The translations under genes were made by a program, and so were the position numbers. The notes beneath the pieces were generated by a model. The model saw nothing but the letters and a program-made list of their open reading frames with translations. It did no database searches and had not been told where the DNA came from. From Bacteroidaceae bacterium (GTDB lineage Bacteria > Bacteroidota > Bacteroidia > Bacteroidales > Bacteroidaceae): a stretch of DNA of 64,000 nucleotides. Within the stretch, counting starts at the first letter, position 1. Each line of letters opens with the position of its first letter. Shown piece after piece: positions 1-64,000 of the stretch. The stretch lies in the NCBI GenBank assembly GCA_017965425.1, contig JAGCPY010000067.1:62001-126000 (forward strand), in the 5' to 3' direction.

Positions 1-2098
1 TGTAATTGGATACGGTTCCTTTGGCAATGACAATAGGATAGGTGCCAACAGGTGAGGTTGCCGTGGCATCACAGCTAATGACGGGCATACCGCCTTCCAA
101 GGGTGCTCCTGTGGAAATGAAGTCAAACGTCGGATTCTCTTCACCATACACACGCGTGTAGCTGTTGGCCGTGAGAGTGATGACAGGGGCATCCGTTACG
201 GTCAGCGTGCCTGCCTCGTATGTGATATCATAGTTCTGTGCCTCTGCATCCCGAACAGTCACGGCAAACGTGCCTAATTCTTTGGTAGATGTGGCCTCGC
301 AGCTGATAACGGGCTTCCGTATCAGGACATCAGCTGTTTCACCATTCTTAAAACCTGTATAGATGGGAGTCAAGGTAGGCATTGTCCCACCCTGTGTCAC
401 ATGATAATTGCCGCCACCTATAACGAGCGGAGCCTTTGTAATGGTCAGCGTGCCATTGACATAGGTCTCGTTATAGTTCAAAACACCTCCCTTCGCGATG
501 ACGATAGGATAGATGCCGATGGGCGTGGTCGGTGTAGCCTCGCACGTGATGAGCGGCTGTCCTTCTACCTCGGCACCTTCGGACGTGAACTCAAAGACGG
601 GATTTTCATCGCCATACTCGCGGAAGTAGCTGTTGGCTGTTAAGGTAACAGGAATGGCAGGCAGTACCGTAAAGGTTCCGTTGACGTGCTTAATTTCGTA
701 GTTCTGTGCCTCTGTTCCGTTCACTGTGATGGGGTATGTTCCAGTAGCAGAAGAAGATACGCGCTGCGTCAATACTGTAGGTTGTCGTAACAGGACCTCC
801 GACGTCTCGCCGTTCTTGAAGCCGTTGTAGGTTACAGTCAACGGCGGATTTACTTCACCTTGCCGCCGTGTCTGGTCGTCGGCTGTGATGGTCAGCGGGG
901 CTTTCGTGACGGTCAACGTGCCATCCACGTAAATAAAATCGTAGTTGGGACTCTCGGCATCAGCCGCCGTGAGTACATAGCTGCCCACGGAAGAAGTGGC
1001 AGTAGCTACGGTCGTGACGGTGGGTTGCTGTGTAAGAGCCGTGGCTCGTTCGCCATTCTTGAAGCCGTTATAGGTCACGGTGAATGACGGATCTTCATCG
1101 CCATATTTGCGCGTAGCATCGTTGGCCGTGATGGTCAACGGTGCCTTCGTCACGGTCAGCGTGCCTGCTATGTACGTGATGTCATAATTCGGTGAATCGG
1201 CACCTGTGGCCGTGATGGGATATTCGCCTACCGTTGTCTTCGTCGTAGCTTCGCAACTGAAAGCGGGCTGGCTGGTCAGTGTTGCCGATGTTTCGTCCAG
1301 TTTGAAACCTTTGTAGCTGGCTGTGAACGCGGGGTTATTGTCACCATACGTTCGGCTATAATTCTCGGCAGTGACGGTCAGTGGCGCTTTGGTGATGGTC
1401 AGCGTGCCGTTGACGTAGATGTCGTTGTAGTTAGCGACCGTTCCACGTTCAATGACAATGGGGTACGTACCGGCCTGTGAACCCTGCACGGCATCACAGC
1501 GGATGGAAGGCGTGCCTTCAAGCTTCGCCCCCTCCGTCGTGAAGCCATAGGTGGGCAGTGGTTCGCCATACTCAACGGTATAGCTCGTGGCGGTCAGGGT
1601 GATGCGGGCGGCCACGTTGATGGGAACGGTGAGGTTGTCCATCGTTGTTTCCTCTCCGCCTTTGGTGGAAAACAGCACCTCACTTACCTGTGCCGTCAGC
1701 TGTCGTCCACGCAGCGAGTCCTCGGCCTGTACCATTAGACTGAGCAGCGTGCCCGATGTTCCTGTCAGCGGTTTCCCCTGTGTGGAGTAACAGACGATGG
1801 CATAGCGGGTAGCCGTCTGTGGGTGAATGGTCAGCGTGCAGTGGCTGTGGTGGCGTGCAGAGAGCTCGTAGATGTACTTGCCCCGCTCGTTGGTCGCCAG
1901 AGTCAGACCTTCCGGCAGCGTCAGCACGAACTGATAGACCGTCCACGCGGCATCCTCGCCGTTCTCTAACCCGATGTGCATGGCCGTTGTGTCTGCACGC
2001 CCGAAATTCACCGTCTCTGCCGTCAAGTTGTCTGCACGGGCCGTAAACGACGTGGCAGCTGTCACTATGACTAATAATATAAGGTATATGCGTTTCAT
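1..2098 (-). CDS. Secreted MBG-repeat surface protein, C-terminus outside the window
   Basis: An open frame runs from ATG at 2098 to the left edge with no stop, giving about 699 visible residues. Residues 1-22 form a signal peptide (MKRIYLILLVIVTAATSFTA). Residues of about 25-160 look like a cohesin-type beta-sandwich (FVLTLPEGLTL, then a GTSGTLLSL stretch), similar to the C-terminal part of the gene just upstream. From about residue 170 there are seven visible repeats of 70-85 residues of the MBG type, each with a pattern like APLTITAxxxxRxYGDxNPxF...YxGF and ending NGTLTITK. Such domains occur in large bacterial surface or adhesin-like proteins. Its ATG overlaps the stop of the upstream gene by four bases (ATGA, 2095-2098), so the two are probably translationally coupled. 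No catalytic domain is seen; a structural or adhesive role is inferred. The sorting signal, if any, lies outside the window. Confidence 0.85.
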   Translation of the reverse strand, partial: MKRIYLILLVIVTAATSFTARADNLTAETVNFGRADTTAMHIGLENGEDAAWTVYQFVLTLPEGLTLATNERGKYIYELSARHHSHCTLTIHPQTATRYAIVCYSTQGKPLTGTSGTLLSLMVQAEDSLRGRQLTAQVSEVLFSTKGGEETTMDNLTVPINVAARITLTATSYTVEYGEPLPTYGFTTEGAKLEGTPSIRCDAVQGSQAGTYPIVIERGTVANYNDIYVNGTLTITKAPLTVTAENYSRTYGDNNPAFTASYKGFKLDETSATLTSQPAFSCEATTKTTVGEYPITATGADSPNYDITYIAGTLTVTKAPLTITANDATRKYGDEDPSFTVTYNGFKNGERATALTQQPTVTTVATATSSVGSYVLTAADAESPNYDFIYVDGTLTVTKAPLTITADDQTRRQGEVNPPLTVTYNGFKNGETSEVLLRQPTVLTQRVSSSATGTYPITVNGTEAQNYEIKHVNGTFTVLPAIPVTLTANSYFREYGDENPVFEFTSEGAEVEGQPLITCEATPTTPIGIYPIVIAKGGVLNYNETYVNGTLTITKAPLVIGGGNYHVTQGGTMPTLTPIYTGFKNGETADVLIRKPVISCEATSTKELGTFAVTVRDAEAQNYDITYEAGTLTVTDAPVITLTANSYTRVYGEENPTFDFISTGAPLEGGMPVISCDATATSPVGTYPIVIAKGTVSNY

Positions 2099-4047
2099 TT
2101 GAAGATAATCTTTTTTCCACCAACAATATAAATACCACGTGGCAATTTATTCCTGACCACTTGGCCATTGGGTATCCTGCGGCCACCGAGGTCATACATC
2201 GCGCCAGCCTCTCCACCTCCTCCACGGGAGAGGTCGGGGGTAGGTCTTCCCATGCCGTCTGCTCCACCAATTACGAACGGGGCGAACTTGCAGACTACTC
2301 CCGACTTGGTCACAAACACGATGTCGTCCACGAGAATCTCGCCTTGAAGCAGCTGTGTGCTGTAGAGATGGAAGAGCGAACCGTCGCTGCCAAGCAGCGG
2401 ACTGTTGTCACCTGAATAGACAACCACATTCAGCCGTCCATCATCCAGCCAGCCGCTGGCCACCTGATGACCGTCGCTGCGTGAAGCTGCTATTTGCACG
2501 TCATCAATCTCTGTGCCTTCCGGCAATGTCAAAGCCATTTGGAAAGTCGTATATTCCATGTCATTCCGCAACGCGATGTCCAGTCCCTGTGCGGTCAAAC
2601 AACCCGAAAGCATGTCAGCAAAGCCATTTTTCTCATCTCCTTCATTTTTCTCTTTTCTCTTCTTCTCTTTTACTTCTTCTACGCTTCCCCGTGGCACTGC
2701 ACCCGTGATGAAATCGACGATACGAGCCAAGTCGCCTACGTTGATCTCGCCGTCGCTGTTGGCATCGGCTTGTCGGCGCACAAAGGGAGACGGCTTGCCG
2801 CCTATCAGGTAATCTACCGTCAAAGCCACATCTGCCGCTGACACACGCTTGTCGTCGTTCACATCGCCCAACTTCATGAAGTCCGTGAGGTCGAACTTTA
2901 CGACAATAGCCGTAGCTTCTTCCACCGTCAATGACAACTTGCCATCTACAAGCTGATCTTTGATTTCCTGTGTACCGTTGAGCATCATACTGGAAAGCAC
3001 ATACCCGTCATTGATTGATACGGAGAAATTAACCGTAGATCCAAAAGGTATATTATATTCAGCAATTGTATCACACAGAATATCATCGCCGAATGTGACC
3101 TTGCCACCGCCATCGGCCATGATAGTCAACCCTTTTGAAGACACTATGAAGGATTCAGAAACTACGGAACTCCAGCTACCGTTCTGATTGCGAACTTGGA
3201 AGAAGATGGTGTGGGAGCCATCGGAAAGCATCATGACAAATGGCTCCAAGTCCAGCACGTTACCTGTCATCGTGCCTGTTGTCGTGGTCGAGGCGTTGTC
3301 GTCAAACCAATAACGGTAGGGCTGTCCCGTAACATCGCGGCTGGTCAGGACTTCAGGGACAATGGCGAAGAGTTTGGTGACGGTGGAACTCCATGCCCCT
3401 GTTTCGTCCTGTACCTGTAGATGCAGGAAGTGATACCAGTCCGTGAGTCCGTCCGTGGGCAGATCAACGGAACAGAGGTTGCCTGTCATCGTGCCTGTTG
3501 TCATGGTCGAGGCATCGCCGTCAAACCAATAGCGGTAGAGCTGCCCCGTGACATCGCGGCAGGCCAGGACTTCGGGGACGACGGCGAAGAGCTTGGTGAC
3601 GGTGGAACTCCATGCCCCAGCCTCATCCTGTACCTGCAGATGCAGGAAGTGGTACCAGTCCGTGAGTCCGTCCGTGGGCAGATCAATGGAACAGAGATTG
3701 CCTGTCATCGTACCTGTCGTCATGGTCGAGGCATCGCCGTCAAACCAATAACGGTAGGGCTGCCCCGTGACATCGTGGCTGGTCAGGACTTCGGGGACGA
3801 TGGCGAAGAACTTGGTGACGGTGGAACTCCATGTCCCAGCCTCATCCTGTACCTGTAGATGCAGGAAGTGGTACCAGTCCGTGAGTCCGTCCGTAGGCAG
3901 ATCAACGGAACAGAGATTGCCTGTCATCGTGCCTGTCGTCATGGTCGAAGTGTCGCCGTCGAACCAGTAGCGGTAATTATATTTTACTTGTCCCCGAACC
4001 GTAAGCAGGACGAGGAAACAACAGAATATGGTGAGCGTTTTTCTCAT
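2095..4047 (-). CDS. Secreted dockerin-like protein with 73-residue tandem repeats and type IX sorting tail
   Basis: 650 residues from ATG at 4047; an in-frame ATG 72 bases upstream is less likely because MRKTLTIFCCFLVLLTVRGQ is a clean signal peptide. Residues of about 22-270 hold three near-identical 73-residue repeats and a partial fourth, each starting YRYWFDGD and containing WYHFLHLQVQDE and WSSTVTK. Residues of about 394-452 form a type I dockerin-like pair of calcium-loop motifs (GDVNDDKRVSAADV and ADANSDGEINVGDL). A cohesin-like region follows (FQMALTLPEGTE). The end, YDLGGRRIPNGQ...GIYIVGGKK, matches the sorting tail of type IX secretion cargo. Just before the tail, PTPDLSRGGGGEAG looks like a translated palindromic repeat (2207-2246). 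It overlaps the MBG gene downstream by four bases. Function unknown; cell-surface display is inferred. Confidence 0.85.
   Translation of the reverse strand: MRKTLTIFCCFLVLLTVRGQVKYNYRYWFDGDTSTMTTGTMTGNLCSVDLPTDGLTDWYHFLHLQVQDEAGTWSSTVTKFFAIVPEVLTSHDVTGQPYRYWFDGDASTMTTGTMTGNLCSIDLPTDGLTDWYHFLHLQVQDEAGAWSSTVTKLFAVVPEVLACRDVTGQLYRYWFDGDASTMTTGTMTGNLCSVDLPTDGLTDWYHFLHLQVQDETGAWSSTVTKLFAIVPEVLTSRDVTGQPYRYWFDDNASTTTTGTMTGNVLDLEPFVMMLSDGSHTIFFQVRNQNGSWSSVVSESFIVSSKGLTIMADGGGKVTFGDDILCDTIAEYNIPFGSTVNFSVSINDGYVLSSMMLNGTQEIKDQLVDGKLSLTVEEATAIVVKFDLTDFMKLGDVNDDKRVSAADVALTVDYLIGGKPSPFVRRQADANSDGEINVGDLARIVDFITGAVPRGSVEEVKEKKRKEKNEGDEKNGFADMLSGCLTAQGLDIALRNDMEYTTFQMALTLPEGTEIDDVQIAASRSDGHQVASGWLDDGRLNVVVYSGDNSPLLGSDGSLFHLYSTQLLQGEILVDDIVFVTKSGVVCKFAPFVIGGADGMGRPTPDLSRGGGGEAGAMYDLGGRRIPNGQVVRNKLPRGIYIVGGKKIIFK
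2207..2246. repeat. REP-like palindrome read in frame
   Basis: A short imperfect palindrome (cctctcc ... gggagagg, followed by a G-rich stretch) encodes PTPDLSRGGGGEAG near the C-terminus of the dockerin-like protein. Similar pyrimidine/purine palindromes occur at 7046-7077, 9144-9170, 14041-14078 and 43441-43562. Confidence 0.45.
3319..3975 (-). repeat. 219-bp tandem repeats inside the dockerin-like gene
   Basis: Three consecutive copies with an exact 219-base period (73 codons). The landmark taRcggta falls at 3311, 3530, 3749 and 3968. A partial, more diverged fourth copy lies at about 3246-3318. Copies differ at only a few positions, pointing to recent duplication or gene conversion. Confidence 0.9.
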
Positions 4048-4095
4048 AAAAACAAATGAATTAGTGCAATAAACTAAACATTTTCCTTCTTTTTC

Positions 4096-4126
4096 TTGCT
4101 CGTATGCCACATTTGCCATACCTTTG
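4096..4126 (+). promoter_or_regulatory. Promoter of the antitoxin-like/GNAT pair
   Basis: TTG at 4096-4098, 20 bases, then TACCTTTG at 4119-4126. This fits the Bacteroidetes housekeeping promoter and lies 28 bases before the ATG at 4155. A GGAGG at 4146-4150 is a possible ribosome site, which is uncommon in this phylum. Confidence 0.6.
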
Positions 4127-4154
4127 CGGCATTAAACCAAACTTTGGAGGCATT

Positions 4155-4322
4155 ATGGCACGTCCAATCAAACCTACACCCATCCTCACAGGTAAAGATG
4201 CAGAGCGTTTCATTGAATATATTTCCACACCGCATCCCGAACCTCGAGAAGTCATCGAACGCGCACGGCAGTCGTATGAATTAGCTAAACGCAACTCTCC
4301 CAATTGTGATTTCTTCCTATGA
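4155..4322 (+). CDS. Small antitoxin-like protein preceding a GNAT protein
   Basis: 55 residues starting MARPIKPTPILTGKDAERF and ending NSPNCDFFL. The ATG at 4155 follows GGAGG by four bases; an in-frame ATG at 4104 lies upstream of the predicted promoter's -7 element and is rejected. The protein is basic at the N-terminus and has a predicted helix (PREVIERARQSYELAKR). Its last four bases overlap the start of the GNAT gene (ATGA), the tight coupling usual for toxin-antitoxin pairs. The known TacA/AtaR antitoxins of GNAT toxins are ribbon-helix-helix proteins; I do not see that fold clearly here. The antitoxin role therefore rests on position, size and the partner, not on a recognised domain. 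Confidence 0.65.
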   Translation: MARPIKPTPILTGKDAERFIEYISTPHPEPREVIERARQSYELAKRNSPNCDFFL

Positions 4323-4852
4323 GAGAGAACAATTTTGTGTTCAAGAAGCTGGAACCGACGGACAATGTTGATTCCTTCCATTGCAGTGACGAAGATTTGA
4401 ATGACTTTCTCTTGACCGAGGCCAAGGATTATCAACGAGAATTGTTGGCCGTCACTTATTTGTTGCTGGATCCAGGGACAAATGCCATTGTTGCATACTA
4501 TAGTTTGCTCTGTGATCACGTCCAGTTTGACAAAGACAGCAAGAAGGCTCGGAACTACATTAACCGCCGTGTTCTGTTCTCCAAGCAACGAAATCACTAT
4601 CCCGCAATGAAGTTGGGGCGTCTGGCTGTTGATGTCCATTATGCTCATCAAGGTATCGGAATGCTCATCATGGAGGCAATCAAGACCGCTCTGACCAGCA
4701 ATCCCCGTTTCGGTTGTAAGATTCTGACCGTTGATGCCTACGCCGCCGCTCTCGGTTTCTACGAAAGTTGCGGCTTTCGCTATTTCACCGAGACGGACGA
4801 GGGCGACGAGACACGCTTGATGTTCTATGACCTGAAGAACTTCCTGGGTTGA
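4319..4852 (+). CDS. GNAT-family acetyltransferase, possible TacT/AtaT-like toxin
   Basis: 177 residues. The acetyl-CoA binding signature is visible as LGRLAVDVHYAHQGIGMLIM (about residues 101-120; the QGIG loop matches the Q/R-x-x-G-x-G/A motif). The usual C-terminal GNAT element is AAALGFYESCGFRYF. The N-terminus (FKKLEPTDNVDSFHCSDEDLNDFL) matches the start typical of GNAT proteins paired with small upstream partners. In the TacT/AtaT family such enzymes acetylate the amino group of charged tRNAs; that activity is inferred here, not shown. It is translated from an ATG overlapping the upstream gene by four bases and is followed by convergent transcription 17 bases away. An ordinary metabolic or protein acetyltransferase remains possible. 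Confidence 0.75.
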   Translation: MRENNFVFKKLEPTDNVDSFHCSDEDLNDFLLTEAKDYQRELLAVTYLLLDPGTNAIVAYYSLLCDHVQFDKDSKKARNYINRRVLFSKQRNHYPAMKLGRLAVDVHYAHQGIGMLIMEAIKTALTSNPRFGCKILTVDAYAAALGFYESCGFRYFTETDEGDETRLMFYDLKNFLG

Positions 4853-4869
4853 CATTACGCCTACACTGT

Positions 4870-5865
4870 TTACTCTCCTCCATTCACTTCCACCTGCACA
4901 CTTACCTTACCATTCACAGCCTTTGAGGCCACGTTGAACTTAGTAATTTGCGGATTGGAAGGTGTTGGGTCGAAGGGAATAGTGCCTCCATATATTCCCA
5001 CTTGCGTACCATCCGCACCAAGATAGGTTGTTGCGGCTTCATTTGTCAGTTCAAAAGTAAGATTGTCATCATAAGAACCTGAAAAATTTTTGAAGAAGGA
5101 TACGAATGTTAGACCAATTTCATTGTCTCTGTTATTCCCTTGAATATTATCAAAAATGTAAATATTATTAATAGAACAACAGTTATTAGCTGTTGTTGTT
5201 AATGGTAAGAATGACATGTCATCGTAGACATATTGGGCATCATCATGTCTATAAAATATACAATCCTGAAACGTGGAATTTATCAAAAAACCCGGGAAAG
5301 TTGAATAGATAATGCAATGAACTGCATAAAAGTTGGCTGTTTCGCTACCATTATCTATCAAAAAACAATTATAAAGTTCCTTTCGACCATCTCCGCCAAT
5401 CAGTTGGGCTATTTTACAATGTACATATATCATTTTGTCATTATTTTCCACCTGGAGCAATCTACTTTTTGAAATAGTGGAGTTCGTTGTAGTTTTAGTT
5501 ACGGTTAATTTTGAATTGTTGTATATCCCTTCTATTTTCAAATCATGTCCAGCAGCTTCAGAGATATTAATAGTTATATTATTCCGTAAATATGTAACCA
5601 TCCCATTGCTATCTGCATTCATCCCAGCTCCGATGATGGTAATAGCTTTGGTAATAGTCAAATCATGTGCGAGGAAATCTCCGCTAGACAATGTAATGGT
5701 GTCGCCATTCACTGCTGCATTATGTGCGGCAGACAATGCTGTAGCTCCATAGAAATGAGTGACAGCACCCTCATGATACAAATTGGCAACCGCAGTGGAT
5801 TGTGCAAATGTCTTACCGACCATCATCATGACAGCCAGCACAAAGAAGATAATTGTCTTTTTCAT
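4870..5865 (-). CDS. Secreted protein, probable right-handed beta-helix
   Basis: 331 residues from ATG at 5865, chosen because MKKTIIFFVLAVMMMVGKTFAQ is a typical signal peptide; the frame stays open 58 codons further upstream, but that stretch runs through the predicted promoter. The mature part starts with a repeated-element entry seen in pectate-lyase-like folds (GDTITLSSGDFLAHDLTITKAITIIGAG), then has short beta-rungs (NNITINISEAAGHDLKIEGI, STISKSRLLQVENN). The C-terminus (PQITKFNVASKAVNGKVSVQVEVNGGE) is short and lacks a clear type IX sorting tail. No catalytic residues can be named. It is A+T-richer than its neighbours. It reads alone, converging on the GNAT gene. Confidence 0.75.
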   Translation of the reverse strand: MKKTIIFFVLAVMMMVGKTFAQSTAVANLYHEGAVTHFYGATALSAAHNAAVNGDTITLSSGDFLAHDLTITKAITIIGAGMNADSNGMVTYLRNNITINISEAAGHDLKIEGIYNNSKLTVTKTTTNSTISKSRLLQVENNDKMIYVHCKIAQLIGGDGRKELYNCFLIDNGSETANFYAVHCIIYSTFPGFLINSTFQDCIFYRHDDAQYVYDDMSFLPLTTTANNCCSINNIYIFDNIQGNNRDNEIGLTFVSFFKNFSGSYDDNLTFELTNEAATTYLGADGTQVGIYGGTIPFDPTPSNPQITKFNVASKAVNGKVSVQVEVNGGE

Positions 5866-6024
5866 AAATGTGTATAGTTTTAATGAATTATTTTGTTCTT
5901 GTTTGTTGAACTGACAGATACTAAAAAGCGTGTCGTAATATTGAAGCGTATTTGTCAATGTAAGCTTTTTCCTATCATTCGGACTTAAAATCTTGGCAAT
6001 TATTTTTGTAATGGAAAGATGCGG

Positions 6025-6056
6025 CAAAGATAAGCACAAATCACATTTTGACCAAA
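6025..6056 (-). promoter_or_regulatory. Promoter of the beta-helix gene
   Basis: On the minus strand, TTTG (6056-6053), a 20-base spacer, then TATCTTTG (6032-6025). The message would start near 6018-6021, leaving an unusually long leader of about 155 bases before the ATG at 5865. Confidence 0.65.
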
Positions 6057-6240
6057 TGTTTCATAGGAAAAGTGGCAAAATCAAAAAGAAAACATCTTAT
6101 TCCATTTGTAAGCAGTCACTTATGAGCACAAGCAGCGACTCACAAAACAATCAAGACGAGCCGAAGACTCTGATTATGCAGAGGAGGCACTGAGGCTGGC
6201 AACCTTTCGCACCCCCGCCCATACCCATGTTTTTACACAA

Positions 6241-6460
6241 AAATCCCTCAATCCCTCACCTCTTGCGATAATCGGCTGAACGAAAGTCACTTGCAGGTGA
6301 GGGATTGGTGAGGAATAGGTGAGGGATGGTGAGGGAACGCTGTTTTTCCGGCGCTCAAAACCAATCCCTCACCATCCCTCACCATTCCCTCACCAATCCC
6401 TCACCCATAAAGAGCTGAATGACAATACTATGAAGGGGATGGTGAGGGATTGAGGGATTT
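6241..6460. repeat. Composite inverted repeat, copy 1
   Basis: Built from the unit GGTGAGGGAT and its complement. Outer arms 6241-6260 and 6441-6460 are a perfect 20-base inverted repeat. Inner arms 6296-6336 and 6365-6405 match over 41 bases with three mismatches. On each side, AATCCCTCACC is followed after exactly 35 bases by GGTGAGGGATT. Units within an inner arm recur every 10-11 bases. A 43-base block (6294-6336) is identical to 18720-18762. Confidence 0.9.
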
Positions 6461-6515
6461 TTGGCCTAAAAGACATGGTGAGAGAATGTGGCGAGACGTT
6501 TTTTTGCCCATCAGC

Positions 6516-6581
6516 ACAGAAGGTGTACACCTTACGTGTGGAAGGTGTACACGTTCCAAGAAAAAGGTGTATTGATGGTGA
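6516..6581. repeat. 22-bp-period palindrome array, copy 1
   Basis: The palindrome GTGTACAC starts at 6523 and 6545, with a diverged third unit (GTGTATTG) at 6567, so each step is exactly 22 bases. The first unit is a perfect 14-base palindrome, AAGGTGTACACCTT (6520-6533). It begins 56 bases after the composite inverted repeat ends. Confidence 0.8.
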
Positions 6582-6597
6582 CTTAACGTCTGAAGCC

Positions 6598-7122
6598 TCA
6601 ACGCACTTTTTCTGGCAAGAAGGAGGCAGTATCGTGTCCGAAATGTGCGAGTTCGCGGACAAGAGAACTGGAAATGTCAGCTAATTGCGGTTCTGCGAAG
6701 AGGCAGATGGTTTCGATGCCGGTAAGACGACGATTGATGTCGGCCATCTGACGTTCGTATTCGAAATCCTGAACGGAGCGTACGCCGCGCAGGATGGCAA
6801 CGGCTCCGACGGCAATGGCAAAGTCGGTGGTCAGACCCGTGTATGTTTCCACGCGCACACGCGCCTGTTCCTTATATAAATTATGCAAGATGCGTACACG
6901 CTCCCCGACTGGTATCCAACCAGGTTTCTGCTCATTCACCCCCACGGCGATGACGACTTCGTCGAACAGGGACAAAGCACGTTCAACCAAATTGGCATGA
7001 CCGATTGTGAACGGATCAAAGCTGCCAGGATAAAGGATGGTCTTGCCTCTGCCCTCTCCCGAAAAGGGTGAAGGAGGAGTCGTCGGCGTGGATGGCGAAG
7101 AGGATTGCTGAGAGTTCTCCAT
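6598..7122 (-). CDS. coaD: Phosphopantetheine adenylyltransferase
   Basis: 174 residues. Catalyses transfer of AMP from ATP to 4'-phosphopantetheine, giving dephospho-CoA, the penultimate step of coenzyme A synthesis in the cytoplasm. The nucleotidyltransferase core starts at about residue 28 (TILYPGSFDPFTIGH, with the T-x-G-H motif), and the C-terminal signature ISSSLVRE is near residue 150. The family normally starts right at the FPGSFDP strand; here about 27 extra residues precede it, partly from a palindromic repeat (TPPSPFSGEGRGK). No other start codon lies nearer the core, so the extension must be translated. It is the last gene of the acetyltransferase-parE-coaD run, 21 bases after parE. 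Confidence 0.95.
   Translation of the reverse strand: MENSQQSSSPSTPTTPPSPFSGEGRGKTILYPGSFDPFTIGHANLVERALSLFDEVVIAVGVNEQKPGWIPVGERVRILHNLYKEQARVRVETYTGLTTDFAIAVGAVAILRGVRSVQDFEYERQMADINRRLTGIETICLFAEPQLADISSSLVRELAHFGHDTASFLPEKVR
7046..7077. repeat. REP-like palindrome read in frame at the CoaD N-terminus
   Basis: An imperfect palindrome (ccctctcccgaaaagggtgaagg region) encodes about TPPSPFSGEGRGK, just before the conserved CoaD core. Related in style to the elements in ruvB and the dockerin-like gene. Confidence 0.5.
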
Positions 7123-7143
7123 TTGTCAAGAATATGAACTGCC

Positions 7144-9201
7144 CTAAGCTTCTGTCGGGGAATGAGGGGTGAGGCTATTGTATTCGTGCTCCTCCTCTTC
7201 TTCCTCGGCCCTGTCTTCTTCAATCACCAGATTGTCGATGATGAAGTTCTGACGCTCCATCGTGTTCTTGCCCATGTAGTATTCGAGGAGTGCGGCCACC
7301 TGGTCAGACTTGTGGAGGCTGACCTGCTCGAGCCGCATGTCAGGACCAATGAAACCACGGAACTCGTCGGGCGATATTTCACCCAATCCTTTGAAGCGGG
7401 TGATTTCGGGTTCGGGACCGAGAGCCTCGATGTTCGCCAGCCGTTCTCCATCACTGTAGCAGTAGCGGGTGATGAAGTCGCCGTGTGTATTCTCTTCTCC
7501 GAGTGCTTTCAGACGTTCCTTGCTGATACGCTTGCGACGTTGACGCACGCGGAAGAGCGGTGTCTGGAGAATATAGACATGCCCTTTCTTGATGAGTTCG
7601 GGGAAGAACTGGAGGAAAAAGGTGATCATGAGCAGGCGGATGTGCATTCCATCGACATCCGCATCGGTTGCGACGATGACACGGTTATAGCGGAGACCGT
7701 CGAGACCGTCTTCGATATTCAGAGCGGCTTGCAGAAGGTTGAACTCTTCGTTCTCGTAAACCACCTTTTTGGTCAATCCAAAACAGTTGAGCGGCTTGCC
7801 TCGTAAGCTGAAGACAGCTTGTGTGAGGACGTCGCGGCTCTTGGTGATGCTGCCACTGGCACTGTCGCCCTCGGTGATGAAGATGGAGCTATCTTCCTGA
7901 CGGTCGCCCTTGGGGTCGTTGAAGTGTATGCGGCAATCACGCAACTTGCGGTTGTGAAGGTTGGCTTTCTTCGAGCGTTCGCGGGCAAGCTTGGCAACAC
8001 CGGCCATCGCCTTGCGTTCCCTCTCGCTCTCAGAGATTTTCTGAAGGATGACTTCGGCCACGTCGGGCGTGCGGCGCAGATAGTTATCAACTTGTTCCTT
8101 GACGAAGTCGCCAATGAATTTGTCTATGGAAATGCCGCCACCATTCGGTTCTGTGGAGAGCGAACCGAGCTTGATTTTCGTCTGACTCTCAAAGAGCGGT
8201 TCCTGGATGTCAATACTGATGGCCGCAACAATGCCGTTTCGGATGTCGCTGTAGTCGAAGTTCTTACCCGAAAAGTCCTTAATGGTTTCGGCAATGTATT
8301 TCTTGAAAGCACTCTGATGGGTGCCGCCTTGCGTGGTATGCTGCCCGTTGACGAAGCTGTGGTATTCCTCGCCATACTGCCCATTGGTGTGGGTGAAGGC
8401 GATTTCGATATCCTCTCCCTTGAGGTGGATGATGGGATAGAGGGGCTGGGTGGTCATCGTGTCGGTCAGCAAGTCTTCAAGACCGTTGCGAGAGAGGATG
8501 CGACGTCCGTTGAAAACGATGGCAAGGCCCGTGTTCAAGTAAGTGTAGTTGCGGAGGAGCGTTTCCACGAACTCATCCTGAAAGCGATAGTTCTTGAAGA
8601 GCGTGGAGTCAGGTTCGAAACAGATGAGCGTACCGTTCTCGGCTCCACCGCCATCCGTTTCAGGGGCGGTGGTGGAATCGTCCTTGATGAGCTCTCCTTT
8701 CTCAAACTCTGCACGGCGTGTTTCGCCGTCACGGAAGCTTTGTGCGACAAAGCGGGCACTGAGGGCATTGACGGCCTTCAGGCCAACGCCATTCAGGCCG
8801 ACGCTCTTCTTGAAGGCCTTGGAGTCGTATTTACCACCCGTATTGAGCATCGACACCGCCTCAATGAGCTTTCCAAGGGGGATGCCACGACCGTAGTCAC
8901 GCACGGAAACGCGCAGATGGTCTTCGATGGTGACTTCGATGCGCTTGCCAGCGTTCATCTTAAACTCATCGATGGAGTTGTCTATGACTTCTTTCAAAAG
9001 TACGTAGATACCGTCCTCAGCGTGCGAGCCGTCACCGAGCTTACCGATGTACATGCCCGGACGGGTGCGCACATGCTCCATGTCCGACAAGTGCCGGATG
9101 TTTTCCTCGTCGTAATCAACAGCTCCACCAACAGGCTCATTCACGCCTTCTCCCATCTGGGAAGAGAGTAATTGGCGCGAGGTATCTTCGTTTGTAGCCA
9201 T
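7144..9201 (-). CDS. parE: DNA topoisomerase IV subunit B
   Basis: 685 residues. ATPase subunit of the type IIA topoisomerase that unlinks daughter chromosomes; its partner ParC is not in the window. The GHKL ATPase domain has [24 protein letters not shown] and GRGIPLG in the first 110 residues, and [15 protein letters not shown] follows. The transducer domain comes next, then the TOPRIM region with [10 protein letters not shown] and [10 protein letters not shown]. The C-terminus ends in an acidic run ([13 protein letters not shown]). Assignment as ParE rather than GyrB rests on the divergent, shorter Bacteroidetes form and on the parE-coaD order known in this phylum. The N-terminal 25 residues before [11 protein letters not shown] include a possible palindromic-element insertion (9144-9170). 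It lies 22 bases after the acetyltransferase gene. Confidence 0.9.
9144..9170. repeat. Possible palindromic element at the ParE N-terminus
   Basis: The stretch ccttctcccatctgggaagag is an imperfect palindrome encoding part of [13 protein letters not shown] ahead of the conserved ParE core. It is weaker than the coaD and ruvB cases. Confidence 0.3.
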
Positions 9202-9223
9202 TCTATCTGATCTTATAAAGACT

Positions 9224-10375
9224 TTACAGATTTTTCTGCCAGCATCTCCTGCGCTTGTGAATCACGCAGTCGAGGTGAGCCCACTGCCCTTGACTCTTTT
9301 CGTTGGTTTCCAGCTGCGGATGTGTCTCGGCATATTGGAATCCTATCTTTTGGGCTGTCGGGATGATGTCGGCGAACAACAAAGCGTTCACCCCCTTGTT
9401 TTGCCATTCGGGCAACACGCCAACAAGCAACAGGTCAATCACGGGTTCGGGTTTGAAGTAGATGGCCTTGGCCAGATGCCACCATCCGAAGGGGAAGAGC
9501 TTGCCGTGTGCCTTTTGCAGCGGACGTGACAAGGAGCCAATGCCCACGCCCATAGCAATGGGTTCGTTGTCCTCATTCTCCACGACAGACAACAAACGCA
9601 TATCCAGGAACTGCAGATAGGTGTTGGCATATTGCATGATCTGGCGTTCATTCATCTCTGAGTAGCCGTAGAGATCGGCATAAGCCTTGTTGATGACATT
9701 GAAGACCTTCTGGATATACTTTCCTCCGTCTGCACGGATGATTTCGCGGTGGTTCTTGAAGCGACGATAGTGAAGGTTGTAGCGTTTCATGCTCAACTCT
9801 GCAACGCGGATGTACTTGGCAGAGTCGGCAGCTGCCTCGGTCGTGGGAACCGTCACCTTACGCTCTACCCAATCCACTTCTTTCTCGAAGCCCAGCCGCT
9901 CCATGTGCTTTTGGTAATAAGGATAATTGTAGATTGTACTCATGGTCGAAAGCTGGTCGAAACCGTCGATGAGCATTCCCTCTGGATCCATGTCGGTGAA
10001 GCCCAATGGTCCCACAATCTTGTCCATGCCACGTTCACGACCCCACTTTGCAACAGTGTCCAGCAATGCCTCGCTCACCTCAGGATCATCCACGAAATCA
10101 ATCCAACCGAAGCGGACGTTTTTCGTCTTCCACGTCTTGTTTGCCTTATGGTTGATGATCGCGGCCACACGGCCAACCACCTTGCCATCGCGCAATGCCA
10201 AGAAACAGTCAGATTCGCAGAACTCGAAGGCTGCATTCTTCTTGCGATCGAAGGTTTCCTGCATGTCTTCCAAAAAATCGGGCACGGCATATTCGTTGCC
10301 TTTGTATAGCTCGTAGTTAAACCGAATGAAGGTGCGCAGATCCTTACGCCCTTCCACTTTTTTTATCGTAATCAT
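9224..10375 (-). CDS. GNAT-like N-acetyltransferase family protein, function unknown
   Basis: 383 residues from ATG at 10375 ([34 protein letters not shown]); the longer frame back to 10510 would run through the promoter region and is rejected. This is a conserved Bacteroidetes protein of two GNAT-like halves. The N-terminal half has [22 protein letters not shown], the C-terminal half has [18 protein letters not shown], a recognisable acetyl-CoA loop. The middle is rich in aromatic residues. Substrate unknown; members are often annotated only as N-acetyltransferases. It heads an operon with parE and coaD and is transcribed divergently from the OmpA gene. Confidence 0.8.
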
Positions 10376-10398
10376 AATTTGATGAACAAATATTGGTG

Positions 10399-10406
10399 CA
10401 AAGATA
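10399..10406 (-). promoter_or_regulatory. -7 element for the acetyltransferase-parE-coaD operon
   Basis: TATCTTTG on the minus strand (10406-10399), 24 bases before the ATG at 10375. No convincing TTTG at the -33 distance. Confidence 0.45.
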
Positions 10407-10487
10407 GTACTTTTCGATATAAAAGGTACGCGTACGCGCGCTTTTTTAGGTTTTATAAGGCAGAAAGTTAAAAAAACTGCAAAAAAC

Positions 10488-10518
10488 TTTGCCGTTGACT
10501 CTGAAAGCACTACTTTTG
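10488..10518 (+). promoter_or_regulatory. Promoter of the OmpA-family gene
   Basis: TTTG at 10488-10491, 19 bases, then TACTTTTG at 10511-10518, a near-ideal Bacteroidetes promoter. The ATG at 10553 follows after an A/T-rich leader of about 30 bases, consistent with strong expression. Confidence 0.75.
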
Positions 10519-10552
10519 CAGAAAATATAAATTAGCTATACATAAAAACAAT

Positions 10553-11689
10553 ATGAAGAAAATTCTTATCATGGCATCCCTTGCCATTTGTTTGGTCTGT
10601 CAGATGAGTGCCCAGGAACGCGACTACAAACCTGCGCCCTATCTTTTCTTTGGCTTACAGGGAGGTGCTCAGACTACTTTCACAAATTACGACATGATGA
10701 AGCTCATCACTCCCACGGCGGGCGTGTCATTCGGTGCTTTCTTCACGCCTTCGGTGGGTGCACGTTTGCATGTCAACGGAATCTGGAACAAGGGTGGTGT
10801 CAAGCCCGACTTCACTTATGATTACAAGTATGTCACCACTGACGTTGACTTGTTGCTAAACCTCTGCACACTCTTCGGACGCAAGGACTATTATCCTGTC
10901 AACCTCTACCTGATTGGCGGTATCGGTCTCAACTATGCTTGGGACAACAAGGACTATTTGTCCAGTCCCTATGACCAGTCTTTTGCCTGGGACGATCACC
11001 GCTTCAGCCACAATGCTCGCATTGGGCTCATGGCAGACTTCAATCTATGCAAGAACATCAGCCTCAACCTTGAAGTAAGTGGCAACAGCCTGTCTGATCG
11101 CTACAACAGCAAAGCCAGCTCCAAGGATGACTGGCAGCTGACAGCTATGGCAGGTTTGGCTTTTAAGTTCGGCTTCAAGAAAGCATCGGCACAGACGGCC
11201 AGCGCCTCCTACGTGGAAGATGAGACACCCGCAATCGCACCACCTGTGAAAGAGCCTGTCGTAGAGAAACCTGTGGAGAAACCCGTGGAGAAACCTGTGA
11301 CCGCACAGAAAGCCGTGGATGCGACGGTGGAGAAACCTGTCGAAACGGCTGCCAAGGCCGTCCGTTCGCCCGAGATGCAGACGGAAATCTTTTATGAGAT
11401 TCGCGAAACGACTGTTTCCAAGGAAGAACAAGCCAAACTGCAAAAGCTGATCAGCTTCTTGAAGACAAATCCCAATGCCAAGGTGAGCATCGTCGGCTAT
11501 GCAGATGCTGGAACGGGCAACAGCACCATCAATACACGCTTTGCCAAACTCCGTGCAGAAAAGGTGACGAAAGCTCTGTTGAATGCTGGCATCAACGCCA
11601 ACCGTATTTCCACCGACTCCAAGGGAGACAAGATTCAGCCTTTCCGCGACAACGACAAGAATCGTGTCGTCATCGCTGTGGCCAAATAA
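10553..11689 (+). CDS. OmpA-family outer membrane protein
   Basis: 378 residues. The signal peptide is MKKILIMASLAICLVCQMSAQ. Residues of about 25-210 form a predicted beta-barrel (FGLQGGAQTTF, GVSFGAFFTPSVGARLHVNG, LYLIGGIGLNYAW, LNLEVSGNSLSDRYN, AMAGLAFKFGFKK). A linker with repeated VEKPVEKPVEKPV leads to the C-terminal OmpA peptidoglycan-binding domain (about 275-378), with VSIVGYADAGTGN, LRAEKVTKALLNAGI and NDKNRVVIAV. Known family role: anchors the outer membrane to peptidoglycan and maintains envelope integrity. It is a single-gene unit with a strong promoter, converging on sufS 18 bases downstream. Confidence 0.92.
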   Translation: MKKILIMASLAICLVCQMSAQERDYKPAPYLFFGLQGGAQTTFTNYDMMKLITPTAGVSFGAFFTPSVGARLHVNGIWNKGGVKPDFTYDYKYVTTDVDLLLNLCTLFGRKDYYPVNLYLIGGIGLNYAWDNKDYLSSPYDQSFAWDDHRFSHNARIGLMADFNLCKNISLNLEVSGNSLSDRYNSKASSKDDWQLTAMAGLAFKFGFKKASAQTASASYVEDETPAIAPPVKEPVVEKPVEKPVEKPVTAQKAVDATVEKPVETAAKAVRSPEMQTEIFYEIRETTVSKEEQAKLQKLISFLKTNPNAKVSIVGYADAGTGNSTINTRFAKLRAEKVTKALLNAGINANRISTDSKGDKIQPFRDNDKNRVVIAVAK

Positions 11690-11707
11690 AGGTCGAACGA
11701 AACAGCT

Positions 11708-12997
11708 TCAGAACATTTTGATTACACGGTCGATGCCTTCCACGAGGGCATCGACTTCTTCTTTTGTATTATAAAGGGCGAAACTGGCACGAACGGTGCC
11801 TTCGATGCCAAGACGGTGCATAAGTGGTTCTGCACAATGGTGACCTGTGCGGACAGCGATACCAAGCTGGTCGAGCAACGTTCCAAGATCCAAGTGATGT
11901 ATCTTGCCGACGAGAAACGAAATCACAGCTCCATCCTCACATTTCTCCGTCTGTACAGGAAATGACGGATGGCCGAATATTCTCATGCCAGGTATTTCGC
12001 GCAGACGTTCCACCGCATAGCGGGTGAGATCACGTTCGTGTGCCTGAATGGCAGGGATGCCAATGGCTGTGACGTACTCCAATGCACGAGCCAACCCTGT
12101 GGTAGCTACATAATCGGGCGTACCAGCCTCAAACTTAAAGGGAAGGCTATTAAAAGTGGTGTGTTCGAAGCTAACCTTACCAATCATTTCACCGCCCCCC
12201 ATATAGGGTGGCATCTTTTCCAGCAAATGCTCTTTGCCATAAAGCACGCCGATGCCTGTTGGACCATAAACCTTATGACCGCTGAAAGCCAAGAAGTCGC
12301 AGTCAATCGCCTGCACATCAATGGACAGATGGGGTGCTGCCTGAGCGGCATCAACCAATACGGGAACATTGTGAGCGTGCGCGATGTGAATGATGTCGGC
12401 CACAGGATTGACCGTTCCAAGCACGTTGGAAACAGCCGTTAAAGACAACAGACGGGTACGTGAAGTAAAAAGTTGCTCGAGAGCTTCGAGGTCAAGACGG
12501 CCTTCATCTGTGATGGGACACACTTTTATCTTGAAAGACCTACGTGCCTGCGCCAGTTGCCAAGGCACGATGTTCGAGTGGTGCTCCATCTCGGTAAGGA
12601 TGATTTCATCGCCGTCGTTGATGAAAGCCTGGATGAATGAACTGGCCACAAGATTGATGCTCTCGGTAGTACCTCGAGTGAAAACGACCTCCGTGGTACT
12701 TCGTGCATTGATAAACTTCCGCACTGTTTCGCGAGCCTGCTCATGTAGTTCCGTTGCTTGCTGGCTGAGATAGTGGACACCTCGATGAACGTTGGAATTC
12801 ACGTTCATGTATTCATCTGTCATCGCATCAACCACACAACGTGGCTTTTGTGTTGTCGCTCCATTGTCCAGATAGACAAGAGGGCGACCATGTACACTGC
12901 GGGAAAGGATGGGGAAATCAGAACGTATCTTCCCTATCTCAATATCTTTTGCTGGAGCGGGGAATGGTTGAAACATCAATTCGTTATTGTTGTTCAT
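11708..12997 (-). CDS. sufS: Cysteine desulfurase of the SufS type
   Basis: 429 residues. A class V PLP-dependent aminotransferase fold that takes sulfur from cysteine, leaving alanine, for iron-sulfur cluster assembly. The start of the fold is YLDNGATTQKP and TRGTTESINLVA. The PLP lysine is K242 in FSGHKVYGPTGIG; the catalytic cysteine is C388 in RTGHHCAEPLM, placed as in SufS. The length is slightly above the usual 405-415, with about 20 extra N-terminal residues. The usual partners sufB, sufC, sufD and sufU or sufE are not adjacent. It is the last gene of the minus-strand run from sppA, 33 bases after ruvB. Confidence 0.92.
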   Translation of the reverse strand: MNNNNELMFQPFPAPAKDIEIGKIRSDFPILSRSVHGRPLVYLDNGATTQKPRCVVDAMTDEYMNVNSNVHRGVHYLSQQATELHEQARETVRKFINARSTTEVVFTRGTTESINLVASSFIQAFINDGDEIILTEMEHHSNIVPWQLAQARRSFKIKVCPITDEGRLDLEALEQLFTSRTRLLSLTAVSNVLGTVNPVADIIHIAHAHNVPVLVDAAQAAPHLSIDVQAIDCDFLAFSGHKVYGPTGIGVLYGKEHLLEKMPPYMGGGEMIGKVSFEHTTFNSLPFKFEAGTPDYVATTGLARALEYVTAIGIPAIQAHERDLTRYAVERLREIPGMRIFGHPSFPVQTEKCEDGAVISFLVGKIHHLDLGTLLDQLGIAVRTGHHCAEPLMHRLGIEGTVRASFALYNTKEEVDALVEGIDRVIKMF

Positions 12998-13030
12998 GTA
13001 ATGGCTTTAGTTCGCTTGAACAAATGTTAT

Positions 13031-14107
13031 TCATTCATCAAAGAGCGACCTCATCCCGTCATTGTGGTTGAAAGCAGGTCTGCCCAAGTGTTCATAGGCG
13101 AGTTCGGTGACTTCGCGACCGCGGGGTGTGCGTTTGATGAAGCCTTCTTTAATGAGAAACGGCTCATAGACCTCTTCCACTGTGCCGGGATCTTCGCTGA
13201 TGGCAGTGGCTATGGTGGTGATGCCGACAGGGCCGCCCTTGAACTTGTCAATAATGGCAAGTAGGATTTTACGGTCGATGAGGTCAAGACCGTGACGGTC
13301 GATGTTCAATGCTTCGAGGGCATAGCGGGCAATGTCAAGATCAATGCGTCCATTTCCTTTAACCTGTGCGAAGTCACGCACACGACGGAGAAGGGCATTG
13401 GCAATACGTGGCGTGCCACGGCTACGGCGTGCAATCTCAGCAGCAGCCTCCTTATCAATGGGTTGCTGTAGGATGCCAGCAGAACGAAGGACAATGCCTT
13501 GCAGGGTCTCGGTATCATAATATTCCAAATGGAGATTGATGCCAAAGCGAGCACGCAAAGGAGCGGTAAGAAGTCCCGAACGAGTAGTGGCACCGACGAG
13601 GGTAAAGGGATTGAGATCTATCTGGATGGAACGTGCACTGGGGCCACGGTCGATCATGATGTCAATCCGATAGTCTTCCATTGCAGAATAGAGATATTCT
13701 TCAACAACAGGTGAGAGGCGATGAATCTCATCAATGAACAGCACATCTCTGGGTTCCAAGCTGGTGAGAATGCCAGCAAGGTCTCCAGGCTTGTCGAGAA
13801 CGGGACCACTGGTTATCTTGAAGCCCACGCCCAACTCATTGGCAATGATGTTGGAAAGGGTGGTCTTACCAAGTCCTGGAGGACCATGCAACAATGTGTG
13901 GTCAAGAGGTTCACCACGATACTTGGCTGCTTCAACAAACACGCTCAGGTTACTGACCACTTGCGTCTGACCAGCAAAGTCCTCGAAACGAAGGGGACGG
14001 AGGGCTTGTTCAAAATCAGAAGTCGAGGCTTCAGGTCCTGTTCCTCCTCCCGCCTTTCCTTGTAAGGAGGGAGAGGAATGCATCATGTTGGAAAGTTCTT
14101 GATCCAT
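13031..14107 (-). CDS. ruvB: Holliday junction branch-migration ATPase RuvB
   Basis: 358 residues. An AAA+ motor that with RuvA drives branch migration at recombination junctions. Core features: [20 protein letters not shown] at the N-terminus, Walker [14 protein letters not shown], Walker [11 protein letters not shown], sensor region [18 protein letters not shown], and the C-terminal winged helix with [17 protein letters not shown]. The first 33 residues ([34 protein letters not shown]) differ from the usual short leader; [15 protein letters not shown] is encoded by a REP-like palindrome at 14041-14078. ruvA is not in the window. It lies 88 bases after the hemerythrin-LuxR regulator. Confidence 0.95.
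14041..14078. repeat. REP-like palindrome read in frame at the RuvB N-terminus
   Basis: Imperfect palindrome ttcctcctcccgcc / ccttgtaaggagggagagg. It encodes [15 protein letters not shown] before the conserved RuvB core and shares the cccttgtagggg style with the intergenic pair at 43441-43562. Confidence 0.55.
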
Positions 14108-14195
14108 TGAGCATTTAAGGCGATTAAGCGTTGGAATAATGATTGATAGCCATTCGCGTAAGGTGTGTCTTTGTGATGGCGTGGGAAGAGTCTAT

Positions 14196-15197
14196 TTACA
14201 GCTTCACCTCTTCCAAATTGATGAGGCCGTTGACGATAGCATAAATGGTGAGACCTGCAGGGGAATGAATCTGCGTCTTGCGGGCGATGTTACGGCGGTG
14301 GGTCATAACGGTGTTGGCCGAGATGAACATCTTCTCTGCAATCTCTTTGTTGGACAATCCGCGGACAACATGACAGATGACCTCCTTTTCTCGTTCCGAA
14401 AGTTCGTCGGAGCCACTCATTTCCGAGTCAGCCTGAACTTTAGGAGAAGCATTTGCCGTGAAGCCACCCTCTTGTATCTTGGCCTTTACTTCCACTTCGA
14501 GCAGACGGACGCTTTCGGCGAAAAGCGAATCTTCCAGGCGACAATGGCTGAAGAGGTCTTCCTCCATAATATAGATGTCCATCAACGTGTCGGCCAACCT
14601 TTGCGTATCACTGTCGCTGGGATAGTATTTGATGATGATGCTTTTCAGCTCATGGCCACTCTTCGTGAGACTGGCATGATTATCGTGATGCTGGTGGGCA
14701 AGAACGCTGTAAGTGGCCGCACTTTGCGTTCCTCTAGCTGGGGGCAGTTTTCCTTCGAGCAACTGCTGCACATAAGTGTGTATATGTGTGTTCTCGTACT
14801 CCATGTGGCGTTGCACTTCTGCGGCATACTCATCGTAGAACCGAAGAATCAGGAATGCAATCTGGTTCTTGGCAGAGCAGTCGATAGACTCAATGAGCTT
14901 GCGCCGAATTGCCGGCAGGCGGAAATCCAGAAAGTAAGAGTGCGACCGCTGAAGGTAACGCATCAACTCGGTCACGCTCACCTCCTCAGCCAGCTCGTCA
15001 ACAGACAGATGTCCTTCGTTCTGAATGAAATTCACCACAGCCAAGAACGTGGCCGTATCCACGCCACTTGCCTTACAGGCGGCTTCCACTGTCTGATCGC
15101 CAAATCCCAATGAAACGCCGAAACGGGATATGACCTGCAAAAGACGATAGTCGTCATGGATGAGGTCACTCATGTGAGCTGATTCCGTGAAATGCAT
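14196..15197 (-). CDS. Hemerythrin-like sensor fused to a LuxR-type DNA-binding domain
   Basis: 333 residues from ATG at 15197 (MHFTESAHMSDLIHDDYRLLQVI); an ATG at 15173 is an alternative. Residues of about 8-60 (LIHDDYRLLQVISRFGVSLGFGDQTVEAACKASGVDTATFLAVVNF) resemble the ScdA/DUF542 N-domain of RIC/YtfE iron-centre repair proteins, but its CCGG signature is replaced by LGFGD. Residues of about 120-225 form a four-helix region with spaced histidines and acids (RHMEYENTHIH, HQHHDNHAS, MEEDLFSHCRLED), fitting a hemerythrin di-iron site. Residues of about 265-325 are a LuxR/FixJ HTH (LSEREKEVICHVVRGLSNKEIAEKMFISANTVMTHRRNIARK). The sequence suggests a regulator sensing oxygen, nitric oxide or redox through iron; the ligand is inferred. 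It sits between the flippase and ruvB genes. Confidence 0.85.
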   Translation of the reverse strand: MHFTESAHMSDLIHDDYRLLQVISRFGVSLGFGDQTVEAACKASGVDTATFLAVVNFIQNEGHLSVDELAEEVSVTELMRYLQRSHSYFLDFRLPAIRRKLIESIDCSAKNQIAFLILRFYDEYAAEVQRHMEYENTHIHTYVQQLLEGKLPPARGTQSAATYSVLAHQHHDNHASLTKSGHELKSIIIKYYPSDSDTQRLADTLMDIYIMEEDLFSHCRLEDSLFAESVRLLEVEVKAKIQEGGFTANASPKVQADSEMSGSDELSEREKEVICHVVRGLSNKEIAEKMFISANTVMTHRRNIARKTQIHSPAGLTIYAIVNGLINLEEVKL

Positions 15198-15214
15198 AAG
15201 CTGTAAATGTATAT

Positions 15215-16684
15215 TTATGAACGTTTTCCCAAACGGCCGCCGATGAATGGCAGGCTCTTCAGGGGCAGGTCTTTCTTGATGATGTAAGCCACAAAGAGAC
15301 AGAGGAGGAGGGTGTTCACGCCCAGATGCAGCCAGACAGGCCAAGAGGCCGGCAGGCTTACCATCGCCACATAGAGGATACAGGTGAGGAGCACATAGAG
15401 GCCGATGTCGCGCAACGGATAGTCAATGGGATTCTTGTGCTGTCCGATGAAGAAACTCAGCAACATGCACGTAGCATAGCCAGCAAAGCCACCCCAGGCA
15501 CAGGCCCAATAGCCATACTGCGGGATGAACACGACATTCACAGCCACCAGCACCGCACATCCCGCCAGCGAGAACCATGCGCCGTAGATGGTCTTGTCGA
15601 TCAACTTGTACCAAAACGAGAGGTTGAAATAGACGCCCATCATGATTTCAGCCGCCATGACTATCGGCACCACGCCCAAGCCCTCACGGTAATCCGCACC
15701 GATGATATACTGCAAGAGCGGCATATAGCCAACTACGCAGAGGAAGGCCAACAGCGTGAAGATGAGGAAGTACTTCATTGCCGCTGCATAGTACTCATTC
15801 TTGTCGGCATCATGACTCTTGGCAAAAACGATGGGTTCGTAGGCAAAGCGAAACGCCTGTGTAATCATTGCCATGATCATGGCAATCTTCACACACGCAC
15901 CATAGATGCCCAGCTGCACATCAGCTTCAACGCGGTCAGGATAGACCAACGGGAAAATAATCTTGTCGGCAACTTGGTTCAAGATGCCCGCGATACCAAG
16001 GATGAGAATCGGCCACGAGTAGCTGAGCATCCGACGCAACAACCGACCGTCGAAATGCCATTGTATCTTCCACAGCTCAGGGATGAAGAGCAGAGAAATG
16101 AATCCCGTACACAACAGGTTGATGAAGAAGACGTAGAAGACCGTCGTCTTGCCCAGCCACACGAAGTAAACCACATTGAGGCCGATGTTCAGGAAGATGA
16201 ACAACAGCTTCAGGGTGGCAAAGTGGATGGCACGTTTCTGGAAGCGGAGGTAGCAGAAAGGGATGGCCTGCAAGGCATCCATCGCCACGACGACCGCCAT
16301 CATCTGCAAGTACTCGGGATGATCGGCATAACCCAGCAGATCTGCTATCGGCGTGATGAAGCCGAAGATGAGCAACAGGAAAATGGCCGTCAGCACGCCG
16401 ACGGTTGCGAAGACAGTCGAGAATACCGTGTCGGGCCATCTGCGGCCATACGTCGCGGGAGCATCGTTGGCAAAGCGGAACAGCGTTGTTTCCATGCCGA
16501 AAGTGAGCAGCACAAGGACAAGTGCCGTATAGGCATAGATATTGGTGCTCACGCCATAGTCGCCCGATTGCTTGGGCATGTAGTGGGTGTACAGAGGCAC
16601 CAACAGATAATTAAGGAACCGCCCTACGATGCTGCTCAGCCCGTAGATGGCGGTATCCTTCATCAATGCGTTCAGTTTGGCCAT
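15215..16684 (-). CDS. Wzx-like polysaccharide flippase (MOP superfamily)
   Basis: 489 residues, very hydrophobic with about 12-14 membrane segments. The N-terminus MAKLNALMKDTAIYGLSSIVGRFLNYLLVPLYTHYMPKQSGDYG is typical of Bacteroidetes lipopolysaccharide/O-antigen flippases. Further signs are TALVLVLLTFGMETTLFRFAND and the paired helices around LGIAGILNQVADKIIFPLVYP. The family moves lipid-linked sugars or related lipids across the inner membrane. No glycosyltransferase lies nearby, so the substrate is unknown; a lone copy next to sppA may serve a general envelope glycan. It lies 28 bases after sppA and 17 bases before the regulator gene, fitting one operon. Confidence 0.88.
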   Translation of the reverse strand: MAKLNALMKDTAIYGLSSIVGRFLNYLLVPLYTHYMPKQSGDYGVSTNIYAYTALVLVLLTFGMETTLFRFANDAPATYGRRWPDTVFSTVFATVGVLTAIFLLLIFGFITPIADLLGYADHPEYLQMMAVVVAMDALQAIPFCYLRFQKRAIHFATLKLLFIFLNIGLNVVYFVWLGKTTVFYVFFINLLCTGFISLLFIPELWKIQWHFDGRLLRRMLSYSWPILILGIAGILNQVADKIIFPLVYPDRVEADVQLGIYGACVKIAMIMAMITQAFRFAYEPIVFAKSHDADKNEYYAAAMKYFLIFTLLAFLCVVGYMPLLQYIIGADYREGLGVVPIVMAAEIMMGVYFNLSFWYKLIDKTIYGAWFSLAGCAVLVAVNVVFIPQYGYWACAWGGFAGYATCMLLSFFIGQHKNPIDYPLRDIGLYVLLTCILYVAMVSLPASWPVWLHLGVNTLLLCLFVAYIIKKDLPLKSLPFIGGRLGKRS

Positions 16685-16712
16685 GCGCTTCGCTCCTTTC
16701 GAAATCCGATGA

Positions 16713-18521
16713 TTACCAGATATTCATCTCAAATGGCACGCGCGCATAGACACATTGGTCGATGCGGCGGTTCTGCATCATCCACTGCATGGTTCCGAGC
16801 ATCGGGTAGAGGTTGCCCAGAGCCGCTTTCATGCGGGCGTCGAAATAGCTTTCCTGTTGTTGATTCAGGAACTGATCGAGGAAGTTGGGAGCAGCAGGAT
16901 AAGTGTCTGTGCTGTACTTGTCCAGCTCGGCCAGCTTGGCGGCTTCTTCGATGGCATCTTTGAGATTGCCGAGTTGGTCAACAAGTCCAAGCTCGATGGC
17001 CTGCTCGCCTGTCCAGACACGGCCCTGTCCGATGGCATCGACGCTGTCCTTGGAAATGCCGCGACCTTCGGCCACACGACCAGTGAACAGGTCATAGCCA
17101 CGTTCAATCATGGCTTGCATCAAGGCACTCTCGTCGTCGTTGAAGCCACGAGCCATCAAGCCCATCACTTGTTGTGTACCGAAGTCAGAGTGTTTGTTGG
17201 TCTTCACCACGTCGAAGCGCAGGCCAGCCTTGTCTTTCAACAGCTCACTGCCATCGGGAATCATGCCAAAGATGCCGATGCTGCCGGTCAGGGTCGAAGG
17301 TTCTGCCAGAATCTTGTTGGCACCACAACTGATGTAGTAGCCGCCACTGGCTGCCATGCCACCCATCGAAACGACCACGGGCTTCTCTGCCTTCAGAAGC
17401 TGTATCTCGTGCCAGATTTGCTCGCTGGCGAAGGCACTGCCACCAGGAGAGTTCACGCGAATCACGACAGCCTTCACGTCCTCATCCTTGCGCAGCTTCT
17501 GAAGCTCACGGATGGTGGGCATGGTCTCGATGAAAGATCCGCCACCGGTGAGCGGGTTGGAAGCTGCCTGGTCAACGATTTCACCAAAAGCATAGTAAAC
17601 AGCAATGCGTGCCTTTTCGTCTTTCTTATCGGCAGCAGCCACGAGGTCTGAAGGCGAGACAAAGTTGATGGTCTGCTTCTCTTTCAGGTTCAGCTTGGCA
17701 CGCAGCATGTCTTTGAAACCATCGATGTAAGAAAGCGTGTCAGCCAAACCACATTCGACGAGCAATTCCGTAGGACGTACTGCCACCAGCGTATCAGCCA
17801 AGAAATTAAGGCGTTCGGGGGTGAGGTTGCGGCTCATGCCCACCTCATTGCGCATCTGTCCCCAAATGCTACCCAGGTAGGCCTCTGTTTGCAAGCGGTT
17901 GGCATCGCTCATCTCGGTGAGGATGTAGGGTTCGACGGCACTCTTGAAAGTGCCGACCTTGAAGACCTGCATACGAATACCCAGTTTCTTCATGGTTTCA
18001 GTAAGGAACATCGGCGCACCGCCCAAACCATGCCAGTCGATGATACCATGCGGATTAACCACGACACGGTCGGCCACCGATGCCAAATAATATGCACCTT
18101 GGGAATAGATGTCGCCATAGGCAAGAATCCATTTGCCGCTCTCCTTGTATTTCAGCAAAGCCTGGCGCAGTTCCTGGAGCATGGCGGGCGAACCGCCTGC
18201 GAAGGTTGTGCCGACTTCTAGATAGATGCCTTCCACCTTCTTGTTGGTGGCCGCCTCGTCAATCGCCTCCATCAACTGATCCAAACCCAGCGAAGCAAAC
18301 TCGTCGCCCATCAAGATTGAAAGAGGATTCTCCTCCTCGGCACGTTCTTCCAAAGAGCCTATGAGATTGATGCGCAGCACCGAGCCCTTCTTGACCGAAC
18401 CCGCCTGACCTTCACTGGCAGCCATGCCAATGAGCGACACAAAACAAATCACGAAAGCGACCAACATGAACAATCCCATGCCCACGACCGTCGCAAATAC
18501 ATACTTCAGAAAATCTTTCAT
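16713..18521 (-). CDS. sppA: Signal peptide peptidase SppA, 67K type
   Basis: 602 residues. A membrane-anchored serine protease that degrades cleaved signal peptides. The N-terminal anchor is at about residues 8-32 (FATVVGMGLFMLVAFVICFVSLIG). There are two tandem crotonase-like S49 domains: the catalytic lysine is K193 in VGTFKSAVEPY, and the nucleophile is S392 in GGMAASGGYYIS. This Lys-Ser dyad split over two repeats is as in E. coli SppA. NSPGGSAFASEQIW supplies the oxyanion region. The length matches the long SppA form. It heads a minus-strand run with the flippase, regulator, ruvB and sufS genes. Confidence 0.95.
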   Translation of the reverse strand: MKDFLKYVFATVVGMGLFMLVAFVICFVSLIGMAASEGQAGSVKKGSVLRINLIGSLEERAEEENPLSILMGDEFASLGLDQLMEAIDEAATNKKVEGIYLEVGTTFAGGSPAMLQELRQALLKYKESGKWILAYGDIYSQGAYYLASVADRVVVNPHGIIDWHGLGGAPMFLTETMKKLGIRMQVFKVGTFKSAVEPYILTEMSDANRLQTEAYLGSIWGQMRNEVGMSRNLTPERLNFLADTLVAVRPTELLVECGLADTLSYIDGFKDMLRAKLNLKEKQTINFVSPSDLVAAADKKDEKARIAVYYAFGEIVDQAASNPLTGGGSFIETMPTIRELQKLRKDEDVKAVVIRVNSPGGSAFASEQIWHEIQLLKAEKPVVVSMGGMAASGGYYISCGANKILAEPSTLTGSIGIFGMIPDGSELLKDKAGLRFDVVKTNKHSDFGTQQVMGLMARGFNDDESALMQAMIERGYDLFTGRVAEGRGISKDSVDAIGQGRVWTGEQAIELGLVDQLGNLKDAIEEAAKLAELDKYSTDTYPAAPNFLDQFLNQQQESYFDARMKAALGNLYPMLGTMQWMMQNRRIDQCVYARVPFEMNIW

Positions 18522-18573
18522 CTTTACTTTTGTTTATTGATTATGAATAATACTTACGAACGAATTGACGGCA

Positions 18574-18581
18574 CAAAAGTA
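18574..18581 (-). promoter_or_regulatory. -7 element for sppA
   Basis: TACTTTTG on the minus strand (18581-18574), 52 bases before the ATG at 18521. No clear -33 TTTG at the usual distance. Confidence 0.45.
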
Positions 18582-18665
18582 CTACAAATATTTCAAAACG
18601 CATTGCACATAGCGCTCATTTTTTTGGATTGCATCGATTTGAGCCATTACACTGATATTTCAGCT

Positions 18666-19009
18666 AAAAAGCCTCAATCCCTCACCTTTGCCCATAAAAC
18701 GCTATTAACCAGAAAATTACAGGTGAGGGATTGGTGAGGAATAGGTGAGGGATGGTGAGGGATAGCCAAATCATAGAAAATGAAGGAAATAGACGCACAG
18801 GATGAAAAGGGAAACGACAAAGCGAAAAAGGAAAAAGAGGAAAGACTGGTGAGGGATTCAATCACGCCTAACACACTGGAAATAAGACCATAAGGAATGC
18901 CGCAAAGACCTTTAAATGGCAATCCCTCACCAATCCCTCACCAATCCCTCACCTGTAAAACGAAGCTAATCAGAAAGTTAAGCCACCATGTGAGGGATTG
19001 AGGCTTTTT
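18666..19009. repeat. Composite inverted repeat, copy 2
   Basis: Outer arms 18666-18685 and 18990-19009 are a perfect 20-base inverted repeat ending in a T run. Inner arms 18717-18753 and 18922-18958 match over 37 bases with two mismatches. On the left, AATCCCTCACC and GGTGAGGGATT are separated by exactly 35 bases (18687-18721); on the right, the gap is again 35 (18954-18988) with one arm mismatch. An extra single GGTGAGGGATT lies at 18848. Same architecture as 6241-6460. Confidence 0.9.
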
Positions 19010-19057
19010 TTTGCAAAACACACTGAGCGTGCGCGTGTACGCGCGTGTGATACAATT

Positions 19058-19123
19058 AAAAAAGGTGTACACGTTCACCTCGAAAGGTGTACACCTTCTG
19101 CATGGAACGCATACACGTTTCAT
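19058..19123. repeat. 22-bp-period palindrome array, copy 2
   Basis: GTGTACAC at 19065 and 19087 and the diverged GCATACAC at 19109 give exact 22-base steps. The second unit is the same 14-base palindrome as in copy 1, AAGGTGTACACCTT (19084-19097). It begins 48 bases after the composite inverted repeat, in the same order and orientation as copy 1. The trailing bases to 19140 look like a further decayed unit. Confidence 0.8.
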
Positions 19124-19218
19124 GCTTCACGTACGCTTTAGTTAAAGTATCACTTTAAACATGGAATCAGCTATGAATCTACGAGTTATTATTTTTATGA
19201 AAAATAATCTGCAAAGTG

Positions 19219-19250
19219 CTTGCGCGAACCAATTATTCTCAGTAACTTTG
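19219..19250 (+). promoter_or_regulatory. Promoter of rsmH and the division cluster
   Basis: CTTG at 19219-19222, 20 bases, then TAACTTTG at 19243-19250. Only four bases separate it from the rsmH ATG at 19255, so a transcript from here would be leaderless or nearly so. Confidence 0.65.
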
Positions 19251-19254
19251 CGGC

Positions 19255-20196
19255 ATGGATTCCAGCGTTTATCACATCCCCGTGCTGCTCAGCCCATCAG
19301 TGGAAGGGCTAAACATCAAAGAACAAGGCATTTACGTGGACGTTACGCTGGGAGGCGGCGGACATAGTCGCGAGATTCTGCGTCGCCTCGGTTCTGAAGG
19401 CCACCTGTTCAGCTTCGACCAGGACCAAGATGCCATTGAACGCAGTATGGCAGATAACACCCAGAACGGGCGACCGCTGTCTGACGGAGGGAAATGGACA
19501 TTGGTGCGCTCCAACTTCCGCTATCTGAAAAACTGGATGCGCTATTATGCCATCGACGGCATTGACGGACTATTGGCCGACTTGGGCGTATCGAGCCACC
19601 ACTTCGACGAAGGAGGCCGTGGTTTCAGCTTCCGCACAGACGCGCCGCTGGACATGCGCATGAACCAACAGGCCCGCCAGACCGCTGCGGAGATTATCCA
19701 GACCTACACCGAGCCACAGCTGGCAGATGTCTTTCGCCTATATGGTGAGTTGCATCAGGCCAAGCGCATCGCCGCCGCCATCGTCAAGGCCCGTGCCCAA
19801 GAGGAAATCCACACGACGGCTCAGTTGGCAGACCTTCTGACACCGCTCTTAGGACGTGACCGCGAGAAGAAAGACCTCGCACGTGCCTTCCAAGCCCTGC
19901 GCATCGAAGTCAACCACGAAATGGACGCCCTGCGCGACATGCTGACAGCTGCCACTGAATTGCTGCTTCCGGGCGGACGGCTGGTTGTGATCAGCTACCA
20001 CTCACTGGAAGACCGTATCGTCAAGAACCTCATGCGGGCCGGCAACATCGAAGGAGACATCCGGCAAGACATCTACGGACGTTCTGAGTCGCCCCTACGC
20101 CCCATCGGCAAACCCGTCACGCCCAGTGACGAAGAACTGGCACAGAACCCCAGAAGCCGCAGTGCCAAACTGCGCATCGCAGAAAAGATGGGATGA
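19255..20196 (+). CDS. rsmH: 16S rRNA (cytosine1402-N4)-methyltransferase RsmH
   Basis: 313 residues. Methylates N4 of C1402 in the 16S rRNA decoding site using S-adenosylmethionine. Visible motifs: YHIPVLLSPSVEGL at the start, the SAM-binding GIYVDVTLGGGGHSREIL, DGLLADLGVSSHHFDEGGRGFSFRTDAPLDMRM, and the C-terminal ARAFQALRIEVNHEM with LVVISYHSLEDRIVKN. Length and start match the family, and the next in-frame ATG would delete the SAM site, so the ATG at 19255 is right despite the missing leader. First gene of the division and cell wall cluster; mraZ is not found upstream. 105 bases separate it from ftsL. Confidence 0.96.
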   Translation: MDSSVYHIPVLLSPSVEGLNIKEQGIYVDVTLGGGGHSREILRRLGSEGHLFSFDQDQDAIERSMADNTQNGRPLSDGGKWTLVRSNFRYLKNWMRYYAIDGIDGLLADLGVSSHHFDEGGRGFSFRTDAPLDMRMNQQARQTAAEIIQTYTEPQLADVFRLYGELHQAKRIAAAIVKARAQEEIHTTAQLADLLTPLLGRDREKKDLARAFQALRIEVNHEMDALRDMLTAATELLLPGGRLVVISYHSLEDRIVKNLMRAGNIEGDIRQDIYGRSESPLRPIGKPVTPSDEELAQNPRSRSAKLRIAEKMG

Positions 20197-20301
20197 CAAC
20201 ATCCCCCATATCGAACACGGAAATAAGCTGGAGGTGTTAATAATAAGGAGTAGAAACGCACCTCTTTGACCATATATATTCAAGGTAAAAGTGACATCAT
20301 C

Positions 20302-20853
20302 ATGAGGAAAGATGAATGCAATGCAGAACAAGTGCGCCTTGATGCGCCTACTGCCAACGAAGTGCCCTTCGTCATCGAAGAGCCGGTTTCCGAGGAGGAA
20401 GCCGTTGCTCTTGCCGACGTGACGGCCTCAGCGTCGGAAGCCGACGACATCCCCTTCGCCAAGACCCAGGAAGCCCCATCGCCAGCCGAGGAAAAACCAC
20501 GTTCGGCATGGCGCATCCTGTCGTCGGAAGACCTCCCGCAAGTGTCGTTGCGCGAAATCTTGGGTGGCGACTACCTCTTAGGCAGCTTCCTTCGCAATAA
20601 CATTGGCTTCATCCTCACACTTGTCCTCATGGGAATCGTCTATATCAGCAACCGCTACGGTGCTCAGCAAGAAATCATCGAGGAAGAGAACCTACGCAAG
20701 GAATTGGTGGAAAAGAAGAACTACGCCCTCACTCAATACGCCCTGCTGACCCAACGCAGCCGCCAAAGTAGCTTGGAACAGAGGCTCTATCAGTTACAAG
20801 ACAGTACCCTCAAAGCATCCACCGAACCGCCATTCATCATCTTCAGAAAGTAA
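20302..20853 (+). CDS. ftsL: FtsL-like division protein
   Basis: 183 residues from ATG at 20302 (MRKDECNAEQVRLDAPT). Residues 1-75 are an acidic, low-complexity cytoplasmic part. One membrane segment lies at about 93-112 (NNIGFILTLVLMGIVYI), followed by a predicted coiled coil (NRYGAQQEIIEEENLRKELVEKKNYALTQYALLTQRSRQ). This single-pass topology with a periplasmic coiled coil fits FtsL, which works with FtsQ and a DivIC/FtsB partner to activate septal synthesis. Sequence conservation in this family is weak, so the name rests largely on position between rsmH and ftsI, nine bases before the latter. The N-terminal cytoplasmic tail is longer than in E. coli. Confidence 0.82.
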   Translation: MRKDECNAEQVRLDAPTANEVPFVIEEPVSEEEAVALADVTASASEADDIPFAKTQEAPSPAEEKPRSAWRILSSEDLPQVSLREILGGDYLLGSFLRNNIGFILTLVLMGIVYISNRYGAQQEIIEEENLRKELVEKKNYALTQYALLTQRSRQSSLEQRLYQLQDSTLKASTEPPFIIFRK

Positions 20854-20862
20854 GAATGCCCC

Positions 20863-22905
20863 ATGAGATTCGACCACAAACATACCATTTCCCGCTTCTT
20901 GGTCGTCATCATCCCGATGACTCTCTTCGGGCTGGGCATCATTGGCAAGGCCGCCTACGAGATGCTGGTCAAAAACGACTACTGGGAGGTCGTGCGTAAG
21001 AGATTGGCCACTCAGCAGAAAGACATTCCAGCCATGCGCGGCAACATCTATTCAGCAGACGGACAGCTATTGGTGGGTTCAATGCCAGTCTATAACCTGC
21101 GCATGGACTTCGTCATCAAGGATCCCGACTCTACCGCTGAACGTCGTCTGCGCATCCGCCGCGACACACTTTGGCGCAACGAGGCCGACAGCTTCTGCCT
21201 CTGTCTGTCACGCCTGTTTCCACGACACACGGCACAAGAATACAAACAGATGTTCGAGCAAGGTCGCCGCGAACACCGCAAACGCACCTTCCTCGTGGCA
21301 CGCAATGTCACATACATCCAGTACAAAGACATCATGCGCTGTCCCTACGCCCGCCACGGACGCATTGCCACAGGATTTTATGCCGAGGAAATCCCACAAC
21401 GGCAGAAGCCTTATGGAACAATGGCCACTCGCACACTGGGTTCGCTGATGACCACCAATGACTCTGCCCGCAACGGCTTGGAACTGGCCTACGACAGCAT
21501 ACTGCGTGGTACGGCAGGCAAACGCCACCGCGAGAAAGTGCGCCAAAAATGGATGGACAAGACCGACGTGGAACCCATCGACGGCCTGGATCTCATCACG
21601 ACCATCGACGTCGGTATGCAGGATGCCGCCGAGAAGATTCTCACCCGCAAGCTAAAGGAAATCAACGCCGAAGTGGGCGTTGTCGTGCTCATGGAAGTGA
21701 AAACGGGCGACATCAAGGCCATCGTGAACATGACACGCATTGCCCCGGACATGTATGCCGAAGTCAAGAACAATGCCATCACCGACCTGTGGGAACCTGG
21801 TTCCACCTTCAAAACCGCCTCGATGATGGTCGCCCTCGAAGACGGCGTCATCACACGGCGTGACAGCGTGAACGTCGGCAACGGCGTATATATGATGCAC
21901 GGACGCCCCATGAAAGACCACAACTGGCGAAAAGGAGGCTACGGACGGAAAATCTCGGTGGACGAATGCCTGATGTTCTCTTCGAACGTGGGCGTGAGCC
22001 GCATCATCGACGAACATTATGCCAAACATCCGGAGAAATATGTGGACGGGCTCTATCGTGAAGGCGTCGGCGTGCCGTTCGAGCTGCCCTTCCCCGGAGG
22101 CGGAAAGCCATACGTGCGACGACCGAAGCGCGACGGCTCCAACTGGAGCAAGACGGCACTGCCGTGGATGAGCATCGGCTATGAGACCCAGATACCGCCC
22201 ATATATACCGTCACCTTCTATAATGCCATTGCCAACAATGGACGCATGGTCAAGCCACGTTTCGTCCGCGAGATTCAGAAAGACGGAGTAACTCTCAAGA
22301 GTTTCCCCGTAGAGACTGTGAAAGAACGTATCTGCAAACCCAGCACCTTGCGCGATATCCACGACATTCTGGAACGTGTGGTCAATGACCCCACCGGACT
22401 CGGCAAGAAAGCCGGCTGCAAACAATTCAAAGTCTGCGGAAAGACCGGCACGGCACAGGTGGCCGACCAAAACGGCAGCTACCACTCTTCGCCAGCCCGC
22501 TACATGGTCAGCTTTGCTGGCTTCTATCCGTCGGAAGAGCCGAAATACTCTTGTGTGGTGTGCATCAAGAAAAGTGGCTTGCCCGCTTCTGGTGGTGGCC
22601 AGGCCGGCCCTGTCTTCAGCGAACTGGCACAATACGTCATGGCGAAAGGAGTCTTCCGTCAAGCCACGGAAGCCGCAGACAGCACCTCCACTTTTGAAAT
22701 GCCACAGCCAAAAGTCCTGCCGGCAGCAGAAGAGGGAATCGTGCCCGACGTCTCTGGCCTTGGAGTACGCGATGCCGTCGGCCTGCTGGAGTCCTGCGGC
22801 CTGAAAGTGCGAGTGTCCGGGCAAGGACGTGTCAAGAGCCAAAGCATACCTGCTGGCAGCCAGGCTGTCAAAGATCAGACGATCACCATTGAACTAAAGA
22901 GATAA
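20863..22905 (+). CDS. ftsI: Septal peptidoglycan transpeptidase (PBP3) with a PASTA domain
   Basis: 680 residues. Cross-links septal peptidoglycan with FtsW. The N-terminal anchor is at about 10-32 (FLVVIIPMTLFGLGIIGKAAYEML), then the dimerisation domain (DIPAMRGNIYSADGQLL). The transpeptidase domain has the nucleophile S314 in EPGSTFKTASM, the SxN motif in FSSNVGVS, and KTG in CGKTGTAQ. A single PASTA domain ends the protein (EGIVPDVSGLGVRDAVGLLESCGLKV), as in many Bacteroidetes FtsI but not in E. coli. murE starts three bases after the stop, so the two are co-translated. Confidence 0.96.
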   Translation: MRFDHKHTISRFLVVIIPMTLFGLGIIGKAAYEMLVKNDYWEVVRKRLATQQKDIPAMRGNIYSADGQLLVGSMPVYNLRMDFVIKDPDSTAERRLRIRRDTLWRNEADSFCLCLSRLFPRHTAQEYKQMFEQGRREHRKRTFLVARNVTYIQYKDIMRCPYARHGRIATGFYAEEIPQRQKPYGTMATRTLGSLMTTNDSARNGLELAYDSILRGTAGKRHREKVRQKWMDKTDVEPIDGLDLITTIDVGMQDAAEKILTRKLKEINAEVGVVVLMEVKTGDIKAIVNMTRIAPDMYAEVKNNAITDLWEPGSTFKTASMMVALEDGVITRRDSVNVGNGVYMMHGRPMKDHNWRKGGYGRKISVDECLMFSSNVGVSRIIDEHYAKHPEKYVDGLYREGVGVPFELPFPGGGKPYVRRPKRDGSNWSKTALPWMSIGYETQIPPIYTVTFYNAIANNGRMVKPRFVREIQKDGVTLKSFPVETVKERICKPSTLRDIHDILERVVNDPTGLGKKAGCKQFKVCGKTGTAQVADQNGSYHSSPARYMVSFAGFYPSEEPKYSCVVCIKKSGLPASGGGQAGPVFSELAQYVMAKGVFRQATEAADSTSTFEMPQPKVLPAAEEGIVPDVSGLGVRDAVGLLESCGLKVRVSGQGRVKSQSIPAGSQAVKDQTITIELKR

Positions 22906-22908
22906 ACC

Positions 22909-24369
22909 ATGATACTCACTGAACTCCTCACTTCCATTCAGACGCTGCAAGTTTGCGGCTCTACGGATGTCAACATCACCGACATCCTGACTGATTCAAG
23001 ACAAGTATGCCCAGGCACACTCTTCATCGCCGTACCTGGCACACAGGTTGACGGACATCGCTTCATCCCCAAAGCCATTGAGGCTGGTGCCTGCGCGGTT
23101 GTCTGCCAGACGCTTCCCGAAGAACAACAAGAAGGCATCACTTACATTCAGGTCGCTGACAGCGAGGCCGTTGTAGGCCCGCTGGCACATTACTTCTTTG
23201 GAAGGCCCACAGAAAAACTCGACCTCATCGGTGTCACTGGCACGAATGGTAAAACGACCATCGCTACGCTCCTGTTCAAAATGTTCCGTGCATTTGGATA
23301 TCAATGCGGTCTCGTCAGCACCGTCTGCAATTACATCGACGACACCCCCATCCCCACAGAACACACAACCCCCGACCCCATCACGCTGAACCGCCTGCTG
23401 GGCAGAATGGCAGACGAAGGTTGCCGCTACGCCTTTATGGAAGTCAGTTCACATAGTGTCGTGCAGCATCGCATTGCAGGATTGACATTCAAGGGTGGCA
23501 TCTTCACTAACCTAACCCGCGACCACCTCGACTACCACAAAACGTTCGAGGCATACCGCGATGCCAAAAAGGGTTTCTTTGACCTACTGCCAAAAGAGGC
23601 TTTTGCCGTTGTCAATGCAGACGATAAGAACGGGCTCTTCATGGTTCAAAACACGCAAGCTGAAGTCAAGACCTATAGTTTGCGGACCATGGCCGACTAT
23701 CGTGCACGCATTCTTGAGGAAAGCTTTGAAGGAATGCTGCTCGAAATGGACGGCCACGAAGTTTGCGTGCAGTTCATCGGTCGCTTCAACGTGCAGAATC
23801 TGCTGGCTGTCTATGGCACCGCCGTTGCAATGGGTAGGCGTCCCGAAGATGTCCTCGTCGTGCTCAGTACATTAAAGCCAGTCAACGGACGTTTCGAGAC
23901 CATTCGCTCCAACGAAGGTGTTACAGCCATCGTAGATTATGCCCACACACCTGATGCACTGGACAACGTCCTCGCCACCATCAATGAAATCCTCAAGAAA
24001 CCCGGACAGTGTATCACCGTCTGCGGTGCCGGCGGCAATCGGGATAAAGGCAAACGGCCTTTGATGGCACAAAGCGCCGTGCGTGCCAGCGACCGTGTCA
24101 TCATCACGTCTGACAATCCTCGCTTCGAGGAACCACAAGCAATCATAGACGACATGCTTGCCGGCATCACTACACCTGAAGAAAAGCGCAAAATCCTGTC
24201 CATTGTTGACCGCCGAGAGGCCATCCGCACTGCCTGCATGATGGCACAACCAGGAGATGTCATCCTCATTGCCGGAAAAGGCCATGAAGACTATCAGGAT
24301 ATCAAAGGTGTCAAACATCATTTTGATGACCACGAGGTCGTACGGGAAGCATTCGGTCTCTGTTCATAA
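22909..24369 (+). CDS. murE: UDP-MurNAc-tripeptide ligase MurE
   Basis: 486 residues. Cytoplasmic ATP-dependent ligase adding the third amino acid of the stem peptide. The ATP-binding loop is [14 protein letters not shown]; the central domain has [11 protein letters not shown] and [12 protein letters not shown]; the C-terminal domain starts near [15 protein letters not shown]. The DNPR motif (D402 NPRF) is the known signature of meso-diaminopimelate-adding enzymes rather than lysine-adding ones, so the wall should be the meso-DAP type. It lies between ftsI and mraY, 21 bases before the latter. Confidence 0.96.
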
Positions 24370-24390
24370 TGATTACTTGTTAGGCTCATC

Positions 24391-25656
24391 ATGTTATATT
24401 ATCTTTTCCGCTATCTGAACCAATTTGGGATACCAGGTTCCCATATATGGAGCTATATCTCATTCCGCGCCATCCTCACGTTGGTGCTCTCACTCATCAT
24501 CTCTGCTTGGTTTGGCGAGTTCTTCATCAAATGGATGAAACAGCGCCGCTTGAGCGAGGAACAAAGAGATCCGTCCATCGACCCTTATGGTGTGGAGAAA
24601 ATAGGAGTTCCGACAATGGGCGGCATCATCATCATCGTTGCCACCATCATCCCAGCCTTGCTTTTTGGAAGACTCCGCAACATCTATATGCTTATCATGC
24701 TGGGGACTACACTCTGGTTGGGTCTTCTGGGATTTGCAGACGACTGGACCAAGATGACAAAGAGCAAAGACGGCATTCGTCCCATCTACAAATTGGCAGG
24801 TCAAGCAATATTAGGACTTGTTGTCGGTCTCGTTCTTTGGCAAAGCCCAGATGCTGTTGTTCATGAAAATGTCACGGTCGATCGGCAGAACGGAATGGAA
24901 GTGGTCGTTCACACCAGTGAACCCGTGAAGAGCACTGTCACGACCATTCCGTTCGTGAAGAACAATAACCTACGCTATTCCGATGCCTTCCTTTGGTTGG
25001 GCAAGTACCGGACGGCTGCGGGCTGGATTCTCTTCGTGATTGTCACGACCTTTGTGGTCATGGCTGTTTCCAATGGTGCGAACCTGAACGACGGCATGGA
25101 CGGGTTGTGTGCTGGAAATTCTGCCATCATGTGTGCCACTCTTGCCATACTGGCTTATGTGTCTTCACATTTCAACTTTGCCGCCTACCTGAACATCATG
25201 TTCGTTCCTGGCTCAGAAGAGTTGGTGGTTTTCTTGATGGCTTTCGTCGGTGCACTCATCGGCTTCCTCTGGTACAATGCCTATCCCGCTCAGGTTTTCA
25301 TGGGTGATACAGGCTCACTGGCCATAGGTGGCATCATAGCCGTGACTGCCATCATCATCCACAAGGAATTGTTGCTGCCGCTCATCTGCTTTGTCTTCTT
25401 GATGGAGAGCATCAGTGTTCTGGCACAAACTAATTATGCAAAATATGGTAACAAACGCGGTCTAAAGCTGCGCGTGTTCAAGCGTGCTCCCCTGCACGAC
25501 ACCTTCCGCGTGAAACCCGGACAACTACCCGCCGACTTCAAGGTTCTGTTCAATTGGCCAAAAGGTTGCTGGTTAGAGTCAAAGATTACTACGCGTTTCT
25601 GGATTGTCACCATCATGATGTGTGCACTCGCCATTGTTACATTAAAAATCAGATAA
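24391..25656 (+). CDS. mraY: Phospho-MurNAc-pentapeptide translocase MraY
   Basis: 421 residues, about 10 membrane segments. Transfers phospho-MurNAc-pentapeptide to undecaprenyl phosphate, making lipid I. Motifs: GVEKIGVPTMGGIIII, LGFADDWTKM (the aspartate pair), NGANLNDGMDGLCAG, YPAQVFMGDTGSLAIGG, and the histidine-rich cytoplasmic loop RVFKRAPLHDTFR. It is longer than the E. coli enzyme (360) because of an insert after about residue 150 (VHENVTVDRQNGMEVVVHTSEPVKSTVTT), usual in Bacteroidetes MraY. murD follows after two bases. Confidence 0.96.
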   Translation: MLYYLFRYLNQFGIPGSHIWSYISFRAILTLVLSLIISAWFGEFFIKWMKQRRLSEEQRDPSIDPYGVEKIGVPTMGGIIIIVATIIPALLFGRLRNIYMLIMLGTTLWLGLLGFADDWTKMTKSKDGIRPIYKLAGQAILGLVVGLVLWQSPDAVVHENVTVDRQNGMEVVVHTSEPVKSTVTTIPFVKNNNLRYSDAFLWLGKYRTAAGWILFVIVTTFVVMAVSNGANLNDGMDGLCAGNSAIMCATLAILAYVSSHFNFAAYLNIMFVPGSEELVVFLMAFVGALIGFLWYNAYPAQVFMGDTGSLAIGGIIAVTAIIIHKELLLPLICFVFLMESISVLAQTNYAKYGNKRGLKLRVFKRAPLHDTFRVKPGQLPADFKVLFNWPKGCWLESKITTRFWIVTIMMCALAIVTLKIR

Positions 25657-25658
25657 CC

Positions 25659-26990
25659 ATGAATAGAATCGTCATATTAGGTGCTGCCGAAAGCGGAGTA
25701 GGTGCTGCCGCGCTGGCCAAGAAGGAAGGCTTTGATGTCTTCGTAACCGACATGGGAAAGATAAAGCCCCATTACAAACAAATGCTGGACGAACGTGGCA
25801 TACGCTGGGAAGAAGGACAACACACCGAAGACCTTGTTCTCAATGCAGACGAAATCATCAAGAGCCCTGGTATTCCAGACACGGCCCCCATGGTGCAGAA
25901 AGTAAAATCTGCTGGCATCCCCATCATCAGCGAGATAGAATTTGCAGGACGTTACACAACGTCGAAGATGATTTGCATCACAGGTTCCAACGGCAAGACC
26001 ACAACCACCAGCCTCATTTTCCACATCTTCAAGAAGGCTGGTTATGATGTAGGATTGGCCGGAAACATCGGCAATTCATTGGCCTTACAAGTCGCAGAAG
26101 AACCCCATGAATATTATGTGATTGAATTGTCCAGTTTCCAGCTGGATAACATGTATGACTTCCGAGCCAACATCGCGGTCTTACTGAACATCACTCCCGA
26201 TCATCTCGACCGCTACCATAACTCCATGCAAGAATATACTGATGCAAAGATGCGCATTCTCCAGAACCAAACCAAAGACGATGCCTTTGTCTTTTGGAAT
26301 GATGACCCTGTCATACAGCAAGAATTGCAGAAATACCACATCGAGAGCCGCCTTTGCCCCTTCAGCATCATCAAGAAAGAAGGGATGATTGGATACATTG
26401 CCGACGGAGAATACCATATCGAACGACCGACCCCGTTCAATATGGAGCAAGAGGAATTAGCCTTGTCTGGAAAGCACAACATGTACAACTCGCTTGCAGC
26501 TGGTATTACAGCCGACCTCAGCGGCATTTCTAATGAGGTTATCCGCGAGAGCCTCAGCGACTTTGAAGGCGTGGAGCATCGTTTGGAATTCGTCTGCAAA
26601 GTACATGGCGTTACTTTCATCAATGATTCCAAAGCGACAAATGTCGATGCTTGCTGGTATGCATTAGAAAGCATGACACAACCCACCATCCTCATCATCG
26701 GAGGACTCGACAAAGGAAACGACTACAACGCCATCAAAGAACTGGTACAAAAGAAATGCAAGGGATTAGTTTACTTAGGCGTGGATAACCGCAAATTGCA
26801 TGACTTCTTCGACCCGCTTGGTTTGCCTGTCGCTGAGACACATTCCATGAAAGATTGTGTCGAAGCGTGCTATCGCATGGCTGTACCGGGCGATACGATT
26901 CTGCTTTCTCCCTGTTGTGCCAGCTTCGACCTGTTCAAGAACATGGAAGACCGTGGCGAACAGTTTAAGGAACTGGCACGTTCCCTCTGA
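25659..26990 (+). CDS. murD: UDP-MurNAc-L-alanine:D-glutamate ligase MurD
   Basis: 443 residues from ATG at 25659, in-frame upstream codons lie inside mraY. It adds D-glutamate to UDP-MurNAc-L-alanine. The Rossmann-like start is RIVILGAAESGVGAAALAKKEG; the ATP loop is ITGSNGKTTTTSLIFHI; NITPDHLDRYHNSMQEY and FINDSKATNVDACWYAL follow; the C-terminal domain contains ILIIGGLDKGNDY and LLSPCCASFDLFKNMEDRG. Standard length. Placed between mraY and ftsW as in most dcw clusters. Confidence 0.96.
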   Translation: MNRIVILGAAESGVGAAALAKKEGFDVFVTDMGKIKPHYKQMLDERGIRWEEGQHTEDLVLNADEIIKSPGIPDTAPMVQKVKSAGIPIISEIEFAGRYTTSKMICITGSNGKTTTTSLIFHIFKKAGYDVGLAGNIGNSLALQVAEEPHEYYVIELSSFQLDNMYDFRANIAVLLNITPDHLDRYHNSMQEYTDAKMRILQNQTKDDAFVFWNDDPVIQQELQKYHIESRLCPFSIIKKEGMIGYIADGEYHIERPTPFNMEQEELALSGKHNMYNSLAAGITADLSGISNEVIRESLSDFEGVEHRLEFVCKVHGVTFINDSKATNVDACWYALESMTQPTILIIGGLDKGNDYNAIKELVQKKCKGLVYLGVDNRKLHDFFDPLGLPVAETHSMKDCVEACYRMAVPGDTILLSPCCASFDLFKNMEDRGEQFKELARSL

Positions 26991-27026
26991 ATCATTCAAT
27001 GTAAATCGAATAATCCGTCCATTAAC

Positions 27027-28235
27027 ATGACCCTCCCTAACAAACAAGTCCACCTCGGCAGCCTCTTCGAAGGCGATAAGGTTATCTGGATGATACTCTT
27101 CTTCTTGTGTATCATTTCCATACTCGAAGTCTATAGTGCTTCGAGCACGATGACCTTTGGCAAAGATGCCTACTGGTCGCCCGTCCTCATGCACTCCCTT
27201 TATCTGGCTATCGGTGTGGCTGTGGCTTGGGTTGTCCACCGCATACCCTGCCGATATTTCGGATGGGTTGTCGTGGCTGGTCCCGTATTGAGTATCTTAT
27301 TATTATTGCTGGTGCTATTCTCTGGTGGCGGCATCAATGGAGCCTCTCGATGGATGAATCTGGGAGTCATCTCATTCCAACCTTCAGAAATAGCAAAAGG
27401 GTCACTTGTTGTGGTGGTAGCCTGGTTGTTGTCCGTCATGCGCGACGAAAAAGGGGCTACGTCTGCTGCCTTCAAATGGATTCTTGGTTTCACGGCACTC
27501 ATCTGTGGACTCATCGTGTCCGAGAATCTCAGTACAGCAATGCTCACGTTCGTCGTTGTGTTGATGATGATGTTTGTCGGGGCTGTTCCCTGGAAACATT
27601 TGGGAGCGCTCATTGGTCTGTTGGTTATTTCTGGTGGCATCGGATATTCTGTGCTTCGTTTCACACCCGATTCCACGCTGAGCAAACTGGAAGAAGTTCC
27701 AGTACTGAAACGCCTTCCCACATGGGCTCACCGTGTGCGCAACCACACGGAATTTGCAGAGAACCCAGACAGTTTTGACCTCAGCACCAATCCTCAGATT
27801 ACTCAAGCTCACATCGCCATTGCGACCTGTAACATCGTAGGCCGCGGGCCTGGCAACAGCACGGTTCGCGATTTCCTGCCACAAGCCTACTCCGACTTTA
27901 TTTATGCGATTATCATCGAAGAACTCGGTCTCTTTGGCGGTGCTTTTGTCTTGTTACTTTACATCACGCTACTCTATCGAGCTGCACGCATAGCCAGTCG
28001 CTGCAAAAGATGCTTCCCCGCCTATCTTATCATGGGCTTGTCTTTGCTCATCGTCACACAGGCTCTGATCAACATGTCCGTTGCCGTTGGACTCTTCCCT
28101 GTGACGGGTCAGCCGTTGCCTCTTGTCAGTCGAGGCGGTTCCAGCATTATGGTCAACTGTGCATATATTGGCATGATGCTGTCCATTAGCCGTTCTGCAC
28201 AACCCTCTCCACAACAATCTGCGGAAGTTGACTAA
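27027..28235 (+). CDS. ftsW: Septal SEDS glycosyltransferase FtsW
   Basis: 402 residues with about 10 membrane helices. Polymerises lipid II at the division site together with FtsI. Family signatures: LEVYSASSTMTFGK near the N-terminus, NGASRWMNLGVISFQPSEIAK in the first third, then AHIAIATCNIVGRGPGNST and YSDFIYAIIIEELGLFGG, and the C-terminal NMSVAVGLFPVTGQPLPLVSRGGSS. The location inside the dcw cluster separates it from the RodA paralogue at 37605-39167. 36 bases after murD. Confidence 0.95.
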   Translation: MTLPNKQVHLGSLFEGDKVIWMILFFLCIISILEVYSASSTMTFGKDAYWSPVLMHSLYLAIGVAVAWVVHRIPCRYFGWVVVAGPVLSILLLLLVLFSGGGINGASRWMNLGVISFQPSEIAKGSLVVVVAWLLSVMRDEKGATSAAFKWILGFTALICGLIVSENLSTAMLTFVVVLMMMFVGAVPWKHLGALIGLLVISGGIGYSVLRFTPDSTLSKLEEVPVLKRLPTWAHRVRNHTEFAENPDSFDLSTNPQITQAHIAIATCNIVGRGPGNSTVRDFLPQAYSDFIYAIIIEELGLFGGAFVLLLYITLLYRAARIASRCKRCFPAYLIMGLSLLIVTQALINMSVAVGLFPVTGQPLPLVSRGGSSIMVNCAYIGMMLSISRSAQPSPQQSAEVD

Positions 28236-28276
28236 AAAAGTGGCTCTAATGTATTCAACGAACGAGAATTATTTCG

Positions 28277-28284
28277 TAAATTTG
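28277..28284 (+). promoter_or_regulatory. Possible internal -7 element before murG
   Basis: TAAATTTG in the 70-base ftsW-murG gap, 21 bases before the murG ATG. No -33 TTG at a fitting distance, so an internal promoter is only suggested. Confidence 0.3.
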
Positions 28285-28305
28285 CCCCAAAATTCAGACG
28301 TAGAT

Positions 28306-29415
28306 ATGAATAGACCATTGAAGATAATCATAAGCGGTGGAGGTACGGGAGGACACATCTTTCCCGCACTCAGCATCGCTAATGCCATGAAGGCTGCCAA
28401 GCCCGACACAGAGATCCTCTTTGTCGGTGCAAAGGGCCGTATGGAAATGCAACGGGTGCCTGCTGCGGGTTATGAGATCAAAGGATTGCCAGTATCTGGG
28501 TTCGACCGTAAGCACCTGCTCCGTAATATCTCTGTTCTTTGGCATCTCTTGAAGAGTCGGCGGATGGCTAAACGAATCATTAAGGATTTCCAACCCGATG
28601 TGGCCGTCGGTGTGGGTGGCTATGCGAGTGGTCCCACGTTGAACATGGCTGCAAAGATGGGGATTCCCACGCTCATCCAGGAACAGAACTCCTATGCCGG
28701 CGTCACCAACAAGCTGTTGGCCAAATCTGCCCGAAAGATTTGTGTCGCTTATGAAGGCATGGAGCGTTTCTTTCCTGCTGAAAAAATCATGCTGACTGGT
28801 AATCCCGTCCGCCAGCAATTACTTGAATGCAAGCTATCCCGTGCCGAAGCCATCCAGAAATTAGGCTTCGACCCTGTTCGACCGCTCATTCTCATCATTG
28901 GTGGCAGCCTCGGTGCTGGTACCATCAACGAGAGCGTGCTCGGCAGTTTGGAATTGATTGCGCAGAGCAAAGTACAGATTGTTTGGCAAACTGGAGGCTA
29001 TTATTTCGAGGACATCAAGCGCCGCCTTTCGGAACAAGGCTGTCCAGGAAACCTGAAAGTCACCGATTTCATTCAGGGCATGGACGAAGCCTATCGGGCT
29101 GCAGACCTGGTCATCAGCCGTGCCGGAGCCAGTAGCATATCAGAGCTATGCTTGCTTGGCAAGCCGTCAATCCTTGTTCCCTCTCCCAACGTGGCAGAAG
29201 ATCACCAGACCCATAATGCAATGGCATTGGTCAATCGTAATGCAGCCTTGCTCGTTAAAGACATAGACGCACGCGGAGAACTCATCCAGCTAGCCATCAA
29301 GACCTCACTCAACATTTCCGTTCTCAATCAGCTGGCCACCAATGCCAAAGCAATGGGCTTGCCAGACTCGGCTAAGATCATAGCTGAGGAAGTCTTCAAA
29401 TTGTGTGAAAAGTGA
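28306..29415 (+). CDS. murG: UDP-GlcNAc:lipid I N-acetylglucosaminyltransferase MurG
   Basis: 369 residues from ATG at 28306 (MNRPLKIIISGGGTGGHIFPALSIA); the longer frame back to 28228 overlaps ftsW and is rejected. GT-B glycosyltransferase at the inner face of the membrane, turning lipid I into lipid II. Signatures: the glycine loop GGGTGGH, GGYASGPTLNMA, LIQEQNSYAGVTNKLLA, GGSLGAGTINE and the UDP-GlcNAc site SRAGASSISELCLLGKPSILVPSP. The stop is 37 bases before the murC ATG at 29453. Confidence 0.96.
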   Translation: MNRPLKIIISGGGTGGHIFPALSIANAMKAAKPDTEILFVGAKGRMEMQRVPAAGYEIKGLPVSGFDRKHLLRNISVLWHLLKSRRMAKRIIKDFQPDVAVGVGGYASGPTLNMAAKMGIPTLIQEQNSYAGVTNKLLAKSARKICVAYEGMERFFPAEKIMLTGNPVRQQLLECKLSRAEAIQKLGFDPVRPLILIIGGSLGAGTINESVLGSLELIAQSKVQIVWQTGGYYFEDIKRRLSEQGCPGNLKVTDFIQGMDEAYRAADLVISRAGASSISELCLLGKPSILVPSPNVAEDHQTHNAMALVNRNAALLVKDIDARGELIQLAIKTSLNISVLNQLATNAKAMGLPDSAKIIAEEVFKLCEK

Positions 29416-29452
29416 AGAAGAGGATCAGGAAAAAGTGCATAGCATCAAGATT

Positions 29453-30829
29453 ATGAATATAAAAGCTGTCTATTTCATCGGTATTGGTGGCATTGGCATG
29501 AGCGCCATTGCACGCTACTATCTTCAACGTGGCCTTGTCGTGGCCGGATATGACCGCACTCCCACTCCATTAACCCGGGAGTTGGAAAAGGAAGGTGCTC
29601 TCATACACTATGATGAAAACGTGAACCTCATCCCTGAAAGCTGTCTGGATGAAGCCTCCACGCTGGTTATCTATACGCCCGCCATCTCTCCCGAACATGC
29701 CGAACTACAATACTTCCTCATTCATCACTTCGACATTCAAAAGCGGGCACAAGTTCTCGGCACGCTCACCCGCACACATCGCGGACTCTGTGTAGCCGGC
29801 ACACATGGAAAGACCACTACCAGCAGCATGACCGCACACCTGTTGCATCAAAGCCACGTTGATTGCAATGCTTTTCTCGGAGGCATCACTAAAAACTACG
29901 GAACCAACTACATCCTAGCACCAAAAAGCGACTACATAGTCATCGAAGCAGATGAGTTTGACCGTTCCTTCCATTGGCTGTCGCCTTTTGCCACCGTCAT
30001 CACAGCCACAGACCCCGATCACCTTGACATTTACGGCACTGAAGATGCTTATCTCGAAAGTTTCAGACATTACACCGAACTCATACAGCCGGGTGGCTAC
30101 CTCATCCTTCACGAAGGTTTGAAAATGCAACCTAATCCGTCCTCAGGAGTCACGACCTACACCTACAACCGTGAGAGCGGCGATTTCCATGCCGAGAACA
30201 TCCACATTGGCGGTGGTGAAATCCGCTTCGATCTTGTCTCACCACTGGGTAATATTGACAGGATAGAACTCGGCGTTCCCGTCGGCATTAACATCGAAAA
30301 CGGCATTGCAGCAATGGCATTGGCGCAGATTGCCGGTCTTACTCCTGAAGAGATTCGTCGCGGCATGGCATCCTTCCGTGGTGTGGATCGTCGTTTCGAT
30401 TTCCACGTCAAGAACCCGAAATTAGCCTATCTTAGTGACTATGCCCACCATCCCGAAGAAATACGCCAAAGCATTGAAAGCATTCGAGAAGTATTTCCCG
30501 GGAAACGTGTTGTTGGCATCTTTCAACCGCACCTTTATACGCGGACGCGCGATTTCTACCGAGAATTTGCGAATGCCCTTTCTCTACTCGATGAGGTCAT
30601 CCTTACAGAAATCTACCCTGCACGCGAACAGCCCATTCCTGGTATTACGAGTCAGCTGATCCTCGACAACTTAAAGCCAGGCACTCAAGGACGACTTATT
30701 CAGAAACAAGATGTACTCAATGCCGTCCGTTCAACCGATTTCGACGTCCTCATCACCCTCGGTGCCGGTGACTTAGACAACGATGCCGAAGACATCGCAA
30801 CCATCGTACAAGAAAAGAGCCGACAATAA
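29453..30829 (+). CDS. murC: UDP-MurNAc:L-alanine ligase MurC
   Basis: 458 residues from ATG at 29453 (MNIKAVYFIGIGGIGMSAIARYYLQRG), which matches the family start; a GTG at 29405 inside murG is less likely. Adds L-alanine to UDP-MurNAc, the first stem-peptide step. ATP loop VAGTHGKTTTSSMTAHL, EADEFDRSFHWLSP and ATDPDHLDIYG in the centre, and SDYAHHPEEIRQSI with FQPHLYTRTRDFYREFA in the C-terminal domain. murB and ddl, which often follow murC elsewhere, are absent here; ftsQ comes next after 28 bases. Confidence 0.96.
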   Translation: MNIKAVYFIGIGGIGMSAIARYYLQRGLVVAGYDRTPTPLTRELEKEGALIHYDENVNLIPESCLDEASTLVIYTPAISPEHAELQYFLIHHFDIQKRAQVLGTLTRTHRGLCVAGTHGKTTTSSMTAHLLHQSHVDCNAFLGGITKNYGTNYILAPKSDYIVIEADEFDRSFHWLSPFATVITATDPDHLDIYGTEDAYLESFRHYTELIQPGGYLILHEGLKMQPNPSSGVTTYTYNRESGDFHAENIHIGGGEIRFDLVSPLGNIDRIELGVPVGINIENGIAAMALAQIAGLTPEEIRRGMASFRGVDRRFDFHVKNPKLAYLSDYAHHPEEIRQSIESIREVFPGKRVVGIFQPHLYTRTRDFYREFANALSLLDEVILTEIYPAREQPIPGITSQLILDNLKPGTQGRLIQKQDVLNAVRSTDFDVLITLGAGDLDNDAEDIATIVQEKSRQ

Positions 30830-30857
30830 CATATTCTTCACTTTTCATTCTTCATAA

Positions 30858-31589
30858 ATGCTCAAAACCTTCTTCAAAGTTTTCGTCCTCTTAGGCATTG
30901 CGACTTATCTCGTCTTTGCGCTCATTAAGTTCAGCACAAAAGATGAGAAAGAAGCTTGCAAAGGATTGGATGTTTACATCAACGATGAACAGGAAACGGG
31001 CTTCGTCACAGAGAACGAAATCCGCGAACTGCTCGTGAGCAAAAAACAATTCCCCGAAGGTCGTGCCATTGACGACATTAACTTGGCTCAATTAGAATCT
31101 CTGCTGGTTGCCAGTCCCTATATCAATGAGGCGCTTTGCTACAAAACTGCTGAGAACAAGATTTCCATCCATATCACGCCCCGCATACCTGTCCTCCACG
31201 TGCTCAACACGGCTGGCGAAGATTTCTATATCGACAACTACGGAAGCACAATGCCGCGTGGACGTCATGTAGCCAATCTCATGGTCATGACAGGGGCTGT
31301 GAACCGTTCCACCGCAGGACCGCTCTACTCCAAGATGGGTAGCCGTTTGACTGGAGATAAATACTGGCGCTCACAGATTGACGAGATTCACGTCACCTCA
31401 AAAGGAGAGTTAGAGCTGACACCTCACGCCGGTGACTTCATCATACAACTTGGTGACACATCATGCCTCGATGACAAGCTCAACCGCCTCCGCCTTTTTT
31501 ACGAAGAAGGACTCAGCAAAGCTGGTTGGAACCGATACAAGACCATCAACCTCAAATTCGCCAACCAAGTCGTCTGCACAAAACGATAA
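30858..31589 (+). CDS. ftsQ: Division protein FtsQ
   Basis: 243 residues. One N-terminal membrane segment (about 5-25, FFKVFVLLGIATYLVFALIKF), then a periplasmic part with a POTRA-like stretch (GFVTENEIRELLVSKKQFPEGRAIDDINLAQLESLLVASPYINEALCYKTAENKISIHITPRIPVLHVLNTAGEDFYIDNYGS is the family pattern, here split over residues 50-130). It links the inner-membrane division complex. Sequence is poorly conserved between phyla; the call is based on topology, the YINEA...I.I..R.P pattern and the position between murC and ftsA. 40 bases separate it from ftsA. Confidence 0.9.
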   Translation: MLKTFFKVFVLLGIATYLVFALIKFSTKDEKEACKGLDVYINDEQETGFVTENEIRELLVSKKQFPEGRAIDDINLAQLESLLVASPYINEALCYKTAENKISIHITPRIPVLHVLNTAGEDFYIDNYGSTMPRGRHVANLMVMTGAVNRSTAGPLYSKMGSRLTGDKYWRSQIDEIHVTSKGELELTPHAGDFIIQLGDTSCLDDKLNRLRLFYEEGLSKAGWNRYKTINLKFANQVVCTKR

Positions 31590-31629
31590 CAGTCATCCAT
31601 AGTTTATCAATCAATATAATACATACGTC

Positions 31630-33057
31630 ATGGGAGCAGAAAAAACTATTGTCGCCATCGAACTGGGATCTTCATCCATCCGAGCTATTATCGGACAGAA
31701 AAAGTCTGATGGCAGCCTACAAGTGCTGGGCTATGAAAAAGAAAGTGCACCAGACAGTATCCATAAGGGTATTGTCTATAATATCGACAAGACCATTCAG
31801 GCCATCACCGCCATCATCAAACGAATCGAGCAACGCCAGAAGGTCTATGTCAAACGGGTTTATGTGGGGGTGAGCGGACAATCGCTCCATACGGTTTCTA
31901 ACAGCGTCCGACGGGAGTTTGATGTCAAAGTAACCATCACCGACGATATCATCGACAGCCTGATGGACGAGAATCGGGCGCGCATCTACCCCAATGCCGA
32001 GATCCTCGATGTGCTTCCCCAAGATTATCGGTTTGGCACTGCACATCCAAGCACGGAACCTGTGGGCGTCATGGCTGATCGAATCGAAGCTTACTACAAA
32101 AATGTGGTGGCACGCAAAGTCTTACGTGAAGGCATCCAACGTTGTCTGGCAAGCGCCAAGCTTGAAGTGGCTGACTTCTTCATCTCTCCTCTCTTGCTCG
32201 CGGGCTATCTGCTCACCGACACCGAGAAACGATCTGGCTGCGCCCTCATCGACTTTGGAGCCGAAACGACAACGGTGGCAATCTACTACCAAAACGTGCT
32301 CCGACACCTGACCGTCATCCCTCTTGGAGGCAACAACCTCACCAACGACATCGCCGCCAGCCTTCACATCGAACATGAGGAGGCCGAAACTCTCAAACGC
32401 TCCTACGGTAGCGCCTATACGGATGAAGTGGCCTTCCAGAGTCCTCAACAAATCAATATCAGCAACGAACGCACCGTCAGCGAAAAGACGCTGCTCAACA
32501 TCATCGAAGCGCGACAGCAAGAAATCTTAGACAATGTTTGGGAACAAATCAAGGACTATCAGGACCGCCTTCTCTCCGGCATCGTCTTCACCGGCGGCGC
32601 AGCCAACATCCGCAACCTCGAAACGGCCTTCACACAATACCACCATTTCGACAAGGTGAAGACACGTCTGATGCCCTCTGCACCGGAATATACCACGAAT
32701 CTCAAGCTCGACCCACAGGCGAATACGTTAGCAACATTGGTCGCCATGCTCAGACGTGGAGACCAAGAGTGCACCAGCGAACAGCCTGCCGAACCGGAAC
32801 TGTTTGAGAGTGTTGAAAACGAAAGCGAGACCACGACCACACAGCCTACGTCACAGACACCACCAACCGCCGGAGAAGGCATCATTCGCAATCCTATCGA
32901 AGAGCAAGCTGCACAGCGCAGCGACGCCGAAAAACAGGATCAAACAGCCGAACCCGAAAAGCCCGCTGAGCCAGAGAAACCGAAAGGTCCAAATGCCTTC
33001 CAGCGCTTCAGCAAGAAACTCTCCATCTGGGCAGGGAAACTCGTCGAAGACAACTGA
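31630..33057 (+). CDS. ftsA: Division protein FtsA
   Basis: 475 residues. Actin-like ATPase that tethers FtsZ to the membrane. Start: KTIVAIELGSSSIRAIIG (phosphate-1 loop). Then SGQSLHTVSNSVRREF in the 1C/SHS2 region, CALIDFGAETTTVAIY (phosphate-2) and GIVFTGGAANIRNLE (adenosine motif). From about residue 385 there is a long proline-, glutamate- and threonine-rich tail (TTTQPTSQTPPTAGEG, AEPEKPAEPEKPKGP), before the C-terminal amphipathic helix NAFQRFSKKLSIWAGKLVEDN, the likely membrane-targeting sequence. The tail makes it longer than E. coli FtsA (420). Confidence 0.95.
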   Translation: MGAEKTIVAIELGSSSIRAIIGQKKSDGSLQVLGYEKESAPDSIHKGIVYNIDKTIQAITAIIKRIEQRQKVYVKRVYVGVSGQSLHTVSNSVRREFDVKVTITDDIIDSLMDENRARIYPNAEILDVLPQDYRFGTAHPSTEPVGVMADRIEAYYKNVVARKVLREGIQRCLASAKLEVADFFISPLLLAGYLLTDTEKRSGCALIDFGAETTTVAIYYQNVLRHLTVIPLGGNNLTNDIAASLHIEHEEAETLKRSYGSAYTDEVAFQSPQQINISNERTVSEKTLLNIIEARQQEILDNVWEQIKDYQDRLLSGIVFTGGAANIRNLETAFTQYHHFDKVKTRLMPSAPEYTTNLKLDPQANTLATLVAMLRRGDQECTSEQPAEPELFESVENESETTTTQPTSQTPPTAGEGIIRNPIEEQAAQRSDAEKQDQTAEPEKPAEPEKPKGPNAFQRFSKKLSIWAGKLVEDN

Positions 33058-33070
33058 AACCTTACCGTAG

Positions 33071-33089
33071 GCTGCGGCATCGCCGCAGC
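33071..33089 (+). other. Stable hairpin in the ftsA-ftsZ gap
   Basis: A perfect 8-bp G+C-rich stem gctgcggc-atc-gccgcagc, 13 bases after the ftsA stop and 34 bases before the ftsZ ATG. There is no T run after it. It could stabilise or process the message between the two genes; that is inferred. Confidence 0.5.
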
Positions 33090-33123
33090 AACAACAACCC
33101 TCAAACCCTCAATCCCTTAATTC

Positions 33124-34455
33124 ATGGACAACTATAACAACGAAACTGGTGGCATCCAGTTCAACCTCAAAGTCAACAACCCGAGCATCATCAAGGTCGT
33201 CGGCGTGGGAGGCGGAGGTGGAAATGCCGTCACACACATGTACAACGAAGGCATACACGACGTCACCTACGTCCTCTGCAACACCGACAATAAAGCGCTC
33301 ACAGACTCACCCGTGCCCACAAAGCTACAAATGGGAGAAGGTCTCGGAGCGGGCAACCGCCCCGAAGTGGGACGACAAGCTGCGCTCGACTCCATCAACC
33401 AAATAAAGGAACTCTTTACCGACGGCACGCGAATGGCATTCATCACCGCTGGCATGGGAGGAGGAACGGGCACCGGAGCTGCTCCCATCGTCGCACAATG
33501 CGCACGAGAGATGGACATCCTCACCGTCGGCATCGTCACTATACCCTTCCGCTTCGAAGGACACAAGAAGATAGATCAAGCACTCGACGGCGTAGAGGAA
33601 ATGTCCAAACACGTCGACGCCCTCCTCGTCATCAACAACGAACGACTGCGAGAAATCTATCCCGAACTCACCGTCCTCAACGGATTCGCAAAAGCCGACG
33701 ACACTCTCTCCATAGCCGCCAAGAGCATCGCCGAAATCATCACCATGCGAGGCATCATGAACCTCGACTTCCAAGACGTCAAAACCGTACTCAAGGACGG
33801 TGGCGTCGCCATCATGTCAACTGGGTACGGAGAAGGAGAGAATCGCGTCACAAAGGCCTTTCAAGAGGCACTGCACAGCCCCCTGCTCAACAACAACGAC
33901 ATCTACAATTCCAAAAAAGTGCTCTTCTACATCACCTTCAGCGGCGGCAGCGAAAACGAGCAACTGACCATGGAAGAGATGAACGAGGTCAACGACTTCA
34001 TGTCTAAGTTCCAGCAAGACAGCGTCGAGACCAAGTGGGGACTTGGTACCGACGACTCACTCGGAGCAAAGGTCAAAATAACGCTCCTTGCTTCTGGCTT
34101 CGGGCTCCAGAACGTCCCCGACATGGAAGAGCGCATCGCCAAACTCAGCCGCGAAGAAGAAGAGAAAAAACGCGAAGAAGAAGAGAAGCGTGAGCAGAAC
34201 GATGAACGCAGGGGACAATACTATGGCAACGACGAGAACCGTCCACAGAAACCACGACGGCAAATCTTCATCTTCTCTGAACAAGACCTCGACAACGACG
34301 ACATCATTTCTATGGTCGAATCAACACCTACCGCCGACCGCAAGAAAGATGAACTCAAACGCATCCAGGAGAAAGCCAGTCAAGGAGAAAACCTTCAACC
34401 ACCAGCTTCCGCCGACAATCCAGGCGAAGCCACGGCATTCACCATCACTTTCTAA
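33124..34455 (+). CDS. ftsZ: Tubulin-like division GTPase FtsZ
   Basis: 443 residues. Polymerises into the Z ring. GTP-binding motifs: IKVVGVGGGGGNAVTHM, NTDNKAL, and the tubulin signature AGMGGGTGTGAAPIVA. The T7 loop follows as LNLDFQDVKTVLKDGG. The core ends at about residue 330; a charged linker (EEEEKKREEEEKREQNDERRGQ) and a conserved Bacteroidetes tail with RPRRQIF-like and IPAFL-like elements (here RPQKPRRQIFIFSEQDLDND) follow. Last gene of the plus-strand cluster, followed by a hairpin terminator at 34481-34551. Confidence 0.97.
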   Translation: MDNYNNETGGIQFNLKVNNPSIIKVVGVGGGGGNAVTHMYNEGIHDVTYVLCNTDNKALTDSPVPTKLQMGEGLGAGNRPEVGRQAALDSINQIKELFTDGTRMAFITAGMGGGTGTGAAPIVAQCAREMDILTVGIVTIPFRFEGHKKIDQALDGVEEMSKHVDALLVINNERLREIYPELTVLNGFAKADDTLSIAAKSIAEIITMRGIMNLDFQDVKTVLKDGGVAIMSTGYGEGENRVTKAFQEALHSPLLNNNDIYNSKKVLFYITFSGGSENEQLTMEEMNEVNDFMSKFQQDSVETKWGLGTDDSLGAKVKITLLASGFGLQNVPDMEERIAKLSREEEEKKREEEEKREQNDERRGQYYGNDENRPQKPRRQIFIFSEQDLDNDDIISMVESTPTADRKKDELKRIQEKASQGENLQPPASADNPGEATAFTITF

Positions 34456-34771
34456 GACACATTGACGCACCCTAAAACGTACCTATCATTTATCACTTAT
34501 CAACATATCTGGCTCATAAACTAACAAGATAAATAGTGGTAAATGATAGGTGCTTTTTGAAGGCGTATATTCCCCAAAAGTATGCATCATCCTCACATAA
34601 TCAAGCGTGAGTTGCCCATTTTCGGCATTCTATACAAAAAAACGTCTGTTTTTTCCTGTATATTCGTCACATTCTCATGGGGCGTTACGCTCAACTTCTT
34701 AAAAAGTCAGCTTCCGTCCCGTCGCCCTGTCATTTGTGATGATGTATATGACTTATAGCGACGCTAAAGCC
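34456..34771. other. Gene-free convergent region of 316 bases
   Basis: Between ftsZ and the DUF3109 gene, which converge. It contains the ftsZ hairpin; past 34560 I see only A/T-rich sequence with T runs and no gene or repeat. Confidence 0.7.
34481..34551 (+). terminator. Hairpin terminator of the division cluster
   Basis: Arms 34481-34496 (acctatcatttatcac) and 34536-34551 (gtggtaaatgataggt) pair over 16 bases with one T/G mismatch around a 39-base loop, followed by gctttttg. It begins 25 bases after the ftsZ stop. Confidence 0.6.
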
Positions 34772-35491
34772 TTAGTGGTATTCACGGAAAAAAGCGGCGG
34801 CAGTTTCCTCCAGTTCTTGATACCATGCTTCACCGAAGCGACGGATGAGAGGTTCACGGAGAAAACGGTAAACGGGCAGATGAAGTTCGCGTCCTCTCTT
34901 ATAGGCAGCATCGCAAACAGCCCAGTGGTGCAGATTCAGGCCAATGAGTCCATTACCGAAGTGCTTTTCGCGTATGGGATAAAGTGCACACGAGATGGGC
35001 TTCATGAATTGTGTCTGACCAGACCTGCAGACGTTCTCGAGCGCGCAGAGGCAAACCCGTCCACCGCCTTTTCCTAAAGAGGCTGTCGAGGCAGGAGTGA
35101 CGGGCAGCTCATCATAGTAGGTAAAAACACAATCTTTTCCGTTGACGATGCTGGTGACAAGTTCGCCCTCGGCATCGGTGCAGGCCACTCCTTGTCGGTC
35201 AACGATACTTTGAGCAGATGCCGACATCAACGGCCATGCAGCATCCAGGGCTTGTTCAATTTCACCGATTTCATCGAGAGTTACGGGTGCACCTGCATCA
35301 CCTTCAATGCAACATGCGCCGCCGCAAGCTGTGAGGTCGCAACAGAAACACTCGGTCAGGATTGATGTCGAGATCAGCACGCCGCCCACGTCAAGAATCG
35401 GGATATAAGGCCGATTGTCCTTCGTGTCTTCGCGATGGGTTGTCGGCGCATTTTCATGATCGTGTATCGGATTTGGAGTCTTCTTCATCAT
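34772..35491 (-). CDS. DUF3109 family protein
   Basis: 239 residues. A cysteine-rich conserved protein of Bacteroidetes: CFCCDLTACGGACCIEGDAGAP at about residues 48-69, followed by further cysteines at GKDCVF, VCLCALENVCRSG, ISCALYP and WAVCDAA. Such clustering suggests a bound metal or iron-sulfur centre, as in YkgJ-like proteins, but the function is unknown. It follows ung by 30 bases and is probably co-transcribed with it. The first 25 residues are variable; the conserved part begins at IPILDVGGVLISTSILTE. Confidence 0.85.
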   Translation of the reverse strand: MMKKTPNPIHDHENAPTTHREDTKDNRPYIPILDVGGVLISTSILTECFCCDLTACGGACCIEGDAGAPVTLDEIGEIEQALDAAWPLMSASAQSIVDRQGVACTDAEGELVTSIVNGKDCVFTYYDELPVTPASTASLGKGGGRVCLCALENVCRSGQTQFMKPISCALYPIREKHFGNGLIGLNLHHWAVCDAAYKRGRELHLPVYRFLREPLIRRFGEAWYQELEETAAAFFREYH

Positions 35492-35521
35492 GGATACATT
35501 ATTTTTTGATCATGCAAAAAC

Positions 35522-36187
35522 TCACCATTCTATCGGTGTTTTTCCCCACTTCGTCAGATACTCATTGCAGAGCTGGAAGTGGTGGTTGCCGAAGAAGCCA
35601 CGATGAGCCGAGAGGGGCGACGGGTGTGGAGAACGGAGGATGAGGTGACGTGCGGGGTCAATGAATTGTGCCTTGGCTCCGGCATAACTGCCCCAGAGCA
35701 GGAACACCAGGTGCTCACGTTGCGTGGCAAGGGCATTGATGGCTGCGTCGGTGAATGTTTCCCACCCCCGTCGTTGGTGTGAGCCTGCCAGTCCCCTACG
35801 GACGGTGAGGGTGGCATTGAGCAACAGGACCCCTTGACGTGCCCAACGGGTGAGGTCGCCAGAAGCCGGAGGCGTGATGCCCAGTTCGTCCTTGATTTCT
35901 GTGTAGATGTTGCGCAGCGAAGGCGGCAGGACGACACCGTCCGGCACCGAGAACGACAGCCCCATCGCCTGCCCAGGCTCATGGTAGGGGTCCTGGCCGA
36001 GGATCACGACCTTCACTTGATCAAAAGGTGTCGTGTTGAAGGCATTAAATATTTTGCTTCCAGGCGGATAGCATTGGGTCGTAGCGTATTCCTGACGGAC
36101 GAAATCCGTTAATGCGGTGAAATAAGGTTTCTCAAACTCTGCGGCCAGCTGCTGACCCCATTTTTCTTCTATCTTAACACGTGCCAT
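35522..36187 (-). CDS. ung: Uracil-DNA glycosylase, family 1
   Basis: 221 residues from ATG at 36187 (MARVKIEEKWGQQLAAEFEKPYF). Removes uracil from DNA by base excision. Catalytic water-activating aspartate D66 in VILGQDPYHEPGQAMGLSFSV; the family-1 leucine loop motif with its histidine is near the end (LRSPHPSPLSAHRGFFGNHHF); the uracil-binding VLLLNATLTV is in between. Length matches UNG. It is upstream of the DUF3109 gene on the same strand and divergent from manC. Confidence 0.97.
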   Translation of the reverse strand: MARVKIEEKWGQQLAAEFEKPYFTALTDFVRQEYATTQCYPPGSKIFNAFNTTPFDQVKVVILGQDPYHEPGQAMGLSFSVPDGVVLPPSLRNIYTEIKDELGITPPASGDLTRWARQGVLLLNATLTVRRGLAGSHQRRGWETFTDAAINALATQREHLVFLLWGSYAGAKAQFIDPARHLILRSPHPSPLSAHRGFFGNHHFQLCNEYLTKWGKTPIEW

Positions 36188-36203
36188 CGTCGTAGTTTTG
36201 CCG

Positions 36204-36211
36204 CAAATATA
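36204..36211 (-). promoter_or_regulatory. -7 element for ung
   Basis: TATATTTG on the minus strand (36211-36204), 16 bases before the ATG at 36187; no convincing -33 element. Confidence 0.45.
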
Positions 36212-36261
36212 GTTATTTTCTCTCAAAAAGCCTCTCTTTTGCTAAAAAATACTCAAATAAG

Positions 36262-36293
36262 TTTGCACAATCAGGAAAAAGGGTGTACTTTAG
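36262..36293 (+). promoter_or_regulatory. Promoter of manC
   Basis: TTTG at 36262-36265, 20 bases, TACTTTAG at 36286-36293. The ATG at 36323 lies 29 bases further on. Confidence 0.65.
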
Positions 36294-36322
36294 CCTGCGG
36301 AAACCTAAAACCATTCCTATTC

Positions 36323-37459
36323 ATGAGCCAATCAGCAAACAATTACTGCCTCATTCTTGCCGGCGGAATGGGCAGTCGCCTATGGCCGGCAAGCCAAGAA
36401 AAATGTCCTAAACAGTTTATCGATTTCGAGGGTACGGGACGAACCCTCATCCAGCAGACCTATGACCGTTTCGTGCGCTTCATAGACCCCTCACACATCT
36501 TCATCTCCACGCAGGCGGGTTACATTCCACTGCTGAAGGAGCAGTTGCCCGAAGTGCCACGCCATCAGATCCTCGCCGAACCCGTCCGACGTGGGACGCT
36601 GGCTCCCGTCACATGGGGCACCAGCGCCATTGCCAACTTGTGCCCAGACGCTTGCATCGTGGTCACGCCGTCCGACCAGGAAATCCGTGACGACGAAGCC
36701 TTCTCTGCCGACATACGTCACGCCATGGACATCGCCAGCTCCAACGAAGGTGTCATCACGCTGGGCGTCATCCCCACACGCCCCGACACGGGATACGGAT
36801 ACGTGCAAATGGGCGAACCTGCCCGCCGTTCGCCCAACATCTTCCGCGTGAAGGCATTCACGGAGAAGCCGGACGAGAAATTCGCTCAGATCTTCATGGA
36901 TAGCGGTGAGTTTCTCTGGAACACGGGCCTCTTCGTCTTTGGTGCACAGTATATGTTGAACAACATTGTCAAACACGTGCCGGAGTTCCGCGACGATTTC
37001 CCGGAAATGGTGAACCTCGGAGCCACTGCGACCACCGACATCGCCCCCGACTGCTACACAACCCTGCCCAATCTTTCGCTCGAATACGCCCTGCTGGAGC
37101 ATACCCAGCACCGTTACGTACAGCGCTGCCACTTCGGATGGGCAGACGTCGGGACATGGCAGGGCATTGCAACCGATGCCATGCACACGTCCAGCCAGAA
37201 CTCACCGCATCCACCTACGGACGTGAAAGTGGACGGACGACAGAACGTCACCGTACACAGCGAAGCTCTCTTCGACAATGCCCACGGCAACATCGTCCGC
37301 CTGCCTTCAGGCCATCTGGCGGTTGTCAGCGGACTCGACAACTTTGTCATCGCCGAGGAGGACGGCATCATCATGATTTGTCCCAAAGACGACCCCAACG
37401 CCATGCGTAGGCTACAGACCCTGACACACCTCGACACACTCGAGGCGGGCGAAGAGTGA
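36323..37459 (+). CDS. manC: Mannose-1-phosphate guanylyltransferase
   Basis: 378 residues from ATG at 36323 (MSQSANNYCLILAGGMGSRLWPAS); the frame open from 36239 crosses the promoter and is rejected. Makes GDP-mannose from mannose 1-phosphate and GTP for surface glycans and fucose synthesis. The nucleotidyltransferase signature is LILAGGMGSRLWPASQEKCPKQF; VTPSDQEI and FTEKPDEKFAQ, with FLWNTGLFVF, complete the sugar-nucleotide site. It lacks the C-terminal isomerase domain of the bifunctional enzyme, as is common in this phylum. A single-gene unit that converges on rodA. Confidence 0.93.
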   Translation: MSQSANNYCLILAGGMGSRLWPASQEKCPKQFIDFEGTGRTLIQQTYDRFVRFIDPSHIFISTQAGYIPLLKEQLPEVPRHQILAEPVRRGTLAPVTWGTSAIANLCPDACIVVTPSDQEIRDDEAFSADIRHAMDIASSNEGVITLGVIPTRPDTGYGYVQMGEPARRSPNIFRVKAFTEKPDEKFAQIFMDSGEFLWNTGLFVFGAQYMLNNIVKHVPEFRDDFPEMVNLGATATTDIAPDCYTTLPNLSLEYALLEHTQHRYVQRCHFGWADVGTWQGIATDAMHTSSQNSPHPPTDVKVDGRQNVTVHSEALFDNAHGNIVRLPSGHLAVVSGLDNFVIAEEDGIIMICPKDDPNAMRRLQTLTHLDTLEAGEE

Positions 37460-37463
37460 AGAC

Positions 37464-37573
37464 ACGACACGCATAGACAAGTTCACAAACACGTATATAC
37501 GAAACGGCGGACACGTATATACGAAACTGGCAGAACGTGTACACCATCCCCACGGAAGGTGTACACGTTTTTT
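37464..37573. repeat. Five-unit 22-bp-period palindrome array
   Basis: Units in the manC-rodA gap with exact 22-base spacing: a diverged acacgcatagac unit (37467), two copies of acacgtatatacgaaac (37489, 37511), then GTGTACAC at 37537 and 37559. The first two full cores are the 10-base palindrome CGTATATACG, the last two the 8-base GTGTACAC; all centres fall on the same 22-base grid (37496.5, 37518.5, 37540.5, 37562.5). No GGTGAGGGAT element is present here. Confidence 0.85.
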
Positions 37574-37604
37574 CGTTCATGTTTAGAGGAAACGAAGGTG
37601 AAGC

Positions 37605-39167
37605 CTAACGCTGCATCCTGATACGTCCGGCGTCGATGCGGAGGAAGATAAAAAGAAGGAGGGTGAAGCCCCAGAGCGACGAGCCGCCATAGCTGAAGAA
37701 GGGTAGAGGAATGCCAATCACCGGCATCAGTCCCAGCACCATACCGATGTTGATGAGTACGTGGAAGAAGAAGACCGAGAACACACAATAGCCATAGACG
37801 CGCCCGAAGGCATAGGGCTGACGTTCGGCCAAATAGATGAGACGCAGCAGAAGCAAGAGGAACAACACCAATACCGCAGCCGAGCCGATGAAGCCCTGCT
37901 CCTCGCCGACGGTGCAGAAGATGAAGTCGGTCTCTTGCTCCGGCACATACTTGAGCTTAGTCTGTGTGCCGTTGAGGAAACCCTTTCCCTCCAGACCGCC
38001 TGAACCGATGGCAATCTTGGATTGAATCTGGTTGTAGCCGACACCGTTAGGGTCTTCCTCTAAGCCCAGAAGCACCATCACGCGCGTCCGCTGGTGAGGG
38101 GCCAGGTGATCCACAAGTGTGTGAGCCGAGAAGAAGACAGCCATCGAGCCAAAGGCAAAGAGGGCGATGTAAACGTATCGATAGATGTGGCTCGACAGCC
38201 CTATCCACAACAGGCGGAGAATGAGCGCTCCGCAGATGACGACCAGCAACGGCGCCACATCGAAAGGCAGCCACGACATAGGCTGGACACGGGGAAACCA
38301 GAAGTGGGCCACACCAACGACAAACGCCATGCCTCCGAGCGCCAGCCCTAGCGTGCTGATGAGCGCCAAGCGGTAAGTGTGTGCGGCGGCACGGCTTTCG
38401 CCTGCATTCTCTCGCTGCAAGACGGAAGGACGGGCGTAGGCGAAGATGAGCCCCGCCACGAACACGACAATCAGCAGCATCACCAACAGCACGCCGAGGC
38501 TGGTCGTGCCACTCAACACCATCACGTCTGCAAAGCGCAGCCCGACAACGACATAGGTGACAGCCGAAATGCCTGTGAAAAGGACGCTGCCCGGCATCCC
38601 TTCTCGGTAGAGCATCAACAGCAAACTGAAATAGACCAAAGCCGAACCGGTCTCTTTCTGCAAGACAATGAGCGCCATCGGCGCCACGATCAGCGCCATG
38701 CAAATGGCCATGTTGCGCCACGAGCCTTCGAGCCGGAAGCCGTAGCCACTCATGAACTTGGCCAGCACCAAGGCCGTGGCAAACTTGGCGAACTCGGCTG
38801 GCTGAAGGCTGAAACTGCCAATCTTGATCCACGACATAGAGCCCTTGATGTCATGGGCCAGGAATGGCGTGGCCAGCAGCAACAGCAGCAGGGCGGCATA
38901 GATGAAGTAGGCAAAGGTGTCGAAAATGCGGTCGTCGAGCATCAGGATGACGGCGCCCAGCACCATCGAAGACCCTATCCACACCAACTGCATACCCGTA
39001 CGGGTTCCCAACGAGGCAAGAGACAGGATGTCCTTGGGCTCGCCATACTCGTAGCACGCCCCGCAGATGCTCATCCAACCGAAGGCCAGTAGGAGCAGAT
39101 AAAGCAGGATGGTGAACCAGTCAATACTGGTGAAGATGGTCTTGGGTTTATCGCGCATAGCTGCCAT
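37605..39167 (-). CDS. rodA: Elongation SEDS glycosyltransferase RodA
   Basis: 520 residues with about 10 or more membrane helices. Polymerises lipid II for sidewall growth with PBP2. Family signatures: IKGSMSWIKIGSFSLQPAEFAKF, VLQKETGSALVYF, GYNQIQSKIAIGSGGLEGKGFLNGTQTKLKYVPEQETDFIFCTVGEEQG is the RodA-type loop, and the end GLMPVIGIPLPFFSYGGSS. It overlaps mrdA by 20 bases, the standard pairing. It is longer than E. coli RodA (370), with two extra helices in the middle (after FAYARPSVLQRENAGESR), as known for Bacteroidetes RodA. Confidence 0.95.
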   Translation of the reverse strand: MAAMRDKPKTIFTSIDWFTILLYLLLLAFGWMSICGACYEYGEPKDILSLASLGTRTGMQLVWIGSSMVLGAVILMLDDRIFDTFAYFIYAALLLLLLATPFLAHDIKGSMSWIKIGSFSLQPAEFAKFATALVLAKFMSGYGFRLEGSWRNMAICMALIVAPMALIVLQKETGSALVYFSLLLMLYREGMPGSVLFTGISAVTYVVVGLRFADVMVLSGTTSLGVLLVMLLIVVFVAGLIFAYARPSVLQRENAGESRAAAHTYRLALISTLGLALGGMAFVVGVAHFWFPRVQPMSWLPFDVAPLLVVICGALILRLLWIGLSSHIYRYVYIALFAFGSMAVFFSAHTLVDHLAPHQRTRVMVLLGLEEDPNGVGYNQIQSKIAIGSGGLEGKGFLNGTQTKLKYVPEQETDFIFCTVGEEQGFIGSAAVLVLFLLLLLRLIYLAERQPYAFGRVYGYCVFSVFFFHVLINIGMVLGLMPVIGIPLPFFSYGGSSLWGFTLLLFIFLRIDAGRIRMQR

Positions 39168-40995
39168 AGTCGATCGTCTTGTTAGCGAAAGTCTCGGCCT
39201 TCGCCTCGCTTTCAGGCGAGAGGTGACCGTTGATATACTGTTCCATCATGAGTGCACCCAACGGGACGCCATAATTGGCCCCCCAGCCTCCGTTCTCCAC
39301 ATAAACGGCGATGGCTATCTGCGGATTGTCGCGGGGAGCAAAGCCCATGAAGACGCTGTGGTCATGGCCACGGTTCTGGGCGGTGCCAGTCTTGCCGCAT
39401 GTCACGTACCACGGATTCTTGGCCGAGCGACACGTGCCACCCTCGACAGCTCTTTGCATCCCCTCGACCACGGTCTCATAGTGGACAGGCGAGACGCGGG
39501 TGTAGCGTCGTTGGGTGTAGAGCGTGTCGAGGTCTTCGCCCTGTATCTCGCGGACGATGTGCGGCGTGATGAACCATCCCCTGTTGGCGATGGTGGCGCC
39601 GAGGTTGGCAATTTGCAGGGGGGTGAGCGTCACTTCTCCCTGCCCGATGCTGATGGAGATGACGGTAAGTCCAGTCCATGAGCCCTTGTAGGCTTTATCA
39701 TAGTAAGCCGCATTCGGTATGAGGCCGCGTTTCTCTCCAGGGAGATCCACACCAAGCTTATAGCCGAACCCCATGGCCACCATGTGATCCTTCCAGCACG
39801 TCATGGCCTCCTGCGTGCTGTGGAATTGCGTGCGATTGCCAAGCATATAATAAAGTCCCCAGCAGAAATAGCCGTTGCACGAGGTGCCGATGGCCGGTAC
39901 AAGGGGCAGGGGCGAAGGATGGCCGTGACAGCCTACCGTCAGGCCCTTGAAGTGGAAGCCGTGGGAGCAGGAAAAGCTAGTCTGCGGCGTGATGATGCCT
40001 TCTTGCAGGAAGGTCAACGCCTGCGAGGTCTTGAAGGTTGAGCCAGGCGGGTACTGTCCCATGATAGCACGGTTCAGCAGCGGCTTCATGGGATCCAGCG
40101 ACAACTCGCGGTGCTTCTTGCCGCGCTGTCTGCCCACCATCGTCCGGGGGTCGTAGGATGGCGCCGAGACCATGCACAGGATTTCGCCCGTCGCAGGTTC
40201 GATGGCCACGATGCTCCCAAGCTTCCCGCGCATGAGACGTTCACCCAACTTCTGCAACTCCAGGTCGATGCTCAAGACAAGGTTTTTCCCTGGAATGGGA
40301 CGCTGGTCGAAACGTCCGTCCTGATAACGCCCCTTGATGCGCCCGTGGACATCGCGCAGGACAATCTCGGACCCCTTGATGCCTCGGAGCTGACGTTCGT
40401 AGCTGCGTTCGACACCCTGCTTGCCGATATAGTCGCCCGAACGATAGTAGTCATCCGCCTCTATGTCAGCAGGGTTGACCTCACCCACATCGCCAATGAT
40501 GTGTGCCGCATAGGGGCCTGTATATTGGCGGATACTGCGCTTCTGGATGTAGAATCCAGGGAAACGGAACAGCTTTTCCTGAAAGTTGGAGAATTCCTCG
40601 ACCGATAGTTGACTCATGAAAAGCTGAGGCGTGTGTGGAGAATAGCCTGGATTGCGGTATCTGTCCTTGATCTCGGCCATACGCCGATGATACCAAGTGG
40701 TATCGATGCCCAGACTCTGGCACAAGTCGAGTGTATCCACACCGACTTGTTCACGCATGACCACCATAATATCATAGGCTGGCTGATTATAGACAAGCAA
40801 CTTGCCACGTCGGTCCGTGATGGCGCCACGTGCAGGGAACTGGATACGACGCATCAAGGCGTTGGAGTCTGCACGACGCGCATAATCGTCTGACATCAAC
40901 TGCAACGTGAACAAACGCACGATGTATATGATGACAACGAGCACGGCAGACGTGCCGAGCACAAACTTACGATTCGAAAGATGAACGTCAGCCAT
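39148..40995 (-). CDS. mrdA: Elongation transpeptidase PBP2
   Basis: 615 residues. Class B penicillin-binding protein that cross-links sidewall peptidoglycan. The anchor is at about residues 12-32 (LGTSAVLVVIIYIVRLFTLQLM), with the pedestal domain after it (FPARGAITDRRGKLLVYNQPAYDIMVV). The nucleophile is S319 in PPGSTFKTSQAL; then SCNGYFCWG gives the SxN motif and CGKTGTAQNRG gives KTG. It overlaps mreD upstream by eight bases and rodA downstream by 20. Confidence 0.96.
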   Translation of the reverse strand: MADVHLSNRKFVLGTSAVLVVIIYIVRLFTLQLMSDDYARRADSNALMRRIQFPARGAITDRRGKLLVYNQPAYDIMVVMREQVGVDTLDLCQSLGIDTTWYHRRMAEIKDRYRNPGYSPHTPQLFMSQLSVEEFSNFQEKLFRFPGFYIQKRSIRQYTGPYAAHIIGDVGEVNPADIEADDYYRSGDYIGKQGVERSYERQLRGIKGSEIVLRDVHGRIKGRYQDGRFDQRPIPGKNLVLSIDLELQKLGERLMRGKLGSIVAIEPATGEILCMVSAPSYDPRTMVGRQRGKKHRELSLDPMKPLLNRAIMGQYPPGSTFKTSQALTFLQEGIITPQTSFSCSHGFHFKGLTVGCHGHPSPLPLVPAIGTSCNGYFCWGLYYMLGNRTQFHSTQEAMTCWKDHMVAMGFGYKLGVDLPGEKRGLIPNAAYYDKAYKGSWTGLTVISISIGQGEVTLTPLQIANLGATIANRGWFITPHIVREIQGEDLDTLYTQRRYTRVSPVHYETVVEGMQRAVEGGTCRSAKNPWYVTCGKTGTAQNRGHDHSVFMGFAPRDNPQIAIAVYVENGGWGANYGVPLGALMMEQYINGHLSPESEAKAETFANKTIDYGSYAR

Positions 40996-41503
40996 TCCTT
41001 TTTGACCTTACCCCTTCAAATGACAGGCACAGAAGCAACGTCAGGAGCCAACTGGAAACAAAAGAGAGGCCGAGGTCCACAATATGAAAGAAGTTAAAAG
41101 AGAGGACAAGGAAGTAGCAGAGTGAAAAAAGGAAGGTCAAGAGGCCGGCATAGCGGACATAAGACCAAAAGCCCATCGTGTCTATGCCCGGCTGCAAATC
41201 ATCTACAGCATCCTTCGGCACCATGTGTTCCAAGAACAAGGGCTGCACAAAGGCTATCAGCGTCATCGACGCAGCACCAATGCCGGGCGTCAAGGAAACC
41301 ACGTCGCAAAGCAAACCGCAGATAAAGCCCCAGAGAAGTATACTCCAACGCTGCGTACCCCGCGGAAACAACAAAAGGAAATAGATGAAAGGCAAGGGCG
41401 TCGCATAGCCGAAGAGGTGCATGTAGTTAAACACCATCATCTGGGCAGCCACCAAGGCCACCATCCAAAGCATCCGCTGAAGGAACGTAATAACCATTCG
41501 CAC
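40988..41503 (-). CDS. mreD: Rod-shape protein MreD
   Basis: 171 residues, about five membrane helices (MVALVAAQMMVFNYMHLFGYATPLPFIYFLLLFP; LLWGFICGLLCDVVSLTPGIGAASMTLIAF). Inner-membrane partner of MreC in the elongation complex. The LxxGxxxGLxxDxxxxxPG pattern is the usual MreD signature. Sequence is weakly conserved, but position between mreC and mrdA supports it. It overlaps mrdA by eight bases. Confidence 0.92.
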   Translation of the reverse strand: MRMVITFLQRMLWMVALVAAQMMVFNYMHLFGYATPLPFIYFLLLFPRGTQRWSILLWGFICGLLCDVVSLTPGIGAASMTLIAFVQPLFLEHMVPKDAVDDLQPGIDTMGFWSYVRYAGLLTFLFSLCYFLVLSFNFFHIVDLGLSFVSSWLLTLLLCLSFEGVRSKRNG

Positions 41504-41520
41504 TTACACTTAATAGGATA

Positions 41521-42375
41521 TTAACTGGACGCAACAGAGTCTGCCTTCTGTTCCAAATCCCTCAACTCGGGCTGGAACTGCTGTGAGAGGACGATGACCT
41601 GCTGCAAGCACGAGAAATCTGTGCCCAGATGGACGCGCAGCTTATAGCTCAAGCCGTCGTCGCTATTCTCGATCTTTGCCACTTTGCCGACAAAAATACC
41701 GCGAGGGAACACTGAACTGAAACCGCTGGTCTCGACGATATCACCAACCTTGAAACGCGCATGGCGGGGAATGTCATCGAGCGTGGCGAACAACGGATGG
41801 CTGCCCTCCCACTTCAGATAGCCGAAGAACGACGAGCCGCGCAGGCGACAACTGATGCGCGAACGACTGTTCAGCAAAGGCATGACAATCGAATAGTGGG
41901 TGGAAGACATATAAACGATGCCCACGATGCCCGTGCCACAGACGACACCCATTTCGGGCTGAACGCCGTCGGCCTCACCTTTGTCGATGGTGATGAAATT
42001 GTTGCGGCGGAGAACGGAATTGGTCACGACATTGGCGGGAATCGTCGTGATGCCCGACAAACGCTCGGCCTGAAGGCGCTCCGTTGCCGTGCTGTCATGT
42101 GTGAGTGCTGCCAAGCGTGCAGACAGGATATCCAAATTCTGTTCCAGTATTAGGTTTCGACGTGTCAGCTGTTCATTCACCTCGCCTAACTTGATGTAGC
42201 GAAGAAACTCCTGTTCCCACGCATCTACCTGACCGACAACACGGTTTGCCGTCGTCAGCCAAACACTACTATGATAATGATTGAACTGGAAGAGCAGTAC
42301 GAAACTGAACCCTTCCAGTACCATGAATATCAACCAGTGATAGTACTTGGAGATAAAGTCGAGCAGGGCACGCAT
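41521..42375 (-). CDS. mreC: Rod-shape protein MreC
   Basis: 284 residues. One N-terminal membrane helix (YYHWLIFMVLEGFSFVLLFQF), a coiled coil (VNEQLTRRNLILEQNLDILSARLAAL), then two beta-barrel-like domains (TNSVLRRNNFITIDKGEADGVQPEMGVVCGTGIVGIVY and VGDIVETSGFSSVFPRGIFVGKVAKI). The second pattern, GDxVxTSGxSxxFPxGIxxGxV, is the MreC signature. Periplasmic scaffold linking MreB to PBP2 and RodA. 28 bases after mreB. Confidence 0.95.
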   Translation of the reverse strand: MRALLDFISKYYHWLIFMVLEGFSFVLLFQFNHYHSSVWLTTANRVVGQVDAWEQEFLRYIKLGEVNEQLTRRNLILEQNLDILSARLAALTHDSTATERLQAERLSGITTIPANVVTNSVLRRNNFITIDKGEADGVQPEMGVVCGTGIVGIVYMSSTHYSIVMPLLNSRSRISCRLRGSSFFGYLKWEGSHPLFATLDDIPRHARFKVGDIVETSGFSSVFPRGIFVGKVAKIENSDDGLSYKLRVHLGTDFSCLQQVIVLSQQFQPELRDLEQKADSVASS

Positions 42376-42403
42376 GAAGCTGTCAACGCATAGACATTGT
42401 GAC

Positions 42404-43423
42404 TTACATGAGGAACGAGAAGTTGTGGATGTTCTTCAGGGACACACCCGTTCCCTTGGCCACGCTGTGCAGCGGGTCTTCGGCGATATGGAAGGGAATG
42501 TTCAACTTATCAGTCAAACGTTTATCCAAACCGCGCAGAAGGGCACCACCACCCGTGAGATAGATGCCGTTCTTCACGATGTCGGCATAAAGCTCGGGAG
42601 GAGTCTCTTCCAAAGCTGCCAACACCGCCGCCTCTATCTTGGCAATTGTCTTCTCCAAGCAATGGGCGATTTCCTGATAGCATACGGGCACTTCCATAGG
42701 CAGAGCGGTGATTCGGTTCGGTCCGTGAACCACGTAATCTTCAGGCGCTTGATCGCCAAGGTCTGTCAAAGCCGCGCCAACGTTAATCTTGATGCGCTCT
42801 GCCATACGCTCGCTGACCTTCACATTGTGCTGCCTGCTCATGTATTCCTGAATATCTGACGTGAGTTCGTCGCCTGCGATGCGAAGGCTCTTATCAGCCA
42901 CAATGCCGCCAAGGGAAATAACCGCAATCTCCGTGGAACCGCCGCCAATGTCAACAATCATGTTCCCTTGAGGCGCTTCTACGTCCAACCCGATGCCAAT
43001 GGCCGCTGCCATCGGCTCATAGATCAAATAAACCTCACGGCCACCTGCGTGCTCGGCTGAGTCGCGCACTGCACGCAGCTCCACTTCCGTAGAGCCAGAA
43101 GGTACGCCAATGACCATGCGCAACGAGGGTGTGAACAGACGACTGCCCGTATGCACCATCTTGATCAGCCCACGCATCATTTGCTCACAGGCATTGAAGT
43201 CTGCAATCACGCCATCGCGCAACGGGCGGATGGTCTTGATTTCCGAATGCGTCTTCTCGTACATCAGTTTGGCTTTCTCGCCCACGGCTATCATCTTCTC
43301 GGTGTGACGGTCAAGCGCTACGACGGAAGGCTCGTCCACCACAATCTTGCCGTCTGCAATGATGATGGTGTTCGCGGTGCCCAAGTCCATCGCTATTTCT
43401 TTGGTGAAGGAAAAAAGTCCCAT
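42404..43423 (-). CDS. mreB: Rod-shape actin MreB
   Basis: 339 residues. Actin-like ATPase guiding sidewall synthesis. Phosphate-1 loop MDLGTANTIII; VGVPSGSTEVELRAVRDSAEHAG; phosphate-2 MIVDIGGGSTEIAVISLGGIV; adenosine motif YLTGGGALLRGLDKRL. Standard length. First of the mreBCD-mrdA-rodA run; the 144-base gap to purH upstream holds a pair of palindromic elements and no recognised promoter. Confidence 0.97.
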   Translation of the reverse strand: MGLFSFTKEIAMDLGTANTIIIADGKIVVDEPSVVALDRHTEKMIAVGEKAKLMYEKTHSEIKTIRPLRDGVIADFNACEQMMRGLIKMVHTGSRLFTPSLRMVIGVPSGSTEVELRAVRDSAEHAGGREVYLIYEPMAAAIGIGLDVEAPQGNMIVDIGGGSTEIAVISLGGIVADKSLRIAGDELTSDIQEYMSRQHNVKVSERMAERIKINVGAALTDLGDQAPEDYVVHGPNRITALPMEVPVCYQEIAHCLEKTIAKIEAAVLAALEETPPELYADIVKNGIYLTGGGALLRGLDKRLTDKLNIPFHIAEDPLHSVAKGTGVSLKNIHNFSFLM

Positions 43424-43440
43424 ACTTAATTTGTGAAGCC

Positions 43441-43562
43441 TGCTTCCGACCCTCCCTTGTAGGGGAGAAGCAGATAGCTTATGCTCTTTATCTTATTATC
43501 AAATGTTTCATGTCAATGACGGCATCCGTCCACAGCCCCACAAGGGAGGGCAAGGGGGATCA
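43441..43562. repeat. Inverted pair of REP-like palindromes between purH and mreB
   Basis: ccctcccttgtagggg (from about 43450) and its near-complement ccccacaagggaggg (from about 43539) face each other across roughly 75 bases; 12 of 13 core bases match as complements. The motif resembles the element in the ruvB N-terminus. Confidence 0.6.
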
Positions 43563-43567
43563 CCTCT

Positions 43568-44152
43568 CTATTTGCTGAACCAGCCGTGAATGGCTGTGTC
43601 GTAGTGACTGCTCACGCCAAAGGCGGCGGCGGCAAAGCAACGACGCTGTTCCAGCGTGGTCATAGCCCCTTGAGCCTGGAGGATTTCGAGCAGAGGACGA
43701 TACTGTTCCTTGGATGGAACGATGACAACATCCTTGAAGTTCTTAGCGCCTGCACGTATGAGGCTGATTCCGCCAATATCTATCTTCTCAATGATATCGG
43801 CCTCGGATGCTCCACTTGCCACCGTCTGCTCAAAGGGATAGAGATCAACGATGACAAGGTCTATCTCGGGAATCTCATAGTATTCCATTTGCTCGCGGTC
43901 GGCCTGAAGGTCACGGCGTCCGAGGATGCCGCCAAAGACTTTCGGATGCAAAGTCTTGACGCGACCTCCCAAGATGCTGGGATAACTTGTCAAGTCCTCC
44001 ACTTTCTGACATGGGTAACCAAGGCTTTCAATGAAAGCCTGTGTGCCACCCGTTGAAAGGAGACGGACACCTTCTTCGTTGAGCTTTTTCAGGAGGTCTT
44101 CAAGCCCGTCTTTGTGGAAGACGGAGATGAGTGCTGTTTTGATTCTTTTCAT
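43568..44152 (-). CDS. purH: IMP cyclohydrolase domain of PurH, without the transformylase domain
   Basis: 194 residues. The MGS-like fold that closes the purine ring of formyl-AICAR to IMP. Visible: KTALISVFHKDGLEDLLKKL, LLSTGGTQAFIESLG, SILGGRVKTLHPKVFGGILGRRD, DLVIVDLYPFEQTVASGAS and the Lys/Ile-rich EKIDIGGISLIRAGAKN. Bacterial PurH is normally about 510 residues with an AICAR formyltransferase domain after this one. Here the frame ends in a stop right at the domain boundary (FGVSSHYDTAIHGWFSK), and the 144 bases before mreB are too short to hold the rest. Either the transformylase is a separate gene elsewhere or the gene has been cut short. It follows the aminotransferase by 15 bases. 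Confidence 0.88.
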   Translation of the reverse strand: MKRIKTALISVFHKDGLEDLLKKLNEEGVRLLSTGGTQAFIESLGYPCQKVEDLTSYPSILGGRVKTLHPKVFGGILGRRDLQADREQMEYYEIPEIDLVIVDLYPFEQTVASGASEADIIEKIDIGGISLIRAGAKNFKDVVIVPSKEQYRPLLEILQAQGAMTTLEQRRCFAAAAFGVSSHYDTAIHGWFSK

Positions 44153-44167
44153 AAGGCTAAGGGCGTA

Positions 44168-45361
44168 TTAGTGCAGTCTTTCCAATGTTTGTTTGATACG
44201 GCGCATGGCCTCAACGATGTTCTCGTCACTCGTTGCATAACTCATGCGGAAACATTCGGGCGAACCAAAGGCATCGCCACCGACGGTGGCCACATGGCCA
44301 ACTTCCAACAAGTACATGGCGAAATCGGTGCTGTTCTTGATGACACGGCCGCCATCGGCCTTGCCAAAATAGCTGCTGCACTTGGGGAAGAGGTAGAAGG
44401 CGCCTTGCGGGTTGTTGACCTCGAGACCCGGAATATCTTTAGCCAGACGGACAATGAGATTCTTGCGACGCTCAAAGGCCTGACGCATCTCTTCCACACA
44501 CTGCTGTGAACCCGTGTATGCCGCCTCGGCTGCCTTCTGGCTGACGGAACAAGGGCCACTGGTATATTGACCTTGTAACTTGTTGCATCCCTTCACGACC
44601 CATTCAGGGGCGGCAATGAAACCGATGCGCCAACCTGTCATGGCGTAGGCCTTGCTGACACCGTTGATGATAACGACGCGGTCGCGGATGGCATCAAATT
44701 GTGCGATGCTCTCGTGACGGCCCACATAGTTGATATGTTCATAGATTTCATCTGCCAACACCATGACCTGCTCATGACGTGCCAGTACATCAGCCAATGC
44801 ACGCAACTCTTCCTTGGTATAGACAGACCCCGTCGGATTAGAGGGGGAACAGAGGATGAGAGCACGGGTCTTGGGGGTGATGGCAGCTTCGAGTTGCGAT
44901 GGCGTGATTTTGAAGTCTTGCTCAATGGGTGCATCAATATATACGGGAGTACCTTCTGCCAGCAAAACCATCTGAGGATAGCTAACCCAATAGGGGGCAG
45001 GAATGATGACCTCGTCTCCAGCGTTCACCAGTGCCATAACGACATTGCAGACGCTCTGTTTGGCACCATTGGAGCACAGAATCTGAGAGGGCGCATATTC
45101 AAGACCGTTTTCGTGACGGAGCTTGTCCACGATGGCTTGCTTCAACGAGGGATAGCCTGGCACTGGTGAGTAGCGGGAGTAGTTCTCCTCAACAGCGCGT
45201 ATGGCCGCAGCCTTAATATGGTCTGGCGTGTTGAAGTCGGGCTCACCGACGCTGAGGTTGATGACATCTATGCCTTGTGCTTTCAGTTCACTGCTTCGCT
45301 GACTCATGGCCAAAGTTGCCGAGGGTGCGAGGCGGTTCAAACGGTCCGAGAGGGTATTCAT
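44168..45361 (-). CDS. PLP-dependent class I aminotransferase (aspartate aminotransferase type)
   Basis: 397 residues from ATG at 45361 (MNTLSDRLNRLAPSATLAMSQRSSELKAQG); an ATG four codons upstream is possible. Transfers amino groups between aspartate-like donors and 2-oxoglutarate. Signatures: INLSVGEPDFNTPDHI, CSNGAKQSVCNVVMAL, LCSPSNPTGSVYTKEEL, the PLP lysine in NGVSKAYAMTGWRIGFIAAP, and the C-terminal RMSYATSDENIVEAMRRI. It belongs to the same subgroup as the thermophilic-type aspartate aminotransferases. Substrate specificity cannot be read from the sequence. Upstream of purH and the mre genes. Confidence 0.92.
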   Translation of the reverse strand: MNTLSDRLNRLAPSATLAMSQRSSELKAQGIDVINLSVGEPDFNTPDHIKAAAIRAVEENYSRYSPVPGYPSLKQAIVDKLRHENGLEYAPSQILCSNGAKQSVCNVVMALVNAGDEVIIPAPYWVSYPQMVLLAEGTPVYIDAPIEQDFKITPSQLEAAITPKTRALILCSPSNPTGSVYTKEELRALADVLARHEQVMVLADEIYEHINYVGRHESIAQFDAIRDRVVIINGVSKAYAMTGWRIGFIAAPEWVVKGCNKLQGQYTSGPCSVSQKAAEAAYTGSQQCVEEMRQAFERRKNLIVRLAKDIPGLEVNNPQGAFYLFPKCSSYFGKADGGRVIKNSTDFAMYLLEVGHVATVGGDAFGSPECFRMSYATSDENIVEAMRRIKQTLERLH

Positions 45362-45398
45362 GACTGAGTGCATTTTTAGTGCTTACTGGTTTTGGGTG

Positions 45399-45406
45399 CA
45401 AAGTTA
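45399..45406 (-). promoter_or_regulatory. -7 element for the aminotransferase-purH-mre run
   Basis: TAACTTTG on the minus strand (45406-45399), 38 bases before the ATG at 45361, in the 121-base gap after ribBA. No clear -33 element. Confidence 0.45.
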
Positions 45407-45482
45407 GACAAAAAAGTTGATATACGTCAGCGCAAAAGGCTAAGAATTTCAGGGTTTAGCTAAAAACATTGATTTGGGGCAA

Positions 45483-46691
45483 TCACTTGTTGAAATGCAA
45501 CATATGTCCCATTCTTTCCTGCTTGGTTTTCAAATAGCGTTCGTTGTACTTGTTGGGCTGCACTTCGATAGGTACATTCTCCACGATTTCCAGTCCATAC
45601 GCTTCGAGCCCCACACGCTTGACCGGGTTGTTCGTCAGCAGTCGTATCTTGTGCACACCCAAATGCCGAAGTATTTGTGCGCCTACGCCATAGTCGCGTT
45701 CATCGGGGCGAAAACCGAGGTGGATATTGGCTTCGACGGTGTCGTCGCCTTCCTCTTGCAACTTATAGGCCTTCATCTTGTTAAAGAGCCCTATTCCCCT
45801 TCCTTCCTGATTCATGTACAAAAGGATTCCTTTCCCTTCACGTTCAATCATTTGCATGGAGCGGTGCAGCTGTTCGCCACAGTCGCAACGCTGGCTTCCG
45901 AAGATGTCGCCCGTGGCACAGGATGAATGAACACGCACCAGCACAGGCTCGTCGGCCTCCCAAGAGCCTTTGATCAGCGCCACATGCTCCAAGCCGTTAG
46001 AAATCTGGCGGAAAGTGATGTCGCGGAAATGTCCATAGGCAGTGGGCAAATCTACTTCGGGTGCCGCCTCCACCATCTGTTCGCGTTGCAGTCGATAGGC
46101 GATGAGGTCACGGATGGTGATAATACGTATGCCGTGACGCTCCGCCACTTCCTTCAGTTGCGGCATACGGGCCATGGTTCCGTCTGCATTCAATATCTCT
46201 ATCAGTGCAGCCGCGGGTTGCATTCCGGCCAGACGTGCCATGTCGATGCTGGCTTCGGTATGCCCTGCACGGCGGAGCACGCCGCGGTCTTGAGCATACA
46301 GCGGATTGATGTGCCCTGGGCGTCCGAAGTCTGCGGCCTTGGCCGTGGGGTCTGCCAGATGACGGATGGTGGCTGCCCTGTCTGCCGCACTGACGCCCGT
46401 GGTGCAACCATCAAGCTTATCGACCGTGACGGTGAATGGTGTGCCCAAAACGGAAGTATTGTCCTGCACTTGGTGTGGAAGCTCCAATTGTTCGGCGCGG
46501 CTGATGGTGATAGGTGCACAGAGGACTCCGCGTCCTTCACGGAGCATGAAGTTCACTTTGTCTGGGGTAATCAGTTCGGCTGCCGTCACAAAGTCGCCTT
46601 CGTTCTCGCGGTCCTCGTCATCCACAATGATGATGAACTTCCCCTCACGGAAGTCCTTGATGGCATCCTCAATGGAAGATAGCTGTATCAT
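45483..46691 (-). CDS. ribBA: Bifunctional riboflavin enzyme: DHBP synthase and GTP cyclohydrolase II
   Basis: 402 residues. Both entry steps of riboflavin synthesis. Residues 1-200: 3,4-dihydroxy-2-butanone 4-phosphate synthase with [37 protein letters not shown] and [29 protein letters not shown]. Residues of about 205-402: GTP cyclohydrolase II with the zinc cysteines in [20 protein letters not shown], then [18 protein letters not shown] and [18 protein letters not shown]. It starts seven bases after the permease gene. No FMN riboswitch is visible, as the gap is too small. Confidence 0.96.
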
Positions 46692-46698
46692 AATCTCT

Positions 46699-48603
46699 CT
46701 ATTTTTTATTGTCTATTCGTTGAATGATGTAGCTGAGTTGTTTCTGCAATTGTTCCATGTCCCTCCACAACCGCAGGCGATAACGCCAGATGCGAATCCA
46801 CAAAATGATACCGACAGGGAAGAACACACCTATCAGTATATTCAGGTTCGGGCGGCGGAACGGACGTGTGTGGGCATCGGGCACCAGAATCGGCACATCG
46901 TTCAAGGCACCGATAACGCGGTTGTCACGACTATTGGATAATTCCTCCACGAAGCTTTCAAGACGGCTGCTGAGCTCTATGACAACAGCGTCTGGTTCAT
47001 AACGGAAGAAAACGCGGAAGTAATTGGGCAACAGCCATAACTGATGCGTCCGGACATAGTCGGCACAATCCGTGATGAAAGTCCTCAATTTCGGCACCAG
47101 GCTGACGGCATCCACCTCCACCATAATGACTTCCTTGCGGGCGATGCTGCGGTGCAGACGCAGGCCGAAGAGACGACGGAAGAAACGCTGGTAGGCCTCA
47201 AAGTTGAAGACCGCCGAGTCTTGATTGGCCTTATAGGTGAGCCAAGCCCCGATGGGAGCCAGGACCATCGTACTCAACCAAAGCCCGAAAGCGACATCCC
47301 AGTCACCGGTCTTGGCCAACTTCTCGCCTGTAATATTCACCATATAATAAAAGATGAATATGACGACCGACACGACCACGGGAATGCCCAGTCCGCCTTT
47401 GCGGATAATGGCTCCGAGCGGTGCGCCAATGAAGAAGAAGATCAGACAGGCCAGCGAGAGGGAGAATTTCTTGTGACGTTCTACCCTGTGGATGCGCAAC
47501 GAACGGTTCACATCGAAGCTGAACGTCTGGAAAAGGTCGGTCTGCGAAGTTCCGGTGCGCACACGGTCCACCGCCGTGCGGGCGGCACGTTCCCGTTCAT
47601 GGTCGGTCAAGTTGAGATAAAGCGAGTCGAAGTGTTGCGGTCTCTCCGCTACACGTTGTGCCAACTGAGCCGAATCGGCACGTCCACTCAAGCGGGTATG
47701 GACAAGGAAACCACGGGTATATTCTTCGTACTTCTGATGCCCCATGGAGTCAAGGTAATGGGAGATGCTGTCAATGCCCCTGTTTATCATCTTCAGGTTC
47801 TTGGTCTGCGCATTGCCATTGAACAGCTCGGCATCCATCACACTGAAGTTATTGTCGAACGGAATGAGATCCACCTCTTTCTTGAATGTTTCGCGCAGAT
47901 AGGGCACAGTGCTCTTATCCAAGGCACTGCCCGTATTCTGCATGTTCCTGAACCGTTCGCCGTCGTAGAGTGTCAGTTGGAGGTGCATATCGTCTGCGGT
48001 GGACTGTATGCGTCCAGAGTCGGCAAGCACAATCTGAGTATCATCGAAGCCACTGCCCTGTGTATAGATCATGACACCGTAGAGCATTCCTGTCTTCATG
48101 TCCTTATGTTCCACAAAAAGGTTATAGCCTGGAATCTCATTGTAGAATTGCCCCTCGGGGATTTCCATTTCCGGGGACTTGTGTTTCATTGAATAAATCA
48201 ATGCTGCCAACTGTTTGCTGGCCTCCGGAGCTACTACGTTTTGGAAATAGAATGAACCGCAGGCGACGAGCACGACAAAACTCAAGACCGAACGGATGAT
48301 GCGCACCAAGGGTATGCCCGCAGCCTTCATGGCCAGCAGTTCCAAACGCTCCCCCATGTTCCCGAACGAAATCAACGAGGCAAGCAGCAACGCCAGAGGC
48401 AATGAGATTGGCACCAACGTCATGGCAGCATAGAAGAAGAATCGCGCGATGACATCCATCGAGAGGCCCTTGCCAATCAAGTCGTCCACATACCGCCACA
48501 GGAACTGCATCATGAAGATGAACAGGCAGATGAAGAAAGTTCCCGCAAAGAGCAGGCAGAATTGCTTCAGAATATATTTATCGAGCTTCTTAATGATTTG
48601 CAT
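46699..48603 (-). CDS. LptF/LptG-type permease (YjgP/YjgQ family)
   Basis: 634 residues. Inner-membrane part of the lipopolysaccharide export transporter. N-terminal membrane segments are clear ([65 protein letters not shown], with the conserved G-E-L-A-K-A-GI stretch), a large periplasmic beta-jellyroll follows, then three C-terminal helices ([61 protein letters not shown]). About 150 extra residues and a further membrane segment follow, making it much longer than E. coli LptF or LptG (about 360), as is usual for the Bacteroidetes form. Whether it acts as LptF or LptG is not clear. Confidence 0.88.
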
Positions 48604-48626
48604 GTATGGAAGCGGATTAGCGGCTG

Positions 48627-48634
48627 CAAAGATA
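48627..48634 (-). promoter_or_regulatory. -7 element for the permease-ribBA operon
   Basis: TATCTTTG on the minus strand (48634-48627), 24 bases before the ATG at 48603; no good -33 element. Confidence 0.45.
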
Positions 48635-48751
48635 GAGATAATCTTTGAACTTTGGGGGATGCGGGCGGAACTTTTATGCTCCCGCTATGATTTATTTACA
48701 CCTCTGGCATCAAATCTTCACATTTCGAAACTCAGATTTCAAACTTTTATG

Positions 48752-48759
48752 TATCTTTG
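48752..48759 (+). promoter_or_regulatory. -7 element for the glycoside hydrolase gene
   Basis: TATCTTTG, 31 bases before the ATG at 48791. The -33 region has no clear TTG, so activation by a regulator is possible. Confidence 0.5.
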
Positions 48760-48790
48760 CCGCACGATAAACGACAAAATTATTCACACC

Positions 48791-51325
48791 ATGAAACGTT
48801 TTTCCATTCTTTGCGTTTTGGCGGCCTTGGCATGGACGTCACACGCACAACGTAGCGAAACTCTTTTGCGTGAAGGCTGGCGCTTCCATCGAGGCGATGT
48901 CACAGATGCCGCTCAACCCGACTTCGACGACACAAGTTGGCAAGCTGTCAGCGTCCCCCATGACTGGGCCATCACAGGGCCTTTCTCGCGCGACTGCGAC
49001 CTACAGAAAGTAGCCGTCACGCAAAACGGCGAGCGCGTCGCCACATGGAAAACCGGGCGCACGGGCGGACTGCCTTACACGGGTGTGGGCTGGTATCGCA
49101 AAACTTTCACCTGTCCCACAGAGGGGCGGTTGACGCTCATCATTGACGGTGCGATGAGCGAGGCACATGTCTTCGTGAACGGGCGGGAGGCTATCTCCTG
49201 GCCGTTCGGCTACAACTCTTTTTACGTAGAAATCAGCGACTTCATTCACAAGGACGGCACGCCCAATGTTCTCGCGGTCCGACTTGAAAACCGTGAGCAA
49301 AGCAGCCGCTGGTATAGCGGTGCCGGACTCTACAGGAACGTCCATCTGGTTTATACCGCCAATACGCATGTGGCAACGTGGGGCACGCAAGTGACATGCC
49401 GCCTGTTCAAAGAAGCGCAAGCTCCCGACAGCCTGAAGGCCGCCGTCACCCTCCGCACCTCCTTCGAGAACGCCGAGGGAAAAACGCTCCGCCTCCTCAC
49501 CGTCATCACCGGACCCGACGGCCGTCCCGTCGCCGAGAAAGAGAACACGCAGACCGTCGCACACGGACAGCCCTTCGTACAGAACTTCATCGTCAACGCG
49601 CCCCGCCTTTGGTCACCAGAGACACCACACCTCTACAAAGCCGTCACGCGCGTCTTCCTCGACAAATCGGACTCCGAGACAACATTCCTCGACGACTACG
49701 CCACCGTCTTCGGCATACGCTCCATCGACTTCATCCCCGACCGGGGCTTTTTCCTCAACGGCCAGCCACGCAAGTTCCAAGGGGTCTGCAACCACCACGA
49801 TCTGGGTCCATTGGGTGCTGCCGTCAACCGGGCTGCCTTGCGACGCCAGCTGACACTCCTCAAGGACATGGGCTGCGACGCCATCCGAACCAGCCACAAC
49901 ATGCCCGCCCCGGAACTGGTCGAACTCTGCGACTCCATGGGATTCATGATGATGGTGGAGCCATTCGACGAATGGGACAAGGCCAAGTGCAAGAATGGCT
50001 ACCACCGCTATTTCAAGGAGTGGGCGGAGCGAGATATGGTAAACATGTTGCGCCACTACAGAAACCACGCCTCCGTCATTCTCTGGAGCATCGGAAACGA
50101 AGTGCCCACGCAATGCTCGCCCGACGGTTACAAGGTCGCACGATTCTTGCAGGACATCTGTCATCGTGAAGACCCTACACGCCCCGTGACTTGCGGCATG
50201 GACCAGGTAAGTTGTGTCCTTGACAACGGCTTCGCCGCCCAACTGGACATCCCCGGATTCAACTATCGTGCCCATCGTTATGAGGAGGCATACGCAAGGC
50301 TTCCACAAAACATCGTCCTCGGCTCAGAGACCAGCAGCACCGTCAGCAGCCGTGGCATCTACAAGTTGCCTGCCAAACTGCGCGCAGATGCGACCTACGA
50401 CGACCACCAGTCCAGCGGTTACGACTTGGAGTATTGCGGGTGGAGCAACACACCTGACCACGACTTTGCCAATGCTGACGACCATGACTGGGAGATTGGT
50501 CAATTCGTATGGACGGGCTTTGACTACCTGGGCGAACCGTCGCCATACGACACCGATGCCTGGCCGTCACACAGCAGCCTCTTCGGGATTATCGACCTGG
50601 CCAGCATCCCTAAAGACCGCTACTTCCTCTACCGCAGTCTCTGGAACCGACGTGAGCACACGCTCCACGTGTTGCCTCACTGGACTTGGCCGGGACATGA
50701 GGGACAGGTGGTGCCTGTTTTTGTCTATACCGACGCTCCCGAAGCCGAGCTTTTTGTCAATGGCAAGAGCCAGGGCATCCAGCGCAAGCTCACCCGTGAG
50801 GAGTCCCTTGCCGCCAAAGCTGCCGACGACCCGCTCTGGCTGCAACGCCGCTACCGTCTGATGTGGACAGATGTCAAGTACGAGCCCGGAGAGCTCAAGG
50901 TCGTCGCACACTACCCCTCTTCCACATCCACTCCCAGCGCAGGCAGGAACAGCGCCACCACCAAGGAAGCCATTGTGCACACGGCATCCTCACCCCACCA
51001 TCTCGAACTCGTGCCCGACCGTACGCACCTGACTGCCGACGGCAACGATTTGGCCTACGTGACCGTGCGCGTGGTGGATAAAGCCGGCAATCTCATACCC
51101 AATGCCGCCCACCTCGTCAGCTTCAAGGTGAAAGGAGCCGGTCGTTTCCGCGCCGCCGCCAATGGAGACGCGGCCAACCTCGACCTCTTCCACCTGCCAC
51201 AGCATCACGCATTCGCTGGACAGCTTACCGCCATCGTCCAGGCGGGAACACACGCCGGCGACATCACGCTCGAAGCCACTGCCAAAGGTTTAAAGAAGGC
51301 CACCCTCAACCTGACAACCCGCTAA
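48791..51325 (+). CDS. Secreted family 2 glycoside hydrolase, beta-galactosidase type
   Basis: 844 residues from ATG at 48791 (MKRFSILCVLAALAWTSHAQ, a signal peptide); the frame is open 114 codons further upstream, but that part is antisense to the permease gene. Domain order: sugar-binding jellyroll (WRFHRGD, SVPHDWAI, YTGVGWYRKTF, HVFVNGREA), immunoglobulin-like domain, TIM barrel (RGFFLNGQPRKFQGVCNHHDLGPLGAA, CDAIRTSHNMPAPELVELCDSMGFMMMVEPFDEW), and C-terminal DUF4982-like and Big-like domains. Catalytic acid/base E437 in SIGNEVP; likely nucleophile E513 in LGSETSS. It probably removes terminal beta-galactose or a related sugar in the periplasm; the substrate cannot be read. No SusC/SusD pair lies nearby, so this is not a typical polysaccharide locus. 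Confidence 0.92.
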   Translation: MKRFSILCVLAALAWTSHAQRSETLLREGWRFHRGDVTDAAQPDFDDTSWQAVSVPHDWAITGPFSRDCDLQKVAVTQNGERVATWKTGRTGGLPYTGVGWYRKTFTCPTEGRLTLIIDGAMSEAHVFVNGREAISWPFGYNSFYVEISDFIHKDGTPNVLAVRLENREQSSRWYSGAGLYRNVHLVYTANTHVATWGTQVTCRLFKEAQAPDSLKAAVTLRTSFENAEGKTLRLLTVITGPDGRPVAEKENTQTVAHGQPFVQNFIVNAPRLWSPETPHLYKAVTRVFLDKSDSETTFLDDYATVFGIRSIDFIPDRGFFLNGQPRKFQGVCNHHDLGPLGAAVNRAALRRQLTLLKDMGCDAIRTSHNMPAPELVELCDSMGFMMMVEPFDEWDKAKCKNGYHRYFKEWAERDMVNMLRHYRNHASVILWSIGNEVPTQCSPDGYKVARFLQDICHREDPTRPVTCGMDQVSCVLDNGFAAQLDIPGFNYRAHRYEEAYARLPQNIVLGSETSSTVSSRGIYKLPAKLRADATYDDHQSSGYDLEYCGWSNTPDHDFANADDHDWEIGQFVWTGFDYLGEPSPYDTDAWPSHSSLFGIIDLASIPKDRYFLYRSLWNRREHTLHVLPHWTWPGHEGQVVPVFVYTDAPEAELFVNGKSQGIQRKLTREESLAAKAADDPLWLQRRYRLMWTDVKYEPGELKVVAHYPSSTSTPSAGRNSATTKEAIVHTASSPHHLELVPDRTHLTADGNDLAYVTVRVVDKAGNLIPNAAHLVSFKVKGAGRFRAAANGDAANLDLFHLPQHHAFAGQLTAIVQAGTHAGDITLEATAKGLKKATLNLTTR

Positions 51326-51333
51326 GGCAACTC

Positions 51334-51407
51334 ACCCACACCTCTGCCACAACACCCGTACACCTTACGGGCAGAACGTCAATATCTTCAAGGCTTCACG
51401 CACACAC
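51334..51407. repeat. Decayed 22-bp-period array
   Basis: In the convergent gap after the glycoside hydrolase gene, units fall on a 22-base grid: acccacac (51334), ccgtacac (51356), gtcaatat (51378), gcacacac (51400). The third unit's flank gcagaacgt (51371-51379) matches the flank of the 37537 unit. No full GTGTACAC remains; the match is weaker than at the other three sites. Confidence 0.45.
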
Positions 51408-51433
51408 CTTCGCCGGAGGTGATGAATACAACA

Positions 51434-51470
51434 AACGCGGATTGCACGTTTCACAAGTGCAATCCGCGTT
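51434..51470. terminator. Bidirectional hairpin terminator
   Basis: A perfect 14-bp stem (aacgcggattgcac / gtgcaatccgcgtt) with a nine-base loop between two convergent genes, 108 bases after the hydrolase stop and 26 bases before the stop of the 212-residue protein gene. Confidence 0.75.
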
Positions 51471-51495
51471 GATGGATGATTCCTGTCTTGCTCGC

Positions 51496-52134
51496 TTATT
51501 CGGCGGGAACTACACGGTCTGCGATAGCAGCGGCAGCCTTGTTGGCGATATCTGCAGAGAGGCTGGACTCGCCGACAGCAGCGTCGTAAGCAGCCTGACG
51601 TGCACGAGAGGCCGTGGCCTCGTTGACGATGAAGTAGGTCTGAAGTTCAGAAACACCCGTCTGCGGATTGGTGCGAATAATGCTGAAGCTGGCCTTGAGC
51701 TGTCCCTTGATTTCAGCTTCGACCTTCGACAGATAGATGGCACTGAACTTGTCAACTTCCTCGCTGACCTCGTTGGCATTGCCTTCGAGCGTGGTCTTAA
51801 TCTGTGCCTTGATGCGCGCATTGGCCTCAGCAGCATAGCGGTTGGCAGCACTGTTCTGTGCGGCTGTGGCGAGGATGTTCTTGGACTTGCCCTGACCGTA
51901 GCCGATGATTTCGAACACGCCATCCCCGCCTTCTTCGAGAGCTTGGTAGTGCTTTAGAAGGGCCACGTCAAGACTGCGGGAAGTGCCGAAGATTTCCCAG
52001 CCACCCTTCTTGAAATCTTTTTTCTTGGCAGCGAGTTCCTTCTTGAGTGCCTTGTCGAGCGCCTTGTTCTGTGCGGCAGCAGGAGCTGCGATGAGCAGCC
52101 CCAGGGCCATGATGACGAAAAGAATCTTTTTCAT
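51496..52134 (-). CDS. Secreted protein of unknown function, LPP20-like
   Basis: 212 residues. The signal peptide is MKKILFVIMALGLLIAAPAAAQ. The rest is helical and alanine-rich: a lysine-rich stretch (KALDKALKKELAAKKKDFKKGGW), then EIIGYGQGKSKNILATAAQNSAANRYAAEANARIKAQIKTTLEG, a pattern resembling LPP20-family lipoproteins (G-x-G, then regularly spaced alanines). No lipobox cysteine is present. Function unknown. It is the last gene of the minus-strand envelope run, 128 bases after the larger LPP20-like gene, and shares that motif with it. Confidence 0.8.
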   Translation of the reverse strand: MKKILFVIMALGLLIAAPAAAQNKALDKALKKELAAKKKDFKKGGWEIFGTSRSLDVALLKHYQALEEGGDGVFEIIGYGQGKSKNILATAAQNSAANRYAAEANARIKAQIKTTLEGNANEVSEEVDKFSAIYLSKVEAEIKGQLKASFSIIRTNPQTGVSELQTYFIVNEATASRARQAAYDAAVGESSLSADIANKAAAAIADRVVPAE

Positions 52135-52262
52135 TTTCTTGTTGTTTTTAGGGTTAATTGATGAGACTTTGTATCTTGGAACCCGAAGGTTCGTCTTGGT
52201 TTAATCTGCTGTTTGTCTTATAGGGTAAATCCCATTCAACAGGGAGGTTGTCCCTAAGCCGT

Positions 52263-54110
52263 TTAGAAGTTTCCTCCCCAGTAAAGGCCATAGTGGGGAT
52301 TGTCCCATCCGCCATTGGCGTTGAGGTTGGGGTCGCGCTCTGGCTGCCACGTACGAACCTTGATACAGGGCTGGAAGACATCGTTGAGATCGACAAGCAC
52401 GAAGAGGTAGCCGGTATCACCATACGAGGTGGAATAGTAGTCCTGATGAATTTGGATGCCGTATGTATCGCCACCGACGCCCATGCGCGAGATCTCGCTG
52501 TCAGAGAAGCGGATGTTGATAAATTCTTGGCTCTTGAAACATTTCTCAAGATTCGCAAGGTAAGTGTTCTTATCCATGCGATTGTATTTGACAATGTCGC
52601 TGTTTGCATAGCGTGCATTCTCGCCGCTCTTGGGAGCCGCCTTGGTGACGTGGCCGACTATGATGATGGCGTTGTCGTCAAAGATGCTGCGGATATAGTC
52701 AAGACGTTTGAGGGCGAAGGCTGTCTTGTAGTTCTCGAGGAAGGTGACGATGGACATGCGCACGTCATCACTCCACGGGGCTTGCTTCTCAAAGACGGCA
52801 TCGCGGGCGGCTTTCGAAAGACCGAAGGCGACTGACTCTATCTTCTTCTGGTCGTTGAAGGTGAAAGTGACATCCTCGGTAAACTTGCGTTTGTTGTTCT
52901 TGAAGCTGAAACTCATCGGCAGGCTACGACAGATGGTACGACCTTGCAGCTGGTAGAAGTTGAGTTGGGGCGAACCGAGGATGCGTGCATCGCCATAGTG
53001 GACAAGGGCATCGAACATCTGGAAGCCTTCTTCGGTGAAGTACGGTTTCACGTTGGCGTACTGCTTTTTCTTGATGGCCTCCATGATGGCCTGCACAGCC
53101 GCAGCGTACTCGTCGGGCTTCTCGACCTTGACGGCATGGGTGGCCGTGCCAACGCTGGCTGCTGCCGTCTGGAATTGCTGCTGCACAGCTTTCATCTCCT
53201 TCTTCTTGCCAAGATTGACGCTGGTTGTGGCCTTGGAGAACGGAGTGCCGTGGAAAATCTTCATCACCTGCTCCAGTTCCTTGTCCTGCCGGCTTTGACC
53301 CATGTATTCAAATTCATACTTGACCTGAATGCGGTCTGGCGTGGCACCGGGTCGCAACTCTATCTCTGCCATGCCGTCCTTGGCCGAGCAGATGTTGGAG
53401 AAGTTCTGTCCGTCCATGAAGCGGAAATCGACACTGGTGACAGGCTTGCCTTTATAGTTAATAAGGAGTTGCACTGTCTCGTCTTCGAAGTTGGCGATGT
53501 CGGTCTTCAGACTGCCCAGAATGCTGTTGATTTGTTCCGGAATCCACACCGTGAGCACTTGCTCCTGACGTTCGGTGTCCTTATACCGGCACTCATTCGG
53601 ATGCTGCAAACTCTTCAGCAGCGTAAAGCCCCAATAATAGTTGCGCAAGGCATCGTCGATGCGCCCTTCTTTCTCTGCTTTCTCGGCACTGCGCATATAC
53701 GAGAAGATGCGGTCTTCACGCCCCTTGAACACCTTCTCGATTTCCGTCCTTTTGATATACGCGAAGACGTGGGCATTAGGCTCGCGACTGATAATGACTG
53801 TCTGTGTGTTGGTCAACGTTGCGCCGGAGTATGTCTTGACGACACTCTCGATGGCGGTCTTGCTATCCACGTCGCCCGTCCCCATATTGACCTCCTGCTC
53901 GTCAATGGAAAACTCGGAGGAAACACTGACAGAGATCTTGGTTGTCAGGTCAGCCAGAGCAGCCTGCTTTGCAGCGGCGTCGGACTGCCCGAAGCCTTCA
54001 CCCCAGAGGTATTCGGGGTCGGCCTTAATGGCGTCAACATCTTGGGCAAAGGCACTTGCCATTGTCAATAGAGCAAAGAAGATAAATGATATTCGTCTGA
54101 TAAATGTCAT
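52263..54110 (-). CDS. Secreted LPP20-like protein of unknown function
   Basis: 615 residues. The signal peptide is MTFIRRISFIFFALLTMASAFAQ. Residues of about 30-160 match the LPP20 pattern (WGEGFGQSDAAAKQAALADLTTKISVSVSSEF), followed by a helical region (RSAEKAEKEGRIDDALRNYYWGFTLLKSL) like a TPR. The middle (about 240-300) is a predicted beta-domain (VTSVDFRFMDGQNFSNICSAKDGMAEIELRPG). The last 170 residues resemble a nuclear-transport-factor-like fold (FLENYKTAFALKRLDYIRSIFDDNAIIIVG) with IRFSDSEISRMGVGGDTYGIQI. No catalytic site can be named. It starts 24 bases after the giant repeat gene and is probably in its operon. Confidence 0.8.
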   Translation of the reverse strand: MTFIRRISFIFFALLTMASAFAQDVDAIKADPEYLWGEGFGQSDAAAKQAALADLTTKISVSVSSEFSIDEQEVNMGTGDVDSKTAIESVVKTYSGATLTNTQTVIISREPNAHVFAYIKRTEIEKVFKGREDRIFSYMRSAEKAEKEGRIDDALRNYYWGFTLLKSLQHPNECRYKDTERQEQVLTVWIPEQINSILGSLKTDIANFEDETVQLLINYKGKPVTSVDFRFMDGQNFSNICSAKDGMAEIELRPGATPDRIQVKYEFEYMGQSRQDKELEQVMKIFHGTPFSKATTSVNLGKKKEMKAVQQQFQTAAASVGTATHAVKVEKPDEYAAAVQAIMEAIKKKQYANVKPYFTEEGFQMFDALVHYGDARILGSPQLNFYQLQGRTICRSLPMSFSFKNNKRKFTEDVTFTFNDQKKIESVAFGLSKAARDAVFEKQAPWSDDVRMSIVTFLENYKTAFALKRLDYIRSIFDDNAIIIVGHVTKAAPKSGENARYANSDIVKYNRMDKNTYLANLEKCFKSQEFINIRFSDSEISRMGVGGDTYGIQIHQDYYSTSYGDTGYLFVLVDLNDVFQPCIKVRTWQPERDPNLNANGGWDNPHYGLYWGGNF

Positions 54111-54134
54111 AGTTCTTGGGTTTAAATATTTCTG

Positions 54135-57100
54135 TTACTTGATGATTACTTTCTTGCCGTCGAGGATGTAGATCCCCTTTTGAGCCACACGACCTGCACG
54201 TCCGACACGGCGACCACTGAGGTCATAGAGGCCTTCGGCACAGGATTCCGCAGCAGAGCGAAGGAGCATGGTGTCGTTGATACCTGTGATAATCTCACCA
54301 GTAATACCGATACCTTGTACTTCACCTGTCGTTCCGGCGTGCGTGTAATAGACCTCAAAGGGTGAAGCATCACGGTAGTCGGACAGGAAGATACTTCCTT
54401 CCAAGTGGTTGCCATGCTGCTCACCTCGGTTGAGGACAAAGATGTCAGCGGTCTTCTTCACCCTCACGAAGCAGGGAAGCACGTCGTGATCATTATAGCT
54501 GACGGCAACAGGTGCGGTCACGGGGACATTGGTGTTGAGACCCTCGAAGGTGACATTGCCGCCAAGAATGTAACGGTCGGCGTATGTGTCATGATTAGGC
54601 ATACTGATGAGATAGGGACGGTTGGCCGTCAGTTCACTGGCTGCAGTGGGGCCCGTCGCCTCTATCGAGTACAGCCAGAAGTGAGCCTTGTCGCTATCGT
54701 CTGCCATGAACGGCGTAATGTCTCCTTTCGTCTCGTGGATGAAGCGCGTGACACTGAAGGGAAGAGCAATCGTTTCCCATCCGCGCACAGTTTCACCACG
54801 ACCCGTCTCTTGTTGGTAGTCATGGGTATAGGTAATACGATCGGCATAGAACTGACGTACGCAGAAGAAGTTTCCATTGGGCGCTGCATCGGTAAGGGTA
54901 ATGCGAGAAGCCCGCCGCCCGGTGACAACATTACGTACTTCGGCTGGAGCATACGAGGCATTGCTCGTAAAGAACAGGAGGTTCGGGTTCGAGAAATCGG
55001 CCAATGCAGCAGAAGGCAGCTCTGCTTGGGTTCTCCACACAATAGCAGAGAGATTGGGACATCCTGCAAAAAGACTTTCGCCAACCGACGACACGAAAGC
55101 TGGTAACTCAACAGAAATCATACCACTACCCGCGAAGGCACGGGCGGGTAAAGCTTCATTCTCAACCGCAGCGGACTGGAGATACAAGTGTTTCAGACCG
55201 CTTATTCTCGTGATAGCCGAGAAGTCGTCTGCGTTGAGATGGCCGAGGACCGTCAGCGACGTGAGAGTGGCACCATCCTTCCACTCCAAAGCCTTACCCA
55301 ATGTACCTGCCGTCCGCACACTTGCCGTGGCTATCTCATCATTGAAGATGCTGGGGATTTCATACACAGTGACAGAAGAGGTGTTGGAGCCGTCTTTCAC
55401 GGCAATGGCACGGATGGTGACCAACTGGTTCACATCCGTCGGAGCGGTGTAATGATAGGTGGACGTGCTCGGATTGGAACCGTCAAGGGTATAATAGATG
55501 GAAGCTCCTGGGGTTGTCGTGGTCAGGGAGAAGGTATGACCATTGTATGCCACATCTACGCTGGCACAGGATGTCACGCCAACCTCATAGTCCGATACGA
55601 GCGAGTTGTTGAAGTTCCTACGCATACCCACTGCACGGACATGTGTACCCGCAGGCAGCGACAAGGGCTCACTGTAGCGTTCCGAGGACAAAGTGGGTTC
55701 GCTGCCGTCGGTCGTATAATAGATGAGCGCGTCAGGCGTGAGACTGCTAATGACAACACGGCCGTCTGCCAACGTGAAGGAAGGAAGTTCCACATAGAAG
55801 CAACTGACCTCAAACTTGGCATCGGCAGAAACATATCCGCTCTTCGTGACTTCTGCCCAGACTGTACCATTTTCCGTCAGCGTGATAGGACCTGTATACA
55901 AAAGACTGTTCCCGTCGGGGCGGGTGCCATCAAGTGTGTAGCGGATGGTGGCTCCATCGGTGAGAGTGCTGATAGTGAGCAGTCGGTCAGAGAGCGTGAA
56001 CGTCGGAACGGCACAGCGTACATTGCTGGGGTCTATCACCTCCGAGGTCACATCAGAAGGATTGAAGTCGTCCTTGAAAGCGAATGCACTGACCGTGGTC
56101 ACGGCGTTCAATTCAAAGGGTGAATTGTAAGACGCACTATTACGGGTGGGCGTACTGCCATCAAGGGTATAATAGATGGTGGCATTCGGGGTCGGCGTCG
56201 TCAGATAGAGGAAGCCGTCGACGTACTCAATGCTGACGATTTCCACACGGAAGTTCGTGCATTCAAGGGAAGCGAACCCTGAATTGCGGTAACCGTCGCA
56301 CACGGCAACAGCCTTGACCGTACAGTTCTGCATCAAGGTAATCGGACCTGTATAGAGATGGCTGTTCTCATTCGGTGTGGAACCATCGAGCGTGTAGTAG
56401 ATGACGGCTCCAGCTGTGACGCAAGTCATCTCGATGGTATTACCCACAGCACGCAACTGCGGTGTCGCCGTGCGCAGGTCGTCAAGGTCTATTTCATAAC
56501 GCGACATATTAGAGTCGTGGAAGTTGTTCTTCGTGCCGTAAGCTTCGACCACACAACTCTCGACAATCTCAATAGGACCGGTGTAAGTGGCATTTGCGAC
56601 AGGAGCCGAGCCGCCAGTCAGCGAGTAATGGATGTCCACATTCTCCGTGCTGGTGGTCATAGTGAGCCACTGCCCATCAAAGCTGAAGAGAATGTTTTCG
56701 ACATAGAACCAGTTGACGGTATAGCTGGCGATGCCAGAATATTGTTTATTGGAGAGGACGGCCACGGCTTGAAGAACACCGTTCTGGGTCAGCTCAACAG
56801 GAGTCGTGTAAGGTGTCCCGTGAGTGGCCGTGGGCGTAGAACCGTCCAGCGTGTAGTAAATCTTTGCTCCGGCGGTTGTGGTCGAGATGGTGACTACATT
56901 CCCATTACGGGCAAACTGCGGCAGGGCGACGGAGCCGGTACTGACAATGAAGTGATAGATCGACACCTCGGAACTGGCCCATCCCTCACGGACGGCAATG
57001 GCCTGGACATCGCAGTCATCTGTCAACTGGATGGGAGCCGTGTAAGTTGTGCTGTTGGCCGTAGGCACTGTACCGTCCATGGTGTAGTGGATCATGGATT

Positions 57101-60100
57101 CCGCCGTCGGGGTTGTCATGGACAGGAGAAGGTTTTCATATGCAAACTCTACGTTGGCAACCTTGAACCAATCGACGGTATAGGTAGCTATCGGCGAAAC
57201 CTGATAAGCGGCACCGGCGGCAATGGCACGCACGATACAGTTGCGGGTCAGTTGGATGGCAGACGTATAAAGCGTACTCAGCGTGTCAGGCTCAGACCCG
57301 TCAAGCGTATAATAGACCTTGACATCGGTGCTGCCTGTCGTAATCGTCAACACATCGCCATTGCGGCTGAAGTGGGGAGTAGGAGCGGTCACGTTGGAGA
57401 GTGAGAACTGATAAAGCGATACGCCCGAATTATTCCAGCCTTCCCGGACGGCCATCGCACGGACATCACAGTCTGCCGTCAAGGGGATGGGCTCGGTATA
57501 GACGGAGCTCGTCAGGGTAGGCAATGTGCCGTCGGTGGTATAATATATTGTAGCACTGGGAGTGGGCGTTGTCATCTGGAGAACCTTATCCTGATAGCTG
57601 AATTCCACATTCGAGACTTTAAACCAACCGACGTTATAGTTAGAAACGTCAGAGTCGAAGTAGCCGTTGCCCACAGCTATTGCACGGACGATGCAGTTGG
57701 CATCGAGGTTGATGGCTGCTGTATAGGGCGTGCTGGCTGCTGTTGGCACATCACCATTCAATGTATAGTAAACAGTCACATTGGCGTTACCCGTCGAAAG
57801 GGTCAGTACATCACCGTTACGGCTAAAAAGCGGCGTCGGTGCTGTGTAGTTGGCTCGGCTGAATTGGAAAAGTGTGATGTCCGACGGGTTCCAGTTTCCA
57901 CGAATGGCGACGGCACGGACATCGCAGTCCTCTGTTAAGGCCACGGGAGCCGTGTACGGCGTGCTGTTCGCCGTGGGAATGGAGCCGTCAGTCGTATAAT
58001 AGACTGTAGCGTTCTCCGTCGTCGTGCTCATCGTCAGTTGGAGGTTCGAGAAATCAAAGACAACAGCAGCCGACTTGAACCAGTTCACCGTGTACACCGC
58101 CACCGGCGACTCATTGTAACCGGCTCCGGCAGCAATAGCACGGATAACCATGTTCTCCGTCACCTCAATCGGTGCTGTATAGGCTGTGCTCGTCGTCGTA
58201 GGATCTGTGCCGTCCGTCGTATAATAGATGGTGGTTCCGTCCGTGGGAGCCTGGATCGTGATGGAGTTACCAGACCGGCTGAAGAGCGGGCTGTCCGCCG
58301 TCACATTTGTAAGATTAAACACGTAAGACGATACATTCGATGCGTTCCAGTTCTCACGGATGGCAATGGCCTGAACCGTACAATCTGCGTTCAACTGAAT
58401 GGGTGACGTATAGATTGTACTGGTGTTGTCGGGCACCGAACCGTCCGTGGTATAGTAAATGGTGGCACCTTCCGTCGTCGTGCTCATCGAGAGCTGAAGG
58501 TTGGCATAGTTGAAGACTACGTCCTCAACTTGGAACCAGTCTGCCACCAGCTGAGCGACCTCCGACGGATAGTAATCCGTGTGCGTGGCAATGGCCTGAA
58601 CGGTCACATTGCCATCCAAGACGATGGGAGCAGTATATTCAGTGCTGGTGTTATCAGGCACCATGCCATCCGTCGTATAGAATATAGTGGCACCGGCTGT
58701 GGCCGTGGATATCTCCACGCCGTCGCCGTTCCTAACAATCTGAGGCGTAGCCACGGTATGATCAGACATCACAAACGCGTAGTCTGTCACGTCCGCATCA
58801 GTCCAATTCTCACGCACAGCGTATGCTCTCACCACACAGTCCGTCGTCAGCTCAATAGGCGAGGTGTAAGTCAAACTCGTAGGAGCACCTGTGGGATCAT
58901 CGGAAACGGGACTTGTGCCATCTGTCGTATAATAAATCGTTGCGCCTTCCGTCGTCGTGGACATCGTCAACTGCAAGTTCTGGTAGGAGAACGTGACGTC
59001 GGCCACCTTGAATTCATCCGACTGCCAACTGCCTATGGCCGAGGGAGCCAAACCTTCTTTGACGGCAATCGCCCGCACCGTCACATTACCCGTCAGCTGA
59101 ATGGGAGTCGTATAAATCGCGCTTTGCTCGGTTGGATTTTCTCCGTCTGTAGTGTAGTAGATGGTAGCACCCTGCGTGGCTGTCGTGATGATCAGTTCAT
59201 CTCCCAAGCGACTGAACTGCGGCGTGGCGACTGTATAGTCTGCCATCGAGAAATGGTAGGTGACTGCTTGTCCATCGTTGAAGTTTGAGCGCGTAGCGTA
59301 TGCCATGAAGGTTGTGTCTTCTTGCAGCAGGAGCGGACTGGTGTAGGTTTCAACAAAGACGGAGTTGGTGGGATCACTGAGATCCAAGGTGTAGAGAATG
59401 GTAGCATCTGCCGGCTCCACGGTCATCGTCAGATTAGGATAGTAATAGCTGAACTGCACTTCTCCGCAAGTGAAGTCGGTATTATTGAACTCGACAATGG
59501 CAGATGACGTGAAGCCATCACCTCCAGCCATTGCTTTGACGGTGGTGTTCTCGGTCAAGGTAATGGGACCAGTGTATGTGATGCCCGTATCCATAGTGGG
59601 ATCCGTGCCGTCGGTAGTATAGTAGATAGTAGCACCTGCTGTTGCCGTGGTGAATGTCAGTTGGTGCAAACTTTCGTCGTATGAAGGAACAGGGTCTTCC
59701 GCTTGGACTACCGCCACCTCGGTCATCACGATTATTTGCTGGATGTCTGGATGTGTGCTTTTAAGGGATAATGTCAGGGCGGAGGATGACCCCGTCCATT
59801 TATTCCCCAACATGACACCTTCCCCGGCAGTCACATCATCCTCTATGTTAGCATTATTGCTCGTCTCGAACGCCACTTGGCTGATCTTGAGGGCATCGGT
59901 GGCGGGGGTCAAAGTTATTTCATAGTTACCATTGAGACCTGAAAGATAGATTTCCTCACCAGGCCCAGTAGGTGTTACTGTCTGCATCAATGCCGGGCTG
60001 CCATCACCCGTAAAACTCATAATCACGGCAGCAGTGGCCAACGTCGAGTCGGCAATCGAGAAGCCTGCCGGGAAGTAACTGACCATATCCGCATCCACCA

Positions 60101-60641
60101 GCGTGAAATTGAACTTTGACACGTCTTCTTCCAACATAGGAATGGCGGAGAGATCGACGGGTCCACTGTATTGAACGCGCAGACTGAAATTCAAGATCTC
60201 TATGTCTTCTGTGACCGTGAAAGTAACTCCGTTGATGTCGTCGCCTGACCATTCATATACATCAGCCATATTACTTGGCAACAATACGCCGTCACTGGCC
60301 TCAAGGGTCAAGTCACCAGAACGTACCGTTATTTCCATATACGCGCATCCATAATAATCGGCCAAATCAAACTGAATAGTGGAGCCTGCTGAAAGGGACA
60401 GATAAGTCCCCGTTGCCGTTGCTGACGCGAAACCATAAACCGTTGGCGGAGTCTCTGGCGAAATGATTTTCAGCGAGACGGGACCATTCACGCTTTGATA
60501 AGGATTTGCCAATTCCACAGACGACATGGGCTCCACCGCTTCATTGGAGAAGTCAATAGATATGTCTTTCTGGGCACGAGCTGGCAGCACTCCGACCAAG
60601 AACGCCACCAAGAGCATGGATATATGTTTGATTGCTTTCAT
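54135..60641 (-). CDS. Giant secreted protein with 19 chitobiase-C-type repeats and a leucine-rich region
   Basis: 2168 residues, the largest gene of the window. Signal peptide MKAIKHISMLLVAFLVGVLPARA. Residues of about 25-330 are predicted beta-sandwich. From about 340 to about 1780 I count 19 copies of a 70-80-residue unit with the core IYYTxDGTxPTxxSxxYTxPIxLxxxxxVRAIAxxxG, the chitobiase/beta-hexosaminidase C-terminal domain type. Copies mostly alternate between two linker forms: one ends WFKVxNVEFSYxNLxLTMST, the next ends PxFSRNGDxLTIST, so the real unit is a dimer of about 150 residues. Then follow a BspA-like leucine-rich part (LTSLTVLGHLNADDFSAITRISGLKHLYLQSAAV, GCPNLSAIVW) and a sorting tail YDLSGRRVGRAGR...GIYILDGKKVIIK, typical of type IX cargo. 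A stalk or adhesin role is inferred; no enzyme domain is seen. Confidence 0.9.
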   Translation of the reverse strand: MKAIKHISMLLVAFLVGVLPARAQKDISIDFSNEAVEPMSSVELANPYQSVNGPVSLKIISPETPPTVYGFASATATGTYLSLSAGSTIQFDLADYYGCAYMEITVRSGDLTLEASDGVLLPSNMADVYEWSGDDINGVTFTVTEDIEILNFSLRVQYSGPVDLSAIPMLEEDVSKFNFTLVDADMVSYFPAGFSIADSTLATAAVIMSFTGDGSPALMQTVTPTGPGEEIYLSGLNGNYEITLTPATDALKISQVAFETSNNANIEDDVTAGEGVMLGNKWTGSSSALTLSLKSTHPDIQQIIVMTEVAVVQAEDPVPSYDESLHQLTFTTATAGATIYYTTDGTDPTMDTGITYTGPITLTENTTVKAMAGGDGFTSSAIVEFNNTDFTCGEVQFSYYYPNLTMTVEPADATILYTLDLSDPTNSVFVETYTSPLLLQEDTTFMAYATRSNFNDGQAVTYHFSMADYTVATPQFSRLGDELIITTATQGATIYYTTDGENPTEQSAIYTTPIQLTGNVTVRAIAVKEGLAPSAIGSWQSDEFKVADVTFSYQNLQLTMSTTTEGATIYYTTDGTSPVSDDPTGAPTSLTYTSPIELTTDCVVRAYAVRENWTDADVTDYAFVMSDHTVATPQIVRNGDGVEISTATAGATIFYTTDGMVPDNTSTEYTAPIVLDGNVTVQAIATHTDYYPSEVAQLVADWFQVEDVVFNYANLQLSMSTTTEGATIYYTTDGSVPDNTSTIYTSPIQLNADCTVQAIAIRENWNASNVSSYVFNLTNVTADSPLFSRSGNSITIQAPTDGTTIYYTTDGTDPTTTSTAYTAPIEVTENMVIRAIAAGAGYNESPVAVYTVNWFKSAAVVFDFSNLQLTMSTTTENATVYYTTDGSIPTANSTPYTAPVALTEDCDVRAVAIRGNWNPSDITLFQFSRANYTAPTPLFSRNGDVLTLSTGNANVTVYYTLNGDVPTAASTPYTAAINLDANCIVRAIAVGNGYFDSDVSNYNVGWFKVSNVEFSYQDKVLQMTTPTPSATIYYTTDGTLPTLTSSVYTEPIPLTADCDVRAMAVREGWNNSGVSLYQFSLSNVTAPTPHFSRNGDVLTITTGSTDVKVYYTLDGSEPDTLSTLYTSAIQLTRNCIVRAIAAGAAYQVSPIATYTVDWFKVANVEFAYENLLLSMTTPTAESMIHYTMDGTVPTANSTTYTAPIQLTDDCDVQAIAVREGWASSEVSIYHFIVSTGSVALPQFARNGNVVTISTTTAGAKIYYTLDGSTPTATHGTPYTTPVELTQNGVLQAVAVLSNKQYSGIASYTVNWFYVENILFSFDGQWLTMTTSTENVDIHYSLTGGSAPVANATYTGPIEIVESCVVEAYGTKNNFHDSNMSRYEIDLDDLRTATPQLRAVGNTIEMTCVTAGAVIYYTLDGSTPNENSHLYTGPITLMQNCTVKAVAVCDGYRNSGFASLECTNFRVEIVSIEYVDGFLYLTTPTPNATIYYTLDGSTPTRNSASYNSPFELNAVTTVSAFAFKDDFNPSDVTSEVIDPSNVRCAVPTFTLSDRLLTISTLTDGATIRYTLDGTRPDGNSLLYTGPITLTENGTVWAEVTKSGYVSADAKFEVSCFYVELPSFTLADGRVVISSLTPDALIYYTTDGSEPTLSSERYSEPLSLPAGTHVRAVGMRRNFNNSLVSDYEVGVTSCASVDVAYNGHTFSLTTTTPGASIYYTLDGSNPSTSTYHYTAPTDVNQLVTIRAIAVKDGSNTSSVTVYEIPSIFNDEIATASVRTAGTLGKALEWKDGATLTSLTVLGHLNADDFSAITRISGLKHLYLQSAAVENEALPARAFAGSGMISVELPAFVSSVGESLFAGCPNLSAIVWRTQAELPSAALADFSNPNLLFFTSNASYAPAEVRNVVTGRRASRITLTDAAPNGNFFCVRQFYADRITYTHDYQQETGRGETVRGWETIALPFSVTRFIHETKGDITPFMADDSDKAHFWLYSIEATGPTAASELTANRPYLISMPNHDTYADRYILGGNVTFEGLNTNVPVTAPVAVSYNDHDVLPCFVRVKKTADIFVLNRGEQHGNHLEGSIFLSDYRDASPFEVYYTHAGTTGEVQGIGITGEIITGINDTMLLRSAAESCAEGLYDLSGRRVGRAGRVAQKGIYILDGKKVIIK

Positions 60642-60725
60642 TATTGATGAACGATGAACTATGATTGATGAATGATGATTGATGAACGAACGGGAAATAA
60701 ATTGTCCAATTGTTAATTGAAATAG

Positions 60726-62273
60726 CTATTTCCGCTTGATGAAGCTAGGCAACACGGGTGTGTCGTCACCGGGATTATCACCTTTAGTGGTGAAGCTCAC
60801 CGTCTTCTCGCTATAAGATATTCCCGTGGCATTGCGAGCAAAGGCACGAACATAATATGTCATGCCGGATGTCAGACCGGCAAGTGGCAAAACAGCCCGT
60901 CCCGTGGTAGCGTCACCCGTAGTGCTGACGACATGGTCGGCATTCGTGGGTGCTTCATGGGTGGCATAGCAAACACCGTATTCCCCGACAGCAGAGGTTG
61001 AGCTTTGGTAATCAAACGTAGCCACAGCCTCGTACTTGGTCACGTCACTGATAGCGGGTTCACCCACCGTGGGATAAGCACCAGGCTGCTGTACAATCGT
61101 GATGTAACGGACTTGGTTTCGTCCAGCACGTACCTCAATCACAGCCTCGCGGACAGAGGTCATGGCATTCTGCTCACAAAGGATCTGGACATAGCCATTG
61201 CCTGCAACGGGTTCCGAATCGACCTTGGCCCAACTGCTGTTCGACGTGACATTCCAAGTGGCATTGCAAAGGATCTGCACGGGATAGGTGCCGCCGATGG
61301 CCTGGGCCGTCACCTCTGTCATGGGCACATTCAGCTCCACGACCTTACCCTTCTGAGGAACTACAAGGGTCGCCGTCTTGGTCACCGAAGTTCCGACCGT
61401 CTGGAACGTGAAGATGGCAAATCGTTCATCTTCGGACATATTCTCATCTGCGGTAATCTTCACCTTTGCATCGTGCGAACCATTCCTCAAATCACAGCTG
61501 AAACCTGGGAACTGTCCCGAAACCGTCCAATCGTCGGTACATGTCAACGCTACTTCCACGGAACCTCCCGTAGCCTCTATAGCTGGAAGTTCATATTGCT
61601 CTTGGTTGTTCACCAGAAGCTTGATCTCACGGGCACTTTGAGTGACATGAATGTCGGCACTGGCTGTTCCTGACAAACCGTCATCAACCGTTACAATGGT
61701 AAACGTCGTTTCCCTCGTCTCTTCGACAAGGTTCTCATCCACCGTGAAACGGACAGAGCCGTCACCGGATCCTTCCACGACATCTGTTGTGAAGCCTTCA
61801 CGCCCACTGGTCAAGACCTTCCAAGCGGCATTGCTGCGAATGGATACCACTTCTTCACCGCCCTCAAAAGGCATGTGGATGGCAGGGGTGTTCACCTCCA
61901 GATAGGGGGCAATGCCTCGCTGTTGGACACGCACTTCTTTGAGGATAACGCCTGTATGGCTGGCGATACGCAGTTTAGCCTCACGCGAAGTGGTCTCGTT
62001 GTTCTTCTGCATGATGAGCCGGACAGGTTCGTTGCCTTCGCCTTCACGTGTGCCGAGTTCCAGACCCTGCCATCCGCTGACCAAGACCACAGACCAACGG
62101 CAGTTGGATCTGATGCCAATCGTATCATCAATGGCATTTGCAGCAATGATCTTGTCCGGATTCACTTCCAAAAATTCCTTTGTAGGAGTACCCGCAGGTT
62201 CCTCACCACTGCAAGCGGCAAAGAAAGATACGGCTGCGAGAGCTATGATGATAAATGGAAAATACGTTCTCAT
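60726..62273 (-). CDS. BACON-domain surface lipoprotein
   Basis: 515 residues. Lipoprotein signal peptide with lipobox FFAAC (cysteine at residue 21). Four successive BACON-type domains of about 85-95 residues, each with a pattern such as IRSNCRWSVV, IRSNAAWKVLTS, LTCTDDWTVSG and ILCNATWNVTSNSSWAK, and strands like TTSREAKLRIASHTG. BACON domains occur in surface proteins of Bacteroidetes and are thought to bind glycans or proteins. The last 110 residues form a fibronectin-III-like domain (YEAVATFDYQSSTSAVGEYGVCYATHEAP ... YYVRAFARNATGISYSEKTVSFTT). It lies between the PEGA protein and the giant repeat gene, 84 bases before the latter; that gap holds gatgaatgat-type direct repeats. Confidence 0.88.
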   Translation of the reverse strand: MRTYFPFIIIALAAVSFFAACSGEEPAGTPTKEFLEVNPDKIIAANAIDDTIGIRSNCRWSVVLVSGWQGLELGTREGEGNEPVRLIMQKNNETTSREAKLRIASHTGVILKEVRVQQRGIAPYLEVNTPAIHMPFEGGEEVVSIRSNAAWKVLTSGREGFTTDVVEGSGDGSVRFTVDENLVEETRETTFTIVTVDDGLSGTASADIHVTQSAREIKLLVNNQEQYELPAIEATGGSVEVALTCTDDWTVSGQFPGFSCDLRNGSHDAKVKITADENMSEDERFAIFTFQTVGTSVTKTATLVVPQKGKVVELNVPMTEVTAQAIGGTYPVQILCNATWNVTSNSSWAKVDSEPVAGNGYVQILCEQNAMTSVREAVIEVRAGRNQVRYITIVQQPGAYPTVGEPAISDVTKYEAVATFDYQSSTSAVGEYGVCYATHEAPTNADHVVSTTGDATTGRAVLPLAGLTSGMTYYVRAFARNATGISYSEKTVSFTTKGDNPGDDTPVLPSFIKRK

Positions 62274-62309
62274 AGAGACTATATAATATAGAAGGTATTA
62301 CGTCGGATT

Positions 62310-63878
62310 TTAGAAATTGGCCAGCACGCCGATGTGCAAGGCAAAGCCACCCGCACTGAGGTCTGCTGTCTTGGCAACGCTCTTGAAAGCGTTGTCCTTA
62401 CTGAGGGGGAAGTAGTATTCTGGCGAGACAAATGCATAACAATGCTGGAAGGGCACGGCCAGCAGTTTTGCACCGATGCTCATACAGAAAGTCGAAGCAC
62501 CGTCACCATATTTCTCTGTTCCTTGCACCAGATTACAACCAAGACGATTCCACATGAAGCCCACCTGAGGAATAGCTGCAAAACGAGTGAAAAGACGGAA
62601 CTGATAACCATATTTCACGGCAATGGAACTCATCTTGTAATTGACCGTACCTAAAAAGTGGGTGATGTTGGAGTTGTTGGAATCTTCGCCATACCAGTTG
62701 ATGTCGTCAGAGGAACCTGTGCCGAAAGTATAGCTGACCTGCGCATCGTGGTTCTTATAGGTATAACCCGCCAACACCGTTGGGCCGCCCATCGAACGAA
62801 TCGTATAGGCTACACCAAAGTACAAAGCCTGAGGCTTCACGTAGTTGATGCGTTCCAAGGTCACCGTGTCTGCGGTAATCTGGTAGCGCGCCACATTGAA
62901 CTCTCGGGTTTGCGAAACGTAGCCTTTCCGGCTGAACTCGAGCGAATGGGTGCCGACGGGCACCGACTGAGGCTCTGTCAGGTCGATGGGTGTACGTCCG
63001 TCGATGGTGGCAGCGAGACTGCGAGGACGGGTATAGATGTTCAGATAACCCGTATGTGGCGTTGGGGGCGTGGCTTTCACCACATTGTCCTGCAAGGCAG
63101 TGACGGTAAAGGCGGTCTTCACGGAGTCGCAGTTCGCCTTACGCGTTTCCACGATATACTTGCCTTCGCGCAACTGACTTTGCCAAGTGCCGGTGCCGAC
63201 CTTCTGACCTTGGAAGAAGATGTCGGCATTGCCGTCCACGCTGACGTTGATGTCACCATAATGGTCACTCATGTCGCGCATATCCACGTTGTAGATTAAG
63301 TTGGACTTCTTGCCGGATGTCTGTTCGCTGGCTGTCGTCACATAGACCGTATCGACCCCTTCGAAACGGTTGTTCACGGCCTTAATCTCATGCTTGCCAT
63401 AGTTCAGATAGCGGTTATACAACGGCGCCTTGCCCGCATACTCACCGTCAATGGTGATTTCCGCGCCAGCCACCGTACCCGTGATGGTAGCATAGCGGCC
63501 CGTGCCGATGTCGATGAGCATCTCGTAGGTGCGTCCGCCCTCGATGGTAACGGGATAGACATAGTTGCGCAACACGCCGAACGCCTGATGCTGAATGGTC
63601 AGCTTCTGAGCATATCGCGGCACATAAAGCCAAATCTCACCGGGTTTCTCCTTCGTGCCAACGATTCCTAACGAGCCTCCATCAAAGTTGAAACCGCGTT
63701 CCAGCGTGACAATCTTGATGAGAGCCGCCGTCTCACCGTTCTGGTCCATCTCCTGAGTGCCTCGCGTATTTGCCGTCAGGTCAGTCTCTAAAAGTTGGAA
63801 GCCGACCACTGACATTTCTTGGGCCGACACAGCTGCTGCAAAACAACTGACAAGAACGGCCATCTTTATGCTTTTCAT
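62310..63878 (-). CDS. PEGA-domain outer envelope protein
   Basis: 522 residues. Signal peptide MKSIKMAVLVSCFAAAVSAQ. Residues of about 25-130 are a conserved Bacteroidetes N-domain (FQLLETDLTANTRGTQEMDQNGETAALIKIVT). At least three PEGA-like modules follow: ATITGTVAGAEITIDGEYAGKAPLYNRYLNYGKHEIKAVN, INVSVDGNADIFFQGQKVGTGTWQSQLREGKYIVETRK, LAATIDGRTPIDLTEPQSVPVGTHSLEFSRKGYVSQTREF. The C-terminal 160 residues look like an outer membrane barrel (YFGVAYTIRSMGGPTVLAGYTYKNHDAQVSYTF ... FALHIGVLANF, ending in phenylalanine). This suggests an outer-membrane protein with a periplasmic or surface PEGA part. It is 36 bases before the BACON gene. Confidence 0.85.
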   Translation of the reverse strand: MKSIKMAVLVSCFAAAVSAQEMSVVGFQLLETDLTANTRGTQEMDQNGETAALIKIVTLERGFNFDGGSLGIVGTKEKPGEIWLYVPRYAQKLTIQHQAFGVLRNYVYPVTIEGGRTYEMLIDIGTGRYATITGTVAGAEITIDGEYAGKAPLYNRYLNYGKHEIKAVNNRFEGVDTVYVTTASEQTSGKKSNLIYNVDMRDMSDHYGDINVSVDGNADIFFQGQKVGTGTWQSQLREGKYIVETRKANCDSVKTAFTVTALQDNVVKATPPTPHTGYLNIYTRPRSLAATIDGRTPIDLTEPQSVPVGTHSLEFSRKGYVSQTREFNVARYQITADTVTLERINYVKPQALYFGVAYTIRSMGGPTVLAGYTYKNHDAQVSYTFGTGSSDDINWYGEDSNNSNITHFLGTVNYKMSSIAVKYGYQFRLFTRFAAIPQVGFMWNRLGCNLVQGTEKYGDGASTFCMSIGAKLLAVPFQHCYAFVSPEYYFPLSKDNAFKSVAKTADLSAGGFALHIGVLANF

Positions 63879-63914
63879 TAACTCTTAATTTGGTTCACCA
63901 TTTACATCGCTTAC

Positions 63915-64000
63915 TTATTCACCTCTTTTATTTTCCAGCAGAATCAGGCTCACTTCTGCACAATCCATGAACTGATCCATCGGTTCGCCGACAGGAGCAC
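63915..64000 (-). CDS. C-terminal end of an upstream gene, cut by the window edge
   Basis: A minus-strand frame enters at 64000 and stops with TAA at 63917-63915. The visible 28 residues read about PVGEPMDQFMDCAEVSLILLENKR. It lies 36 bases before the PEGA gene, so it may be the preceding gene of the envelope run. Too short to name. Confidence 0.45.
   Translation of the reverse strand, partial: APVGEPMDQFMDCAEVSLILLENKRGE

Follow-up and report, generated by a model that had tools for sequence, protein, structure and literature searches.

Dispersed repeat pairs in a Bacteroidaceae genome match arrays around a primase-helicase gene in layout, not in wording, and point to little-known mobile DNA

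In the iteron-type origins of satellites such as the SaPIs, short repeated units lie on both sides of a core, beside an initiator- or helicase-type gene. REP/BIME elements with RAYT transposases occur as many dispersed intergenic palindromes in inverted pairs. The BT4734 primase family was reportedly first described by Iyer et al. in 2005. PMC5862659 lists BT4734-like proteins as an AEP family and VirE (PF05272) domains as predicted helicases of mobile elements; its text nowhere uses the term "inverted repeat." PMC4596501 describes BrickBuilt, which, like other MITEs of Porphyromonas gingivalis, is dispersed and intergenic, with internal direct repeats of 23 nt and short terminal inverted repeats like those of IS5-family ISPg elements; it contains no mention of VapE or VirE. 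We found no earlier description of elements like those reported below in the literature covered, although one may exist, most subscription papers lying outside that coverage. The literature examined likewise yielded no description of a role for VapE-type genes in this bacterial family.

We analyzed two loci in a 64,000-nucleotide stretch of DNA from a Bacteroidaceae bacterium, referred to as the window. Both loci are probably MITE-like, non-autonomous members of a small mobile-element family that is tied to a primase-helicase element and has origin-like ends. The ends match arrays around a primase-helicase gene of many related bacteria in layout and not in wording, which points to little-known mobile DNA within which we saw no ordinary transposase gene. 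The family link between the dispersed elements and the elements carrying a VapE gene is fairly secure.

The two window loci and the anatomy of an end

A first-pass annotation had described one plan for both loci, and re-reading of the sequence bore this out, together with the single mismatched arm (TGTGAGGGAT, after the fourth 35-base gap at 18954-18988). The outer arms measure 23 and 20 nt, each with 100% identity; the inner arms measure 41 nt (93% identity) and 37 nt (95% identity). A block of 46 nt is common to both loci at 98% identity. The pattern CCCTCACC-N(20-50)-GGTGAGGG matched four times in the window, with a gap of 35 in three matches and of 46 (35+11) in one, and was contained in 0 of 100 shuffles of the window. 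The two elements consist of the following parts.

6226-6243, plus strand: outer T5-N4-A5 motif, left end of element 1 (from the sequence; T and A runs conserved at 45 ends)
6244-6260, minus strand: outer units TCCCTCAATCCCTCACC, left end of element 1 (from the sequence and the 45-end comparison)
6261-6295, plus strand: 35-base core, left end of element 1 (from the pattern search and the 45-end comparison)
6296-6337, plus strand: four inner tandem units, left end of element 1 (from unit positions)
6338-6362, no strand: short centre of element 1
6363-6405, minus strand: four inner tandem units, right end of element 1 (from unit positions)
6406-6440, minus strand: 35-base core, right end of element 1 (identity with the left core, 23%)
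6441-6473, plus strand: outer units and A/T motif, right end of element 1 (from the sequence and arm comparison)
18666-18686, minus strand: outer A run and units, left end of element 2 (from the sequence and arm comparison)
18687-18721, plus strand: 35-base core, left end of element 2 (from the pattern search)
18722-18763, plus strand: four inner tandem units, left end of element 2 (from unit positions)
18764-18921, no strand: centre of element 2 (an additional unit lies at 18848-18857)
18922-18953, minus strand: three inner tandem units, right end of element 2 (from unit positions)
18954-18988, minus strand: 35-base core, right end of element 2 (from core comparison)
18989-19009, plus strand: outer units containing one mismatch, plus T run, right end of element 2 (from unit positions and arm comparison)

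Other repeats were observed in the same DNA. Palindromic AAGGTGTACACCTT/CACGTT repeats adjoin both window elements (6517-6556 and 19061-19120), recur at 37533-37569, and also lie within the conserved flank of one subfamily (beside the L183-L187 elements). Alternating CGCGCGTGTACGCGCG-type tracts stand directly outside several elements (window 19028-19048; L113, L166, L171, and L172), and three repeats spaced 219 bases apart with 90-91% identity occupy 3260-3975, within the open reading frame (ORF) at 2095-4119.

The anatomy of an end was built from 45 ends and then from 138. From the outside in, an end begins with a stretch that is rich in pyrimidines and contains a TACA-like word; T5-N4-A5 comes next, then TCCC or GCC followed by TCAATCCCTCACC, the 35-base core, and, innermost, about four units of GGTGAGGGAT. 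Among the 45 ends, the T and A runs are conserved at -22 to -18 and -13 to -9, and the core is not free sequence, in that a T-rich start, TA[AT]....[CT]TG, an A, and TT[AG]C are kept. Conservation of the core is weak, with conserved and variable positions side by side, and it is higher in the units. The earlier view of the 35-base gaps as diverged copies and not CRISPR spacers was correct; a CRISPR array, with direct repeats and unrelated spacers, is at odds with the conserved positions in the gap and with the inversion of the repeats around it. Across pairs, left and right cores are identical only at background level in most cases and at 83% or more in 9 of 65, so self-correction of the palindrome is not general. 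The third spacer word is the same on the left and the right in 32 of the 65 pairs, whereas permutation gave a mean of 12.4 and a maximum of 23. Exactly where the element stops on its outer side is uncertain.

A dispersed family and its gene-bearing copy

The window's genome (G000) comprises 3.73 Mb in 96 contigs, only about a quarter of it read directly. Searched as a whole for the palindromic CCCTCACC-N(20-50)-GGTGAGGG, it gave 224 matches against 0 in the reversed control, and all matches listed had a gap of 35 or 46, the latter containing one degenerate 11-base unit. The directional pattern also gave 224 ends in the genome (62+71, 12+8, and 35+36). The first-pass annotation had proposed a genome search for further copies with a constant gap, an expectation that held on both counts: the copies are many and the gap is fixed. 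The 30 elements in an 812,516-base sample scale to about 138, and we estimate that the genome holds about 110-140 elements. When gaps of 0-100 with at most two mismatches per arm were surveyed in 436,100 bases, the counts peaked at 35, 46, 57, and 67, which is 35 plus whole units; we ascribe the counts at 43, 54, 65, and 75 to the outer TCCCTCAAT word. The 138 ends, which come from sampled and targeted loci, include 65 inverted pairs, of which 49 are 169-321 bases long and the others 343-1649. Solo forms, in which outer units stand on both sides of a single core, were seen at seven loci. Helical phasing of element length exceeded the null for 42 lengths below 300 and not for the 23 distinct ones, and it is not claimed.

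Conservation in relatives, a further point raised at first pass, gave a divided answer. The GGTGAGGG word is not kept: among 399 genomes of the family, the arrangement at gaps of 30-40 was matched in eight, the window's genome included, with 146 matches there and one or two in each of the other seven. The architecture is kept with other words, as described below. Matches of the exact pattern in named genomes, among those listed, are scattered over unrelated phyla.

Copies of one subfamily (L125 and L183 to L187) lie at different places and have centre and flanks in common at 82-91% identity. A CCGAACTCACGTTA-like word was observed at the far edge of one subfamily (L185, L187, L204, and L205; right flank in L205). 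A search for empty sites, with the flank pairs of 59 of the genome's elements against 933,347 bases of its own sequence, produced one doubtful match. No clean empty site was found; at comparable homologous sites, homology either broke off at an element end or close to it, or something was present in each of the two species. Homologous sites in three close species (G121, G135, and G163) were rearranged or otherwise occupied. At one such site (L332 versus L316), G121 and G135 hold different elements, and the two ends of the small G121 element carry different unit words. The suggestion of a non-autonomous mobile element fits the 224 directional ends, the subfamily copies, and the architecture around VapE genes, movement itself being putative.

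The longest pair found (L206:1029-2703; G000:C94 92028-93702) encloses an ORF, P0001, with VapE-like (Pfam E value, 4.5e-28) and DUF3874 (E value, 3.1e-15) domains. Its stop codon lies 4 bases from the first inner unit of the right end. Unit arrays around a core thus adjoin a VapE gene in this genome (L206/L223), and in this element they stand on both sides of it. The BT4734 primase domain is absent from P0001, as it is from a VapE-DUF3874 gene of another genome (L241). The sole other VapE-type match in the genome is a full BT4734-VapE gene on contig C80, the only gene with PF08800, and no such ends were found around it. DUF6078, a domain met between the ends in other genomes, had no match in about 0.9 Mb of the genome's own sequence examined. 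The one gene-bearing GGTGAGGG element found, a possible autonomous relative of the window elements, is without the primase domain and without DUF6078.

Arrays beside VapE-type genes in other genomes

VapE-type genes are common in this family, with matches to P0001 in 190 of 399 genomes. Four homologous genes were scanned, and three contain PF08800, PF05272, and PF12990, whereas one is without PF08800. Assignment of the N-terminal domain as primase-like is based on PF08800, a PADLOC PrimPol model (E value, 1.5e-22), and PMC5862659. In the 160 bp that follow the VapE stop codon, we scored a downstream hairpin (arms of at least 9 nt, gap of 30-60) at 19 of 31 loci (2 from the window's genome and 29 from others), compared with 1.1% of shuffles. 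In a count of 52 loci that left out the genome's own element, included the C80 gene, and contained some loci homologous to one another, the hairpin followed 18 of the 29 genes whose identity to P0001 was 43% or higher and 4 of the 23 with lower identity; it was absent at this threshold from 11 of the close and 19 of the distant loci. The same hairpin followed 13 of 149 other ORFs in a control with real DNA. Some control hairpins are long, with 15- to 17-nt arms after ORF stops (L149, L161, and L162, in the sppA/rsmH region).

The arrays at VapE loci are tandem units facing across a core, built of words such as CCTACAC, CTGTCAC, CTGCCACC, GCTATCACT, ATGTCACT, TGCCTCCGA, and AAATATCATA. Nine of 19 wider loci of other genomes have arrays on both sides of the gene (L254, L255, L257, L260, L261, L269, L270, L271, and L272), and a clear upstream array is absent from the other 10. 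Wherever outer units were found at the two-sided loci, their polarity is that of the window elements; one end of L271 can be aligned with the other across some 148 bases. T and A runs lie outside the outer units at several VapE loci of other genomes. The core length is fixed in the window's genome; among 19 cores taken from other loci it ranges over 28-58. In Bacteroides finegoldii (NZ_OY725909.1), a BT4734/BF3469 gene is flanked on each side by facing TATTGTCAG arrays, and in NZ_OY725904.1 (L276) ATCTCTCATA arrays sharing the same 36-base core surround an HU-family gene adjoining a BT4734/BF3469 gene. One genome (G096) has the TGCCTCCGA pattern four times, twice at a distance from the gene; a search of two further genomes found it in neither. 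A core motif, [TC]A[AT]N4[CT]TG, which was taken from the logo of the window's own genome after the cores of other families were in view, was found in 9 of the 20 cores examined from other unit families (at 7 of 15 loci), compared with a shuffled mean of 1.66, 0 of 5,000 shuffles reaching 9 (P of 0.0002 for loci), and 3 of 20 cores in the reverse-complement control; several of the tested cores have a unit word in common and may be of recent common ancestry.

Three close species contain a homologous element, the G121 copy being 92% identical to each of the others. All 12 units of G121 contain ATCTAGC, and GTCTAGC is present in 10 of 12 units in G135 and 8 of 10 in G163; the word changed together on both ends. 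G163 also holds a 0.75-kb piece with both ends of the element that carries a 719-amino-acid gene, too short for the gene itself. A 5-kb query around this piece had 31 matches in G121 and 50 in G135, many of those listed falling on the ends or the central palindrome of the piece, so the window's genome is not alone in having dispersed copies. Palindromic AAGCC-GGGCCCATGG-type blocks were observed inside elements of these species (L288, L286, and L316).

At six of the nine two-sided loci (L254, L257, L260, L269, L270, and L271), the interval from the left array to the VapE gene contains an ORF of 143-187 amino acids. All six match Pfam DUF6078 (E values, 3.5e-29 to 9.4e-39) and have four invariant cysteines in common. 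In the same interval, L255 and L261 have no ORF of at least 70 amino acids, and the 82-amino-acid ORF of L272 does not match DUF6078. A profile of the six ORFs had matches in 14 of the 19 wider loci (L254, L256-L260, and L264-L271) and none in the own-genome loci examined. In NZ_OY725757.1, an annotated DUF6078 gene adjoins a BT4734/BF3469 gene. The presence of DUF6078 inside two-sided loci leads us to reject a single-gene element in favor of a gene-bearing form with either one gene or two, and makes DUF6078 a candidate reader of the units.

Competing readings, a proposed mechanism, and known systems

It is unlikely that these elements are MITEs of the ordinary sort, recognized at their ends and mobilized by a conventional DDE or HUH transposase, with the VapE and DUF6078 genes as passengers or neighbours. 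Like MITEs, they are short, non-coding, and dispersed in many copies, with terminal inverted repeats (the 65 inverted pairs); copy number, the predominant size (169-321 bases), and gene-free centres are all in keeping with such an origin, as are a gene-bearing copy here without the primase domain and the arrays that flank the HU gene in NZ_OY725904.1. Against this, the large gene that recurs next to the arrays or enclosed by them belongs to the VapE family, with its stop codon close to the array, and no target-site duplication was found in 64 pairs, with no excess over re-paired flanks and with the element edge uncertain.

We regard as very improbable a family of host sites for chromosome structure or regulation, similar to BIMEs, that were captured around a VapE gene. 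The better conservation of units than of cores would suit such sites, as would the location of the sampled elements, 28 of 30 of which do not overlap an ORF of at least 100 amino acids by more than 30 bp. The GGTGAGGG arrangement is nevertheless abundant in one species only of the 399 genomes searched, copy numbers differ between genomes, and a single gene family accompanies the same layout with different words.

A structured RNA, as considered at first pass, or a bidirectional terminator has hardly any probability left: single-strand folding is strong (z score of -13.6 with DNA parameters) and A and T runs mark the element edges, but inverted repeats fold by construction, Rfam had 0 matches in the window, and the strongest covariation within an end joins near columns, none of the 45 column pairs that covary most strongly resembling a helix (in 108 non-redundant ends, constant outer unit left out). 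Gene context gave no support for a terminator role, 29 classed elements lying in 16 tandem, 7 convergent, and 6 divergent settings, much like all intergenic gaps of at least 150 bp (81, 25, and 31, respectively).

Returning to the mobile-element reading that we favor, we propose that each end is an origin-like module of T5-N4-A5, two outer units, a 35-bp core, and three or four inner tandem units. In the gene-bearing form, a pair of such ends would surround a BT4734/VapE-family gene (archaeo-eukaryotic-type primase, VapE ATPase/helicase, and DUF3874), often with a small four-cysteine DUF6078 gene added. Since units, core, and units form the layout of an iteron origin, the arrangement fits a helicase/primase. 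The VapE protein, or DUF6078 for it, would read the lineage-specific units as iterons and assemble with fixed geometry across the core; we infer reading by the element's own protein because of the constant company of genes and arrays and the concerted change of the units. Replication or processing of the DNA between the two ends could start from this assembly, and short copies with intact ends would be copied in trans as a result. A protein-recognized DNA geometry, one of the possibilities raised at first pass, fits the recurrence of one architecture next to VapE-type genes in this genome and in others, the reader being a putative one.

More tentatively, these elements might represent a transposase-less class in the Bacteroidales, with BT4734-VapE-DUF3874, often DUF6078, and facing iteron ends, that spreads by replication while units and reader co-evolve, each lineage having its own word, the plan being kept, and gene-less derivatives spreading too. 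If the arrays are recognition sites and ends, the orphan genes VapE, DUF3874, and DUF6078 would become one mobile-DNA system, with a testable protein-DNA code and an origin for many unexplained intergenic repeats. A primase-helicase acting without a transposase would, if true, be a new way of moving DNA.

Compared with the iteron origins of SaPIs, the present elements differ in that two modules, turned toward each other, bound a single element and are scattered over the chromosome. Compared likewise with REP/BIME elements, they are far longer, with 11-nt units around a 35-nt core and a VapE-family gene as partner. The likeness to the BT4734/BF3469 family, in which a BT4734-like archaeo-eukaryotic primase is fused to a VapE/VirE ATPase, lies in three of the four homologues with PF08800, PF05272, and PF12990, whereas the copy in this genome is without PF08800. 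As described in PMC4596501, BrickBuilt resembles these elements in being dispersed, intergenic, and MITE-like with internal direct repeats, whereas here the units are 10-11 nt long, are part of the ends, and accompany a VapE gene.
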